NCBI GenBank assembly: GCA_017999835.1
Contig: JAGNLA010000011.1
Coordinates: 1 to 54,015, forward strand
Direction of reading: 5' to 3'
DNA length: 54,015 nucleotides
Source: Caldisericia bacterium
GTDB taxonomy: Bacteria; Caldisericota; Caldisericia; JAAYUI01
Under the pieces are notes generated by a model. It had not been told where the DNA came from. It ran no database searches and was given only the letters and a program-made list of their open reading frames with translations. This document shows positions 1 to 54,015 of this stretch, one piece after another; within the stretch, counting starts at the first letter, position 1, and each line of letters begins with the position of its first letter. A program made the position numbers and the translations under genes.

Positions 1-76
1 TGCAGGAGCTGCACTTGAGCTTCTGTCTTCTTACTTTATACAGTTTTGTGTTGCCACACCTTGGGCATGTTTTCAT
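1..76 (-). CDS. N-terminus of a zinc-ribbon protein, probably a transposase (partial)
   Basis: Reading leftward from ATG at 76, the frame gives MKTCPRCGNTKLYKV followed by a basic stretch and CSSC, then leaves the window. The pattern C-x2-C-x14-C-x2-C with interspersed Lys/Arg is a zinc ribbon like those at the N-termini of IS1595/IS1-type transposases. An upstream in-frame ATG at 88 is possible, but the one at 76 has a GGTGGT sequence a few bases before it. Only about 25 residues are visible, so a non-transposase zinc-ribbon protein is also possible. It lies about 190 bases beyond the 3' end of tRNA-Leu. I see no terminal inverted repeat that can be verified without the other end. Confidence 0.45.
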   Translation of the reverse strand, partial: MKTCPRCGNTKLYKVRRQKLKCSSC

Positions 77-262
77 AGTCACCACCATTGTAATGCATTT
101 GGTGGCTCATTTGGAGAATTACCCAAAGATATTGCCGAGACTAATCTAACAATAATGATAACAATTTGTTCAATCGATTCGAGTTGGAGAGTTGAAGATA
201 TTTGAACACAGAGTTCACGGCCACAAAAAAAGGAACATGAAACAGCGATTGGGGAAACGAAA
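77..262. other. Gap between the zinc-ribbon ORF and tRNA-Leu
   Basis: No convincing gene is seen. An open plus-strand frame covers about 2-202, but it lacks a good start and its translation has no recognisable character. No clear hairpin terminator for the leftward tRNA was found. Confidence 0.4.
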
Positions 263-349
263 TGGTGCCGAAGAAGGGACTTGAACCCCCACCCGGTTGC
301 CCGGACATGGACCTGAACCATGCGCGTCTGCCAATTTCGCCACTTCGGC
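263..349 (-). tRNA. tRNA-Leu (anticodon CAG)
   Basis: The minus strand folds as an 87-nt class II tRNA. The acceptor stem pairs GCCGAAG with CTTCGGC, followed by discriminator A and an encoded CCA. The anticodon loop TTCAGGT carries CAG, there is a long variable arm, and the T arm contains GGTTCAAGTCC. The A discriminator and the long variable arm both fit leucine. Confidence 0.95.
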
Positions 350-362
350 GTCAGGTTCACTT

Positions 363-391
363 TTTATACATCTTAAGCTAACAAAGGTCAA
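363..391 (-). promoter_or_regulatory. Sigma-70-type promoter for tRNA-Leu
   Basis: On the minus strand, TTGACC (386-391) and TATAAA (363-368) are separated by exactly 17 bases. The box ends 13 bases before the tRNA 5' end, so a start just upstream of the mature tRNA is expected. Confidence 0.75.
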
Positions 392-443
392 GTAAAATGG
401 CTTGCATGGCTAAAGATTAGATGTTAATCTTTATCAAAGACTG

Positions 444-472
444 GAGCCAAAGGCTCAATTAATTCTTAATTG
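444..472. repeat. Two small inverted repeats upstream of eno
   Basis: GAGCC/GGCTC with an AAA loop (444-456) directly abuts CAATTAA/TTAATTG with a TTC spacer (456-472). They lie 35-60 bases before the eno ATG. They could be an operator or leader structure, or chance in AT-rich sequence. Confidence 0.3.
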
Positions 473-506
473 AATATACGACTATATGTAGTAGCTTGGA
501 GGTAAT

Positions 507-1775
507 ATGAGTTTTATACAAGATTTGCATGCTAGACAGATCATTGATTCGAGAGGAAACCCAACCATCGAGGTCGATTGCATCACCGAAGACGGGATCA
601 TCGGCAGGGCTGCCGTACCGTCAGGCGCGTCCACAGGCACAAGGGAAGCTTTGGAGCTTCGTGATGGTGAAGCTGATTATTTCAAAGGCAAATCGGTTGA
701 CAGGGCTGTTGCAAATGTCAACGAAGAGATTGCACCTGAACTTATGGACATGTGTGTTTTTGACCAGCGTGAAGCAGATATGGCTATGATATGCCTTGAT
801 GGCACTGAGAACAAATCAAAGCTTGGCGCAAACGCAATTCTTGGTTGCTCGATGGCAATAGCCAGAGCTGCAGCAGCTACTCTTGACACCCCACTTTACC
901 GCTATCTTGGTGGAGCCATGGCAAACAGACTCCCGGCTCCACTTATGAACGTAATAAACGGTGGCGCTCATGCTGACAACAATCTTGACATCCAGGAATT
1001 CATGATCGTTCCGGCTGGCGCTCCCGATTTTTCAAGTGCAGTCAGGATGGGCGTTGAAGTGTATCACACCCTCAAAGGCATCCTGAAGAAGAAGAATCTC
1101 TCAACAGCAATTGGTGATGAAGGTGGATTTGCTCCAAACCTCCAAAACCACGAAGAAGCGCTTCAGGTTCTTGTTCAGGCAATCAAAGATGCTGGCTATG
1201 TCCCAGGCAAGGATTGTTTCCTGGCTCTCGATGTGGCTGCATCGGAACTCTATGAAGACGGCAAGTACTCGTTTGAAGGCAAGAAGCTGTCCTACACAGA
1301 TCTGAATGCCTGGTATGAAACCATGATTTCCAAGTACCCGATAATCTCCATCGAAGACGGTATGGCTGAACAGGACAAAGATGGTTGGATATACCACACA
1401 AAATCGCTTGGTGACAAAATCCAGCTCGTCGGTGACGATGTTTTTGTAACAAACCCAGAGATTTTTGCTGAGGGCATCAAGGCCGGAATAGCAAATGCAA
1501 TATTGATAAAACTAAACCAGGTCGGCAGTGTCCAAGAGACGTGGGATACGATAGAATTGGCAAAAGCCAATGGCTACAACTACATCATATCTCATCGCTC
1601 AGGTGAAACTTCTGACAGCTTCATCTCGCATCTTGCCGTTGCAACCGGTTCAGGTCAGATAAAGACCGGAGCCCCGGCAAGAGCTGAGCGTGTTGAAAAA
1701 TACAATGAACTCCTCCGCATCGAAGAGGAGCTTGGAGCGCATGCTGTTTACGGCATGCCCAAATGGAGGTTTTGA
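507..1775 (+). CDS. eno: Enolase (phosphopyruvate hydratase)
   Basis: This 422-residue protein has the usual enolase length and converts 2-phosphoglycerate to phosphoenolpyruvate in glycolysis and gluconeogenesis. The N-terminal loop [15 protein letters not shown], the catalytic segment IGDEGGFAP, the metal-ligand regions [10 protein letters not shown] and GDDVFVTNP, the lysine region LIKLNQVG, and the C-terminal signature [17 protein letters not shown] are all present in order. The start is set by GGAGG seven bases upstream of the ATG. Its stop overlaps the next start by one base (TGATG), so it is probably co-transcribed with the secreted protein at 1775. That pairing of a core glycolytic gene with an exported protein is unusual. 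Confidence 0.98.
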
Positions 1776-4700
1776 TGAAAAAACTCTTTAGTCTGGTGCT
1801 TGCAGTGCTGCTTGCCGTGCCTGCTCTGACAGGTTCAGCTTTGACACCAACATGGCCATCGCCATATTATGACAACTCCCACACAAACTGCAATCCAAAC
1901 ATCAACATCACCCTGCCACTTGAAAGGCAGTGGGTGTTTTTCACTGACTCAAAGAAACTCGGAATGCCGATTGCCACCGAAGACAACGTATATGTCACTG
2001 ACAACACCGGCACAATCTACAGTCTGACCAAGACCCTCGGTGAAGAGAACTGGCGCTACAACCTTGGCATCAAAAGACCAATGAACATCTCGCTTGTCGG
2101 CGACAACATTGTCTTTATCACCACTGCTGACCTATCCAATGTGTACAGTGGCATGGGTGCAGGTGGAAGAAGACAGAGAAGACGTGACGACGGCAAAGAA
2201 GAACCACCAGGGCAGGGCGATATTGTTGAGGACGAAGTGAAGAATTTCGCCGGTATCGTTGATGCTGCAACCGGAAAACTTCTTGTAAAGCAAGAGCTTG
2301 TCCTTGAGGATCTCATACTGTCACAGTCGGTTATCATTGGCGACAAAATTTATCTTGTCTACATAAAAATGGATGAGAAATACAATTCTGGACCGTCAAA
2401 GATTACCTGCCTGTCGATAAAGGATCTTACAACACTATGGACAGCCGAATTCCCAAAACTGATAGCCATGCCTCTTACTGTTGCTGACGACAAGTTCATC
2501 ACCGAGTCCATGATTACCGTCTATAACGAAGAAACACAACAGCCAGAAATGAGAGACGCTGAAATAACGGCTCTCAAGATCGCTGATGGGAAAACGGCCT
2601 GGTCAAAAAAACTTGATGCCAATGAAGTTCTCATGTCAACAAGCTATGCTGATGGCGTTTTCTATGCTCCAAAAATCATCATGCCAGAAGATGACGCCGG
2701 TGGTGGAGGCGGTGGCGGTGGTCGAGGCGGTCCATTCAAAATGCCAGACAGCTACCTCTCAGCCTATAAAGCCGAAAATGGTGAACAGATCTGGACAACA
2801 AAAGTTCCAGCTGCAGACCCGGAAAAACACGATATGGGCGACCTTGCTTTTGGTATGCCAGCCATCACACCAAAGGGCGTTATCATGCAGTGCATGATCA
2901 GCAAAACCATCTGCTTTGAAAAAGATACAGGAAACATCAAATGGTCAACACCAACAGCTGGTGGAATGACCATGACAGGCATGCAGTATGTCTGCACAAA
3001 CCAGTATGTCATCTCAACAAGAGGTAGCAAGCTTTCATTCATCAATTTGAGCTCTGGCGAAGAAGAATACGTTGAAGACCTGAAGTTCCAGGCAGGTATG
3101 CCAATGGGCGGTCAGATGCCTACCATTGCCTACCCATGCATTGCCAATGACATAGTCTACATCGCAGCCGACAAACTCCTTGCCTATGGCAAAAAGATTG
3201 TAGGAATCAAATCCGACCCAACAGTTGTAAGGTTCGAACAAGTCGAAGCAGGACAGACCAAAACCAAGAACGTAAGAATTCTTTACAACGGCAGCGGCGA
3301 AATCAAGGGAACAGCTTCAGTGACCCAGCCGTGGATGAAGCTCAACTCAACCGACTATAAGCTTGCAGTTCAGAATTACGACCTTACAGTCGACGCAACA
3401 AAGCTCGAACCAGGTGAATATAAAGGCGAAATTCTCGTGGATTCGACAGTAGGAAAGATATCAATTCCTGTAATAGCAAGAGTTGTTCCGAAACCACCGC
3501 TCAAACTCGAGATCAACCTTGAAGAAGAAACCCTTACAAATGTCAATCCGTTCAAGGTTACGGGTACAACTGCTCCAGGTGCAAAACTTACCGTATCCGG
3601 TAGGCCTGTGACTGTTGCAACCGATGGCACCTTCTCGGAAGATATGCCTCTCAAGGAAGGACTCAACAGGCTTGAGTTTGAAGCTCAAGACAGCAAGGGC
3701 GCAAAGGCCATTGCGATCAGGGTCATCTTCCTCGACACCAAGAAACCGTTGCTTCAAGTATCGCTTTCAGATGAGCAAGTCTTCGAGACACAACCGGTCA
3801 AGTTCTCAGGTAGAACTGAAATTGGCATAAAGCTCAGAGTTAATGGTGAACCAGTAGATGTAACAGAAACTGGTGAATTTGAAGCAGTTATTGAAAATCT
3901 TGAGGATGGTCAGCACACAATCAAGATCGTTGCAACCGATAAGGCAGGCAACGTCTCAACACTTGAGAAAAAGATTGTCCTTGATACAAAAGCGCTTGAA
4001 TTGACTATCGATGTGCAGCCATTGGTCTACACAAACAAAACCCCATTTGTTGTTAAAGGTAAAACCTTGCCTGGAGCAAGAGTTGTTGCGATGTCAGAGC
4101 AATCAATGGTCGGTGGAGCAATGGCAGATGATCAGGGTGCATTCCAGTTTGAAATCCAACTCAAGGATGAGGGGGAATATACTTTCAGGATCATGGCATC
4201 GTCAGGGTCAAAAACAAGCACAAAAGAACTCAAGGTTGTTTTTGACAAGACTTCGCCATCAATCAAATGTGAGCTCCCATCTGTAGTAAACCAGCAGAGT
4301 TTCACACTTAACGGCACTACCGATCCCGATCTCGAGCTTTCAGTGACCATTGGCTCTGAAACCAAGAAAGTGAAATCTGGTGCTGATGGAAAGTTCCAGG
4401 CGCTGTTTAATCTCAGAGAAGGCCTTAACGCCGTTACAATAACAACAACCGACAAAGCCGGCAACGAAGGCAAATTCACAGGGTTCATCAAGTACGAAGC
4501 AAAGAAAACCACAACAAAGGTTGTCATCATCCTTACTTTGGATAAGACAGACTGGACAGTCAACGGCGAAAACCAGAAATCCCTGGCCGTTGCCCCAACA
4601 TCAACAAATCTTCCTGCAGATCTCAAGGGAAATACGTACATGCCAATTAAGGAAGTTGCTCAGGCGCTGTTTGCAACCGTTGCCTGGGATGGCACCGAGA

Positions 4701-4942
4701 AGAAAGTCACTCTCACCCAGAAACTTTCAGATGGCACAACCAACATTATCGAGCTATGGATCGGCAAAAAGACTGCCAAGATCAATGGCAAAGAAGTCTC
4801 GATAAGCTCCAATGGCAAACTTTATCCGACCATTTATGGCGGAAAGACCCTTCTTCCATTGAGATTTGTTGCTGACGCCCTGGGTTGCTCTGTAAACTAC
4901 GAAGCTTCAACAAAGAAAATAACTCTCACCTTTCCCAAATAG
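1775..4942 (+). CDS. Secreted PQQ-like beta-propeller protein with Ig-like repeats and C-terminal stalk domain
   Basis: The start chosen is ATG 1775, five bases after GGAGG, which gives 1055 residues and a clean signal peptide beginning [16 protein letters not shown]. Residues of about 50-480 contain blades of the type 'VYVTDNTGTIYSL', as in PQQ-binding-like beta-propellers, interrupted by an Arg/Gly-rich loop (near 2158-2215) and a nine-glycine loop (near 2700-2735). Then come an Ig-like segment and several bacterial Ig-like modules ending in 'DKAGN' motifs. The last 130 residues hold the paired 'YMPIKEVAQALF' and 'LLPLRFVADALG' motifs of the copper-amine-oxidase N-terminal (stalk) domain; no amine oxidase catalytic domain is present. 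It probably acts at the cell surface. Substrate and partners are unknown. It overlaps eno by one base. Confidence 0.85.
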   Translation: MKKLFSLVLAVLLAVPALTGSALTPTWPSPYYDNSHTNCNPNINITLPLERQWVFFTDSKKLGMPIATEDNVYVTDNTGTIYSLTKTLGEENWRYNLGIKRPMNISLVGDNIVFITTADLSNVYSGMGAGGRRQRRRDDGKEEPPGQGDIVEDEVKNFAGIVDAATGKLLVKQELVLEDLILSQSVIIGDKIYLVYIKMDEKYNSGPSKITCLSIKDLTTLWTAEFPKLIAMPLTVADDKFITESMITVYNEETQQPEMRDAEITALKIADGKTAWSKKLDANEVLMSTSYADGVFYAPKIIMPEDDAGGGGGGGGRGGPFKMPDSYLSAYKAENGEQIWTTKVPAADPEKHDMGDLAFGMPAITPKGVIMQCMISKTICFEKDTGNIKWSTPTAGGMTMTGMQYVCTNQYVISTRGSKLSFINLSSGEEEYVEDLKFQAGMPMGGQMPTIAYPCIANDIVYIAADKLLAYGKKIVGIKSDPTVVRFEQVEAGQTKTKNVRILYNGSGEIKGTASVTQPWMKLNSTDYKLAVQNYDLTVDATKLEPGEYKGEILVDSTVGKISIPVIARVVPKPPLKLEINLEEETLTNVNPFKVTGTTAPGAKLTVSGRPVTVATDGTFSEDMPLKEGLNRLEFEAQDSKGAKAIAIRVIFLDTKKPLLQVSLSDEQVFETQPVKFSGRTEIGIKLRVNGEPVDVTETGEFEAVIENLEDGQHTIKIVATDKAGNVSTLEKKIVLDTKALELTIDVQPLVYTNKTPFVVKGKTLPGARVVAMSEQSMVGGAMADDQGAFQFEIQLKDEGEYTFRIMASSGSKTSTKELKVVFDKTSPSIKCELPSVVNQQSFTLNGTTDPDLELSVTIGSETKKVKSGADGKFQALFNLREGLNAVTITTTDKAGNEGKFTGFIKYEAKKTTTKVVIILTLDKTDWTVNGENQKSLAVAPTSTNLPADLKGNTYMPIKEVAQALFATVAWDGTEKKVTLTQKLSDGTTNIIELWIGKKTAKINGKEVSISSNGKLYPTIYGGKTLLPLRFVADALGCSVNYEASTKKITLTFPK

Positions 4943-4956
4943 TTAATCGAATATTT

Positions 4957-4988
4957 AAAAAGCCCGACTACTAAAGTCGGGCTTTTTT
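4957..4988 (+). terminator. Rho-independent terminator after the eno operon
   Basis: Nine-base perfect stem AGCCCGACT/AGTCGGGCT (4961-4969 and 4975-4983) with a five-base loop and a following T run. An A run on the left side may also let it work leftward. Confidence 0.9.
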
Positions 4989-5005
4989 GTTGCTCTTGAA
5001 ACGAA

Positions 5006-5035
5006 TTGACTTTTATGGTGTCTAAATGGTAAAAC
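5006..5035 (+). promoter_or_regulatory. Possible promoter for the 5053 gene
   Basis: TTGACT (5006-5011) and TAAAAC (5030-5035) are separated by 18 bases, just after the terminator and before a strong AAAGGAGG ribosome site. Confidence 0.4.
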
Positions 5036-5052
5036 CTTAAAGGAGGTTTAAT

Positions 5053-5466
5053 ATGAAATACCTGAAGATGATTCTTCTGCCGATCGTAATGATTGTAGTT
5101 GCCATGCTCATTATTTGGGGCATGATGGTTACGGCTGATGTTTTGCAGATGCTTCTTACGGCGTTGATGATTGCCTCGATGGTTGGACTGATCGCCTGGG
5201 ATTTTGCTGGCCTGAAAACGGCAGCCGACAGGATTATTGCTGCCGTACTGATAATTGTTATCGGTGGTGCACTCAAGGTGGTGATGTTTTTTGTTCTGGA
5301 CTGGCCCTGGGTAGCCATGGGCCAACCAAAATCGCTAGGATATGCCGATGTTATTGCGCGTTTGTGGATGCCATTGCTCAACTGGTGGACTTTGGCCGGA
5401 CTGGTGCTTGGTTCCGCTATTGCAGCGCTTGGAATGTATTGGATTGTCAAAAACAACAAGATGTAA
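5053..5466 (+). CDS. Small four-helix membrane protein, function unknown
   Basis: The 137-residue protein is almost entirely hydrophobic. It has about four predicted membrane segments (about residues 5-28, 31-52, 60-84 and 109-131) joined by short polar loops, and ends in WIVKNNKM. A strong AAAGGAGG sequence precedes the ATG. It is flanked by terminators, so it is probably a single-gene unit. I do not recognise the family and see no catalytic motif. Confidence 0.75.
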   Translation: MKYLKMILLPIVMIVVAMLIIWGMMVTADVLQMLLTALMIASMVGLIAWDFAGLKTAADRIIAAVLIIVIGGALKVVMFFVLDWPWVAMGQPKSLGYADVIARLWMPLLNWWTLAGLVLGSAIAALGMYWIVKNNKM

Positions 5467-5483
5467 CGCCTGGCTCAAACATT

Positions 5484-5515
5484 AAAAAAAGGCGGTTTTC
5501 ATACCGCCTTTTTTT
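5484..5515. terminator. Bidirectional terminator between convergent genes
   Basis: GGCGGT (5491-5496) pairs with ACCGCC (5503-5508), flanked by seven A's on the left and seven T's on the right. It can therefore end both the 5053 gene and the leftward phosphatase operon. Confidence 0.9.
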
Positions 5516-5528
5516 AATGGTTAAAGCA

Positions 5529-7706
5529 TCACTTCACAGGTGGTTTCCTGTAAAACATCTGGCCTGTGCTTTCACAAAGTGTTGTCAGTCTCGAGAGCGC
5601 CATCATCATGGCCCCCTGGCCTTCGATGTTGAAACCCCTGTCGGTTCCGTAGACTGGCGGCATGAATGGGTCGTAACCACGCTGGATGTCTGGCGCTGGA
5701 TTTGAGGAGCCAAACACAAACCCTGAGTCGCTGATCATGTATGTCCATGAATCCCATGAACCGATGACAGCGCACAGCGCACCGCCTAGATAGTTGTTTT
5801 TTGCTGTTGCTGTTGGCGGGTCAGCAGCAATTGAGTTTATGTCGGTTGAGATTATACCAACCGGTTTGTTCTCAGTCTTGTCGTTTCTCCTGTTAAACCA
5901 GGCGCAATAACCGGCGATCATCAGTCCATTGCTGACCGTGTCGATGTCTGAACATTCACCGGAGAGGTCATCTATCCATGTTCCGTTCTGTTGTTGTCTG
6001 TGAAGTGTTTCTAAAACGAGTTTCTCCGAGCCAATTGCCTGAATTGATTTTTGATCCTTTGCAAGCGTGACTGTTGAATCCATCATACCAAGTAAAGCAT
6101 AAGCCGATCCTCTGACCCATGAAATAGGGTTGGTTTCTGCGGCAGCCTTTGCCGATGGGTTGTAATAATGTCTAAATAATCCGTTTGAATCTGCAAGCAC
6201 TTTTTTGTGGAGGTCGTACTGGCTTTTGGTGAACTTGGTGTAGGTGTCACCGTTTGTCTTTGAGACCTCGGCAAATAGAGGCATGATGGCAAAAAGAGTT
6301 TGGGCAAGAACCATTTTCTGGGTTATTTTCTTTGTCAGGAGTACTTCATCTTGAAGCGCTCCATCCTTGGTTTTGCCAAACGGGAAGGTCATGACCCAGT
6401 CAGCAATCTTTTTTGCCTCGGTCATGTATTTTGTTTCGCCTGTCTTCTCGGAGAGGATGGCAAAGACGTTGCCAACAGCGCTGTCTGAAATGTTTGCCAA
6501 CTTGGTTTTCTCAGAAATGAACCTGTCAGCCCATTTTGTTACGTAGGCTATCCCGTCTTTTCTTGACAGTTTGACTGAAGCTTCGAAAACGCCTTGCATA
6601 AATATGGCTCCACTGAGTTTGAAGCCAACATTTTTTGAATCCACTGTCAGGGATGCGTCAAGCATCTTTGAGAGGTTTGCGTTGTACTTCTTTTCCTTGA
6701 GGAGGCCACATTCCTTTTCAAGTCCGAGTATGTAGCCTTCCATCTCAGTGGACAGTTTTTTTATCGGTCTGTCTTCTAGCAAGCTCATCAAAGGCTTGCC
6801 GTCCGCAGCTGGAGTTGCAAAACCCATAAGTTGACCAATTGTAGGGGCTAGGTCAACCTGGTAGCTTTCAGTCTTGAATTCGAAGCCTTTCTTTACATCA
6901 GGGCCAATCATCAGGGCGTAAATCTTCCTGCACCCTTCACAGGCATCGCCGTGGGACTTGTAGCCGTCTTTAACACCTGTGCTGTGCCTGCCGTGGTCGG
7001 TTGTTACTACCATCGTTGTTTTGTCTTTGTAGAACGGGTCAGCCTGAATGGAGTTCCAGATGTCCCAGATGAGAGAATCTGCGTGCTTGATGGTTTCTTC
7101 GTATTTTGAGTATTCATCGACATGCCCTGAGCTGTCTATATGTGGGAGGATAGCATAGACCAGTCTTGGTTTCTGTGTGGACATGCGTTCCTTGAGAACT
7201 TTTACTATGTCGTCGTCGTTTGCACCAAGGGCATAAAGTGGAGCTTCGCAAGGTCTGCCAAACCCGGGGAACAACGAGTAATTCAAGTGCCAACAGTTGC
7301 CTTTGCCTGGCAGGATGAGTGCGTCCTCAGGTTTGGCGTTGAATTGTTTCCTGTAATATTCAAAAATCGTTGGGCTGCTTGGCCTGATTCGGCCGTTGTT
7401 TGGTTCGTACTGCCATGAACCGGTTATGCACGTTGCATGCCCGGGAGCTGTGTAGGTGGTGCCATTGTTCCAAATGTTTGTACAGATGGCACCGTTGGGA
7501 CGAAGGTCGTTCCAGACGTGTGGCATGTTCTGGGCGTTTTTCCCGAACCCGTCTTCATAGCGAAGACCGTCGGTGTTTATGAAGATGACGTTTTGGGTTT
7601 TGTACTCTCTGGCAACAAAGTTTGCCTGGTCGGTTTTTGCAGGAGCAATCCACAAGAAAGGTGCCCCAAGGATTATGGCGGTGACTACAGCTACTGTTCT
7701 CTTCAT
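5529..7706 (-). CDS. Secreted alkaline-phosphatase-superfamily protein with a C-terminal alpha/alpha-barrel-like region
   Basis: ATG 7706 follows GGAGG by five bases and opens a signal peptide (MKRTVAVVTAIILGAPFLW), giving 725 residues. The N-terminal half has the metal and nucleophile motifs of the alkaline phosphatase/NPP superfamily: NTDGLRYEDG, TYTAPGHATC (likely Thr nucleophile), HIDSSGHVDEY and VTTDHGRHSTG. This predicts a metal-dependent phosphodiesterase, phosphatase or sulfatase; the substrate is unknown. Residues from about 340 to the end are helical, with WVRGSAYALLGMMDS and NGTWIDDLSGECSD, resembling the (alpha/alpha)6 barrels of unsaturated glycuronyl hydrolases (GH88/GH105). That second assignment is tentative. 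It is last in the PerR-nrdJ-lipoprotein direction, 49 bases after the lipoprotein gene. Confidence 0.8.
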   Translation of the reverse strand: MKRTVAVVTAIILGAPFLWIAPAKTDQANFVAREYKTQNVIFINTDGLRYEDGFGKNAQNMPHVWNDLRPNGAICTNIWNNGTTYTAPGHATCITGSWQYEPNNGRIRPSSPTIFEYYRKQFNAKPEDALILPGKGNCWHLNYSLFPGFGRPCEAPLYALGANDDDIVKVLKERMSTQKPRLVYAILPHIDSSGHVDEYSKYEETIKHADSLIWDIWNSIQADPFYKDKTTMVVTTDHGRHSTGVKDGYKSHGDACEGCRKIYALMIGPDVKKGFEFKTESYQVDLAPTIGQLMGFATPAADGKPLMSLLEDRPIKKLSTEMEGYILGLEKECGLLKEKKYNANLSKMLDASLTVDSKNVGFKLSGAIFMQGVFEASVKLSRKDGIAYVTKWADRFISEKTKLANISDSAVGNVFAILSEKTGETKYMTEAKKIADWVMTFPFGKTKDGALQDEVLLTKKITQKMVLAQTLFAIMPLFAEVSKTNGDTYTKFTKSQYDLHKKVLADSNGLFRHYYNPSAKAAAETNPISWVRGSAYALLGMMDSTVTLAKDQKSIQAIGSEKLVLETLHRQQQNGTWIDDLSGECSDIDTVSNGLMIAGYCAWFNRRNDKTENKPVGIISTDINSIAADPPTATAKNNYLGGALCAVIGSWDSWTYMISDSGFVFGSSNPAPDIQRGYDPFMPPVYGTDRGFNIEGQGAMMMALSRLTTLCESTGQMFYRKPPVK

Positions 7707-7755
7707 TTTTGCCTCCATTTTGATAACTGTTACGACAGGTGGAGGCAAAAAGTTT

Positions 7756-8715
7756 CTATTTGAGTGTCAGGCTTGAAAGGATTGCAATCCGGTCTTTTGT
7801 TGGCTCCCGGGTTGGCGATGAACACAAGAACGAAACTACGTTTATCCCTTTTGAGGCAAAGTAAATTGATTTTGTGGTGCCGTCTGTGGGGTCCGAAACT
7901 TTGGTGTAATCTGTATTGCCATATTTGATGTTTTCAACTTTGGGATTGGACATTGTTCTTGAGATGCTTTTAGTCTGCTGGTCGATGGTCTTGTTTGTGT
8001 TGACAAAACAATTGATAACGTCCTGTGAATCACCGTTATTGTTTAACATGATGATTCCGCTCTCGTTCTCGTTTTTTATCTTCCAGCCGTCCGGAAGTGT
8101 GCATTTGAGGATATATGTGTCACAGAGGTTGCCGATGGTTGAGAAAGAAAGGTCGTCAGTTTCTGCCTGGGAAACGTCGCCATCTTTCCACTCACCTGGT
8201 TTTGTGAAAACCAGTGTTTCGATTGTCTTTTCAAGGTCTTGCCAGGTGTTCTGGGTGACGATATGGATGTAGAAATTGTCTTTTTCGGCAATGTAGGTCG
8301 TTGGCCTTTTTTCTGTTGTGCCGACATAGCATGAGTATTTGTTGAATTTCAGGCCATCGATTATTACTTCTGTTTTTGTTATTTTATCTCCAGAAGTTAT
8401 TTCATCTATGTTTTTGACAAACTCAGCAAACGACGGGACAAATTTTTCATAGATTCCAATCTCAAGGGTTTTTTCAAAAATGGTTGGGTCATATGCCATA
8501 AAACGCTGGTAGGCTTTGAATCTGTCAGGGTAGTATCCGTCGCGAACCTCGTTGGTTAACGATGAAGCAACTCGCCATTGTTGAGGCAGGGTGATTGAAA
8601 AATATTTGGTGTGAACGACACCATTTTCAATTTTTACTATATTTTTTTCTATAGTTGGTGTACCACACGACGCCAGGCAAACCAGAGAAATAATCATCAA
8701 TAATGTTTTTTTCAT
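7756..8715 (-). CDS. Lipoprotein with two PsbP/DUF1795-like domains
   Basis: The 319-residue product begins MKKTLLMIISLVCLASCG. The lipobox L-A-S-C predicts lipidation at Cys17 and attachment to the membrane. Two similar halves follow. Each starts with a 'SITLPQQW' or 'KCTLPDGW' segment and ends with a short helix plus strand ('LEKTIETLVF', 'RIAILSSLTLK'), the layout of PsbP-like small alpha/beta domains. No enzymatic motif is visible. Its ATG lies one base after the nrdJ stop, so translation is probably coupled, though a functional link to nucleotide reduction is not obvious. Confidence 0.75.
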   Translation of the reverse strand: MKKTLLMIISLVCLASCGTPTIEKNIVKIENGVVHTKYFSITLPQQWRVASSLTNEVRDGYYPDRFKAYQRFMAYDPTIFEKTLEIGIYEKFVPSFAEFVKNIDEITSGDKITKTEVIIDGLKFNKYSCYVGTTEKRPTTYIAEKDNFYIHIVTQNTWQDLEKTIETLVFTKPGEWKDGDVSQAETDDLSFSTIGNLCDTYILKCTLPDGWKIKNENESGIIMLNNNGDSQDVINCFVNTNKTIDQQTKSISRTMSNPKVENIKYGNTDYTKVSDPTDGTTKSIYFASKGINVVSFLCSSPTREPTKDRIAILSSLTLK

Positions 8716-8716
8716 G

Positions 8717-10996
8717 TCAGCTGCACTTGCTGTAGCCGCAGGACTTGCAGACTACGCACCCTTCCGAGAATTCTAACATTGAACCACATTCCGGACACTG
8801 GGGGTTGAGACCGAAGATGTTTTCTTCATGTTCTTCTTCGAATTGATCTCCGCCAACAGGGTCGGTTTGTGGTGTGACAGGCATCGAGAATGGTTGATCG
8901 TTTTTGGGCATAGCCTCAAGATGAAGCTCTATTGCCTGGGCGATGGCATCAGGACAGGAGAAAACTGGCCCGTGCTGACTCCAGTTTGGAGCTGGACAGC
9001 GCAAACCCCTGATCTGCTTGATTATTGACTTGGTTTCGATGCCAGCGCGCAGAGCCAGAGAGATAAGCCTTGCAACTGCATCACTTTGGGTTTCAGCGCA
9101 TCCACCGGATTTGCCGATAGTGGCAAACAGTTCGCAGATGCCGTGCTCATCGTTGTTTATGGTTACATATAGATTTCCGCAACCTGTTTTGATACGGTAT
9201 GTTGAACCGTGGGTTATCTCAGGGCGTTGTCTTGGGGCGATGGGGACGAGTTTGATCTGAGGTTTATCTGATTTTTCCTTGACCTCTTTGTTAACTTCCT
9301 TGATGTTTAGAACCTGCTCGGATCTGCTGCCGTCGCGGTAAATTGTGACCCCCTTACAACCGAGCTTGTAAGCGAGCATGTAGACTTCTGAGACTTCTTC
9401 GGCCGTTGCTGAGTTTGGGAAGTTGACGGTTTTTGAAACTGCGTTGTCGGTTGCCTGCTGGAAGGCCGCCTGCATTTTGACGTGCCAGATTGGTTTTATG
9501 TCGTGGGCGCAGACAAAAACACGTTTCATATCTTCTGGAATTTCTGCAATCTCCTGAATTGAGCCATGCGCTGCAACTTTCGAGAGCAGCTCATCGGAGT
9601 AAAGGTCTCTTTTCCTCAACTCGGCTTCAAATACAGGGTTGGTTTCGTAAAAATGCTTGCCATCCATTACGTTTCTGATGTAGCTGATGGCAAAGATAGG
9701 CTCACAGCCTGAGGATGCTCCGGCAATAAGCGAGATTGTGCCGGTAGGGGCTATGGTTGTTATGGTTGCGTTTCTGATTGGTTCTTCATCTTTGAAGATA
9801 GATTTTGGAAAATTAGTGAAAGCTCCACGTTTTTTTGCCAATTCTTTGGATGCGTTTCTGCCCTCATCCTGGATGAACTGCATGACTTTTGTGGCAAGAT
9901 CAACGCCTTCCTGGGAGTCGTAGGCGATTCCCAGCAAAAAGAGCATGTCCGAGAACCCCATGACTCCTAGGCCAATTTTTCTGTTCTCATGACACATTTT
10001 TTCGATGTCTGGCAGAGGGTATTTGTTTACATCGATTACGTTGTCAAGGAAATGAACCGAGTCGTAAACAAGCGTTTTTAGCTTATTCCAGTCGATGGCT
10101 CCGTCTGTGACTACCTTTGTCAGGTTCAGGGAACCGAGGTTGCATGCTTCATAAGGAAGCAACGGCTGTTCGCCACAAGGGTTGGTGGCTTCAATAGTGC
10201 CGATTTCAGGTGTTGGGTTGTCGCGGTTGAGTCTGTCAAGGAAAACGATGCCTGGTTCGCCATTTTTCCATGCCATCTCAACGATGAGGGCAAAAACGTC
10301 TCTTGCCTTCAATGTTTCGATAGTCACGTGAGACCTTGGGTTAACTAGAGGGTATTCAAGGTCGTGTTCAACAGCGTTCATGAACGCTTCGGTTATGCCA
10401 ACGCTGATGTTGAAGTTTGAGATTGTTTTGTCCTCGGATTTGCACTTGATGAACTCAATAATGTCAGGATGGTCGACCCTGAGGATGCCCATGTTGGCTC
10501 CGCGTCTGGTTCCACCTTGTTTTATGGCTTCAGTGGCTGCGTCAAAGACCTTGAGGAACGAAACAGGCCCGGAAGACACACCGCCTGTCGTACCGACAAT
10601 GTCGTTTTTTGGACGGAGGTTTGAAAACGAGAAACCTGTACCGCCACCTGACTTGTGAATCAGTGCTGTATGCTTGATGGCGTCAAAGATTGAATCGATT
10701 GAGTCTTTGACAGGGAGAACAAAGCAAGCGGAAAGTTGTCCAAGCTCTCTTCCGGCGTTCATCAGTGTTGGTGAGTTTGGCAGGAATTCTAGTTTTAGCA
10801 TCATATTTAGGAATTTCTGGTAGGTTTGTTCATATTCTTCCTGCGAACAACCATGAAGAAGGTCGCCTTTGGCGATGGCCGAGGCCACCCTTTCAAACAA
10901 TCCTGTCACTGTCTCGACTGGTTCGCCATTGGCGTCCTTTGCGAGATACCTTTTTTCCAAGACCACTCTGGCATTGTCTGAAATGGCTGGTTCCAT
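8717..10996 (-). CDS. nrdJ: Adenosylcobalamin-dependent (class II) ribonucleotide reductase
   Basis: This 759-residue enzyme reduces ribonucleotides to deoxyribonucleotides using B12, without needing oxygen. Visible motifs are NSPTLMNAG and LSACFVLPV (first redox cysteine), [15 protein letters not shown], the active-site segment [18 protein letters not shown], and [21 protein letters not shown]-terminal TSCPD-type region (near [13 protein letters not shown] and GLRCPAP) is followed by a zinc-ribbon tail with CPEC and CKSC that ends in CS. AGGAGTG precedes the ATG. It lies 43 bases downstream of a PerR-like gene on the same strand, which may control it. A NrdR gene is not in the window. Confidence 0.96.
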
Positions 10997-11039
10997 GCTT
11001 CACTCCTGACGTGAGTTTTGTAATGTTCTACGATTCTTT

Positions 11040-11471
11040 TTAATCTAGTTTATTCTGGTCGATATCTAGCTTACATTTTGCGCAGATGCCGTGGAACTCA
11101 ATCTCGTAACTGGAGATGGAATAACCGGTTTTGGTTTCTAAATCGCTTATGTTAACGGCATTTTTCTCAGGAGGGAGGTCTATTATTGCACCACAGGAGC
11201 TGCAAATCAAGTGAGAGTGATGCTCCATGCAACCATCGAATCTGGCAAGACCGAAACCAAAATCAAATTTCTTAATCAGGTTTTCTCTGGTCAACAGATT
11301 CAGGTTGCGGTAAATGGTGCCAAGGCTGACATTTTTTATTTGCTTTCTTGCTTTTGCATAAATCCAATCTGCTGTGGGATGGGTGTCGGTTGATTTGAGG
11401 ATTTCAAGGATAACCCTTCTTTGCTTTGTTAGCCTCAAGTTTTCACCGAGTCCGTAATCATTTTTTTCCAT
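11040..11471 (-). CDS. Fur-family regulator, PerR-like
   Basis: The start is ATG 11471, four bases after AGGTG; the upstream TTG at 11474 is too close to that site. The 143 residues form a winged helix (LTKQRRVILEILKS, then VSLGTIYRNLNLL as recognition helix) and a C-terminal dimerisation and metal domain. PerR metal ligands align as H in THPTAD, D in ARFD, HHSH, and an Asp (not Glu) in AIIDL. The Asp is the residue that marks PerR in Bacillus. The structural zinc pairs CSSC and CAKC are present. It probably senses peroxide or metal and leads a unit with nrdJ. Fur or Zur-like sensing cannot be excluded by sequence alone. Confidence 0.85.
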   Translation of the reverse strand: MEKNDYGLGENLRLTKQRRVILEILKSTDTHPTADWIYAKARKQIKNVSLGTIYRNLNLLTRENLIKKFDFGFGLARFDGCMEHHSHLICSSCGAIIDLPPEKNAVNISDLETKTGYSISSYEIEFHGICAKCKLDIDQNKLD

Positions 11472-11494
11472 CAATCACCTCAAAGAAATTCGAG

Positions 11495-11509
11495 ATTATT
11501 TTTATAAAC
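11495..11509. promoter_or_regulatory. Possible Fur/PerR box upstream of the perR-like gene
   Basis: ATTATTTTTATAAAC is an imperfect AT-rich 15-mer about 25 bases before the ATG. Its left half matches the perfect-arm 15-mer at 36395-36409. The right arm is poor, so this is weak. Confidence 0.3.
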
Positions 11510-11567
11510 CATAACGATTTCCAGTAAACCAAAATCGCTGTCCATATATTGAAGAATTCTTAAAAAT

Positions 11568-12440
11568 CTATTTTACGTTGCAGCCTGGGAATTGAATTGT
11601 AGCTGTTTTTGTTGGCGCATCCCAGCTGACCTGCCCCCCAAGAGCATTTGTTACAAATCTCAAAGGAACCATGATATTGCCTTGAATGTTTGCAGGTGCA
11701 GGGCTAACCTGGATGGATTTCTCAAAACCAGAGAAAACAATTCTTGCTTTGGCGATGTCTTTGCGCAGAATTACTTTTTTTGGGCCAAGGACGTAACTGG
11801 CCTCACTGGTGTTTGCGTTCCAACCTACTTCAGCGCCTATAATTTCGCCAAGCACTCTAAACGGTATCATCATGCTACCTTTGACAATTGTCGGTGCGGC
11901 TTTGGAAATAACGGTTTTTTCCGAGATATTTTTTGTTATTACGCAGTTTTCCAGTTTGACCTCAGTAATGTGGATAGGCTTTTCCCCTGCAACAAAGTTG
12001 GCCCTTTGCGGTTTTACTGACATCAGATGCAGCGTTGCTTTTCCAAGTTCAGTGTTGCCGGCATACACGATCATGCTTACAGAAGCTTGCTTGTCGTCAC
12101 CGGTAAAATCTGACGGAACATAGAGCCTTATATGACAATCAAGCTTGGAATCTGTAGTTTCCTTCTGTGGGCCACCTTCATCCATGAAGCAGTAACCACC
12201 AATACAACCTTGAACGGCCCAGATTGGATCCTGTGTTGTGGAGTCGAATTCTAGCTTGCCTTTGAGGATTGATTTATGTGGAGGTTCTATCTGGAACGTC
12301 CAGTCAATGATTTGCCCCGGGGCAACGAGGAAAAGTTCGTTGTCAAGAGCAGTCAAATCCTGAGCAATTGTTGCTTTGGGAGTCGCCTGGGGAAATGCTA
12401 ACAATGCCAACAATGTTGTCAAAATAAATATTTTTTTCAT
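11568..12440 (-). CDS. Secreted protein with C-terminal copper-amine-oxidase-type stalk domain
   Basis: The 290 residues start with a signal peptide (MKKIFILTTLLALLAFPQ). The middle is a beta-rich region of unknown type containing a GCIGGYC cysteine pair. The C-terminal 110 residues carry the two stalk-domain motifs MIPFRVLGEIIGAEVGW and MVPLRFVTNALGGQVSWD. Its ATG overlaps the stop of the metalloprotease gene by four bases (ATGA), so the two are translationally coupled. The product may cooperate with the protease outside the cell. No catalytic motif is seen. Confidence 0.8.
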   Translation of the reverse strand: MKKIFILTTLLALLAFPQATPKATIAQDLTALDNELFLVAPGQIIDWTFQIEPPHKSILKGKLEFDSTTQDPIWAVQGCIGGYCFMDEGGPQKETTDSKLDCHIRLYVPSDFTGDDKQASVSMIVYAGNTELGKATLHLMSVKPQRANFVAGEKPIHITEVKLENCVITKNISEKTVISKAAPTIVKGSMMIPFRVLGEIIGAEVGWNANTSEASYVLGPKKVILRKDIAKARIVFSGFEKSIQVSPAPANIQGNIMVPLRFVTNALGGQVSWDAPTKTATIQFPGCNVK

Positions 12441-14125
12441 TCCTGTCTATATCCTATGTATTTTGCTGCGATCATCAGGTCGCCGACATCAACTGAACCG
12501 TTGCCGTTGAAATCGAAATCTTGTCCAGTTTTTTTGGGTCTACCGACAGCTCTTCCTACTTCTTCAACCTCTTGTGCGGAAACTGTGCCATCCTTGTCGG
12601 CGTCGAGTGAATATGCGATGTTGATAAGGTATGTCTGAACCTTGTGGTATTCGTTTTCGCTCTCAAAGATCATGCTGCTTTCTTCAAAAGTTTTTGGAAA
12701 CTTGTTGTCCGGAATGTCAAAAGACACTTCAAGCTCGGCTGGCTTTTCAGTTTGAATTGTTGCAGGTTCTTTAAGTTGGCAATTGACGCCTTTTATGCTT
12801 GTAGATTCAGTCCCTTTGTTTACCGCTGTGACCTTGATGCTTGTTTTGTGTAGTTTGCCGACAAAGATTCTGTTTGATTCCATAATGAAGGAGATTCTCT
12901 CCCTTGGGGAAATTGTCACCCTGACGGTTATTTCATCACCCATTTTGGAAACGACTTCAATTTTTACTGTACCAGTATAGTTCGAGTTGTATGGAAGCGT
13001 CGACGGGGCAGTTTTGGCTGATGCTGTCGTTATTCCTGATTCCATGGAATAACAGGCTTTCTCGTGCCACTTGGTCTTGCCTGGGTTGAGAAGTTCGAGT
13101 AGATAATAGCCGTCTTCGCCGCTGTTGATATCGTTTCCTCCGTATCTGGGGTCGTCGCTAACCCTGTACATTAAAACTCCTTCAGATGGTATGCCTGACC
13201 AGAAGTTATCGATGCCAACCCTCTTCCTGTACTCGACAGCCATATACTCCTGTGTGCCAGGGATTGGGATTTTCAGGTATGATTTGCCGTCGTTTGTGTT
13301 GATTGGTTTTATTGTATATTCACCGGATTTTTCGACAACAAACGGTTCGATGTACCCGAGTCTTTCCCTGTGATAGCCAAGCATTCCCTGGCCTTTGTGT
13401 CTTGCAACCATGATGTCGTAATATGTGCACGGGAATGTGCAGTGATTGCCGAACGGACCACCGCATCCATAATCATAAAGATCCCATAAACCCATGACAT
13501 GACCGTACTCGTGGGCGGCTGTCCAGGCAAGGTTGAGATCAACGCTGTTTTTCTCTAGCCCTTCGCAGGCAAGAAAATACCTGAAAAGATAGGATTTGCC
13601 CTTATACTCAACTTCAATGGCCGAGGCATGTGGCCAGAATGCATCAGATCTCGGAAAGTTCTGATATCCCTCCTGGTCACCTGTGACGATGATGCATGCC
13701 TGACTGTAGGTTGCGTCCCAATCTTTGTTGTAGATCTGATAATCTTCAGGCTTGAGACCATCGTCCATGGCTTTTGTCAGTGCCTCAACAAGCAACTCTC
13801 TTGCCCTGATGTCAAAAGCTTTCTCGGTGTCTTCGGCATAGTATTCGAGTGATTTCTTGGCTTCGTACCATTTCAATCCACCGTATTTTCCGGAAACAAC
13901 TCTTGTTCTGCCTGTTGAACACTGCCAGAAGAAATCGTTTAGACTTTGATTGTCGTTTCCAAATAGTTGGTTTTGTACCCATGAATAATCGTGAAGGTTT
14001 GGTCGGTTGGAGAACTTGACCGAAAGGACTATTAGAGGATATTCCTTTATTTCTTCAGAATGGGTCAGCGTAAAATTGGAAAAAATAAATACTAGGGCTA
14101 AAATTATGGCAAATGTTTTTCTCAT
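12437..14125 (-). CDS. Secreted M6-like zinc metalloprotease with C-terminal dockerin-like module
   Basis: The 562 residues open with a signal peptide (MRKTFAIILALVFIFSNF). The catalytic region contains HEYGHVMGLWDLYD: HExxH followed by a Gly/Asp segment, as in immune-inhibitor-A-like M6 peptidases. A beta-rich region follows. The last 60 residues have two Ca-binding loops, DADKDGTVSAQEVEEVG and DFNGNGSVDVGDLMIAA, in the arrangement of a type I dockerin. Dockerins bind cohesins, and a cohesin-like domain is encoded at about 28605-28990. It is the first gene of its unit, with a strong promoter six bases before the ATG and no Shine-Dalgarno. The target substrate is unknown. Confidence 0.82.
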   Translation of the reverse strand: MRKTFAIILALVFIFSNFTLTHSEEIKEYPLIVLSVKFSNRPNLHDYSWVQNQLFGNDNQSLNDFFWQCSTGRTRVVSGKYGGLKWYEAKKSLEYYAEDTEKAFDIRARELLVEALTKAMDDGLKPEDYQIYNKDWDATYSQACIIVTGDQEGYQNFPRSDAFWPHASAIEVEYKGKSYLFRYFLACEGLEKNSVDLNLAWTAAHEYGHVMGLWDLYDYGCGGPFGNHCTFPCTYYDIMVARHKGQGMLGYHRERLGYIEPFVVEKSGEYTIKPINTNDGKSYLKIPIPGTQEYMAVEYRKRVGIDNFWSGIPSEGVLMYRVSDDPRYGGNDINSGEDGYYLLELLNPGKTKWHEKACYSMESGITTASAKTAPSTLPYNSNYTGTVKIEVVSKMGDEITVRVTISPRERISFIMESNRIFVGKLHKTSIKVTAVNKGTESTSIKGVNCQLKEPATIQTEKPAELEVSFDIPDNKFPKTFEESSMIFESENEYHKVQTYLINIAYSLDADKDGTVSAQEVEEVGRAVGRPKKTGQDFDFNGNGSVDVGDLMIAAKYIGYRQE

Positions 14126-14131
14126 GTAATG

Positions 14132-14159
14132 ATTCTATTTTCAAGTGGCGGTGTGTCAA
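14132..14159 (-). promoter_or_regulatory. Promoter of the metalloprotease operon (leaderless arrangement)
   Basis: On the minus strand, TTGACA (14154-14159), a 16-base spacer and TAGAAT (14132-14137) are followed by only six bases before ATG 14125. Transcription would start at or next to the ATG. No ribosome binding site is present. Confidence 0.7.
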
Positions 14160-14271
14160 TACAAATCAAATTCAGATTGGTTTTCTGACTGGTGCTGGCA
14201 AATGGGGTAATCTCATATAATCTATTATCATTTACTGCTGTTGTAAAGTGAAAATATGTTCTGTTTTAATC

Positions 14272-14300
14272 TTGACTGCCAGTTATACTCTATCTTGTAT
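14272..14300 (+). promoter_or_regulatory. Weak candidate promoter for nfnA
   Basis: TTGACT (14272-14277) with a 17-base spacer to TTGTAT (14295-14300), followed by AGGGGG before the TTG start at 14328. The -10 match is poor. The rest of the 14160-14271 gap shows nothing recognisable. Confidence 0.35.
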
Positions 14301-14327
14301 GCCAAATTCCTATAGGGGGTGCAAACC

Positions 14328-15164
14328 TTGTTCAAGATTTTAGAGAAAGCGGATCTTGCAGACAGAATCTGCAAGTACGTCTTTGACGCTCCGCTGCTGT
14401 CCCGTAAGGCCAAGCCAGGCCAGTTTGTCATGATCCGCATCGATGACAATGGAGAGAGAATCCCTCTCACACTTGCTGGAACAGATCCCGAAAAGGGAAC
14501 AATCACCATCGTTGTTCAGTCAATAGGCACAACCACCTATAGACTGCATGACAAAAACCAGGGCGATTCAATTTCCGACATCATCGGGCCACTTGGAACA
14601 CCAACACATTTTGAAGAGCACTGGAAGAAAGCCGTTTGTGTGGCTGGCGGAGTCGGTATCGCCGAAATTGTCCCAATAGCCAAAGGGTGCAAGAACAAAG
14701 GCATTGAAACAATCGGAATCATCGGTAGCAGAAACAAGGATCTACTGTTTTTCGAACAAGAGATGAAAGGCGTTTGTGACAGCCTCGTAGTCACGACCGA
14801 CGACGGCACCTATGGCAGGAAGGGACTTGTTCTCGACCCGCTCAAGGAGATGCTGGACAAAGGCGAAAAGATTGACGTTGTCTTCTGCGTTGGCCCAGTC
14901 ATTATGATGAGGGAAGTCTCAAAGGCCACCAAACCTTATGGCGTAAAGACCATCGTCTCACTCAATCCAATAATGGTAGACGGCACCGGTATGTGTGGCG
15001 CCTGCAGGCTTACTGTTGGCGGAAAAACCAAGTTCGGCTGCGTTGAAGGCCCAGACTTTGACGGTCACGAAGTGGATTTTGACGAACTGATGAGCAGGCT
15101 GAGCATATTCAAAAAGCTTGAGCAGGATTCACTATCTCTTTGGCAGTCCAAAGGAGGTCATTGA
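14328..15164 (+). CDS. nfnA: NfnA-type FAD/[2Fe-2S] subunit of NADH-dependent ferredoxin:NADP oxidoreductase
   Basis: The TTG at 14328 (MFKILEKAD) follows AGGGGG by eight bases and matches the usual N-terminus; a GTG at 14319 would add three residues but overlaps that site. The 278-residue protein has the FAD-binding region KPGQFVMIRIDDNGERIPLT, the NAD-binding glycine segment VAGGVGIAEI, and a C-terminal [2Fe-2S] motif DGTGMCGACRLTVGGKTKFGC. Dihydroorotate dehydrogenase electron-transfer subunit (PyrK) and sulfide dehydrogenase subunit are close relatives, but the adjacent GltD-like gene favours Nfn. Nfn bifurcates electrons between NADPH, NADH and ferredoxin. One-base overlap with nfnB. Confidence 0.85.
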   Translation: MFKILEKADLADRICKYVFDAPLLSRKAKPGQFVMIRIDDNGERIPLTLAGTDPEKGTITIVVQSIGTTTYRLHDKNQGDSISDIIGPLGTPTHFEEHWKKAVCVAGGVGIAEIVPIAKGCKNKGIETIGIIGSRNKDLLFFEQEMKGVCDSLVVTTDDGTYGRKGLVLDPLKEMLDKGEKIDVVFCVGPVIMMREVSKATKPYGVKTIVSLNPIMVDGTGMCGACRLTVGGKTKFGCVEGPDFDGHEVDFDELMSRLSIFKKLEQDSLSLWQSKGGH

Positions 15165-16552
15165 TGGCAATCAACTTCAAGAGAATCCCGACCCGTGAAA
15201 GGGCTGCAGACGAGAGAAACAAAGACTTCCTGGAAGTAAACCTTGGTTTTAACGAACAGGAAGCAGTCGAAGAGGCAAAACGTTGCATCCAGTGCAAGAA
15301 CAGACCTTGTGTCGGTGGTTGCCCGGTCGAAGTGCCGATTCCAGAGTTCATAAAGCTGGTGGCTGAAGGCAAGTTTGCCGAAGCCATCGCTAAGAATAAG
15401 GAGAAAAACAATCTCCCTGGTATCTGTGGACGTGTTTGCCCACAGGAAGAGCAGTGCGAGAAAAAGTGCACCGTTGGTGTCAAAGGTGACGCTGTATCAA
15501 TCGGAAAACTTGAGCGTTTTGTAGCTGACTGGGAACTAAAAAATGGCGTCACCGTTCCGGAGAAAGCCCCCTCAAACGGCAAAAAAGTGGCAGTCATTGG
15601 CTGCGGACCAGCAGGTTTGACATGTGCTGGTGACCTGGCAAAAATTGGTTATGATGTGACAATCTTTGAAGCGTTGCACAAACCAGGTGGAGTCCTTTCA
15701 TACGGAATCCCACCGTTCAGGCTTCCAAGAAACATTATCGCATCCGAAGTTGACTACGTCAGGAAACTCGGCGTTGAGATCAAACTTGACCACCTTATTG
15801 GTCAGCTGATAACCGTCAAAGAACTGTTTGAAACCGGCTACAGCGCTGTTTTCATTGGTTCTGGCGCTGGACTCCCATCGTTTATGAACATCCCTGGAAT
15901 CAACAGCAATGGCGTATTCTCGGCAAACGAGTATCTTACCAGAGTTAATCTCATGAACGCTGCAAAATTCCCGGAATTTGACACTCCTGTCTGGAAAGGC
16001 AAGAGCGTTGCTGTAGTTGGCTGTGGAAACGTTGCCATGGACTCTGTTAGAACAGCAAAACGCCTTGGCGCCGACAGAGCCATGATCGTTTACAGACGCT
16101 CAGTCCAGGAAATGACAGCCAGAGTTGAGGAATATCATCACGCCCAGGAAGAGGGCATCGAGTTCCTTTGGCTGACCAACCCAATCGAAATCCTCTTTGA
16201 TGACAAAAAGACTGTTACAGGCATAAAAGTCCAAAAGCAGAAACTGTGTGAACCGGACGAGTCTGGCAGATGCAAACCAGAACCAATTCCAGGTTCAGAG
16301 TACGTCATTGACGTCGACACAGTCATCATGGCTCTTGGAACTTCGCCAAACCCGCTCATCTCCAGAACCACACCTGGGCTTGATGTCGGCAAATGGGGAA
16401 CCATCAATGTTGATGACAAGCAGATGACATCCATCCCCGGCGTGTTTGCCGGTGGAGACGCAGCAACAGGCGCAGCAACCGTCATTCTGGCAATGGGTGC
16501 AGGAAAGGCCGCCGCCCGCGCAATAGACGAGTACGTGAAATCTAAAGGCTAA
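15164..16552 (+). CDS. nfnB: NfnB-type flavoprotein subunit (GltD/SudA-like)
   Basis: ATG 15164 overlaps the nfnA stop (TGATG) and has AGGAGG upstream, giving 462 residues. The N-terminal cluster-binding region has CIQCKNRPCVGGCP and CGRVCPQEEQCEKKC. It is followed by the FAD dinucleotide-binding motif VIGCGPAGLTCAGDLAK, a second nucleotide site VVGCGNVAMDSVRTAK, and the C-terminal GVFAGGDAATGAATV. It is homologous to the small subunit of glutamate synthase, but there is no large subunit nearby and the nfnA neighbour identifies the pair as Nfn. It overlaps amrS by one base (TAATG), so the four genes nfnA-nfnB-amrS-maf look like one operon. Confidence 0.9.
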   Translation: MAINFKRIPTRERAADERNKDFLEVNLGFNEQEAVEEAKRCIQCKNRPCVGGCPVEVPIPEFIKLVAEGKFAEAIAKNKEKNNLPGICGRVCPQEEQCEKKCTVGVKGDAVSIGKLERFVADWELKNGVTVPEKAPSNGKKVAVIGCGPAGLTCAGDLAKIGYDVTIFEALHKPGGVLSYGIPPFRLPRNIIASEVDYVRKLGVEIKLDHLIGQLITVKELFETGYSAVFIGSGAGLPSFMNIPGINSNGVFSANEYLTRVNLMNAAKFPEFDTPVWKGKSVAVVGCGNVAMDSVRTAKRLGADRAMIVYRRSVQEMTARVEEYHHAQEEGIEFLWLTNPIEILFDDKKTVTGIKVQKQKLCEPDESGRCKPEPIPGSEYVIDVDTVIMALGTSPNPLISRTTPGLDVGKWGTINVDDKQMTSIPGVFAGGDAATGAATVILAMGAGKAAARAIDEYVKSKG

Positions 16553-17592
16553 TGGAAAAAGCAGAACTCTGGCTTGACGATGGTCAGGGAAGGATAACTT
16601 GCACCGCTTGCATAAAGCGGTGCAAGATCCAGAAAGACCGCACCGGCGTGTGCCAGACACGCGAAAACAAAGACGGCATCTTGTATTCTTTGACTTATGG
16701 ACAAATATCATGCGTAGCTGTCGATCCGATAGAAAAGAAACCACTTTTTCATTTCTATCCAGGTACCCAGGTTTATTCTGTTGGCGGATGGGGCTGTAAC
16801 TTTAATTGTGGCATGTGCCAAAACCACGACATTGCCCATATTGTCCCAAACTTGAAAAAAGACACCGAAGTCAGTCCGGAAAAGATTGTTAAGTCGGCAA
16901 TCGAAACTGGCTCGCGCGGTGTTGCATTTACTTATAACGAACCGGCAATATGGCCGGAGTACGTAAAAGATACTTTTAGATTCGCAAAGAAACATGATTT
17001 GTACACTGTTCTTGTTACCAATGGTTCATCAACAAAAGATTCTCTTGATTATTATGGTCCATACTGCGATGCCTACAGAGTGGATATCAAGACGATGACT
17101 GACGTTTCAATTGCCAGGATAGGTGTTCTGGGCATCGACCCGGAGGAGATTTTAAACAACACTGTTTACGCCAAGGACAAATGGGGTATGCACGTTGAAT
17201 GTGTTACAAACATCATCCCCTCAGTGAACGACTCGGAAAACGAGCTCAAATCGATTGCCATCTGGATAAGGGACAATCTTGGCTCAAGGGTTCCGTGGCA
17301 TGTGACAAGGTTCTATCCGGCTCTACGTTTTAGGCACCTGATGCCAACTGATCTTGCCACATTGGAAATGGCGGAAAGAATTGGCAAACAAACCGGTTTG
17401 TCCTATGTTTATGTGGGCAACATCAAAACACCAAATGGCGAGAACACGTTCTGTCCGCGATGCCAGTCACTGGTTATCCAAAGAGACGGATTCAAGGTTT
17501 TACAAAACCTGACGGCAGCAGGTAGGTGCACAAAATGTGGGGAAACACTGGGGGTCATCGAATCCGATGTCAGGAAACAATACAGGGAATGA
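16552..17592 (+). CDS. amrS: AmmeMemoRadiSam-system radical SAM enzyme
   Basis: The 346-residue protein has the radical SAM [4Fe-4S] motif CNFNCGMCQ preceded by the family's N-terminal CTACIKRCKIQ and GVCQTREN cysteines, and FTYNEPAIWPEY and TRFYPALRF later. The C-terminal extension carries CPRC and CTKC, probably a zinc ribbon. It is related to the activating enzymes of glycyl radical proteins. The biochemical role of this family was not clear to me, and its usual AMMECR1 and MEMO partners are absent from the window. The start overlaps the nfnB stop by one base; the 3' end overlaps maf by 26 bases. Confidence 0.9.
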   Translation: MEKAELWLDDGQGRITCTACIKRCKIQKDRTGVCQTRENKDGILYSLTYGQISCVAVDPIEKKPLFHFYPGTQVYSVGGWGCNFNCGMCQNHDIAHIVPNLKKDTEVSPEKIVKSAIETGSRGVAFTYNEPAIWPEYVKDTFRFAKKHDLYTVLVTNGSSTKDSLDYYGPYCDAYRVDIKTMTDVSIARIGVLGIDPEEILNNTVYAKDKWGMHVECVTNIIPSVNDSENELKSIAIWIRDNLGSRVPWHVTRFYPALRFRHLMPTDLATLEMAERIGKQTGLSYVYVGNIKTPNGENTFCPRCQSLVIQRDGFKVLQNLTAAGRCTKCGETLGVIESDVRKQYRE

Positions 17593-18151
17593 ACTGATTC
17601 TTGCCAGCGCTTCTCCAAGACGGGCACAGCTGCTGGATTTGCTTGGTATCGATTTCCGTGTCGAGGTGTTTAACACTGTAGAAATCACAAAAGCAGATCC
17701 AAAAGAAACAGTAATAACCAATGCAAGACGAAAAGCTGAGAAAGCGACTTCGGTTTATCCAACAAGTCTGATTCTGGCAGCTGACACGGTTATCGATTTT
17801 GAAGGGAAAATTATTGGAAAACCTTCATCGACCGAACAGGCTTTCAAAGTTCTTAAATCATTTTCCGGGAAAACCCATCGCTGCACTTCGGCTGTCTGTT
17901 TGGCAAAATTTGATTTTATAGAGATTAGAACCGAGCAGTCGCTTGTCACCTTTAAAAATCTGAAAGATTCGGAAATTACCAATTATATTGAAAGGGTCAA
18001 CCCTTGCGACAAGGCAGGAGGATACGGCATCCAGGAACTTGGTTGGTCGCTGATAAAATCAATCGAAGGTTCGTTTGACAATGTTATGGGGTTACCACTT
18101 GCAAAGGTTTTGGAAATGTTTTCGCTTGCCAAGGTCAGGGGGTTGCTGTAA
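17567..18151 (+). CDS. maf: Maf-like nucleotide pyrophosphatase
   Basis: The 194-residue protein has the Maf signatures LILASASPRRAQLLD, AADTVIDFEGKIIGKP and the C-terminal GGYGIQELG with GSFDNVMGLPL. Maf proteins hydrolyse non-canonical or modified nucleoside triphosphates (house-cleaning) and have been linked to septum control. The start at 17567 is taken inside the 3' end of amrS; further upstream starts would lengthen the overlap. Its last codons contain the promoter of minC. Confidence 0.9.
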   Translation: MSGNNTGNELILASASPRRAQLLDLLGIDFRVEVFNTVEITKADPKETVITNARRKAEKATSVYPTSLILAADTVIDFEGKIIGKPSSTEQAFKVLKSFSGKTHRCTSAVCLAKFDFIEIRTEQSLVTFKNLKDSEITNYIERVNPCDKAGGYGIQELGWSLIKSIEGSFDNVMGLPLAKVLEMFSLAKVRGLL

Positions 18152-18154
18152 AAT
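18126..18154 (+). promoter_or_regulatory. Promoter of minC inside the end of maf (leaderless arrangement)
   Basis: TTGCCA (18126-18131), a 17-base spacer and TAAAAT (18149-18154), then eight bases to ATG 18163. No Shine-Dalgarno lies before the ATG. Confidence 0.6.
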
Positions 18155-18162
18155 TTACCCCG

Positions 18163-18810
18163 ATGGCTAGAAAAACAATTCCAGAAGACGCAATAACGAT
18201 GAAGGGTACGCTTGAAGGTCTCAAGATAGTGCTTGATGATTCTCACAAGTTCCTGCCAGTGTTTGAAGCTTTGGAAAAGAAGATTAAAACATCCAAGGCT
18301 TTCTTTGCTGGCAACAGGATTACTCTTGCTCTCAAAAACAGACTCATGACAGAAGATGAGTATCAGTATGCAAGAACCCATCTGCTTTTTAAATATGGTA
18401 TTGGGATTGAGCCTGCTTCAATGCTTGAGCAATCCCCTCAGGAAATCGCTCCCCAACCTGTAAAAATTGACAACCAAAGCTTGATATCACCAAAAATTGT
18501 GTCTCACACACTTCGTGCCGGCCAGATGATCGGTCACGATGGAGACATGATAATTCTGGGCGATGTCAATCCTGGAGCCGAAGTCACAGCTTCCGGCTCA
18601 GTTTATATCTTCGGCGCTTTACGCGGTCGAATCTGGGCAGGTTCCAAAGGTGACAAAGGCGCAAGCATCGTGGCGCTGGATTTTGAGCCGGTACAGATGA
18701 GGATAGCTGATAAAGTGGTGGTTTCTCCTGGAAGATCCGGTAACAAAGAACAGTTTCCACAAAGAGCTTTTATCGAAGAAGACTCGATTGTTGTCATAAG
18801 AGTTCGATAA
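18163..18810 (+). CDS. minC: Septum site-determining protein MinC
   Basis: The 215-residue protein ends with the diagnostic MinC C-terminal beta-helix: LRAGQMIGHDGDMIILGDVN, PGAEVTASGSVYIFGALRGR, DFEPVQMRIAD. The N-terminal domain (about residues 10-100) is short and divergent. MinC inhibits FtsZ polymerisation and is positioned by MinD. No minD or minE lies in the window, so MinC is encoded apart from its partners. The start is 11 bases after maf with no Shine-Dalgarno, which fits the promoter overlapping the end of maf. Confidence 0.93.
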   Translation: MARKTIPEDAITMKGTLEGLKIVLDDSHKFLPVFEALEKKIKTSKAFFAGNRITLALKNRLMTEDEYQYARTHLLFKYGIGIEPASMLEQSPQEIAPQPVKIDNQSLISPKIVSHTLRAGQMIGHDGDMIILGDVNPGAEVTASGSVYIFGALRGRIWAGSKGDKGASIVALDFEPVQMRIADKVVVSPGRSGNKEQFPQRAFIEEDSIVVIRVR

Positions 18811-18854
18811 AACCAGTCTTTCAGCGACATCTCGAATTATTTAACATCAAGGTG

Positions 18855-18885
18855 TTGACTTGTCCCTTGGGGCAGGGTTTAGCAT
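18855..18885 (+). promoter_or_regulatory. MerR-type promoter with 19-bp spacer and central dyad
   Basis: TTGACT (18855-18860) and TAGCAT (18880-18885) are separated by 19 bases, the over-long spacer typical of promoters activated by MerR-family proteins. The spacer contains the near-palindrome TGTCCC-TT-GGGGCA. It sits 37 bases before the GTG start of a MerR regulator, so autoregulation is likely. Confidence 0.8.
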
Positions 18886-18921
18886 GTTGTCCGTCAAGGT
18901 TTTAATGACAAGGAGGAAGGC

Positions 18922-19722
18922 GTGAAGATAGGCGAGTTTTCAAGGGTTGGACAGGTCACGGTCAAAGCGTTGAGAGTCTACGAGGAGATGGGTCTGCTTG
19001 TTCCGCAAAAGGTGGACAAGTGGTCTGGATACCGTGATTACACCGCTGGACAGCTGCCAAGACTCTACAAAATTCTTGCCTACAAAGACCTCGGGTTGAG
19101 CCTGGAAGAAATCAAGCATGTGTTTGAGACTGAGCCGACTGTTGAACAGATTCGCGGAATGCTCAACGTCAAATCCGCCCAGATGCAGGCAAGGCTTGAA
19201 GAGGACAGGAGACGCCTGGCGCTTGTCGAAAACCTTATCGATAGAATCGAGAAGGAGGACACAATGCCAAACTACAGCGTTATTGAAAAAGAAGTCGGAG
19301 ATATGAAGGTTGTTTCAATCAGAGAGGTTCTGCCGGGGTACTTTGCCGTTGGAACACAGATGAACCTGTTCTGCCAGTATTTTGAAAAGAACAAGGTGCA
19401 GCCAGCAGGAGCCCCGTTTGCAATCTACCATGACCTTGAATACAAGGAGTCCAACGTGGACATCGAGTGCGTGTTTCCGATAGTCGGTGAAGCCAAAGAG
19501 TATGACAAATTCAAGGTTGTAAGCCTCAAAGGTGGCAAGTTTGCCTCAACCATCCACACCGGAGCATTTGAGAACGTCTCAGACGCCTACAAGGCAGTTT
19601 ACGGCTGGGTTGAAACCAATGGCTACAAGGTGACAGGTCCGTGCCGCGAGGTTTATCTTGAGACCCCAAGAGATGGCAAGGGGACGTTTGTAACCGAAAT
19701 CCAGATGCCGATAGGAAAGTAG
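18922..19722 (+). CDS. MerR-family regulator with GyrI-like effector domain
   Basis: GTG 18922 follows AGGAGGAAG and gives 266 residues. The N-terminal winged helix (KIGEFSRVGQVTVKALRVYEE, then DKWSGYRDYTAGQLPRLYKI) is the MerR DNA-binding domain. It is followed by a coiled-coil dimerisation helix (about residues 78-112) and, after NYSVIEKEV, a GyrI/BmrR-C-like ligand-binding domain. Such proteins sense drugs or small aromatic molecules and twist the promoter DNA. No efflux gene follows; the unit ends at a terminator, so the target regulon is elsewhere or the protein only regulates itself here. Confidence 0.92.
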   Translation: MKIGEFSRVGQVTVKALRVYEEMGLLVPQKVDKWSGYRDYTAGQLPRLYKILAYKDLGLSLEEIKHVFETEPTVEQIRGMLNVKSAQMQARLEEDRRRLALVENLIDRIEKEDTMPNYSVIEKEVGDMKVVSIREVLPGYFAVGTQMNLFCQYFEKNKVQPAGAPFAIYHDLEYKESNVDIECVFPIVGEAKEYDKFKVVSLKGGKFASTIHTGAFENVSDAYKAVYGWVETNGYKVTGPCREVYLETPRDGKGTFVTEIQMPIGK

Positions 19723-19732
19723 AGATAATTTT

Positions 19733-19766
19733 AAAAAAACCGGAAGCTTTTTGCTTCCGGTTTTTT
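19733..19766. terminator. Bidirectional terminator between the MerR gene and rpoN
   Basis: AACCGGAAGC (19738-19747) pairs with GCTTCCGGTT (19753-19762), flanked by A and T runs on the two sides. Confidence 0.9.
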
Positions 19767-19769
19767 GTT

Positions 19770-21122
19770 TTATACAGCTTCTTTCAACCCGTTACCGTTT
19801 TTGCCACGGTCAACCGATGACGCTATGCCAAGGTCCTTGCGGTATTGGGCAACGGCGCGTCTGGAAACTTTTATCTTGAGTTTTTCAAGGATCATGTCTG
19901 CCATTTCCTTGTCGGTGTAAATTCCCTCTGAGGCTAGTTCCTTGACGGTATCCTTGACTGTCAGATTGCTGACTTTGCCTTTGCCATTGCTGTACCCACC
20001 GGTGAAGAAAAACTTTAGAGGAAACGTACCTTGAGGTGTGATGACGTATTTGTTGTTTATCGCTCTTGAAACAGTAGAAGGAACCAAACCTACGCTTGAA
20101 GCTACTTCCTTGAGCGTGAGGGGTTTGAGCGACCTGTTGCCTGTTACAAAGAAATCCCTCTGAACACGAGAAATCTCCGAAACAATCTTGAGTACGTTGC
20201 GTTTGCGCTGGTCGATGGCCTTGATAAGCCACTTGGCTTCGGTCATCTTGTCACGAAGGAAGCCAAGAGTTTCGGTGTCATCGGTGTCTTTCATCAACTG
20301 TGCATACTCTTGGTTAATTGTTATTGCCGGAATGCCGTCTTTAAGCGGCTGGATGATGATGTCGTTGCCCTCAGGTTTTATGGCGATTTCTGGTGTGATG
20401 TAGTTAGCCGACGGGGCATAGTTTGAACCAGGGGTGAAGGTGTATCGAGAAATTTTGTTCCAGATCTCGTAAACTTTTTCAGGCGTGGAGTCGAGGAGGT
20501 TGGCCACTTCGTTGAAGCGCCTTTTTTTCAGTTTTGGCCAGTGCTCGTTGACAATGGCTTCGCCAATCCTGAGCTCCTCTCCATCAAAATCCCTTCGGAG
20601 TCTTAGCAGGATGGATTCTTCAGGGGTTCTTGCGCCAACGCCAGGAGGTGCTGCCTCCTGGATTGAATGAAGGACTTCCTCAACATCCTCAAGCGAAGCC
20701 TCAAGATGGTTTGACACTTCGTCGCAATCACACAGCAGGAAACCATTGTCGTCGATGTTTCCGATGAGGAATTCCTTGATGCCATTTTTGTAAGGGTCGT
20801 CAAAAGCAAGCTGAGGCTCCTCCATGAGGATGTCCCTGATGGATTTGTCCTGGGATTTTATGTTGTCTTCGTTAAGAGATTCATCATAGTTGCGCGTGCG
20901 AGTTGGGTAATCCATTCTTTCATGGATTTCAATGTCAGGATCGTTGTTTGACGATTCATCGCGCTCGAGCATCGGATTTGATGAAAGGTAGCTGTTTACT
21001 TCATCCCGAAGATCGGATGCTGGCATCTGCAAAATCCGGAGTGCTTCATGAAGATTGAGTACACCCCGCAGATTATTTTTGAGTTTGATATTTGCACTTG
21101 GTCTTAACCTCTGTTCAGGCAT
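19770..21122 (-). CDS. rpoN: RNA polymerase sigma-54 factor
   Basis: The 450-residue protein has the sigma-54 layout. An N-terminal activator-interacting region ends with LSSNPMLERDE, an acidic linker follows (residues about 55-100), then the core-binding domain (EEVLHSIQEAAPPGVGARTP). The DNA-binding part has the helix-turn-helix LTLKEVASSVGLVPSTVSRAI and the RpoN box as VSRRAVAQYRKDLGI. AGGAGG precedes the ATG. It overlaps yvcK by eight bases. It directs transcription from -24/-12 promoters with AAA+ activators; none of these activators is in the window. Confidence 0.97.
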   Translation of the reverse strand: MPEQRLRPSANIKLKNNLRGVLNLHEALRILQMPASDLRDEVNSYLSSNPMLERDESSNNDPDIEIHERMDYPTRTRNYDESLNEDNIKSQDKSIRDILMEEPQLAFDDPYKNGIKEFLIGNIDDNGFLLCDCDEVSNHLEASLEDVEEVLHSIQEAAPPGVGARTPEESILLRLRRDFDGEELRIGEAIVNEHWPKLKKRRFNEVANLLDSTPEKVYEIWNKISRYTFTPGSNYAPSANYITPEIAIKPEGNDIIIQPLKDGIPAITINQEYAQLMKDTDDTETLGFLRDKMTEAKWLIKAIDQRKRNVLKIVSEISRVQRDFFVTGNRSLKPLTLKEVASSVGLVPSTVSRAINNKYVITPQGTFPLKFFFTGGYSNGKGKVSNLTVKDTVKELASEGIYTDKEMADMILEKLKIKVSRRAVAQYRKDLGIASSVDRGKNGNGLKEAV

Positions 21123-22389
21123 TGACGCTCCTCCTGATCAGCTTTGACAGAACTCTTGAAAGCTTGGTTTTGCTGTGGCGAACGAAGTTGTCCTCAATCT
21201 CAACAAGGTCAGCCTCTTCCACTCTGGCTTTTATTTTTTCCGGGTTGTATGGCACGGGTTTGGATTTTTTTGTTTGATATTTGGTGAGTGTTTCGTCGTC
21301 GATGAAGCCGTTGTTGACCAACACAGTGTCAAAGAGATCGCAATTGGTGTGATTTTTTATGGCTTCAAGGTGATCTTCGACTGAATAATTGGTTGTCTCG
21401 CCTGGCTCGGTCATGAGGTTTGAGATATAGATTTTTCTCGCCTCTGACTTGGAGATGGTGTCAACGATAGGAGCAAGCAGTAGGCAAGGCATGATTGAAG
21501 TGTAGAGGCTTCCGGGGCCAACTATGATTGTATCCGCTTCATCAACAGCCTCGAGCACCCGGACGTATGGTTTGGCGTAGGGTGGGTTGAAGAAGACCTT
21601 CTTTATTGGTTTTCCTGCCTTGGGAATCTCAGCCTCTCCCTGAACAATCGAACCGTCTTCATATTTTGCGCATATGGAAACGCTGTCGATGGTAAATGGA
21701 ATGACCGAGCCTTTTGTTGCCAACATCTTTGACATCCGAAACACTGCCTCGGTGAAGTCGCCTTCGGTCATGGTCATGGCTGCAATCATGAGGTTGCCAA
21801 GGCTGTGACCGTCAAGAGAACCAGAACCAGAAAATCGGTAGCGCATTAGTTTGTCAAACAATGGCTGGTCAGAAAGAGCTATCATGCAACGACGGATATC
21901 GCCTGGTGCAAGAATGAGCATCTCTTCCCTGAGTTTGCCTGTTGAGCCACCAGAGTCGGCAACCGTAACAACAGCTGTGACCTCGACGTTGAGCGTCTTT
22001 AATGCCTGGAGTACTGGAAAAATGCCAGAGCCGCCACCAAAAACTACAATTTTTGGCACCCTCGGGTCTTTATGTTTAATGTGAGGAGCAGCTAAAAATC
22101 TCATGACAGCAATAGACACCTGAGCTGATGAGTAGAGGATCATTAACACTCCAGCGCCTATTGATGCCCAGCCGATTATGGGCAGCAACCAGGATTGAAG
22201 GTTGGGGTTTTCGTGGATTCTTGAGAAAGCAGTTGACAACCAGGTTGTTATTTGGTTTCCATTTGATAACCAGTCAATGACTAGCACTCCGAAAACGATT
22301 ACCACTGAGCCAATAAAAAGGACAACAATCCAGCGTTTGATGCCGTGCCCTGGGCGTGAGATGGATGTTATAAATTCACGTGTGGTCAT
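21115..22389 (-). CDS. yvcK: YvcK-family gluconeogenesis/cell-wall factor with N-terminal membrane anchor
   Basis: The 424-residue protein has the YvcK/CofD-like core from about residue 110: VVFGGGSGIFPVLQALK, VADSGGSTGKLREE, PGDIRRCMIAL, DGHSLGNLMIAAM, VGPGSLYTSIMPCLL and ISNLMTEPGETTNYS. Unlike the soluble Bacillus protein, two hydrophobic helices precede the core (about residues 20-43 and 68-92), so this version is probably membrane-tethered. YvcK binds UDP-GlcNAc and influences peptidoglycan precursor flow. It overlaps rapZ (4 bases) and rpoN (8 bases) in one operon. Confidence 0.95.
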   Translation of the reverse strand: MTTREFITSISRPGHGIKRWIVVLFIGSVVIVFGVLVIDWLSNGNQITTWLSTAFSRIHENPNLQSWLLPIIGWASIGAGVLMILYSSAQVSIAVMRFLAAPHIKHKDPRVPKIVVFGGGSGIFPVLQALKTLNVEVTAVVTVADSGGSTGKLREEMLILAPGDIRRCMIALSDQPLFDKLMRYRFSGSGSLDGHSLGNLMIAAMTMTEGDFTEAVFRMSKMLATKGSVIPFTIDSVSICAKYEDGSIVQGEAEIPKAGKPIKKVFFNPPYAKPYVRVLEAVDEADTIIVGPGSLYTSIMPCLLLAPIVDTISKSEARKIYISNLMTEPGETTNYSVEDHLEAIKNHTNCDLFDTVLVNNGFIDDETLTKYQTKKSKPVPYNPEKIKARVEEADLVEIEDNFVRHSKTKLSRVLSKLIRRSVNA

Positions 22390-23267
22390 CTGTCTTTGTC
22401 CTTATCCCTGTGGACGATATTGACATCATAGCCGAGAGACGCTAGTTTCTTGGCCATTTCATTTGTTATGACTACTGACCTGTGTTTTCCACCTGTGCAA
22501 CCAAAGGCCACTGTCAGATGACTTTTACCTTCTCGGGCCAGGTATTGTGGCAGAAGGAAGGTGAGAAGTTTGATGAATTCTTCGAGAAATTGTTGCGCAG
22601 ATTGATCTGCCAGGACGTAATCGCGCACTTTTTCATTGGTTCCATCAAACTGGCGAAGAGCCTCGTCGTAGTAAGGGTTATTGATGAAACGAATATCCAT
22701 GACCAAGTCTGCTTCGGTTGGAACGCCGTAACGATAGCCAAACGAGATGAGTGTTATGGCAAGGTTATCCTTGACCGTGTCCCTTATGGAGTAGAGATTT
22801 GCAAGCCTTATTTTGAGATCGTGGGGTGTCATCGAACTGGTGTCAATTGTTTGTGAGGAAATTTTTTTGAGTGGTTTGAGACGCAACTGTTCACGCTGGA
22901 TGGCATCAAAAATGCCGCCTGAGTCAAACAAAGGATGTTTGCGCTTGGTTTCCTGGTAGCGTCTAATGAGAGTGTCCGTGTTGGCCTCGAGAAACAGCAC
23001 CTCAACGGTTACGCCAGTTTTCTTGATGATTTCAATGGCATCGGCGAGAGTTACCGCCCAATCGTCAATATCGGTCGAGCTGTAATTAAGCGTTACCGCC
23101 ATATTATGCATCTTTGCCATGTCAGCACTGGAAAGCTCAACAAACTTGGTTAAAAGCTCAAGTGGCAGGTTCTCGACCGTGTAGTATCCAAGATCCTCAA
23201 AAGCACTCAGAGCCCTGGTTTTGCCAGCGCCGGATAACCCTCCGACGATTATCAGGTTTCTCTTCAT
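22386..23267 (-). CDS. rapZ: RapZ-family nucleotide-binding protein
   Basis: ATG 23267 gives 293 residues starting MKRNLIIVGGLSGAGKTRAL, with the Walker A motif at the N-terminus. Other family signatures are LGYYTVENLPLELL, VLFLEANTDTLIRRYQETKR, SFGYRYGVPTEADLVMDIRF and the C-terminal VAFGCTGGKHRSVVI. In E. coli RapZ steers GlmS synthesis through small RNAs; in Firmicutes its partner is YvcK. The ATG has no ribosome site; a TTGCAC-17-TAAAAT promoter ends 11 bases before it. Earlier in-frame starts would lie inside this promoter. Confidence 0.95.
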   Translation of the reverse strand: MKRNLIIVGGLSGAGKTRALSAFEDLGYYTVENLPLELLTKFVELSSADMAKMHNMAVTLNYSSTDIDDWAVTLADAIEIIKKTGVTVEVLFLEANTDTLIRRYQETKRKHPLFDSGGIFDAIQREQLRLKPLKKISSQTIDTSSMTPHDLKIRLANLYSIRDTVKDNLAITLISFGYRYGVPTEADLVMDIRFINNPYYDEALRQFDGTNEKVRDYVLADQSAQQFLEEFIKLLTFLLPQYLAREGKSHLTVAFGCTGGKHRSVVITNEMAKKLASLGYDVNIVHRDKDKDR

Positions 23268-23278
23268 AATAGGCTTAT

Positions 23279-23307
23279 ATTTTATGTAAAAGGATATGCG
23301 TGTGCAA
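23279..23307 (-). promoter_or_regulatory. Promoter of the rapZ-yvcK-rpoN operon
   Basis: On the minus strand, TTGCAC (23302-23307), a 17-base spacer and TAAAAT (23279-23284), with 11 bases from the -10 box to the rapZ ATG. The leader is predicted to be about five bases or less. The rest of the 23308-23423 gap shows nothing I recognise. Confidence 0.6.
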
Positions 23308-23423
23308 GTCTTATGCCACGCAACCAAGTAAATTCCAGCCGTTTGGAGTTGAAAGTTTAGCTCTGGGCGAAATTACATGAATATAAAACTTGTTTACCAT
23401 TATTAGCTGCTCGAAAAAGAAAA

Positions 23424-23446
23424 AAAATGACTCGATGAGTCATTTT
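23424..23446 (-). terminator. Terminator for the small ORF at 23467
   Basis: Ten-base perfect stem AAAATGACTC/GAGTCATTTT with a three-base loop. On the minus strand it is followed by a run of T. Confidence 0.75.
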
Positions 23447-23466
23447 GGTTGAATTGATGAGAGAAA

Positions 23467-23649
23467 CTAGAGATTTTTGAAATTGTCTGCAGTGCGATTC
23501 TCCGAGTTCAGTTCGATGCTCGTTGTGTCGTTGAATCTTTTAGTGTCTGATCTGAAGACATTCAACCATAATCCTGGTGTCGGATCCTTGCCTTTTTCAA
23601 TCATGCCAGCTTTCACCAATTCGATGTGCTCATCCATGTTTCTTTTCAT
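23467..23649 (-). CDS. Small hypothetical protein
   Basis: A 60-residue charged protein (MKRNMDEHIELVKAG..., ending TADNFKNL). This start has AAAGGAT suitably placed. A longer 71-residue form from ATG 23682 is also possible, with a GATAAT box close before it. There is no signal peptide, membrane segment or cysteine, and I recognise no family. It stands alone between two terminators with its own strand-appropriate terminator, which supports it being a real transcription unit. Confidence 0.5.
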   Translation of the reverse strand: MKRNMDEHIELVKAGMIEKGKDPTPGLWLNVFRSDTKRFNDTTSIELNSENRTADNFKNL

Positions 23650-23746
23650 GTTTTTAATCCTTTCTGCATGGAGATTGCTCATGCACTTTGGATTATCGCT
23701 GAATGTGTTTGTGAATTATTAGCTGGTGGCTGATTTTGATTAAAAA

Positions 23747-23770
23747 AGCCCCCGACAAAAGTCGGGGGCT
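23747..23770 (-). terminator. Terminator of the glmU-prs-rplY-PPC operon
   Basis: Ten-base stem AGCCCCCGAC/GTCGGGGGCT with an AAAA loop, followed on the minus strand by TTTTTT (the A run at 23742-23747). Confidence 0.92.
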
Positions 23771-23797
23771 TGGAAAGGATTTGCTTTCTTTGGAAAA

Positions 23798-24235
23798 TTA
23801 CAGGTTCAGTTTTGCTGGACCAGATGATCCTGGAACTGATCTGGTCATACCCGGAAATCTTGAGATCAAGATTTCGGCGGTGATGCCAATAATGTTGCCT
23901 GTATCGTCGAAATGACCGCCAACGAGTTCCTTGAATTCAGAGTCAATGAGTCCATGAAGATGGACTTTCACTCCGCCGTCACTTTTTGGCTCAACATTGC
24001 CGGAAGCAACGATGAGTTCAAGCGCGCCAGTCAATTCTCTCATTGGAGCATAGAACATGCCGTTCATGGTCGAGAGCATGGAGGTTATCCTGGCCTTCGA
24101 CAATGCGCCGATACATGAAACTACGAAACCAGAGCCAAAACCTGATTCAGCGACAGCCTTGCCGATTGACTGGAGAAGATCGTCTCCAGGGTCAAGCCTG
24201 ATGGCAAGCTGATCGCCGTGAACCTTATATTCCAT
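23798..24235 (-). CDS. PPC/DUF296 (PD1-like) domain protein
   Basis: The 145-residue protein fits the PPC domain (plant and prokaryote conserved, DUF296): an early RLDPGDDLLQSIGKA segment, GFVVSCIGALSKARI, and the hallmark VHLHGLIDSEFKELVGGHF with conserved histidines and a Gly-Gly-His. Bacterial members form trimers and some bind metal; their function is largely unknown. The ATG directly follows the rplY stop without its own ribosome site, so translation is probably coupled. Confidence 0.88.
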   Translation of the reverse strand: MEYKVHGDQLAIRLDPGDDLLQSIGKAVAESGFGSGFVVSCIGALSKARITSMLSTMNGMFYAPMRELTGALELIVASGNVEPKSDGGVKVHLHGLIDSEFKELVGGHFDDTGNIIGITAEILISRFPGMTRSVPGSSGPAKLNL

Positions 24236-24865
24236 TTATTTTGCTGGTGCTGCTGGTGCTGCTGCCTGAGCGTCTGCTGATGCAGCTTCGGTGGTTGCTT
24301 CTTCTTTGGCTGCTCTTGGAAGCTTGACTGTGACGGCTGCCTCTTCAAGATGTGAAATAAATTCGACTCCGTCTTCCAGAGCGATATCCTTGACTTTAAG
24401 GCTTGTTCCAACCTGGATTTCAGTGACATCGATTGTGACATCGTTTGGAATCTTTTCCGGAACGGCTCTGACCTTTGCCTTGTGTATCTTCTGTTCGAGG
24501 ATTCCGCCAGCCTTGACGCCTTTGCAGTCGCCGGTGATCTTGACCGGAATTTCAACTTCAATGGGCTTTGTCAGATCAACGCTGTAGAAGTCAATATGGA
24601 GGACTTTCTTTGTCAGAACGTGGAGCTGGAGTTCTTTGACCAGTGCGCTGTAGTGATGACCTTCGAATGAAAGGTCAAACAGGAGTGAGTTTACGCCTTT
24701 CCTCGAGAGGAGAACGAACTCTTTTTCTGGAATCGTTATGGTCAACGATCCTTTTACTTCCGGACCGTAGATAACGGCCGGTACCTTGCCAGCAGTGCGA
24801 AGCTTGTTGCTGTCGCCTCTTGACTGCTTGACCCTCTTTTCAGCCTGCAGTTGTACTCTTTGCAT
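24236..24865 (-). CDS. rplY: 50S ribosomal protein L25/TL5 (Ctc type)
   Basis: This 209-residue L25 has the N-terminal 5S-rRNA-binding domain (GDSNKLRTAGKVPAVIYGPE, then LVKELQLHVLTKKVLHIDFY) and the C-terminal TL5/Ctc domain, as in general stress protein Ctc. The tail is an Ala-rich low-complexity stretch. It lies after prs, the same order as in Bacillus (glmU-prs-ctc). AGGAG precedes the ATG by seven bases. Confidence 0.95.
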   Translation of the reverse strand: MQRVQLQAEKRVKQSRGDSNKLRTAGKVPAVIYGPEVKGSLTITIPEKEFVLLSRKGVNSLLFDLSFEGHHYSALVKELQLHVLTKKVLHIDFYSVDLTKPIEVEIPVKITGDCKGVKAGGILEQKIHKAKVRAVPEKIPNDVTIDVTEIQVGTSLKVKDIALEDGVEFISHLEEAAVTVKLPRAAKEEATTEAASADAQAAAPAAPAK

Positions 24866-24876
24866 TTTTTCTTCTC

Positions 24877-25836
24877 CTAAATTGGATTTGTTTTTCTTTT
24901 TTCAACCAATGCTACGTTGAAAAGTTCCGAGATGGAACGATGGTCTCTTATACGGATAATTGCCTCTCCAATCAAGGGGGCAACGGAGAGAACTTTAATC
25001 TTTCCGCCAACTTTTTCAGATGGGATGTCGGTTGTGTTGGTGACAACTATCTCGTCGATTGGTGAATTGTTAAGTTTTTCGATTGCATTCCCGCCAAACA
25101 GGCCGTGGGTTGCACAGGCAAAAATTCTCTTGGCGCCAGCTTTTTTAGCTTCGATTGCACCAGCAATTAATGTTCCGCCGGTTTGGATGATGTCATCTAC
25201 AAAAATAACATCCTTTCCGTCGACATCGCCGATGAAATACAAACTTTCTACAACGTCTGGACGTGGACGGGATTTTGCAAAAACGGCAACCGTGCCACCA
25301 AAGCTGGAGGCGAAGAGAGCGGCTCTTGCAACACCACCAACGTCGGATGTCGCGACTGGGTTGACAATGCCCATGCGCTCAAAATAGTCCTTAAAAAGAA
25401 GCATGGCAGTGAGATTGTCAAACGGAATGTCGAAGAAGCCTTGAATTTGGTTTGCATGGATATCTAGGCTGAGTACTCTGGTGGCTCCAGCAACTGTCAG
25501 AAGGTTTGCCATCAATTTAGAAGTTATTGGCTCTCTTGACTGTGATTTTCTGTCCTGTCTGGCGTAACCATAGTATGGGATGATGATGTTGAGGGATTCG
25601 GCTGATGCTCTCTTGAGAGCGTCAATCATGATCAGCAGCTCGATTATGTTGTCTGACGGAGGGTTTGTCGGTTGAATAATGAAGCAGTCTGCTCCCCTGA
25701 CGTTTTCGCCTGGCCAGCACTTGATTTCACCATCGACGAATTTTTGAATGTTCATCTTGGCGAGCGGTTGATCAACGTAGTCGCATACTTGCCTTGCTAG
25801 TTCCGGATTCGACGACCCTGTAAAAATCTTAATCAT
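24877..25836 (-). CDS. prs: Ribose-phosphate pyrophosphokinase
   Basis: ATG 25836 follows AAGGAG and gives 319 residues beginning MIKIFTGSSNPELA, the usual Prs length. Motifs are DGEIKCWPGENVRGADCFII, the pyrophosphate-binding PYYGYARQDRKSQSREPIT, the flexible-loop region FAKSRPRPDVVES, and the PRPP loop VIFVDDIIQTGGTLIAGA. It makes PRPP for nucleotide, His and Trp synthesis. Some substitutions are visible (DGKDV, KSRPRP in place of more usual KxR), but the catalytic Lys/Arg positions appear retained. It overlaps glmU by eight bases. Confidence 0.97.
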   Translation of the reverse strand: MIKIFTGSSNPELARQVCDYVDQPLAKMNIQKFVDGEIKCWPGENVRGADCFIIQPTNPPSDNIIELLIMIDALKRASAESLNIIIPYYGYARQDRKSQSREPITSKLMANLLTVAGATRVLSLDIHANQIQGFFDIPFDNLTAMLLFKDYFERMGIVNPVATSDVGGVARAALFASSFGGTVAVFAKSRPRPDVVESLYFIGDVDGKDVIFVDDIIQTGGTLIAGAIEAKKAGAKRIFACATHGLFGGNAIEKLNNSPIDEIVVTNTTDIPSEKVGGKIKVLSVAPLIGEAIIRIRDHRSISELFNVALVEKRKTNPI

Positions 25837-27181
25837 GGTTCTCCTTGTGCTGTTTGTTTTTCTTCCTTCTTGCCCAACCTTCAACGATGTTCATTGGCGA
25901 ACGCTCTATGCCAAGAGCGTCAGGAGGAAGGTTTTTGTTAATGACTGAACCGGCACCGGTGTAGGCGTCGTTTCCGATTTCGATTGGAGCGATGAGCATT
26001 GTGTCTGAACCGATAAACACCCTGTCACCGATTTTTGTCTTGTTTTTATTCACGCCGTCGTAGTTGCAGGTGATGGTTCCGGCGCCGATGTTTACGTCGT
26101 CGCCCATCTCGGTGTCGCCAACATAGGAAAGGTGTGGAATCTTTGAGCCCTTTCCCATCTTAACCTTTTTCATGTCTACAAAGCAACCGATTTTTGCATT
26201 TTCTGCAATGTCGACTGGTGGCCTCATTCTGACAAATGGGCCAACCTGTACACCTTTGCCGATTTTTATACCCTTGTCCTCGCCCTTTAGGAATAAGAAT
26301 GGGCCAATTTGGCAGTCGGATTCGATTTCGATGTCCCCCTGAAGGTAGACATAAGGGTATATGGTTACATCGTTTGCGATTTTGACTGATGCCTCGATGT
26401 AGGTTGATTTTGGGTCGATGATGGTGACGCCGTTTAAAGCATGTTTTTTAAGGATGTCTTCCTGAAGCTTTACTGAAATCTGTGTCAGATCCCATCTGTT
26501 GTTTATGCCCTGATACTCTGTTATGTCCTCAACCGATTCTGAAATGATGGATTTCCCTTCAGAGTAGAGGATTGAAATGACGTCGGTGAGATAGAATTCA
26601 TTCTGGTTGTTGTGTGGCTGAACCTTTGCAAGAGCAGGCCAGACGTCTTCGAGGTTAAAAACATAAACACCTGTGTTGATTTCGTTGATCATGCGCTCTT
26701 CGATTTTTGCGTCGACTTCCTCAACGATGTGGGATATTGAGCCAACGTTGTCGCGGACAATCCTGCCATAGCCCATCGGGTCTGGAACCCTTGCCGTGAG
26801 CATGACGCAGGAAACCTTAGTTTGGTCAGCCTTGTCGACCATTCTTTTAAGAGTTGAGGATTTGATAAGCGGTGTGTCGCCACAGACAACGATCATGTAG
26901 CCTTTTCTACCTGCGTAATGGTCTCTGGCTGAGTTGACCGCGTCGCCTGTTCCACGTGGGTCGTGTTGGGTTACATAGCTGAAACCCTCGCCAATAGCTT
27001 CCTTGATTTGGTCAACATCTCTGCATGTTACAAGAGTTATGTCGGTAATTCCTGCATCTTTTATTGAATCAATAACATAAGATACCATTGGCTTTCCCAG
27101 AATTGGGTGCAGGATTTTTAGCGTCTTGGACTTCATGCGCTTGCCGTTGCCGGCTGCCAGTATCAGAGCTGTAGCTTCCAT
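25829..27181 (-). CDS. glmU: Bifunctional UDP-GlcNAc pyrophosphorylase / GlcN-1-P acetyltransferase
   Basis: ATG 27181 yields 450 residues. The N-terminal uridylyltransferase motif is LILAAGNGKRMKSKTLKILH (usual GxGTRM has Lys for Thr). CGDTPLI and the GTGDAV segment follow. The C-terminal left-handed beta-helix holds hexapeptide repeats, MRPPVDIAENAKIGCFVDMK, SKIPHLSYVGDTEMG (acetyltransferase His) and NIGAGTITCNYDGVNK. It makes UDP-GlcNAc, the precursor of peptidoglycan and the ligand of YvcK encoded nearby. It starts 14 bases after tRNA-Gln on the same strand, so the tRNA and the mRNA probably share a transcript. Confidence 0.97.
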   Translation of the reverse strand: MEATALILAAGNGKRMKSKTLKILHPILGKPMVSYVIDSIKDAGITDITLVTCRDVDQIKEAIGEGFSYVTQHDPRGTGDAVNSARDHYAGRKGYMIVVCGDTPLIKSSTLKRMVDKADQTKVSCVMLTARVPDPMGYGRIVRDNVGSISHIVEEVDAKIEERMINEINTGVYVFNLEDVWPALAKVQPHNNQNEFYLTDVISILYSEGKSIISESVEDITEYQGINNRWDLTQISVKLQEDILKKHALNGVTIIDPKSTYIEASVKIANDVTIYPYVYLQGDIEIESDCQIGPFLFLKGEDKGIKIGKGVQVGPFVRMRPPVDIAENAKIGCFVDMKKVKMGKGSKIPHLSYVGDTEMGDDVNIGAGTITCNYDGVNKNKTKIGDRVFIGSDTMLIAPIEIGNDAYTGAGSVINKNLPPDALGIERSPMNIVEGWARRKKNKQHKENHD

Positions 27182-27195
27182 GAGTCTCCTTGGTT

Positions 27196-27270
27196 TGGCT
27201 GGGGAGGCAGGATTCGAACCTGCGGATGGCGGCTCCAAAGGCCGCTGCCTTACCGCTTGGCGACTCCCCA
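27196..27270 (-). tRNA. tRNA-Gln (anticodon TTG)
   Basis: A 75-nt tRNA on the minus strand. The acceptor TGGGGAG pairs with CTCCCCA, discriminator G, encoded CCA. The anticodon loop CTTTGGA contains TTG, and the T arm has GGTTCGAATCC. The first base is U, paired with A at position 72, the weak first pair typical of tRNA-Gln. Confidence 0.95.
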
Positions 27271-27286
27271 AATTGGTGCGGAAAAA

Positions 27287-27315
27287 AGTGTATAATACCT
27301 GATGCGCATTGTCAA
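27287..27315 (-). promoter_or_regulatory. Promoter for tRNA-Gln-glmU operon
   Basis: On the minus strand, TTGACA (27310-27315), a 17-base spacer and TACACT (27287-27292), about 16 bases before the tRNA 5' end. TATACA with a 15-base spacer is an alternative -10. Confidence 0.6.
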
Positions 27316-27383
27316 CAAATCATTTTTCCAGCAATATAATCTGTTTCTTAAACTGGAATTGTACTTAAAATGTATTATCCTTG

Positions 27384-30071
27384 ATGAAGATGAAAAAGCT
27401 TGCGGTTTTAATCTCAATTATGATGTTGATCTCAAATGTATCGGCTGTCAGCGCTGACATCCTGATCTGGAGAATGGCTGGCGGAACGCCACAAAGAGAA
27501 GGTATGTTTACGTCAATGCCTCAGCCGCCGCTGACTTTGCTGTGGCAGACAGAAACGGGACTGGAGATATATGGCTCGGTGCTTACCGATGGCCAGAAGC
27601 TCTTTGTTGCAGGAAATACCAAACAAAATGGCGTTTTTACGTGCCTGGATTGGCAGACTGGCAACTCAGAGTGGAATAAGGATTTTGGTGGCAAATGCCT
27701 CTCTTCCCCTGTAATCTCCGACAACGGTCTCTCTATCGCTTCAACTGACGGACGAATTTATGGTGTTGGGATCGATGGTAAAACGGCATTTTCGGTAAAA
27801 ACGCCGTTTGAAACCTGCACGGCGAAAGCAGATCCATTGGATACTGGTGTAAACCTCATTTATTGCCTTGAGGATTATGGAGCTGGAGTTTTTGCTGTCA
27901 ACCCAAAAACCAACGATAAATCCTGGGAAGTCATACGAAATTCTTCTGGTTATGTCAAAACCAGTCCGTGCGCAGATTCGGGTCTTGTGTTTGTCGCGTA
28001 TAACGATGACGTGGTCAACGCAATCAGGGAAGATGACAACAAAATTGCCTGGGAAAAGGTTGTTGACGATGGGATAACAGGAAACCCAATCATCTGCAGT
28101 GGTAGAATTATTTTCCCAACCCGCAAAGGTGCTCAGTCATTAACTTCTGACAATGGCGTTCTTTCATGGTCTGTGGAGTTTGAGGATAATTTCCATCCAT
28201 ATACGACACCGGCCACAGATGGCAGACTACTTTTTTTTAGTACATCAAACAGGATTTACGCCGTTGACTCACAATCTGGACAAATACAGTGGTCCCAGAA
28301 GTTTGAAAATGTACTTGAATCGGTTTCTTCTCCATCGGTTGCTTCGGGCATGGTGTGTGTTCATGATGGCAAAACCTGTTATTTCTTCCAAACTGAAACT
28401 GGCGAATTGTTGGAAAGATTTCAGGTCAACCCGAATTCTGCTAGCTCAAACATTATCGGTCAGCCATTGGTTTTGTGGGACAGAATCGTTTTTGCTTCGA
28501 CAAACGGAACACTGTTTTGCTGGGGGATTCTCGGTGACAACCCAAATCCTGATCCAAAACCTGATCCCGAGCCAGAACCACCGAAGGAAGAGCCAACGCA
28601 AAAATCGACATTGAAAATCAATGCTCCAGAAAAAGCATACCTGGGTGAGATGGTTGAAATCCCAATAGAACTGATAGATGCGAAGAATTGGACTAACGGC
28701 CAGTTTGTATTTGTGTTTGACAATTCGAAACTGGAATTTCTTGGAGTAAAACCAGGAGAAATGCTGACAAGCCAGAACACTACGCTTGAATTAAAAGCAG
28801 AACCAAACGATTTTGGCGTCAACATTACCGTTTCAATCACAAAAATCGATGGAATATCAGGCAATGGCGTTTTAGCCTACATTGCCCTCAAACCAAAGGA
28901 AACTGGCATGCACAATCTCACAATCATCGATGCCAAAATGACTGACACAAACAACAAAACCCATGAACCGAACATCGAGCCTGATTCGTTTATTGTTGAG
29001 GAGAAACCTCAGCCCGAGCCGGAGCCTGAACCCGAACCAGAACCCGAGCCAGAGCCTCCAGTGGAATTTGAACTTGAGCCAAAAACAACTGATCTTGGTG
29101 TGCTTCTATCGGCAAGGAGCGTTGAGCTGACGCTTGTCCAGAGAAATGGTCAGGTCAACAGTTTTGTGGTCAGATCTTCGGGCGACTATGGCGATTATTC
29201 GCCAAAAACTGGAACAATCCAACCAAACTCAACCCAGAAGATAAACGTGACTGTCAACCCGAAGGACTTAAAACCTGGCGATTATGAATTGGTCGTCTCA
29301 GTCAACATCTTGGACAAGACCCTGACTTCAAACATCAAGTTCAAAATCCCGGAGCAACAATTACCACCATGCATAGACATCCTCCCCGGTTTCCTTGATT
29401 TCGGATATATCCCCAGAGGTCGAGAGGTTTCAATCAATTTCATTATCAGCCTTGACATTGAAGAGGAAATTTCAGGCGTCATCGAGACCGACAAGCAATG
29501 GCTGAAGGTTTCACCTGTTGTCTTTAAGACAAGATCAAAAAGGATTGAGGGCATTGCAACAATCTCGGCATCGGAGCTTCCGGGTGGAGATTCCTTTGAA
29601 GGCCACCTGATGATCAAGACAAAAAATAACGTTTGCAGGGAAGTGAAAGTGCTGGCCAAGGTAAAAACCCAGCCATCGATTCTGCTTGAAATGGACATCG
29701 GCGTCCCGAGTGCAACGATTGCGTCGCTGACTGTACCGCTTGACTCTCCTCCGTTTATCAGAAACAACAGAACGCTTGTGCCAATCAGGTTTGTGTCCGA
29801 GGCTTTCGGCTGCAAGGTTCAGTGGGAAGCATCTTCCAAAAAGATAACCATCTCCAGATTCTCCGACTCAATAACACTGTGGGTTGGGCAAAAACAGGCT
29901 CTTGTCAACGGTCAGGAAGTCAATCTTGACGTTGCTCCTTCGCTTGAAAACTCAACAACGTTTGTTCCAATCAGGTTCATCTCCGAGGCTTTCGGAGCAA
30001 AGGTTGAGTGGTTCTCTGAAACAAGACACATCAAAATAACCTATACCCCGCCTGATGACTTTAATCCATGA
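27384..30071 (+). CDS. Secreted PQQ-like propeller protein with cohesin-like and stalk domains
   Basis: The 895 residues begin with a signal peptide (MKMKKLAVLISIMMLISNV). Residues about 35-385 are propeller blades ('GRIYGVGIDGKTAFSVKT', 'YAVDSQSGQIQWSQKF'). After a Pro/Glu/Asp linker, residues about 405-535 (APEKAYLGEMVEIPIELID, FVFDNSKLEFLG, ISGNGVLAYIALKP) resemble a type I cohesin. A (PE)n linker follows, then two Ig/BACON-like beta domains. The C-terminal 110 residues carry two stalk motifs of the LVPIRFVSEAFGCKVQWE type. It is probably a surface or extracellular scaffold. ATG 27384 has TATTAT five bases before it and no ribosome site; a TTG at 27381 is less likely. Confidence 0.8.
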   Translation: MKMKKLAVLISIMMLISNVSAVSADILIWRMAGGTPQREGMFTSMPQPPLTLLWQTETGLEIYGSVLTDGQKLFVAGNTKQNGVFTCLDWQTGNSEWNKDFGGKCLSSPVISDNGLSIASTDGRIYGVGIDGKTAFSVKTPFETCTAKADPLDTGVNLIYCLEDYGAGVFAVNPKTNDKSWEVIRNSSGYVKTSPCADSGLVFVAYNDDVVNAIREDDNKIAWEKVVDDGITGNPIICSGRIIFPTRKGAQSLTSDNGVLSWSVEFEDNFHPYTTPATDGRLLFFSTSNRIYAVDSQSGQIQWSQKFENVLESVSSPSVASGMVCVHDGKTCYFFQTETGELLERFQVNPNSASSNIIGQPLVLWDRIVFASTNGTLFCWGILGDNPNPDPKPDPEPEPPKEEPTQKSTLKINAPEKAYLGEMVEIPIELIDAKNWTNGQFVFVFDNSKLEFLGVKPGEMLTSQNTTLELKAEPNDFGVNITVSITKIDGISGNGVLAYIALKPKETGMHNLTIIDAKMTDTNNKTHEPNIEPDSFIVEEKPQPEPEPEPEPEPEPEPPVEFELEPKTTDLGVLLSARSVELTLVQRNGQVNSFVVRSSGDYGDYSPKTGTIQPNSTQKINVTVNPKDLKPGDYELVVSVNILDKTLTSNIKFKIPEQQLPPCIDILPGFLDFGYIPRGREVSINFIISLDIEEEISGVIETDKQWLKVSPVVFKTRSKRIEGIATISASELPGGDSFEGHLMIKTKNNVCREVKVLAKVKTQPSILLEMDIGVPSATIASLTVPLDSPPFIRNNRTLVPIRFVSEAFGCKVQWEASSKKITISRFSDSITLWVGQKQALVNGQEVNLDVAPSLENSTTFVPIRFISEAFGAKVEWFSETRHIKITYTPPDDFNP

Positions 30072-30080
30072 GGAGAAAAA

Positions 30081-30449
30081 ATGCTTGCATTTGACATTAA
30101 TATCGACGAACAAAAAAAGATCATCTTTGCAAAGCTTTCTGGCGAACTTGGAGATGAAGCTAAAGTAAAAGCCGTTATCGACCAGTTCTTGTCAGAGGTT
30201 GAGAGCCACAAGTGGTTTAATCTGATTCTCGATGTTTCTGAGCTTGAAATGCCAGGCATTCAGGCTTTTTCAATCCTGGGGAAGTTTGGCAAGGACAAGC
30301 TAGATCAAGCTGCCGGAAACCTGAAGAAGATTGCCGTGGTTGATAATGGCAAGGTAACCGACATGATGTCGGCTTTCTTTATGAAACCGCCGCCAAACAT
30401 GTTTTTTGACAGTGCGGACGCAGCTTTGGAGTTTGTCAGCAGAGACTAG
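30081..30449 (+). CDS. STAS/SEC14-like domain protein
   Basis: The 122-residue soluble protein alternates strands and helices: FDINIDEQKKIIFAKLSGEL, then FNLILDVSELEMPGIQAFSI, and LKKIAVVDNGKVTDM. This is the pattern of SpoIIAA-like STAS/SEC14 domains, which bind lipids or act as switch partners. The assignment is by pattern only. GAGGAGA overlaps the preceding stop, so it is probably co-transcribed with the propeller/cohesin protein. It converges with the lipoprotein at 30454, with four bases between the stops. Confidence 0.6.
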   Translation: MLAFDINIDEQKKIIFAKLSGELGDEAKVKAVIDQFLSEVESHKWFNLILDVSELEMPGIQAFSILGKFGKDKLDQAAGNLKKIAVVDNGKVTDMMSAFFMKPPPNMFFDSADAALEFVSRD

Positions 30450-30453
30450 TTTT

Positions 30454-31584
30454 TTACTTCCCGAAACAATAAACGTTTGCGTCGTTGCAGCCAATGATTA
30501 TCTTGTTGCCTGTAATTATCGGCGATGACCATATGCGGTCGCCTGTCTTGTACGACCACAGTTTTTCGCCTGTAATGGCGTTGAAGCAATAAACATAGTT
30601 ATCTTCGGAGGCAAACCAGACCATTCCGTTTGAAACGGCTGGACTGCTGATAATCCTGCGCATGACTCCGGTGTCGTACGCCCATTTTTGAACACCATTT
30701 CGAGCGTCAAGACAATAGAAGTAACCGTCGTTGGCGCCAAAGTAAATGTTATTTCGCCATATCGATGGTGAGCTTTCCTGGTTTGTACCTATATTTTTTA
30801 CCCATTTTTCTTTGCCGGTCATCATGTCATGGCAGTGCATCTTGCCTTCATAGGTACTGAAAAAAAGTTGGTTTTCTACAACAACTATTGATGTTGTAAT
30901 TGAGCCTGATGTTTGTATCGAGCTTGTTTGTTTGCCTGTGTCTATGTCGATGAGCTTGAGAGTCCCATCGGCGCAGCCTAAAACAAGGTTTGTCCCAAAA
31001 AAAGCCGGGCATCCTCTCGATGAACTGCCGATAGATTTTGCCCATATGATTTCACCATCATTAAGGTTGAGTTTGTAGAATTCGTTCTGGGGACTGCCGA
31101 CACAGAAATAAACGTAATCGGTGTCTACGGTTGGAATTGAAATCTGACCTGAAGGTTTGAATGTCCATATTTGGTCGCCTGTGTTCTGGTCAAGACAGAA
31201 GAGGGAGGGCTCTTTGGTTACGAAAACCACTTTGTCTTTTGTGAGTGCAGCAGGGGAAGTTACTTCATCGCTTGTGTCGTAATTCCAGATTTCCTGACCG
31301 GAGGATTGATCGATGCAATGAAACTTTTTGCCAATCGAACCAACAAAAATCTTGCCGTTGCGCGAGACTGGTGTCTGGATGACGGCACCGGAAGCTGCAA
31401 ATTTCCACAAAAGATCAAGCTGGGAGTCTGGTGGTGCGCAATGTGAATTCTCTATACCGGTGTTTTGCTGGTTGGCGCGAAACATTGTCCAGCCCTGGCA
31501 AGTTGAGGTTGTATTGTCTTCCATGCTGGGACCGCAACCAGCAAGCATGATAAGACAGATTATGGCAATGACTATACGTTTCAT
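30454..31584 (-). CDS. PQQ-binding-like beta-propeller lipoprotein
   Basis: ATG 31584 starts MKRIVIAIICLIMLAGC, a lipoprotein signal with lipobox L-A-G-C; the product has 376 residues. The rest is about seven propeller blades with the repeated pattern 'FHCIDQSSGQEIWNYDT', 'FCLDQNTGDQIWTFK', 'YCLDARNGVQKWAYDT', 'YCFNAITGEKLWSYKT'. It resembles BamB-type and other PQQ-like propellers, but cofactor binding is not implied. A TTGATT-16-TAATAT promoter ends seven bases before the ATG, with no ribosome site. Confidence 0.88.
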   Translation of the reverse strand: MKRIVIAIICLIMLAGCGPSMEDNTTSTCQGWTMFRANQQNTGIENSHCAPPDSQLDLLWKFAASGAVIQTPVSRNGKIFVGSIGKKFHCIDQSSGQEIWNYDTSDEVTSPAALTKDKVVFVTKEPSLFCLDQNTGDQIWTFKPSGQISIPTVDTDYVYFCVGSPQNEFYKLNLNDGEIIWAKSIGSSSRGCPAFFGTNLVLGCADGTLKLIDIDTGKQTSSIQTSGSITTSIVVVENQLFFSTYEGKMHCHDMMTGKEKWVKNIGTNQESSPSIWRNNIYFGANDGYFYCLDARNGVQKWAYDTGVMRRIISSPAVSNGMVWFASEDNYVYCFNAITGEKLWSYKTGDRIWSSPIITGNKIIIGCNDANVYCFGK

Positions 31585-31591
31585 AAAAACC

Positions 31592-31619
31592 ATATTAAGG
31601 GCAATTGTCGGCAAATCAA
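31592..31619 (-). promoter_or_regulatory. Promoter of the propeller lipoprotein gene (leaderless arrangement)
   Basis: On the minus strand, TTGATT (31614-31619), a 16-base spacer and TAATAT (31592-31597), then seven bases to ATG 31584. Confidence 0.55.
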
Positions 31620-31627
31620 CATATGAA

Positions 31628-31656
31628 AACACCCCCTGGTTTGGTCAGGGGGTGTT
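31628..31656 (-). terminator. Terminator of the cysteine-rich repeat protein gene
   Basis: Eleven-base perfect stem AACACCCCCTG/CAGGGGGTGTT with a seven-base loop. On the minus strand it continues into TTTTC. It lies 22 bases past the stop. Confidence 0.88.
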
Positions 31657-31677
31657 CGATGAGTGAATGGAACAGAA

Positions 31678-34600
31678 TCAGTTGCAGTTGATCGAAGTTA
31701 CCGAAACCACAGTAAAACTGATGACGCCAGATGATTCTTTCGGTTCGATATTTGCGGTGATCCTGAAACATTTGCCAACCAGCAGCAGATCGCACAAACC
31801 ATCTTTGCCCATTTGTATCTGCACTTTTTTGCCAGTTTTTATTTCAGTGGCAACAACAGTCGGTGGCGAAACCCAGCAATGAACCTCAGAAACCTTGACT
31901 TCCATTGTGTAAGTCTTTGGTTCAGTCGATGAGCATGGGCAATCCTTATCCTCGATAGATGTGACCTTGATTGTGATCCATGAGGTATTGCCGTCTGCAA
32001 TTTTTCTTCCGCAAACTTTGTAGCAGGAGCCAGCTTTGAGTTTCTTGCAGAGTTCATTGTCGGGGGCGTGGAGCATGTACATTGTGCCTGAAACATCGGT
32101 TACGAAAATAACTCTTGGACTGTTGGAGCATTCAACTTCCTTTATCTGAATACACCAACAATCTTCCTCGGGCTCTCCGCATGGGCAAGGAACGTTTTCC
32201 CAGGAGGTTGACCTGAAGATGGTTTCGCCTGTGGCAAGCTGCTCGAAATTTCCGCAAATCCTGTAGCATTTGCCTTGCTCAAGTTTTCCACATGCTTCGG
32301 CTGATTTGAGATAGACTGTGAATGTCTTGCCGTTTGTATCTACAACATAAGCTTTTGGTTGTGCTGCGCTGCATTCTGTAGAGCGAAGGGTGATGCACAT
32401 GCATGTTGGTTCCTGAGCTGGGCATTCTCCGTCAATCATATCTACCGTCTCAACTTTCATGGTTGGTGGGTTGACTGAGGCGATGGTGCCACAAACCTTG
32501 AAGTTGCTGCCAACGGCAAGCATGGAGCAGAGTTTTTGATCGGAAAAAGTAAGATTCCACGTTACACCGGCAGAATCGGTGCCTGTTGCATAGTTCTGTT
32601 CACAAAGAACGGACGTGATTTTTAGACAAACACATCTTGTCTGTGTCGGTGGCTCTCCGCATGGGCATTCTTCTTGCTCAAGTTTTGTGACATTGAATTG
32701 AACCTGTGCCGAATCAGTGTTGGCAATCGGTGTTCCGCAGACTGTCCAGCATGTGTCTGGCTTGATCTTCTCGCAGTATTCAAGGAGGTTTGTTGGTAGC
32801 ATGAGGAGCATTTTTCTGCCGTTCTTGTCTTCGACGTAGACTTTGCCGGCATCACAGTTGCTTTCGACGGTTTTAACGGTTATGCAGAAACAACGGTCTT
32901 GTTCTTCAGGTTGGCAGTCGCAGTTTTCATCTGGTTTGATGGTTCTGATTTTGATGGCGTTGTCGGCAGATTTGAAGCCTGTGATGATCCAGCATGTGCC
33001 TTCTTCAAGCTTTTCACAAAGATCTCTGTTTGGGAGGAAGCAGGTCCAGATTATGTCCTTGCCAACGACATTTGCTGTGAATTGTGGAATATCCTTGTCG
33101 CAATTGACCTCGAGGATTTTTACGCACAAAGTGATTGTCTCGGGTGTGCTGGAGCAATCACATCCATTGATAATGAGTTGGGAATCGGCAAGAAGCTGGA
33201 TATATGCGCCCTTTACCTTTTTGAAATAACAAAGTTTGAGACAATCACCAGCTTTAATGTCCTTGCAAAGATCGGTGCTGTCAAACAAAAGCTTCCAGCG
33301 TTTTCCATCTCCATCGGCGACGATGGCTACCTTGTTGTCGCAATTGATTTCAACGACTTTGAAACAAACACAGTCTTTAACAATTTCTTCTTCTGGTGGC
33401 GGTTCCTGGCAGCAGTCCTTCACGTCAGGATAGGCAGCCCATTTGACAACCTTGTCGTCTTTGATGCAGAGTTTTGCGCATCCTGAATATTGTGAGATCG
33501 GGAACACGCCCGAATCATCAAGCAGATCAGTTTCGGAGATGTATTTCTTGCCTTCATCTATTGGGCAGTCATCAAAAATGACTACCCACTGCTTTGCGTT
33601 TTCGCTATAGGTGGTTTTCTGCAGCCTACCCTTTATCCACTTGCAGTCGTCCGCCTGTGGGCAGCATTCCTGATCTGGAAGCGCGGTCCATTTTGAGATG
33701 AATCTGCCTGTGAAACAGATTTCAGCGCAACCTGTGTACTGAGAGATCGGATACTTGCCGGTGCTGTCAAGCAAATCTGATTCGGAATAGAGCTCTAGTC
33801 CCTTCTCTTCGTTGCATGGAACAAAAACCACTACCCAGCGTTTGGTTTTTTCGTTGTAGATTGTTTTTGTTATCTTGCCTTTTATGGTTTTGCATGGCGT
33901 TTCTGGGCAGCATTCACCTTCTGGCAACGCCTTCCATGAGACTATGAACCTGTCTTTCCAGCAGATTTCGGCACAACCTTTGTACTGGGAAATCGGATAT
34001 TTGCCTGTCGAATCGAGAATGTCGGTTGCTGCGTATGGTTCTATGCCTTCACCTGCACAGGTCTTGAACTGGATGACCCAACGCTTTCCGTCTTCGTTAT
34101 ACTTCACTTCTTTGATGTAACCTTTTACGGGTTTGCATGGGGTTTCTGGGCAGCACTCCTGGTCTGGAAGCGCTGTCCATTTGACTACGATTCTTTCCTT
34201 GATGCAGACTTCGGCGCAACCTGTGTACTGTGAAATTGGATATTTGCCTGTGCTGTCAAGCAGGTCAGTTGTGCTGTAGAATTCTTGTTCTTTCTCGTAA
34301 CCACACTGCATGAAATAGACAACCCAACGCTTTGAATCCTCGATGTATTTGGTCTTGGTTATTTTGCCTTTAAACGTTTTGCACTCGTCTGTGCCTGGGC
34401 AGCAGTCCTTTTTGTCAGGATAGGCTATCCACTTGGTTATCTCGCCATCTTTGACGCAAACCTTGGCACAGCCTGTGTATTTGAGAATGCTGTGTTTTTT
34501 GTTCTCATCCAGCAGGTCGCTTTTTACCATCACTGTAGTTTCTTTTGTCACACCGTCTTTGCAGAGTGTGAGGGTTATTGCCCAGATTTTATCGGAAATG

Positions 34601-36225
34601 GCTTTGAAACCTGTAATTTTGACAGTCCACCATTCGCAATTGGTGGTTGCTGGGTTGCAGCAGTCCTTTAGTTCTGGCAGAGCGTACCATTTGACAATCT
34701 TTCCTGCTGCGTCAACGCAGATTTTTGCGCATCCTGTGTATCTTCCGATTGGGATTTTCTTGTTCTCATCGGCAAGGCTGTAGTCAGCAAGATACTTGAC
34801 AGCATCAGCGGCTTCCTTGCCGTCCTTGCAGACAAACGTGTAAACGCTTGCCGGAAGGGCAACTGTTCCAGCTGGTGGTTGTTCAACCTTTTGAATCCTG
34901 ACAAGCAACCAGTTGCATTCAACTGTGTCACAGCACTGATCGGTGTCAATTTTTCTCCATGAAACAACATTTTTGTTGGCGTCGACGCAGATTGCTGCAC
35001 AGCCGTCGTACTGGTCAATGGATACTCCTGTTGGATCCTTGAGGAGTTCCTTGAGTGTGAAGTCTATGGTTGCGTTGTCAATTGGGCAGGCGTCGAAGGT
35101 AAGCACCCAAAGGGTTTGGCTGGAGAGCAATACTTTTGAAACCTTGACGATCTTGCCTTTAACTTCTTTGCATTCTGTTGTTCCTTCGCAGCATACTGCG
35201 TTTGGATAGGCTTTCCATTGCTTGATCTGGTTTTTGACAATGCATAGTTCAACACAGCCCTTGTATTGAGAGATTAGGTATTGGCCTGTCGTGTCCTTTA
35301 CGTCTCCAACGGCTACGGCTGTCATGGCATCACCTGTGCAAGGCTTGAATTCAACCTTGAACCCGTTGATGGCAGTAAGCGTTGCTGTTATGGCTGAAAC
35401 CGAAACTATGTTTCCCTTGACCCAGTCACATTCGTCACAGTCTGGGTTTGAAAAGTACAGAATAATCGTTTTTGTTTCGCCAAACCATTTGACTGGATCA
35501 GTTGAACCAAGATTTTCAACGACAAACCTGAACGGGACAAGAGTCCTCCCGTTGACGATGATCGGCGTGACCAGAGGATTGTTTGGGTCGATTTGAACTT
35601 TCTTACCGTCAACTGTTGCATCCTTGTTGCCAATCTGCAGCTTTATGACGTGGCCGTCACGGGTGGTGATGATTACTGTTTTGTTTGTACCATCCCAGTC
35701 GAGTTTTGTGCCTTTGATTTCGTTTGTAACATATTTTATAAGGATGAGAGTTCTCTCCCATTTTACGATTGGTGCTGCTTCCATTGGACCTTTTTGAACG
35801 CCGTTGACCCAATAGTTTTTGTTGTCGATTTGGAACTTCAACTCTAGTTTGCACTCGTCACGCTCGAAGCATTTTGGTGTTGCGCATGCTTCATTGGATT
35901 TCATGAACTCAGCGGCAGAGGTATTGACTGCTGTAACGTAGTAGCAATACTGCTTTCCGTTTTCAATGCCTGTCTCGTCCTTGTATGATGTTTCTTTGAT
36001 AGGGAAATCGGTCAGAGGCTGTTTTTCTTCAAGTCCAGGGCCTGTGCCTCTGTAGATCCAGTACCTATCGGCTCCGGTCACAGCCGTCCATGACAGTTGG
36101 TTGTAGCCGCAGCCACCATTTGCTGTGAGCAAAAACGATTCCTCGGCAATAGCCCCTGTTGACTGTGGAATCAGGGTGAAAGCCATAAAAGCGCACATGG
36201 CCAGCAATATCCATCGTTTCATCAT
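31678..36225 (-). CDS. Giant secreted cysteine-rich repeat protein with Fn3-like and stalk domains
   Basis: ATG 36225 follows GGAGG by five bases (an ATG at 36222 is equally close) and opens a signal peptide (MMKRWILLAMCAFMAF); about 1515 residues. Order of domains: an Fn3-like domain (about 30-125), a copper-amine-oxidase-type stalk domain (TLVPFRFVVENLG, about 130-260), then eight ~84-residue repeats with six conserved cysteines each, then seven ~80-residue repeats with up to eight cysteines. Cysteine content is extreme, which suggests many disulfides or metal binding outside the cell. I recognise no family for the repeats. It is a single-gene unit with its own TATAAT and terminator. Confidence 0.85.
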   Translation of the reverse strand: MMKRWILLAMCAFMAFTLIPQSTGAIAEESFLLTANGGCGYNQLSWTAVTGADRYWIYRGTGPGLEEKQPLTDFPIKETSYKDETGIENGKQYCYYVTAVNTSAAEFMKSNEACATPKCFERDECKLELKFQIDNKNYWVNGVQKGPMEAAPIVKWERTLILIKYVTNEIKGTKLDWDGTNKTVIITTRDGHVIKLQIGNKDATVDGKKVQIDPNNPLVTPIIVNGRTLVPFRFVVENLGSTDPVKWFGETKTIILYFSNPDCDECDWVKGNIVSVSAITATLTAINGFKVEFKPCTGDAMTAVAVGDVKDTTGQYLISQYKGCVELCIVKNQIKQWKAYPNAVCCEGTTECKEVKGKIVKVSKVLLSSQTLWVLTFDACPIDNATIDFTLKELLKDPTGVSIDQYDGCAAICVDANKNVVSWRKIDTDQCCDTVECNWLLVRIQKVEQPPAGTVALPASVYTFVCKDGKEAADAVKYLADYSLADENKKIPIGRYTGCAKICVDAAGKIVKWYALPELKDCCNPATTNCEWWTVKITGFKAISDKIWAITLTLCKDGVTKETTVMVKSDLLDENKKHSILKYTGCAKVCVKDGEITKWIAYPDKKDCCPGTDECKTFKGKITKTKYIEDSKRWVVYFMQCGYEKEQEFYSTTDLLDSTGKYPISQYTGCAEVCIKERIVVKWTALPDQECCPETPCKPVKGYIKEVKYNEDGKRWVIQFKTCAGEGIEPYAATDILDSTGKYPISQYKGCAEICWKDRFIVSWKALPEGECCPETPCKTIKGKITKTIYNEKTKRWVVVFVPCNEEKGLELYSESDLLDSTGKYPISQYTGCAEICFTGRFISKWTALPDQECCPQADDCKWIKGRLQKTTYSENAKQWVVIFDDCPIDEGKKYISETDLLDDSGVFPISQYSGCAKLCIKDDKVVKWAAYPDVKDCCQEPPPEEEIVKDCVCFKVVEINCDNKVAIVADGDGKRWKLLFDSTDLCKDIKAGDCLKLCYFKKVKGAYIQLLADSQLIINGCDCSSTPETITLCVKILEVNCDKDIPQFTANVVGKDIIWTCFLPNRDLCEKLEEGTCWIITGFKSADNAIKIRTIKPDENCDCQPEEQDRCFCITVKTVESNCDAGKVYVEDKNGRKMLLMLPTNLLEYCEKIKPDTCWTVCGTPIANTDSAQVQFNVTKLEQEECPCGEPPTQTRCVCLKITSVLCEQNYATGTDSAGVTWNLTFSDQKLCSMLAVGSNFKVCGTIASVNPPTMKVETVDMIDGECPAQEPTCMCITLRSTECSAAQPKAYVVDTNGKTFTVYLKSAEACGKLEQGKCYRICGNFEQLATGETIFRSTSWENVPCPCGEPEEDCWCIQIKEVECSNSPRVIFVTDVSGTMYMLHAPDNELCKKLKAGSCYKVCGRKIADGNTSWITIKVTSIEDKDCPCSSTEPKTYTMEVKVSEVHCWVSPPTVVATEIKTGKKVQIQMGKDGLCDLLLVGKCFRITANIEPKESSGVISFTVVSVTSINCN
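31681..33372 (-). repeat. Seven tandem type-B cysteine repeats (protein level)
   Basis: Seven units of about 78-82 residues. The common pattern is C-x-C, then EVxC, a strand rich in V/G, LC-x2-L-x2-G-x-C-x3-C-G, and a closing C-P-C or similar. The spacing of short strands suggests a small beta-barrel (OB-like) fold, which is inference. The last unit is the most degenerate and lacks the first C-x-C. Confidence 0.8.
33409..35438 (-). repeat. Eight tandem type-A cysteine repeats (protein level)
   Basis: Eight units of about 81-90 residues. Each has an initial Cys followed by KGxI, WVVxF-x2-C, the most conserved block DLLDSTGKYPISQYTGCAEIC, then KWxALPDxECC. Units 5-8 are most alike; units 1-3 have diverged. 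Conservation is stronger in protein than in DNA, so the expansion is not recent. Confidence 0.88.
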
Positions 36226-36256
36226 ACCAACCTCCAATAGCTTGTTTACAAAAGTC

Positions 36257-36262
36257 ATTATA
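36257..36262 (-). promoter_or_regulatory. -10 box of the cysteine-rich repeat gene
   Basis: A perfect TATAAT on the minus strand, 31 bases before ATG 36225, leaves room for the GGAGG ribosome site. The -35 (GTGCAA at 17 bases) is weak. Confidence 0.5.
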
Positions 36263-36374
36263 GTGAAAAAGTCATAATATTGCACACCGGTGGTTGACAT
36301 TTTATTTACACGATCATTGTTGTTTGGTGATTTGAGCTTTACCCCCATTTTTTCTGGCTTGTTTTAACAGCCAC

Positions 36375-36409
36375 TTGACAAAACTCAAAAAAAGATTATT
36401 CTTAATAAT
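36375..36409 (+). promoter_or_regulatory. Promoter overlapped by a PerR/Fur-type inverted repeat
   Basis: TTGACA (36375-36380), a 16-base spacer and TATTCT (36397-36402). The 15-mer ATTATTCTTAATAAT (36395-36409) covers the -10 box and is a 7-1-7 inverted repeat matching in six of seven arm positions, the geometry of PerR/Fur boxes. It probably mediates autorepression by the PerR-like protein encoded immediately after. Confidence 0.72.
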
Positions 36410-36416
36410 AACTATT

Positions 36417-37025
36417 ATGAATATGAATAGAGGTACAAGAGATTCAATTCAAAGAAAGGTTATTGAGGAATACCTGGTTGGGAACAATGCCCATCCAACG
36501 GCCATGGAGATTTTCAATCATGTCAGAACAATAATGCCGAACGTTTCGATTGCAACGGTTTACAGAAATCTGGCAATTCTTGTAGAATCTGGTAAAATAC
36601 AACGGATAGACACAGGAGCAAAATCGAGATTTGATTGCAAGACGGAATGGCATTTTCATATATTTTGCCAGATTTGCGGGAAAATAACGGATGTGGAGCA
36701 CGTAAAAATACCAAAAGAATACTTCAACATTCCAGATGGGTTTGAATTGAAAGGATGCAATTTGGAAATAATCGGTGTTTGTCCGCAGTGCAAAGCAAAA
36801 AAAGACAAAGAACCTATTGACTATTACTCCAAGGAGCTTCTCATGGCAATGATGGATGAAAAATCCTTGCCGTGTTCGCAGATAGCCGCTCTGACTGGAC
36901 ACCATCCCCAGTCGGTCAACGGCAAACTCAAAAGCTTGGTAGAAAGAGGATTGGTATTGGTGCCCAAGAAGGGGATCTACAAAATTTCAAAAAAAGGTTT
37001 GCAATGTCTAATGGAGGAGAAATGA
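36417..37025 (+). CDS. PerR-like regulator with extra C-terminal winged-helix domain
   Basis: ATG 36417 (or 36423) gives about 202 residues; earlier starts fall inside the promoter. The Fur-family core has helix VSIATVYRNLAIL and PerR-type ligands: H in AHPTAM, D in RFD, WHFH, and Asp in GKITDVE, plus zinc pairs CQIC and CPQC. Usual PerR proteins end near residue 145. Here about 60 further residues (SKELLMAMMDEKSLPCSQIA, then HHPQSVNGKLKSLVERGLV) look like a second winged helix. It heads rubrerythrin, desulfoferrodoxin and ferritin genes with a 4-base overlap, so it is the likely peroxide sensor of this module. No ribosome site is visible. Confidence 0.88.
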   Translation: MNMNRGTRDSIQRKVIEEYLVGNNAHPTAMEIFNHVRTIMPNVSIATVYRNLAILVESGKIQRIDTGAKSRFDCKTEWHFHIFCQICGKITDVEHVKIPKEYFNIPDGFELKGCNLEIIGVCPQCKAKKDKEPIDYYSKELLMAMMDEKSLPCSQIAALTGHHPQSVNGKLKSLVERGLVLVPKKGIYKISKKGLQCLMEEK

Positions 37026-37597
37026 AAGAAATAAAAGGAACACAAACAGAAAAGAATCTCTTGAAATCGTTTGCTGGCGAGTCACAGGCCAGAAACAGGT
37101 ACACCTTCTTTGCGTCAAAAGCTCGCGAAGAAGGCTACATCCAGATTTCGCTCGTTTTTGAAGAAACAGCCAATCAGGAAAAGGAACATGGAAAGAGGTT
37201 TTTCAGCTATCTCCAGGGTGGCGATGTAGAAATCACAGCATCTTATCCAGCCGGCAAAGTTGGTACAACCCTGGAAAACCTCACCGAAGCAGCAAATGGA
37301 GAAAACATGGAACAATCATCCATCTATCCGGAGTTTTCAAACGTTGCCAGGTCAGAAGGTTTTGAAGAAATCGCAACGTTGTTTGACATGGTCTCGGTTG
37401 CTGAAAGAAATCACGAAAGACGCTACAGGGCTTTGGCTGAGAATGTCAAACTTGGCAAGGTGTTTAAAAGAGATGGAAAGATTGTTTGGCGCTGCATCAA
37501 CTGTGGTTTTACCCATGAAGGAATTGAACCGCCAAAAGTTTGTCCTGCATGTCTACACCCGCAGTCTTACTATGAAATCCGTGGCGAGAATTGGTAA
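37022..37597 (+). CDS. rbr: Rubrerythrin
   Basis: ATG 37022 overlaps the regulator's stop (ATGA) after GGAGGAG. The 191 residues have the diiron four-helix bundle with FAGESQARNRYTFFA, EETANQEKEHGKRFF and VAERNHERRYRAL as E-x2-H type ligand helices, and a C-terminal rubredoxin domain with CINCGF and CPAC. It reduces hydrogen peroxide to water in the cytoplasm of anaerobes. An upstream frame extension into the regulator gene has no merit because the family start matches MKEIKGTQTEKNL. Confidence 0.97.
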   Translation: MKEIKGTQTEKNLLKSFAGESQARNRYTFFASKAREEGYIQISLVFEETANQEKEHGKRFFSYLQGGDVEITASYPAGKVGTTLENLTEAANGENMEQSSIYPEFSNVARSEGFEEIATLFDMVSVAERNHERRYRALAENVKLGKVFKRDGKIVWRCINCGFTHEGIEPPKVCPACLHPQSYYEIRGENW

Positions 37598-37627
37598 TAG
37601 TCAACAAATAAAAAAAGGAGAATAAAG

Positions 37628-38011
37628 ATGGCAAAAAAACTTGAAATCTTTAAGTGCGAATTGTGCGGACACATTGTGGAAGTCTTGCATGAAGGTGGCG
37701 GGACGCTGGTTTGTTGTGGGCAACCCATGAAGGCTATCAGCGAAAACTCAACAGACGCTGCACAGGAAAAACACGTTCCCGTTGTTGAAAAAAAGGACGA
37801 TGGAACACACATCAAAGTCGGCTCGGTGGCTCACCCAATGACGCCAGATCACCACATCGAATGGGTTCAGATGATCACACCGGAAGGTTATTCGTGCAGA
37901 GTATTCCTTGAACCTGGTCAAAATCCGGAAGCAGTTTTCAAGATGAAACCTGAAAAGGGAAAAGCCAGAGAATATTGCAATCTTCACGGTCTTTGGAAGA
38001 ACGAGTTTTAG
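37628..38011 (+). CDS. dfx: Desulfoferrodoxin (superoxide reductase)
   Basis: The 127-residue protein has the N-terminal desulforedoxin iron site (CELCGH, later CCGQPM) and the C-terminal catalytic iron site with His ligands in [22 protein letters not shown] and the Cys-His of EYCNLHGLW. It reduces superoxide to peroxide without making oxygen, and rubrerythrin then removes the peroxide. AAGGAG precedes the ATG. It lies 30 bases after rbr and 15 before the ferritin gene. Confidence 0.97.
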
Positions 38012-38026
38012 TTTTGGAGGAATCAG

Positions 38027-38563
38027 ATGATACCAGAACCAGTAAAAGCGATAATCAACGAACAGATAAAAAACGAGTTTGAATCAGCTTATCTCTATCT
38101 CTCAGCTGCAGCGTGGTTTCATGCCCATAACCTCGAAGGCATGGCTCACTGGATGAGGGTTCAGGTTCATGAAGAAACAATCCATGGAATGAAGTTCTTA
38201 GACCATATCAACGACAGAGGTGGATCTGTAAAACTTCTGGACATGAAACAGATCAAGACTGACTGGCAATCAGCAAAGGAAGTGTTTGAGGATGCACTTG
38301 CCCATGAACAGTTCATCACTGATTGTATCAACAAGATTATGAAAGTGGCAAGAGACAATAACGATTATGCCTCCGAACCGCTTCTGCATTGGTTTGTAAA
38401 CGAACAGATAGAAGAGGAAGCCAACGTAACAAAAATCCTTGAAGAGCTCAAGAAAGTTGGCGACAACCAGAACGGTTTGTTCCTTCTGGATAGAGAGCTT
38501 GGAACGAGAATGTGGCCAGCAGGCTCATGTTATAACCCAATCAATTACAACTTAGTGGCATGA
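38027..38563 (+). CDS. ftnA: Ferritin
   Basis: The 178-residue protein is a non-haem ferritin: NEQIKNEFESAYLYLSAAAW, VQVHEETIHGMKF (ferroxidase Glu and His residues), and FVNEQIEEEANVTKILEEL. It stores iron and removes Fe2+ that would react with peroxide. GGAGG lies eight bases before the ATG. It is last in the perR-rbr-dfx-ftn unit, followed by a strong terminator. Confidence 0.96.
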   Translation: MIPEPVKAIINEQIKNEFESAYLYLSAAAWFHAHNLEGMAHWMRVQVHEETIHGMKFLDHINDRGGSVKLLDMKQIKTDWQSAKEVFEDALAHEQFITDCINKIMKVARDNNDYASEPLLHWFVNEQIEEEANVTKILEELKKVGDNQNGLFLLDRELGTRMWPAGSCYNPINYNLVA

Positions 38564-38581
38564 TGTTTTGACTTGAAACAG

Positions 38582-38614
38582 GGGGGCGTTAACCGCCCCC
38601 TTTATTTATTTTTT
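38582..38614 (+). terminator. Terminator after ferritin
   Basis: GGGGGCG (38582-38588) pairs with CGCCCCC (38594-38600), loop TTAAC, followed by a T-rich tract interrupted by two A's. Confidence 0.88.
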
Positions 38615-38636
38615 GGTCGTTGCTATTCTTTCACCT

Positions 38637-39440
38637 ATGGAGACAAAACTCGAACAGTTTAACAAAAAACGCGACATGCTCAACGGAATCCTTTCCAGAC
38701 ACATGGGTCGAAACATGAAACAATTCATGGATCTGGATTGGAGAACATATTCCGGTGGAGCTGTTCCAGAGAAATATAAAGAATTGATGGGTCTTGTGGC
38801 GTCATTGGCGCTTCGCTGCGATGACTGCATCAACTATCACATCAGCCAGTGTCTCAAGCTTGGCGTCACAGATGAAGAATTCGAGGAGACTTTGGCGATT
38901 GGTCTTATTGTTGGTGGTTCGATAACCATTCCGCACATCAGAAGGGCTGTCGAGGTTTGGGATGAGGAAACAAGTCCAAAGGTCAAGTTGTTCGCTCAAC
39001 TGGACGTCAAAGTCGATGAAATATTGAAAAATGAAGCTGCACCAACAGAAAAACTGCAATCCATCTGCAATCTGATGGTTGACAATGTTTCTCATTATAA
39101 CTGGTTTGGATTCTACATGACCGATTCGGCTGACGACAAAATGTTGGTTCTTGGGCCATTTACCGGTGAATCGACTGATCATGTCAGGATTCCATTCGGG
39201 AAAGGTATCTGTGGCCAGGCAGCCCAGACAGGTTCGACCTTTCTTGTCGATGATGTGACAAAAGAAAACAACTATCTTTCATGCTCAATAAACGTTAAGT
39301 CTGAGATAGTTGTGCCAATTATAAAAAATGGCAGAGTCATTGGCGAACTCGACATTGACTCACATCAAGCCGGCGCATTCGATCAATACGATAAAAAGTT
39401 CCTTGAGTCAGTTTGTGACAAGCTTCTTGTGATTCTTTGA
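38637..39440 (+). CDS. AhpD-like / GAF (free-Met-sulfoxide-reductase-like) fusion
   Basis: ATG 38637 gives 267 residues. Residues about 30-115 are a carboxymuconolactone decarboxylase/AhpD-like domain with the redox motif RCDDCINYH (C-x2-C-x3-H). Residues about 125-267 are a GAF domain close to free methionine-(R)-sulfoxide reductase: YNWFGFYM, MLVLGPFTGE, VRIPFGKGICGQAA, NNYLSCS, SEIVVPI and GELDIDSH. Two cysteines (GIC, LSC) match fRMsr positions, but the residue before VRIP is His rather than Cys, so the activity is uncertain. It probably reduces peroxides or oxidised methionine. TATTCT lies seven bases before the ATG and there is no ribosome site, right after the ferritin terminator. Confidence 0.8.
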   Translation: METKLEQFNKKRDMLNGILSRHMGRNMKQFMDLDWRTYSGGAVPEKYKELMGLVASLALRCDDCINYHISQCLKLGVTDEEFEETLAIGLIVGGSITIPHIRRAVEVWDEETSPKVKLFAQLDVKVDEILKNEAAPTEKLQSICNLMVDNVSHYNWFGFYMTDSADDKMLVLGPFTGESTDHVRIPFGKGICGQAAQTGSTFLVDDVTKENNYLSCSINVKSEIVVPIIKNGRVIGELDIDSHQAGAFDQYDKKFLESVCDKLLVIL

Positions 39441-39463
39441 TTTTTTAACGTACATTGGTTATC

Positions 39464-39480
39464 ATTACATCTGTTGTAAT
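39464..39480 (+). promoter_or_regulatory. Inverted repeat upstream of fprA
   Basis: ATTACA-TCTGT-TGTAAT, perfect six-base arms with a five-base spacer, lies 18 bases before ATG 39499. A possible operator; no clean promoter is seen around it. Confidence 0.4.
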
Positions 39481-39498
39481 TGAGAAAGCAGGTGAAAC

Positions 39499-40734
39499 AT
39501 GAGCGGTCATTTCAAAGCTTCAAAGATTTCTGACAATGTGCATTGGGTGGGAGCCATCGACTGGACTATAAGAGATTTCCATGGTTACAGCACACCAAGA
39601 GGAACAACTTACAATTCGTACCTTATCACTGGCGAAAAGAACATTCTTATTGACACCGTGAAGAAACCATATTGGGACGAGATGATGAGCAGGATCTCAT
39701 CAGTCATCGATCCAAGAAAAATAGATATAATCATATCAAATCACGCCGAGATGGATCATTCGGGATCGCTTCCGGAGACAGTCAAGTTTATCCAGCCGGA
39801 AAAGGTTCTTGCTTCGGTCAAAGGCGTTGAGGCTCTCACAGACCAGCTCCACCCGGATTTCCATATTGAATCGGTTGCAGATGGCCAGAAGATGGGTTTT
39901 GGCAATTTCGAACTCGATTTCATGGAAACCAGGATGATTCACTGGCCGGATAGCATGTTCACGTTTATGACAGGCGAGAACATTCTTTTCTCCCAAGATG
40001 CTTTTGGAATGCACTATGCCACTTATGAAAGATTCGACTATGAGCTTGATGATTCTGTGCTCAAGTGGGAAGCGGCAAAGTATTTTGCAAACATCGTCAT
40101 GCTGTTTGCTCCGGTCATCAAAAAAATCATCGACAAGGTTATTCAGACCGGTTGGCCGATAAGGCTGATTGCTCCTGACCATGGGCCGATCTGGAAACGA
40201 GACATTGGCAACATTATAGACCAATACAACAGATGGTGTACACACAAACCAACCAACAAAGCGGTTATCGTGTTTGACACCATGTGGAACAGCACGTCTC
40301 TGATGGCAAGGGTTATCGGTGAAGGTATCAGAACGGGCGGCATGAAAGCAAAACTTCTCCCACTTTCAGTTCTTCAGAGAGCCGACATTGCAACCGAGAT
40401 TCTCGACTCAGGTGCGCTGCTTGTTGGCTCACCAACCCTCAACAGACTGATGTTTCCGACTGTTGCCGACACGCTCAATTACCTCAAAGGCCTCAAGCCC
40501 ATCAATCTTGTTGCTGGCGCGTTCGGTTCTTATGGTTGGAGCGGCGAGGCTGCAACTGACATTCATGAAACATTGAAAAGCATGGGTCTGGAAGTACTCC
40601 CGGAACCTCTGAAGTTTAAATTTGTCCCTGATGATGCAGCGTTGGAGAAGTGCTTCAGCTGGGGTCTGGAAGTTGCAGAAGCGATGAAGGTTTCATGCGA
40701 CAGAGAAAGAGGCTGTGATGTCGGAAGAATTTGA
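39499..40734 (+). CDS. fprA: A-type flavoprotein FprA (flavodiiron oxygen/NO reductase)
   Basis: The 411-residue protein has an N-terminal metallo-beta-lactamase diiron domain with ligands in [10 protein letters not shown] (H-x-E-x-D-H), [18 protein letters not shown] and APDHGPIWK. The C-terminal flavodoxin domain has [15 protein letters not shown] for FMN phosphate binding and [13 protein letters not shown]. It reduces O2 to water or NO to N2O. AGGTGA precedes the ATG. Its 3' end overlaps hrb by 17 bases; together they match the fprA-hrb pair known from Moorella. Confidence 0.97.
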
Positions 40735-41431
40735 TTCAAAAGCTCTCTGGGATATTTCTTATGGAATCTACATTATTTCAACGTCAACAACCGACGGCCT
40801 GTCAAATGGCCAGATTGCAAACACTGTTTTCCAGGTCACCAGCCAGCCAGCGCAGCTTGCAGTTGCAATAAATAAACAAAACTACACACATGAACTGCTT
40901 GAAAAATCCTCGCATTTTGGTATATCGATTCTGGACGAGAATGCTTCAATGACTTTTATTGGTTTGTTTGGATTCAAGTCTGGCAGGACCGAGAAGAAGC
41001 TCGAACAGGCCAAGTGCAAGCAGGGACAGTTTGTGCCATTGGTTGTTGAAAATGCCGTTTCTGTAATCGAACTTGAGAAAGTCAACAGTGTTGACTGTGG
41101 AACACACACAATTTTTATCGGCAAGGTCATCGGCGCTGAAAAACTTTCCAAAGACACACCTATGACATATGCAAAGTACCACCAGAACAAGGGAAAGGCG
41201 CCAAAAACCGCGCCTACATACCAGGCACAGGCCGACAGGCTTGAGACAAAAATAGAAAGGAATCCATTACTCATGAAGTATCAGTGCAATGTTTGCGGTT
41301 ATGTTTACGATCCAGCCAAAGGCGACCCGGACTCCGGCGTAGCGCCAGGAACCCCGTTTGAGAAGATTCCAGATGATTGGGTTTGCCCTGTCTGTGGAGC
41401 AAAAAAGGACGATTTTTCACCATTAAGCTGA
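40718..41431 (+). CDS. hrb: High-molecular-weight rubredoxin (flavin reductase-rubredoxin fusion)
   Basis: ATG 40718 after GAGG gives 237 residues (a GTG three bases earlier is possible). Residues 1-160 are a flavin-reductase-like FMN domain ([31 protein letters not shown]). The C-terminal 55 residues are rubredoxin with [20 protein letters not shown] and [14 protein letters not shown] passes electrons from NADH to FprA. The 3' end overlaps the next reading frame. Confidence 0.95.
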
Positions 41432-42201
41432 ACAATCTTCAGGAACTCCTGGAGGGTTTGTACTCAAACTACAACAAACGCGAGTTTGTCCACCCAGATC
41501 CTCTGGAGTTCCTTTACAATTACGACAACCTTCTGGATAGAGAAATTGTTGGTTTTATCGCCTCTTCGCTGGCTTATGGTCGTGTCAACCAGATACTAAA
41601 AAGCGTTCATGCGGCTCTTGAACCCATGGGCAAATCGCCAAGGCTTTTTGTGGAAAAGGTATCATCGACGAGATTGCTTGAATGTTACGGCAACTTCAAG
41701 CACAGATTCACAACTGGTCTTGAGCTGGCACAAGTGATTGAGGGTGTCAAGGTTGCTTTATCCGAATATGGCACACTCAATGCCGTTTACGTAGAAGGGT
41801 TGGCAGGTGGTGATGTCCAGACTGCCATGGGCAAGCTTTCCAGTTTGCTCAAGTGTCAATGTAGCCTGCCGAATGTCTCCATGGTTCCGTCTCCAGATAA
41901 AGAAAGCGCTTGTAAAAGATTATGTCTTTTCCTGCGTTGGATGGTTAGGGAAGACGATGTTGATCCTGGCGGCTGGACTGGCGTAGCAAGGTCACAACTG
42001 TTGATTCCGCTAGACACCCACATGCACTCGATTTCAAAAAAACTTGGTTTGACTTCAAGAAACCAGGCAAACATGAAAACTGTCATCGAAATAACCGAAG
42101 CATTTAGGAAGTTTCAATCTGAAGATCCAGTAAAATATGATTTTTGCCTGACTAGATTTGGTATTCATCCAGAGATTTCTAAAAAGGATATCGATTTCTA
42201 A
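41377..42201 (+). CDS. TIGR02757/DUF2400 family protein
   Basis: The reading frame opens at TTG 41377 and encodes up to 274 residues. Recognisable family segments are [57 protein letters not shown] and [17 protein letters not shown], a helix-rich protein of unknown function. The real start is unclear: there is no ATG before conserved sequence. Family alignment would begin near [11 protein letters not shown], where a CTG (41428) overlaps the hrb stop by four bases (CTGA). It is probably co-translated with hrb. Confidence 0.85.
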
Positions 42202-42429
42202 TATTAGCAATATTGGTATCATTTTAGCCTTAATATGATTAAATGTTTGTATGAAATTAATTTACAAAATAATTTGTTATTAACACACATCATTTAAGGT
42301 GTAAGTTTAGCAGCAATTGTTGCAGACTTTATCAAAGATAAAATTTTTAAGCTGTTAACAAGTAAATTCCAGAAATATTAGAAATTGATATTTAGAAGGC
42401 ATTCCTTTAAGGTTAAAAAAATGTAACCA
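42202..42429. other. AT-rich gap before the chemosensory operon
   Basis: No gene is visible. Small symmetric elements occur: GCAGCAATTGTTGC (42310-42323, one mismatch per arm) and TTTATC-AAA-GATAAA near 42329-42343. Base composition is clearly richer in A and T than the genes on either side. Confidence 0.5.
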
Positions 42430-42458
42430 TTGTTGACAATTCGATTAGAATCTATAAA
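42430..42458 (+). promoter_or_regulatory. Promoter of the Pil-Chp-type operon
   Basis: TTGTTG (42430-42435), a 17-base spacer and TATAAA (42453-42458), ending 11 bases before ATG 42470. TTGACA at 42433-42438 is a better -35 box but would give only 14 bases. No ribosome site is present. Confidence 0.45.
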
Positions 42459-42469
42459 CTTATTGTCAA

Positions 42470-42853
42470 ATGGAAATTTCAACTTTATTTAATTATCTAT
42501 CGGTACATATAGACGGACAAACTATACTTATTCCTGTTGAATCTGTTATTGAGGTTACAAAACAAAAAATCAACAGAACATTACCCGGTTTGAAAAAAGG
42601 TTTTATCGGCATTACTGACCTGCGACATGAAATCATACCAGTTTTCTCGCTTTATTCCACAACAGGCAACAGCCAGGATTTGGTAATACTCAAGGTAAAA
42701 GATAAAAAGATCGGATTTATGACAGATAAAGTCGACACAATATCCATGCTCGACATTGGAGAATCTGTGCCAAACAAGATTGATGAATTCATCCTCTGTT
42801 CAAACGAAACGAAAATACTTGATGTTGAGTCCATCGGGAAGGTGTTGGGTTGA
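42470..42853 (+). CDS. CheW-like adaptor (first of the cluster)
   Basis: The 127-residue protein is a CheW-type SH3-like double barrel: LSVHIDGQTILIPVESVIEV, then LPGLKKGFIGITDLRHEIIPV and the KIGFMTDKVDTISML segment. CheW links receptors to CheA. It is the leader gene of the operon, upstream of the genes that match pilG to chpC, so it is additional to the classical set. The next gene starts at TTG within its TGA (TTGA overlap). Confidence 0.88.
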   Translation: MEISTLFNYLSVHIDGQTILIPVESVIEVTKQKINRTLPGLKKGFIGITDLRHEIIPVFSLYSTTGNSQDLVILKVKDKKIGFMTDKVDTISMLDIGESVPNKIDEFILCSNETKILDVESIGKVLG

Positions 42854-43836
42854 GGCTCATAGCGCGAGATTTTATCAATAAAACCAGCATCTTCGATGCC
42901 ATAATGAGTGTTTGGGATCAATTTGGGGAAAGCACAGTAGTCAAAGTGGTTGGTATGCCTGATGCGGCCACAAACAGTGGCCTTAGAATATTCAAATTCA
43001 AATTGTGTCAGGATGCCCCACAGTCCGATGCGCAGCAAAGAATAATTGCTGAACTGGAAAAAGCTTATTGCTGGTCTCATGTTGAAGTCCAGGTAAGCAA
43101 TGACAGCGAAATCAGCGAGCTTCAATGTATTTCTGTCGGCAGTTTGCAGAATGTAATGAAAACCTGGATTTGTCTTAATGAAATGCTTACGACCAACGAG
43201 ACTGACTTTGAGGATTATTTTTATAAAATAAATACTCAGAAAAAATCATCATATACATTGACCAGAGATGAGTTGATGCTATTGTTGTCTCTGCAAGGTG
43301 GACAAACACTAAGACAGGTTCTGTTATCAAAGGGAACCAACCCTGCCGCTTTGCTGACGATACTTTTCAACTCAATGAGCCATAAGCTATTAACGAAAAC
43401 TTCTTACGATCCGAATGCCGATTATGCACTGGCAATAAAAGTTATGGGTGACAGAATTAATATATTTGCAAAAAATGCAATATTGTCAGATGAATCCGTA
43501 AAAGAATCGCTTTCTGATCTGTTTATGCGTGACCTTGTTTTGTTAACCATAAAGTACCCCGATACTGAATGTATAAATGTTTCTGGCAATACCATTGACG
43601 TTAGCGAGACGGTTTCGGCGTTGACATTGACAAAAGACACCCAGTATGCCTGCTCGATAGGCTCATCAATCCTGAAACCTCTAAATATTGTTTATGCCAG
43701 TGTTGTTAGCAGCTTAGTCTGGATTTTTGGTTTTGAACGGACTGTGGACTTATTGATAAAAACCGATAAAGAGTTAATAGACAAATATAAAGGTGTGAAA
43801 TCTGACAAAAAAACAAACTTCATTAGGAGTTCGTGA
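42850..43836 (+). CDS. Unknown protein in the Pil-Chp cluster
   Basis: A TTG start at 42850 overlaps the CheW stop by four bases; 328 residues. I do not recognise it. There is no signal peptide; one moderately hydrophobic stretch lies near residues 270-290 (IVYASVVSSLVWIFGF). The middle segment LTRDELMLLLSLQGGQTLRQ followed by AALLTILFNSMSHKLL looks like the small winged-helix tail seen after PATAN/DUF4388 domains, which in other bacteria act with response regulators. That is a weak resemblance. Its position between CheW and PilG implies a role in output or adaptation of the pathway. Confidence 0.7.
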   Translation: MRLIARDFINKTSIFDAIMSVWDQFGESTVVKVVGMPDAATNSGLRIFKFKLCQDAPQSDAQQRIIAELEKAYCWSHVEVQVSNDSEISELQCISVGSLQNVMKTWICLNEMLTTNETDFEDYFYKINTQKKSSYTLTRDELMLLLSLQGGQTLRQVLLSKGTNPAALLTILFNSMSHKLLTKTSYDPNADYALAIKVMGDRINIFAKNAILSDESVKESLSDLFMRDLVLLTIKYPDTECINVSGNTIDVSETVSALTLTKDTQYACSIGSSILKPLNIVYASVVSSLVWIFGFERTVDLLIKTDKELIDKYKGVKSDKKTNFIRSS

Positions 43837-44204
43837 TGTGTAAAATATTAATTGTTGATGATTCACCTACGATTTTAAGGGTAATTGATCTGGCGATAAA
43901 AGATACTGGTTGGGAGATTTATCATGCCAAAGACGGGCTCACCGCTTTGAAAATCACAAAAGAAATTGAACCTGATTTAATTTTACTTGATGTCATGTTG
44001 CCAGTCTACAATGGTTATCAGGTGTGCAAACTACTCAAGACCAATCCGAAATTCTCACATATACCTATAATAATGCTAACAGCAAAATCCAGCGTTCTCG
44101 ACAAGATCAAAGGCAGACTGGCCAATGCTGATATGTATCTTACAAAACCTTTCTCTCAGGCTGAATTGCTTGAAGCATGTGACAAATATTTAAGGAGGTC
44201 ATGA
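43836..44204 (+). CDS. pilG: PilG-like response regulator
   Basis: ATG 43836 follows AGGAG by six bases and overlaps the previous stop. The 122-residue stand-alone receiver has ILIVDDSPTILRVID (acidic pair), phospho-acceptor Asp in LILLDVMLPVYNGYQ, the Thr of MLTAKS, and Lys in MYLTKPFSQAELL. The C-terminal half DKIKGRLANADMYLTKPF is close to Pseudomonas PilG. PilG stimulates pilus extension and cAMP signalling. Confidence 0.9.
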   Translation: MCKILIVDDSPTILRVIDLAIKDTGWEIYHAKDGLTALKITKEIEPDLILLDVMLPVYNGYQVCKLLKTNPKFSHIPIIMLTAKSSVLDKIKGRLANADMYLTKPFSQAELLEACDKYLRRS

Positions 44205-44208
44205 AAAG

Positions 44209-44571
44209 ATGGCAAAAGTTCTAGTGGTTGATGATGTGGCAGTGGATCTTAACAGGATGGCTGATATTGTTAAAAGCATGGGGCATGTGGCGATTCCGGC
44301 TTCAGATGGAGAAGAAGCAATTGCAAAAACATTGTCAGAAAGGCCTGACCTCATCCTGCTTGATATCGTTATTCCAAAGAAAAATGGTTTCCAGGTTTGC
44401 AGAGAATTGAGGGAGGATCCTGCTGTTGCCAGCATTCCAATTGTGATGGTCACCTCAAAGAATCAGGACAATGACAAATTCTATGGACTTAAACAGGGCG
44501 CAAACGATTACATTCCAAAACCATACACCGAAGATGCGCTTAAAAATGTTATCCGCAAGTATCTGAAGTAA
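44209..44571 (+). CDS. pilH: PilH-like response regulator
   Basis: The 120-residue receiver has VLVVDDVAVDLNRMADI, Asp in LILLDIVIPKKNGFQVCREL, MVTSKNQDNDKFYGLKQGAN and the Lys in DYIPKPYTED. The segment from NGFQ to the end resembles PilH, which drains phosphate from the ChpA kinase and affects retraction. AGGAGG precedes the ATG. It overlaps pilI by one base (TAATG). Confidence 0.9.
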   Translation: MAKVLVVDDVAVDLNRMADIVKSMGHVAIPASDGEEAIAKTLSERPDLILLDIVIPKKNGFQVCRELREDPAVASIPIVMVTSKNQDNDKFYGLKQGANDYIPKPYTEDALKNVIRKYLK

Positions 44572-44987
44572 TGGAATCAAGTCAGTTCCTTACTTTCATG
44601 CTTGCAGGGCAGGAATACGGAGTCGATGCGCTTAGGGTAATCGAAGTCATCAACCCTGTGTCCGTGACAAGCGTTCCAATGTCGGAACCCTCAATTATAG
44701 GTGTTATGAATTTCAGAGGTGAGGTTATTCCGCTTGTCGATCTGGCTTGCCTGATCCATTTTGATTCTACAGTCCGAAATGGGAAAATTATTGTTGTTTC
44801 TCACAAAGGTTCGATGTTTGGATTACTTGTGGATATGGTCAGAGAAATAATTAATCCAGATTCATTCATTGAAGCTTCTGAACTTGGAGATGTCAAACTA
44901 CCGTTCCTTCAATCCGTCACTCAAACACAAAATGGTCTTGTAAGGCTTCTCGATGTAGGTGCGGCCATAGAGTCGCTTGTTAAATAG
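44571..44987 (+). CDS. pilI: PilI-like CheW adaptor
   Basis: The 138-residue CheW-fold protein has LTFMLAGQEYGVDALRVIEV, IGVMNFRGEVIPLVDLACLI and FGLLVDMVREIINPD, all standard CheW features. It sits directly before the chemoreceptor, as PilI does before PilJ. It is likely the main adaptor joining PilJ to ChpA. Confidence 0.92.
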   Translation: MESSQFLTFMLAGQEYGVDALRVIEVINPVSVTSVPMSEPSIIGVMNFRGEVIPLVDLACLIHFDSTVRNGKIIVVSHKGSMFGLLVDMVREIINPDSFIEASELGDVKLPFLQSVTQTQNGLVRLLDVGAAIESLVK

Positions 44988-45002
44988 GAGGAGATACCTA
45001 AA

Positions 45003-47795
45003 ATGGCTAACTCAAAAAATTCATGGATTTCCAGGATTTTCAATTACAGATCCTGGAGACTCCAGTCCAAACTGTTGGTTCCAATTCTTTTGATCTTCAT
45101 TTTATCTCTTGGTGTGACATGGGTTACGGTATCCATGTTCGTATCCAACAGTATCGTGAACGAAGTTAGAAAGAACATGACAGACCTTTGTACTTCAACT
45201 ACCGAGGAAGTTATCAAAATCGTTCAGATTTTGAGAGACGACCTCGTGTTGCAGGCTCAAAAGAATGTTGCCATTAATGCAATAGGTGAGATGGCCAAAT
45301 GGGACAAAAACAGAAAAGATATTGAATACAGAAAATCCCTGAACTACTCCTCATACAAATCTGTTGCTGCCTCTACCAATTTCTACCAAACCAGAGCCTG
45401 GATTGAAGAGATGAAAACGCTCAAAAACATCAAGGAAATCATGGTCATGGATGCAAATGGAATGACCTTCCTTGCAACCAACGAACTCTCCGATCCCAAC
45501 AACTCACAAGACCCATGGTTTATTGAAGCGGTAAATAATTACCGTGAGAAAAAGATTGTTTGCACAGTCAGAGGTCCAGAATACGACGAATCGGTAGACA
45601 GCTATGACCTCTACATGACGTGCCCAATCAGGCGAGCTGGTGAAGATATTGCTTATGGCTGGGTGTCTGTCAGATATCCAGTCACTGAGCCGTTTGGAAC
45701 TGCGTCGGATTACAATAAACAATCAAAAGGTCTGGGAATCTCAAAGTCTATCGCTTGGACGACCGATGATCTGACCATTGTATCCCACATGCAAAGTGAA
45801 CTTATTGGCACAAACATCGGTGATAAGCCATTCACAGGCAAAAGACAAATAGAATACCACGTCAACGTTTTAAAAGACTGGGAACTCAAATCAGATGGAA
45901 CAGTAATTGTCAAGGCAACTGGAAAAGAATACAAAACTGATAAATCATCTCTGTTCGATCAGTATAATAAATTCAAGAAGAATGAAGAAGCGTTTAACGC
46001 TGCTGTTGCAAAACTTGATCCCAAGAGTGCCACATACGAAGCGCAATACGCCAGCATGAAAAAAGAATTTCTGGACAAGGCTTTCGAATTCGGTCAATTC
46101 TCTGCTGAAGTCGACAGAGCTTACGCTATTGACCGCCTAACTATCGGCGAGGGAAACAACCTTGGATTCGTCGTTGTTCGTCAGGACAGAGCTGAGTTCT
46201 TACAACCAGTATCAAGCATCCAGTATATTCTTTTTGCCATCATCTTCATCGTCGTTCTTCTCTCGGTAATCATCCTTGTCATCATGGCAAGAGCGCTTGT
46301 TAACCCAATCCTTATCCTAAGAGGATCTCTAGTCGAGGTATCTCTTGGTAACTACAATATTAAGGTACCAGTTTCTGCTGAGGACGAAATCGGTGACCTG
46401 GCTAAAACCTTCAACCAGATGCTTCAAGACATCAGAGGTTACATCGTTTCTGACGAGGAAAGAAACATCAAAGGAAAAGAAGTTGCAGAACTTATCGACG
46501 CACTGTCGAGAATGGCTGCCGGTGACCTTACTGTCCGCGCAAGTGTAACTCCTGATGACATCGGCGCTCTGGCTGACTCAGTCAACTATCTGGCTGAACA
46601 GCTAGCTGACAAGGTTCAAACAGAAGAGCAAGTAAGAATTAAAGAAAAAGAGACCAATGACCTTATTGACGCCATCTCGAGAATGGCTGCCGGTGACCTT
46701 ACTGTCCGCGCAAGTGTAACTCCTGATGACATCGGCGCTCTGGCTGACTCAGTCAACTACCTGGCTGAACAGCTTGTTGATAAGATCCAAACAGAAGAAG
46801 CAAAAGAACAGCAGGACGGTCAGATTGCAAACCTCCTGTCCACTGTATCTGAAATGTCTACAGGTGACATGACCAAGACTGCTGAAGTAACTGCTGACGT
46901 TCTGGGTGCTGTTGCTGACTCGGTCAACTACATGGGTGATCAGATCAGAAGGATTCTGAAGGAAGTCGCCAGCGTGACTGAGAACATCTCGGAAACGTCA
47001 ACCAACATCCTTAAAGCTTCCGACGTCATGTCAAAAGACGCTCAGGATCAGCAGACAATTATTACCGACACCTCAGCTGCTGTCGACGAAATGGCTATCT
47101 CAATCAACCAGGTATCCCAGTCAGCCGAATCAGCTGCCCAAGCTGCCGAAAACTCAGCCCGAATCGCTGAAGTTGGTGGAAGAACTGTAGAAGAAGCTGT
47201 AGGCGCTATGAACAGGATCAGGGGATCAGTCGCAGAAATTTCCAAGAGAATCAAGAAACTCGGCGAATCCTCTCAAGAAATCGGTGAAATCGTTAACGTT
47301 ATCTCGGATATCGCCGCCCAGACGAACATGCTTGCTCTTAACGCAGCCATCGAAGCTGCCCGTGCCGGTGAACAGGGACGTGGCTTCTCCGTCGTTGCTG
47401 ATGCTGTCCGCCAGCTTGCTGAAAGGTCAACTAAGTCAACCAAAGACATCACTTTGCTTATTCGTGGTATTCAGTCGGAAACCTCTGAAGCCATCAAAAC
47501 TATGGAAGACTCAACACAAGAGGTCGTTGAGGGTTCAAAACTTGCTGAAAACGCTCAGGACAGACTTTCCGAGATTGTTACCAACTCAAAACAGCTTGCC
47601 GATCTCATCTCGTCAATCTCTCTGTCGTCAAGGCAACAGTCGCGTGCAACTGAAGAGGTTAACAAGTCAATGGGTATGATCTCAAACATCACCAACAGCT
47701 CAACGCAGTCAATCTTGAACGCCGCCAGAGCCGTTTATGAAATGGACACCCTCGTCGACCAGCTTGGTAAAGCAATCAAGAGGTTCAAGATCTGA
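45003..47795 (+). CDS. pilJ: PilJ-like chemoreceptor with four HAMP modules
   Basis: The 930-residue receptor has a first membrane helix (about residues 20-45), a large extracytoplasmic sensor region (about 50-405, Cache-like), and a second helix [20 protein letters not shown] (about 410-435). Four HAMP-like units follow (about 435-650); units two and three are almost identical. The cytoplasmic coiled coil has the hairpin tip [20 protein letters not shown] and [16 protein letters not shown] that binds CheA/CheW. Glu/Gln-rich stretches could be methylated by the neighbouring CheR. GGAGGAG precedes the ATG. The ligand is unknown. Confidence 0.93.
46506..46774 (+). repeat. Near-identical direct repeat within pilJ (171-bp period)
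   Basis: The 98-base segments 46506-46603 and 46677-46774 differ by a single base (TAT versus TAC). The 171-base period equals 57 residues, one HAMP module, so a module was duplicated recently or is kept alike by gene conversion. Confidence 0.93.
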
Positions 47796-47796
47796 G

Positions 47797-48615
47797 TTGC
47801 TGAACTTGCAAGCAATTAGAGACTTAATATCAGGTGAGGCCGGACTCCATTTTGGTGAATCCCGGCTTCACCTTTTGGAAAACTGCGTGAGAAAACGTAT
47901 GTCAATTACTGGTTTGACCAACGAATCGGATTACTTCAGCTACCTTGTGTGTGATAAAAACCAAAAACGTGAGATGATTGAACTGGTGAGCATGGCTACA
48001 ACACAAGAGACCAGCTTTCTTAGAATTCCAGAACATTTTCAGGTGCTCAAAGAAGAGGAGTTGCCAAGACTTGCGAGGCTTCGACAGAACAGAAATGAAA
48101 ACTATCTTCACATCTGGAGTGCTGGCACGGCTACTGGAGAAGAGGCCTATTCGCTGGCAATTGCGGTCATGACAAGTGGGATAAGCGAGGACGTTAAACC
48201 GACTATCATAGGCACTGACATTGATCCATCAGCCTTGGCCAAAGCCAGAGATGGTTGCTACAAGACCTCAAGGATGAAAAATCTCTCGCCGGCAATGGTC
48301 TGGAGTCATTTTGATCGAGATGGCGAAAATTTTAGGGTAAAAGAAAACACAAAGAATATCGTAAGATTTTTTTCGCACAACCTGGTCTGCGACCATCAGA
48401 TTTACGATCAGGACATCATTTTTTGCAGAAATGTGACGATTTATTTTTCGCACAGCACAAGGGTTGAGGTTCTTTCAAAGCTGGTTGGTTGCCTCAAACC
48501 CGGTGGAGTCATTATGCTCGGCGAAGCTGAGATAATGCCACCGGAAGTGACAGGAATTGAACCCAGAAACAGCAGGAATTCTCTCTATTATGTGAAATCC
48601 GGAGGAGCAAAATGA
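47797..48615 (+). CDS. pilK: CheR-type receptor methyltransferase (PilK-like)
   Basis: The N-terminal helical domain (LQAIRDLISGEAGLHFGESR, TTQETSFLRIPEHF) and the SAM-binding domain (HIWSAGTATGEEAYSLAIAV, IGTDIDPSALAKAR, QDIIFCRNVTIYF, LKPGGVIMLG) are typical of CheR. It methylates receptor glutamates. No ATG is available near the start. TTG 47797, one base after the pilJ stop, is chosen; TTG 47806 is an alternative, and a start at 47737 would overlap pilJ by 59 bases. The 3' end overlaps chpA by four bases. Confidence 0.9.
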   Translation: MLNLQAIRDLISGEAGLHFGESRLHLLENCVRKRMSITGLTNESDYFSYLVCDKNQKREMIELVSMATTQETSFLRIPEHFQVLKEEELPRLARLRQNRNENYLHIWSAGTATGEEAYSLAIAVMTSGISEDVKPTIIGTDIDPSALAKARDGCYKTSRMKNLSPAMVWSHFDRDGENFRVKENTKNIVRFFSHNLVCDHQIYDQDIIFCRNVTIYFSHSTRVEVLSKLVGCLKPGGVIMLGEAEIMPPEVTGIEPRNSRNSLYYVKSGGAK

Positions 48616-51326
48616 GCCAGGACAAGTACTTCATGGATTTTGTCGTCGAAGCGTTGATGATGCATCACAAACTTACCAGTGAACTGGAAAAGATAAAGTC
48701 CGGCGAGACAAACAGCGATATCACATATGAAGCATACAGACTTTCTCACTCGCTCAATTCATCCTCTCAGATGGCGGGTTTGCCTCTGCTTGGGCAGATC
48801 GCTTCCGTAATGGAGTCCTCTCTTGAATCTTTTGTTGAGGATCCCGAAACGAATTGGCCGGAGGATCTCCCCGATCTTCTGATAAAAACCAACCAGGTAA
48901 TTGGCAGAATCCTTGATCAGATTAACTCTGGAAATGAGCCTGATTTCGACAGGGAGTTTGAGACTGTCGAGAAAATATGGTCAACTATTGATCAACCTGA
49001 GGAGATAAATAAAGAATCAGATTTGTCATCGGTTGTTGAGGACTTTTTCCTTATCGAGGCCGAAGAGCATCTCAAGACAATGACTGACGGTTTGTTGGCG
49101 CTTGAAAAAAATCCAACAGATAAATCAACAATCGACCAGGTTTTCCGTGCAGCTCATACACTTAAAGGAGCAGCCTCTTCTGTTGGTTTCAAGGCAACCG
49201 AAGTCGCATCACATGGACTCGAGGATGTTCTCGAGCAGATCAGGGAAGGTGAGTTGTCGCTGGATCCGACAATCACAGACGTGCTTCTCGGCTCGCTTGA
49301 TGCCTTGAAAGAAACCCTCAGCCTTGAAACAAAAGGTGACAAATCGGCGAGCAAGGTTGCCAGACAGACGGTTGACTTGATAGCAACAATCGGTGGCTCG
49401 GCTGTCGATAAAACACCCGCAAAGACACAGGTTTTCTTTCCATCTGACGAAATCAAGATCGTCAGGGAGCCGGATGTCAGGGTCAAACTTTCAAAACTCG
49501 ATAATTTAATGAATTTGACCGGCGAGTTCCTTGTCCAAAGATCGAGACTTGATGAGTCTCGAACAAGGTTCATTGATGTTGCCGACCAGATGAGGTTGGC
49601 CATCAGAAGACTTTCAACTCTGACAACAGACCTTTCCCAGCAAAGACTCCTTCAGCGCACCGACGAGGCAATGATGTCCGGAGCAACCTCGAAGAACCAA
49701 CCCGGATCAAAATTTGCTTCTGAGTTTGATGAACTCGAGTTTGACAGGTACGGCGAGCTTGACAGAATCATCAGGAACCAAACCGAAGTCCATGCTGACA
49801 TGGTTGAAATGCTTACGAGATTTGAAAATGAGATCGACGAGTTGGGTACCAGCACCAGTCGTTTCATTCAGAACCTCACTTCAATCCAGGACAGTGTAAT
49901 TAGTTCAAGACTTATTTCAGTCTCACAGGTGCTTGACCGTTTCCCCAGAATGGTCCGCGACCTTGCAAGAAACGAAAACAAGCAGATAAATCTTGTTGTT
50001 GAGGGTGAAACTGTAGAAATAGACGTCAAAATTGCTGACAGAATCTATGATCCGCTCCTTCACATCATCAGAAATGCTGTTCACCATGGTATTGAACTGC
50101 CGACAGAGAGAACTGGCGCAGGCAAGCCAATTGAAGGCACAATCCTTTTGTCTGCCGCCTATGAAGGCAATCACGTCATCTTGAAGGTTGCAAACGACGG
50201 CAAGCCGCTCGAACCAGGCAAAATTGCACAGCAGGCTTTGAAAATGGGTATTATCACTCAGCCTGAGCTTGATGAGATTTCAGATGATGAAATCAACAGA
50301 CTTATCTTTAAATCTGGCCTGTCCACTGCCGATGATACGGGTATGGTTGCCGGTAGAGGTGTAGGCTTGGACGTTGTCAAAAACATTGTCGAAGAGATGG
50401 GTGGCACGGTTGATGTCGCCTCGGATGCTGAGTGGACTGAATTTATTCTCAAAATGCCAATCTCTCTTGTTATCTCACAGGGACTTGTCATTAATTGCAT
50501 AGATACGCCGTTTGTTATCCCCCTTGGTCAGGTTTCAGAGGTCATAAACATTCCAAAATCGTCTATCAGTATGATTGGCCAGACTCCTATGTTCCAGCTG
50601 CGAGATGATTTTGTTCCGATTCAATTCCTCGATCAAGCTTTGGGGCTTGGCGATGAAATCTCAAAGACCCAAACGATACCATCAGTGCTCGTAGAGTACG
50701 GTTCCTCAAGGGTGCTTCTGGGTGTATCTGAAATCCCTGGCAAACATGACATGGTTATTAAGTCAATGCCAGGTATTTTTGCCGGAATGGACATCTATGC
50801 CGGTGCGACTATCTTTGGCTCTGGCCAGGTTGTGCTTGTGCTCAACCCACGCAAGCTCGTCGAGCTTAAAGCCGGTGAAACAGCAGCCCTAGAAAGAAAA
50901 ACTCCATCATCCCGAAATGGAAATGGCGACAAGAAAACCTTGAAAATCCTTGTTGTTGACGACTCCCTTTCGATGAGGAAAATCCTTCAGCTTGACCTGA
51001 CTGATGCCGGCTACGAAGCCAAAACGGCAGCCTCAGGATTGGAAGCACTAGACCTGATTGAAAAGGAAGATTTTGACTTGATGGTACTCGATATCGAAAT
51101 GCCTGAAATGGATGGTTTTGAGTTGATGTCAATAATCAAGGATGACCCAAGGTTTATTGGCATACCGAACATGATCATCACATCGCGCTCAGGCCAGAAA
51201 CATAGGTCAAAAGCTTTCGAGCTTGGAGCCAGCGCATATCTTGTCAAACCTTATGATCAGCAGTTATTCCTCGAGACTGTCAACAAACTCATCAAAGCAA
51301 AAGAAGGTGACAAGCAACAGTCATGA
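48612..51326 (+). CDS. chpA: ChpA/PilL-like hybrid CheA kinase
   Basis: The 904 residues run as follows. A first Hpt-like domain has YRLSHSLNSSSQMAGLP (phosphorylatable His kept). A second Hpt has FRAAHTLKGAASSVG (about residue 180). A dimerisation helix follows. The ATPase has LLHIIRNAVHHGIELP, VANDGKPLEPG and GRGVGLDVVKNIVEEMGGT. A CheW-like domain (about 620-755) and a C-terminal receiver (ILVVDDSLSMRKI, LMVLDIEMPEMDGFEL, YLVKPYDQQ) complete it. Multiple Hpt domains plus a fused receiver are the ChpA hallmark; Pseudomonas ChpA has many more Hpt units. It passes phosphate to PilG and PilH. ATGA overlap with both neighbours. Confidence 0.93.
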   Translation: MSQDKYFMDFVVEALMMHHKLTSELEKIKSGETNSDITYEAYRLSHSLNSSSQMAGLPLLGQIASVMESSLESFVEDPETNWPEDLPDLLIKTNQVIGRILDQINSGNEPDFDREFETVEKIWSTIDQPEEINKESDLSSVVEDFFLIEAEEHLKTMTDGLLALEKNPTDKSTIDQVFRAAHTLKGAASSVGFKATEVASHGLEDVLEQIREGELSLDPTITDVLLGSLDALKETLSLETKGDKSASKVARQTVDLIATIGGSAVDKTPAKTQVFFPSDEIKIVREPDVRVKLSKLDNLMNLTGEFLVQRSRLDESRTRFIDVADQMRLAIRRLSTLTTDLSQQRLLQRTDEAMMSGATSKNQPGSKFASEFDELEFDRYGELDRIIRNQTEVHADMVEMLTRFENEIDELGTSTSRFIQNLTSIQDSVISSRLISVSQVLDRFPRMVRDLARNENKQINLVVEGETVEIDVKIADRIYDPLLHIIRNAVHHGIELPTERTGAGKPIEGTILLSAAYEGNHVILKVANDGKPLEPGKIAQQALKMGIITQPELDEISDDEINRLIFKSGLSTADDTGMVAGRGVGLDVVKNIVEEMGGTVDVASDAEWTEFILKMPISLVISQGLVINCIDTPFVIPLGQVSEVINIPKSSISMIGQTPMFQLRDDFVPIQFLDQALGLGDEISKTQTIPSVLVEYGSSRVLLGVSEIPGKHDMVIKSMPGIFAGMDIYAGATIFGSGQVVLVLNPRKLVELKAGETAALERKTPSSRNGNGDKKTLKILVVDDSLSMRKILQLDLTDAGYEAKTAASGLEALDLIEKEDFDLMVLDIEMPEMDGFELMSIIKDDPRFIGIPNMIITSRSGQKHRSKAFELGASAYLVKPYDQQLFLETVNKLIKAKEGDKQQS

Positions 51327-52402
51327 CACCAATTATTGGCAGAATAAAAGTCTTGCTAGTCAACGATTCATTCCACGCGCTTGACGTGATGGGCAAGATT
51401 TGCCATTCTGATCCAATGATATCTGTGATAGCCACTGCCAGAAATGGCATAGAAGCGCTCAAATCAATTGAAATCTCAAAGCCTGATGTTGTGGTCATGG
51501 ATTTGACAATGCCTTACATGGATGGTCCGACGACCATCAGACAGATAATGCAGAAAAAACCTGTTCCTATCCTGGTTTGTGCACCAGATGATGCAAACCA
51601 GCCCTCACTTGCATTGTCGTGTTTGTCGCTTGGCGCTGTCGATGCAGTGCTGTTCAATGAAAAAATTGACCCGATGAATCTGGATGCTCATCTTGCCACC
51701 CTCCCAACACGCATAAAACTGGTTTCAACAATTCGTGCCATAAGGATGCTTGGTGGAAACATAAAAGATAATTTTGGAACCAATGCGTTGACCGGTTCCA
51801 TGGCAGTCAGGCCTTCGCCAAGCAAGGCAAGATCGGTTTTAACCATTGGTGCATCAACTGGAGGCCCTTCTGCACTCAAGTTCATCCTCTCCAGGTTGCC
51901 TGAAAGATTCCAGAGTGCGATCCTCATTGCGCAGCACATGCCTGAAAACATGACCAACGAATTGTTGAAAATGCTTGCTTTATCAACCAGGGTTGGGATC
52001 TGCGAAGGCAGACACGGTATGAATATTGAACCTGGTCGAATTTACATTGCGCCAGGTGGGAAAAATATGGTCATCAGTGATGATAGAACGATTGAGTTGA
52101 CAAATGCGTCTATTTATGAACACGTGCCATCGGTGGACACAATGATGAGCTCTGCTGCTGCGGCATTCAGAAACAACACTGTTGGTTTGGTGCTCACTGG
52201 TATGGGTTCGGACGGAAAGAACGGTGTTGTCCAGATAAAGAGTAACGGTGGAATGTCTTTTGCTCAGGATCAAAGTACATCGGTTGTGTTTGGGATGCCT
52301 AAAGAAGCTGCTTCCACGGGTACGGTCGACAAGGTTTTGCCACTTGACCAGATACCCCTTCAGCTTGCAAAATTGATAGGTGTAACAGAAAATGTTGCTT
52401 GA
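51323..52402 (+). CDS. chpB: CheB-type methylesterase with degenerate receiver (ChpB-like)
   Basis: The 359 residues have an N-terminal receiver-like domain (VLLVNDSFHALDVM, VVVMDLTMPYMDGPT) and the C-terminal methylesterase with the Ser-His-Asp triad in GASTGGPSAL, AQHMPENM and TGMGSDGKNG. In the receiver the acidic pair is Asn-Asp, the usual Thr/Ser position reads VCAP, and the conserved Lys-Pro is missing (VLFNEKID). Phosphorylation control is therefore doubtful. It removes methyl groups added by the CheR protein. Confidence 0.92.
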   Translation: MTPIIGRIKVLLVNDSFHALDVMGKICHSDPMISVIATARNGIEALKSIEISKPDVVVMDLTMPYMDGPTTIRQIMQKKPVPILVCAPDDANQPSLALSCLSLGAVDAVLFNEKIDPMNLDAHLATLPTRIKLVSTIRAIRMLGGNIKDNFGTNALTGSMAVRPSPSKARSVLTIGASTGGPSALKFILSRLPERFQSAILIAQHMPENMTNELLKMLALSTRVGICEGRHGMNIEPGRIYIAPGGKNMVISDDRTIELTNASIYEHVPSVDTMMSSAAAAFRNNTVGLVLTGMGSDGKNGVVQIKSNGGMSFAQDQSTSVVFGMPKEAASTGTVDKVLPLDQIPLQLAKLIGVTENVA

Positions 52403-52411
52403 GGTGTTGTT

Positions 52412-52825
52412 ATGAAATATCAACTTTTGAAGGTTTTGGACAAAACGTTTGCCGTTCAGGCGCCTGTAAGGGTACTTGAACAATACGAATATCGCCCTGT
52501 TCAAGGCAGGATTGTAAATGCCGTGCACTTTAGCGACCAGCTGGCCGACCTTGGCATTTTGCTGGGACTTGGCAAAACATCCCAGAGAAAGGCGTTGCTG
52601 GTAAGAGACGGGTTCGGTTTGCTTGTCGATTCTGTAGAAGACGCCATAGATACAGACAAATTGGTGTTCATTGCTTACCCGAAACTTGTCGTTGAGCAGA
52701 AAGGCTCAGTGCTTGCAGGTGAAATTGAGTTTGCCGGCAGGGTAATCCCGGTTTTGGCGGCAGAACCAAACAAACACCTCCAGGATGAGCTTGACAGGGA
52801 GAAAGCCGAGAGGGTCTGGATATGA
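52412..52825 (+). CDS. CheW-like protein (ChpC position)
   Basis: The 137-residue protein has a divergent CheW fold: YQLLKVLDKTFAVQAPVRVL, RKALLVRDGFGLLVDSVEDA and AGEIEFAGRVIPVLAAEP. It occupies the place of ChpC, the accessory CheW of the Pil-Chp system. It overlaps the next gene by four bases. The assignment rests on pattern and position. Confidence 0.72.
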   Translation: MKYQLLKVLDKTFAVQAPVRVLEQYEYRPVQGRIVNAVHFSDQLADLGILLGLGKTSQRKALLVRDGFGLLVDSVEDAIDTDKLVFIAYPKLVVEQKGSVLAGEIEFAGRVIPVLAAEPNKHLQDELDREKAERVWI

Positions 52826-53274
52826 AACACAACGACCGTTACAGAAAAATTGAACAGGAGCAGATCCTGACAGTACTTGAACTCAGGGCTGCCAATCAAA
52901 AATGGGCAATCCCGGCGCTTGACATCATCAGAATCATCGAAAGTTTGCCGGTGAAGTCATTGCCGCAAGAAAACCTTGCCATATCTGGAACGATCGACTA
53001 TCAAAACCAGTCGATACCATTTCTGTCGCTGGGAATTCTTCTCGAAAACAAAAAAGAGTCAAATGGTCCAATGGTCATTTTTGATCACAAGGAAGGCCAT
53101 CTGGCACTTGGTTTATCTGAGGTTTACACTCTTAAGCGCATTCCGGTCTCAAATCTCCAACTGTTACCAAACATAATCGAAGACACAAGGTTTTCATCAA
53201 CAATAGCAAAATGTTATTTTGATGAGGAAAACAATATTGTTCCGATTGTTGACCTCAAATATATGGATTTCTGA
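52822..53274 (+). CDS. Second CheW-like protein at the end of the cluster
   Basis: The 150-residue protein has LTVLELRAANQKWAIPALDI, LAISGTIDYQNQSIPFLSLG, GHLALGLSEVYTLKRI and NNIVPIVDLKYMDF, a CheW-like double barrel. It is the fourth CheW-type protein of the operon, which suggests several receptor arrays or specialised adaptors. It converges on the next gene with three bases between the stops and no terminator. Confidence 0.75.
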   Translation: MKHNDRYRKIEQEQILTVLELRAANQKWAIPALDIIRIIESLPVKSLPQENLAISGTIDYQNQSIPFLSLGILLENKKESNGPMVIFDHKEGHLALGLSEVYTLKRIPVSNLQLLPNIIEDTRFSSTIAKCYFDEENNIVPIVDLKYMDF

Positions 53275-53277
53275 TTT

Positions 53278-53694
53278 TTATTTTGGCAGATCGAATGTAT
53301 TGTTGTTCGGATCGTCATCGAACTGGTTCTTGACGTCTTTGACCAACTGATTTGGATTTCTGCCTGTTGCAAAAAGGATTACCAGGAATCCGGCAATACC
53401 CACAAGCGCTGGCCAGAGGATCATCCATCCAACCGAGAACAACGCAATGATGAAGATTATCAGGAGAATAAGGCTGATTCCACCTGGAATTGCAACATTC
53501 ATGGAAGCAAGAGAGCTGGTTTTCTTCCAGTTTGACCATGAATAAAGTAATCCGATGCCGGCAACACCGAGAACAATCAATGTCCACCAGTGATAAAGCA
53601 AGAGTTTGCCTATATTTGTTATCAGAAAAACGATGCCAACAAGCAGCAGAACTGCGCCAATTAATATTGCTACCAATCTGTTATTTTTATCCAT
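53278..53694 (-). CDS. Membrane protein resembling the LiaF/DUF5668 transmembrane region
   Basis: The 138-residue protein has about four helices: VAILIGAVLLLVGIVFLI, WWTLIVLGVAGIGLLYSW, ISLILLIIFIIALFS and ILWPALVGIAGFLVILFA. A charged Asn/Asp-rich tail (FDDDPNNNTFDLPK) follows. The WWTLIVLGVAGIGLL and ILWPALVGIAG pattern is typical of LiaF-type membrane domains linked to envelope stress, but the soluble LiaF domain is missing. No ribosome site is seen before the ATG. Confidence 0.7.
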   Translation of the reverse strand: MDKNNRLVAILIGAVLLLVGIVFLITNIGKLLLYHWWTLIVLGVAGIGLLYSWSNWKKTSSLASMNVAIPGGISLILLIIFIIALFSVGWMILWPALVGIAGFLVILFATGRNPNQLVKDVKNQFDDDPNNNTFDLPK

Positions 53695-53729
53695 AACATA
53701 ATTTTGGCAAAACCCGATAAAAAGTCAAA

Positions 53730-54015
53730 CTACTGCAAGTGTCTGAGAATGGGTTTTGCTGTATGGAGTATAAAACCGAAAACACAAACTATCACGGCAA
53801 AGGCAAACACTGTTGCCTGTTCACCAAACCATGATGCGCACATGCCGGTCAGAAAGCCACCTATAGGGATGAGCCCCATAAAGGCAAGATTGTACAATCC
53901 CATAACCCTGCCTCTGTAATCATCATCAACATGGGTTTGAACAATGATCATGCTCATATTGAAGAAAACCATGATTGCAAAACCCAACACCAGCATTATT
54001 GCATATGACAGCGGG
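53730..54015 (-). CDS. MFS transporter, C-terminal part (cut by window edge)
   Basis: The visible 95 residues (PLSYAIMLVLGF..., ending LRHLQ) include the MFS-like segment VDDDYRGRVMGLYNLAFMGLIP followed by GGFLTGMCASWFG and a last membrane helix. This resembles the seventh to twelfth helix region of MFS_3/EntS-type exporters. The 5' part lies outside the window, so the substrate cannot be guessed. Confidence 0.85.
   Translation of the reverse strand, partial: PLSYAIMLVLGFAIMVFFNMSMIIVQTHVDDDYRGRVMGLYNLAFMGLIPIGGFLTGMCASWFGEQATVFAFAVIVCVFGFILHTAKPILRHLQ

Follow-up and report, generated by a model that had tools for sequence, protein, structure and literature searches.

The window, i.e. the whole stretch of 54,015 nucleotides from a Caldisericia bacterium that was analyzed here, carries on its minus strand a gene for a cysteine-rich repeat protein, followed by a gene for a beta-propeller protein (Table 1). 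An earlier note on this DNA had described the former as a secreted protein of 1515 residues with 15 cysteine-rich repeats of two types and roughly a hundred cysteines. The coordinates and repeat counts were confirmed, and we counted 104 cysteines, 97 of them from residue 266 onward. The reading frame of 1515 codons starts with MMKRWILL; the mechanical open reading frame begins 41 codons earlier, at position 36348. The signal peptide, the Fn3-like domain and the stalk domain claimed in the note were also recovered, the first by eye, the second by a weak match. In the sequence searches with the window protein, the stalk domain was the sole match above cut-off, and its 73.3 bits against a cut-off of 24.2 place it in PF07833. 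The Fn3-like region in locus L029 matches Pfam fn3 at E 0.0034, which is under the cut-off.

Divergently from the repeat gene runs a set of oxidative-stress genes (36375-40734, plus strand), encoding a Fur family protein, rubrerythrin, desulfoferrodoxin, ferritin, a CMD+GAF protein and a protein with a beta-lactamase fold (ODP family) and a flavodoxin part. Elsewhere in the window, an exported protein of 896 residues (27381-30071, plus strand) combines a BamB-like propeller with a Cohesin domain (PF00963, E 5.2e-11) and a stalk domain.

Table 1. The repeat gene, its domains and its downstream neighbor. Positions are those of the window.
Feature	Residues	Position	Strand	Evidence and remarks
Whole gene, 1515-aa exported Cys-rich protein with predicted OB-fold repeats		31678..36225	-	ORF and translation
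Signal peptide, MMKRWILLAMCAFMAFTLIPQSTGAIA	~1-27	36145..36225	-	Read from the sequence; without visible lipobox
Fn3-like domain	37-115	35881..36117	-	phmmer to 3mpc_A, E 0.0011 (weak)
Stalk domain PF07833 (Cu_amine_oxidN1)	140-256	35458..35808	-	Pfam E 1.8e-20, 73.3 bits
Eight A repeats, predicted OB-like, 6 Cys each	266-346, 352-432, 437-523, 530-609, 615-692, 697-773, 778-855, 861-939	33409..35430	-	Profile and AlphaFold2 model
Seven B repeats, predicted OB-fold, 4-8 Cys	950-1026, 1030-1106, 1110-1191, 1196-1270, 1273-1351, 1354-1433, 1436-1515	31681..33378	-	Profile and AlphaFold2 model
BamB/PQQ-like beta-propeller gene, downstream neighbor		30454..31632	-	Lipobox-like start LAGC; 45-bp gap

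Repeats and their predicted fold

All eight A repeats (residues 266-939) contain exactly six cysteines in the pattern C, C, C-x3-C, CC, and the seven B repeats (residues 950-1515) contain, in order, 8, 7, 8, 6, 8, 8 and 4, so that the description of eight six-cysteine repeats followed by seven with up to eight cysteines holds. Profiles built from these same copies recovered all of them, at E-values of 3e-24 to 1.5e-36 for A and 7e-24 to 3e-33 for B. Since the profiles also found additional copies in other genomes, the repeats are taken to be real and not due to chance. Recent amplification was rejected as their origin, the closest A copies being about 71% identical at the DNA level and no two different B copies matching each other. 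A comparison of the A and B profiles with hhalign was not significant (probabilities of 1.8% and 7.5%); the two types have a similar predicted fold, and the same cysteine pair, one N-terminal and one at strand 4, covaries in each of them.

An AlphaFold2 model of B5-B6, made from an alignment of 21 repeat pairs, had a mean pLDDT of 92.4 and the strand order b1-b2-b3-a-b4-b5. Structure comparison gave VIA Z scores of 10.9 to an SSB and 10.3 to PriB, and of at least 5 for 805 out of the 1000 chains listed, while Foldseek linked the model to two-OB proteins (E 2.5e-5). Among the listed matches, the closest solved folds were SSB, PriB, RPA and the anticodon domains of tRNA synthetases, at identities of 7-20%, i.e. 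a likeness at the level of fold. The corresponding model of A6-A7, from an alignment of eight rows, had a mean pLDDT of 90.7. It matched the OB domain of RecO with a VIA Z score of 8.6 (66 residues at 2.4 A) and a silver chaperone of the periplasm with one of 8.1; its best Foldseek E-value, 1.4e-3, was weaker than that of B. Both models have a low pTM (0.65 for B5-B6 and 0.55 for A6-A7), which makes the angle between repeats uncertain.

By sequence, profile searches with the A repeats gave no OB match, and searches of PDB sequences with A and B profiles gave no meaningful match. The B array of a family-mate (L024, genome G001) reaches 58.6 bits against PF01336, whose cut-off is 27; the window protein scores 16.2 bits, under that cut-off. 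The B repeat is thus an OB-fold as judged by the profile match in the family-mate and by the model, and the A repeat is an OB-like fold as modeled, forming a five-stranded barrel with weaker matches than B. The earlier note recognized neither repeat family and took a compact fold with no family match as a sign of novelty. A compact fold is indeed predicted for both types, and the window repeats go unnamed by sequence, but neither type is left without a known fold. A fold is thereby given to a set of unannotated Caldisericia proteins.

Pairing of the cysteines

Cysteine pairing was analyzed on 52 aligned B-type repeats of this genome, with the presence of cysteine scored per position. The alignment includes Cys-poor paralogs from the open frames of L032 and L033, two giant stalk proteins encoded on other contigs of the same genome (L032:2456-9202, minus strand, contig C17; L033:2572-9351, minus strand, contig C26). 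With 2249 and 2260 residues, these consist mostly of B-type OB repeats, one being Cys-rich (137 Cys in the open frame) and the other Cys-poor (59), and the two therefore make a natural series for such an analysis.

Given as both, first only, second only and neither, the counts were 43/0/0/9 for C11-C38 (Fisher p 2.7e-10), 41/1/3/7 for C46 and the C-terminal cysteine after strand 5 (p 7e-6) and 25/11/0/16 for C1-C50 (p 1.5e-6). The 11 cases of an N-terminal cysteine alone arise partly because the scoring window catches the last cysteine of the preceding repeat. Between C11 or C38 on the one hand and C46, C50 or the C-terminal cysteine on the other, the association in the same 52 repeats was near zero. 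The identical three pairs recur among 31 repeats of a second genus, a replicate that is not fully independent, as some of its proteins seem to be orthologs of those analyzed first. For the A repeats, C1-C60 gave 20/3/0/8 (p 2e-5). As repeats share ancestry, all these p-values overstate independence.

The B repeats of the window with fewer than eight cysteines were also inspected. B2 is without C1 and C50, B4 without C46 and one of the two cysteines at its C-terminus, and B7 without C1, C3, C50 and its last cysteine; these losses fit whole pairs. The pairing scheme leaves one cysteine of B2, Cys 1062, without a partner. Paired loss thus supports putative disulfides C1-C50, C11-C38 and C46-C74 in B and C1-C60 in A. 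By elimination, C3 would pair with C76 in B. In A, the other two pairs would be made up of C27, C56 and the terminal CC. Each barrel is probably held together by cysteine pairs of its own, in most cases three or four. The loss of cysteines in matched pairs across the B-type paralogs suggests that they act as disulfides and not in heme or metal clusters, which fits the earlier description of the protein as disulfide-stabilised: the repeats are predicted to be compact, and their cysteines look paired by covarying loss.

Distribution and gene neighborhood

The A profile matched in 11 of the 49 sampled Caldisericia genomes, distributed over four of the six families, with no match in the sampled genomes of families f2 and f4. 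B-type repeats were found in 5 out of 61 genomes, 12 of which lie outside the class, and all five belong to family f1. A contig scan with the A alignment gave matches in four Caldisericia MAGs. Among the genomes sampled, the A and B repeats were found only in Caldisericia.

Orthologs in family-mates have 17 B repeats and a single, C-terminal A repeat, with a length of about 1800 residues and 148 cysteines in three complete copies; a further ortholog, in G002, is split at contig ends. As the window array instead has eight A repeats followed by seven B repeats, number and order differ among orthologs, which indicates that the arrays turn over. The next gene after the repeat gene encodes a BamB-like propeller lipoprotein in all five genomes (the window and four family-mates), and these propellers share 28-29% identity (E ~1e-60). 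The oxidative-stress genes do not adjoin the orthologous repeat gene in the family-mates. Control by the adjacent Fur-family gene, a neighbor likewise absent there, was considered and is not supported.

Two further stalk proteins were observed. One, on contig C23 of the same genome (L034:3349-6861, plus strand), has about 1170 residues (1184 in the open frame) and, in its middle, HG and DTCHAG motifs that by eye are reminiscent of caspase-like peptidases. The other, in genome G008 (L030:487-4707, plus strand), is an Fn3-stalk protein of 1406 residues, in which one A-like repeat is followed by about 12 copies of another repeat with a core like GTTISVYDSNG..VWxGQTNxxGYYETS.

Possible roles and related systems

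The signal peptide and the stalk domain point to export, probably by Sec. Behind its Fn3-like and stalk domains, the protein would hold a semi-rigid, rod-like string of 15 OB-fold barrels outside the membrane, every barrel stapled by internal disulfides. We favor, with moderate confidence, that this string is an envelope fiber or adhesin resistant to proteases and denaturation. Gain and loss of repeats could tune its length and surface, and its assembly or anchoring may take place beside the BamB-like propeller lipoprotein, the product of the downstream gene. OB-folds would here serve as a tandem exported scaffold. A position at the cell surface, and hence a surface fiber, is plausible; the envelope of Caldisericum is itself unsettled, with an outer-membrane-like layer without BamA (PMC4104836). 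Our search of the literature on tandem OB-fold adhesins and on the function of stalk domains found nothing.

Against the fiber stand the unpartnered Cys 1062 and the outcome of searches for known disulfide oxidases: VKOR was found in none of the sampled Caldisericota, DsbB in none of seven genomes and a DsbA of the Thioredoxin_4 type, the one DsbA family searched (as distinct from DSBA, PF01323), not in this ~93% complete genome. CcdA (DsbD_TM) is present, with three thioredoxin-like genes directly upstream (L051:76-2133, plus strand, contig C9 of the same genome) whose products bear N-terminal export signals and CxxC motifs. According to a 2025 paper, obligate anaerobes tend to keep cysteine out of the proteins that they export (PMC12453122). 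This uncultured anaerobic lineage, with arrays of more than 100 cysteines behaving as disulfide pairs, runs opposite to that trend. As a tentative and rather doubtful extension, Caldisericia might make such exported proteins in bulk, each with 100-150 cysteines in about 50 to 75 structural disulfides, and oxidize them by a route not yet recognized (CcdA together with the exported thioredoxins, or else an unknown oxidase). Tandem OB-folds laced with disulfides would then serve as an envelope or adhesive fiber specific to this lineage. With cysteine arrays and none of these three oxidases found, the oxidation of exported proteins in anaerobes becomes testable on a defined repeat substrate.

The same CcdA row with its exported thioredoxin-like proteins, together with the divergent Fur-family, rubrerythrin, desulfoferrodoxin and ferritin genes, could instead suggest a redox buffer or electron sink, in which the cysteine pairs outside the cell would switch back and forth between the thiol and the disulfide state. 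We regard this as improbable, as the pairs occupy conserved positions in the fold, as in structural disulfides, and as the oxidative-stress genes do not accompany the ortholog in family-mates. Still less probable is the metal- or heme-binding array raised by the earlier note, in which the cysteines would be ligands, even though some 100 of them in an anaerobe without recognized oxidases, and the match of the A repeats to periplasmic metal-binding OB-folds of the CusF/SilF type, speak for it. The 1515 residues contain no CxxCH motif, unlike a multiheme cytochrome, and only four histidines, and cysteines are gained and lost pairwise, not in threes or fours, with C11-C38 varying independently of the others; the idea was rejected on these counts. 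Unlikely, if less so than these two, is that the open face of each barrel binds nucleic acid or oligosaccharide and that the string traps extracellular polymers. Both the solved folds closest to B and the name of the family matched in a family-mate, OB-fold nucleic acid binding domain, lend themselves to this. However, that likeness is one of fold, OB-folds bind many things or nothing, and the mature protein is acidic (pI ~5.3, net charge -23, single repeats from -4 to +3).

Regarding known systems, PF01336 (tRNA_anti-codon) resembles B in that the family-mate array scores above its curated threshold and the strands are predicted to follow in an identical order, while the repeat protein differs in being exported, Cys-rich, tandem and acidic overall, and in its window copy falling under the cut-off. 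The A model resembles the CusF/SilF chaperones, small periplasmic OB-folds (VIA Z 7.5-8.1); these are single domains with a metal site of another kind, and no sequence similarity to A was found. TIMP/netrin-like modules are animal extracellular OB-folds that start with C-x-C and form disulfides from those cysteines. They are absent among the 50 listed fold matches of the B model, which does not exclude a TIMP likeness, and no PDB chain matched the repeats meaningfully by sequence; the resemblance is probably convergent. Closer to home, the large B-type paralogs of the same genome match DUF1344 (PF07076), above cut-off in L033, and DUF5666 (PF18914), under cut-off in L032. The Cys-rich A and B repeats match neither family. 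The B repeats could plausibly derive from paralogs of the DUF5666/DUF1344 type.
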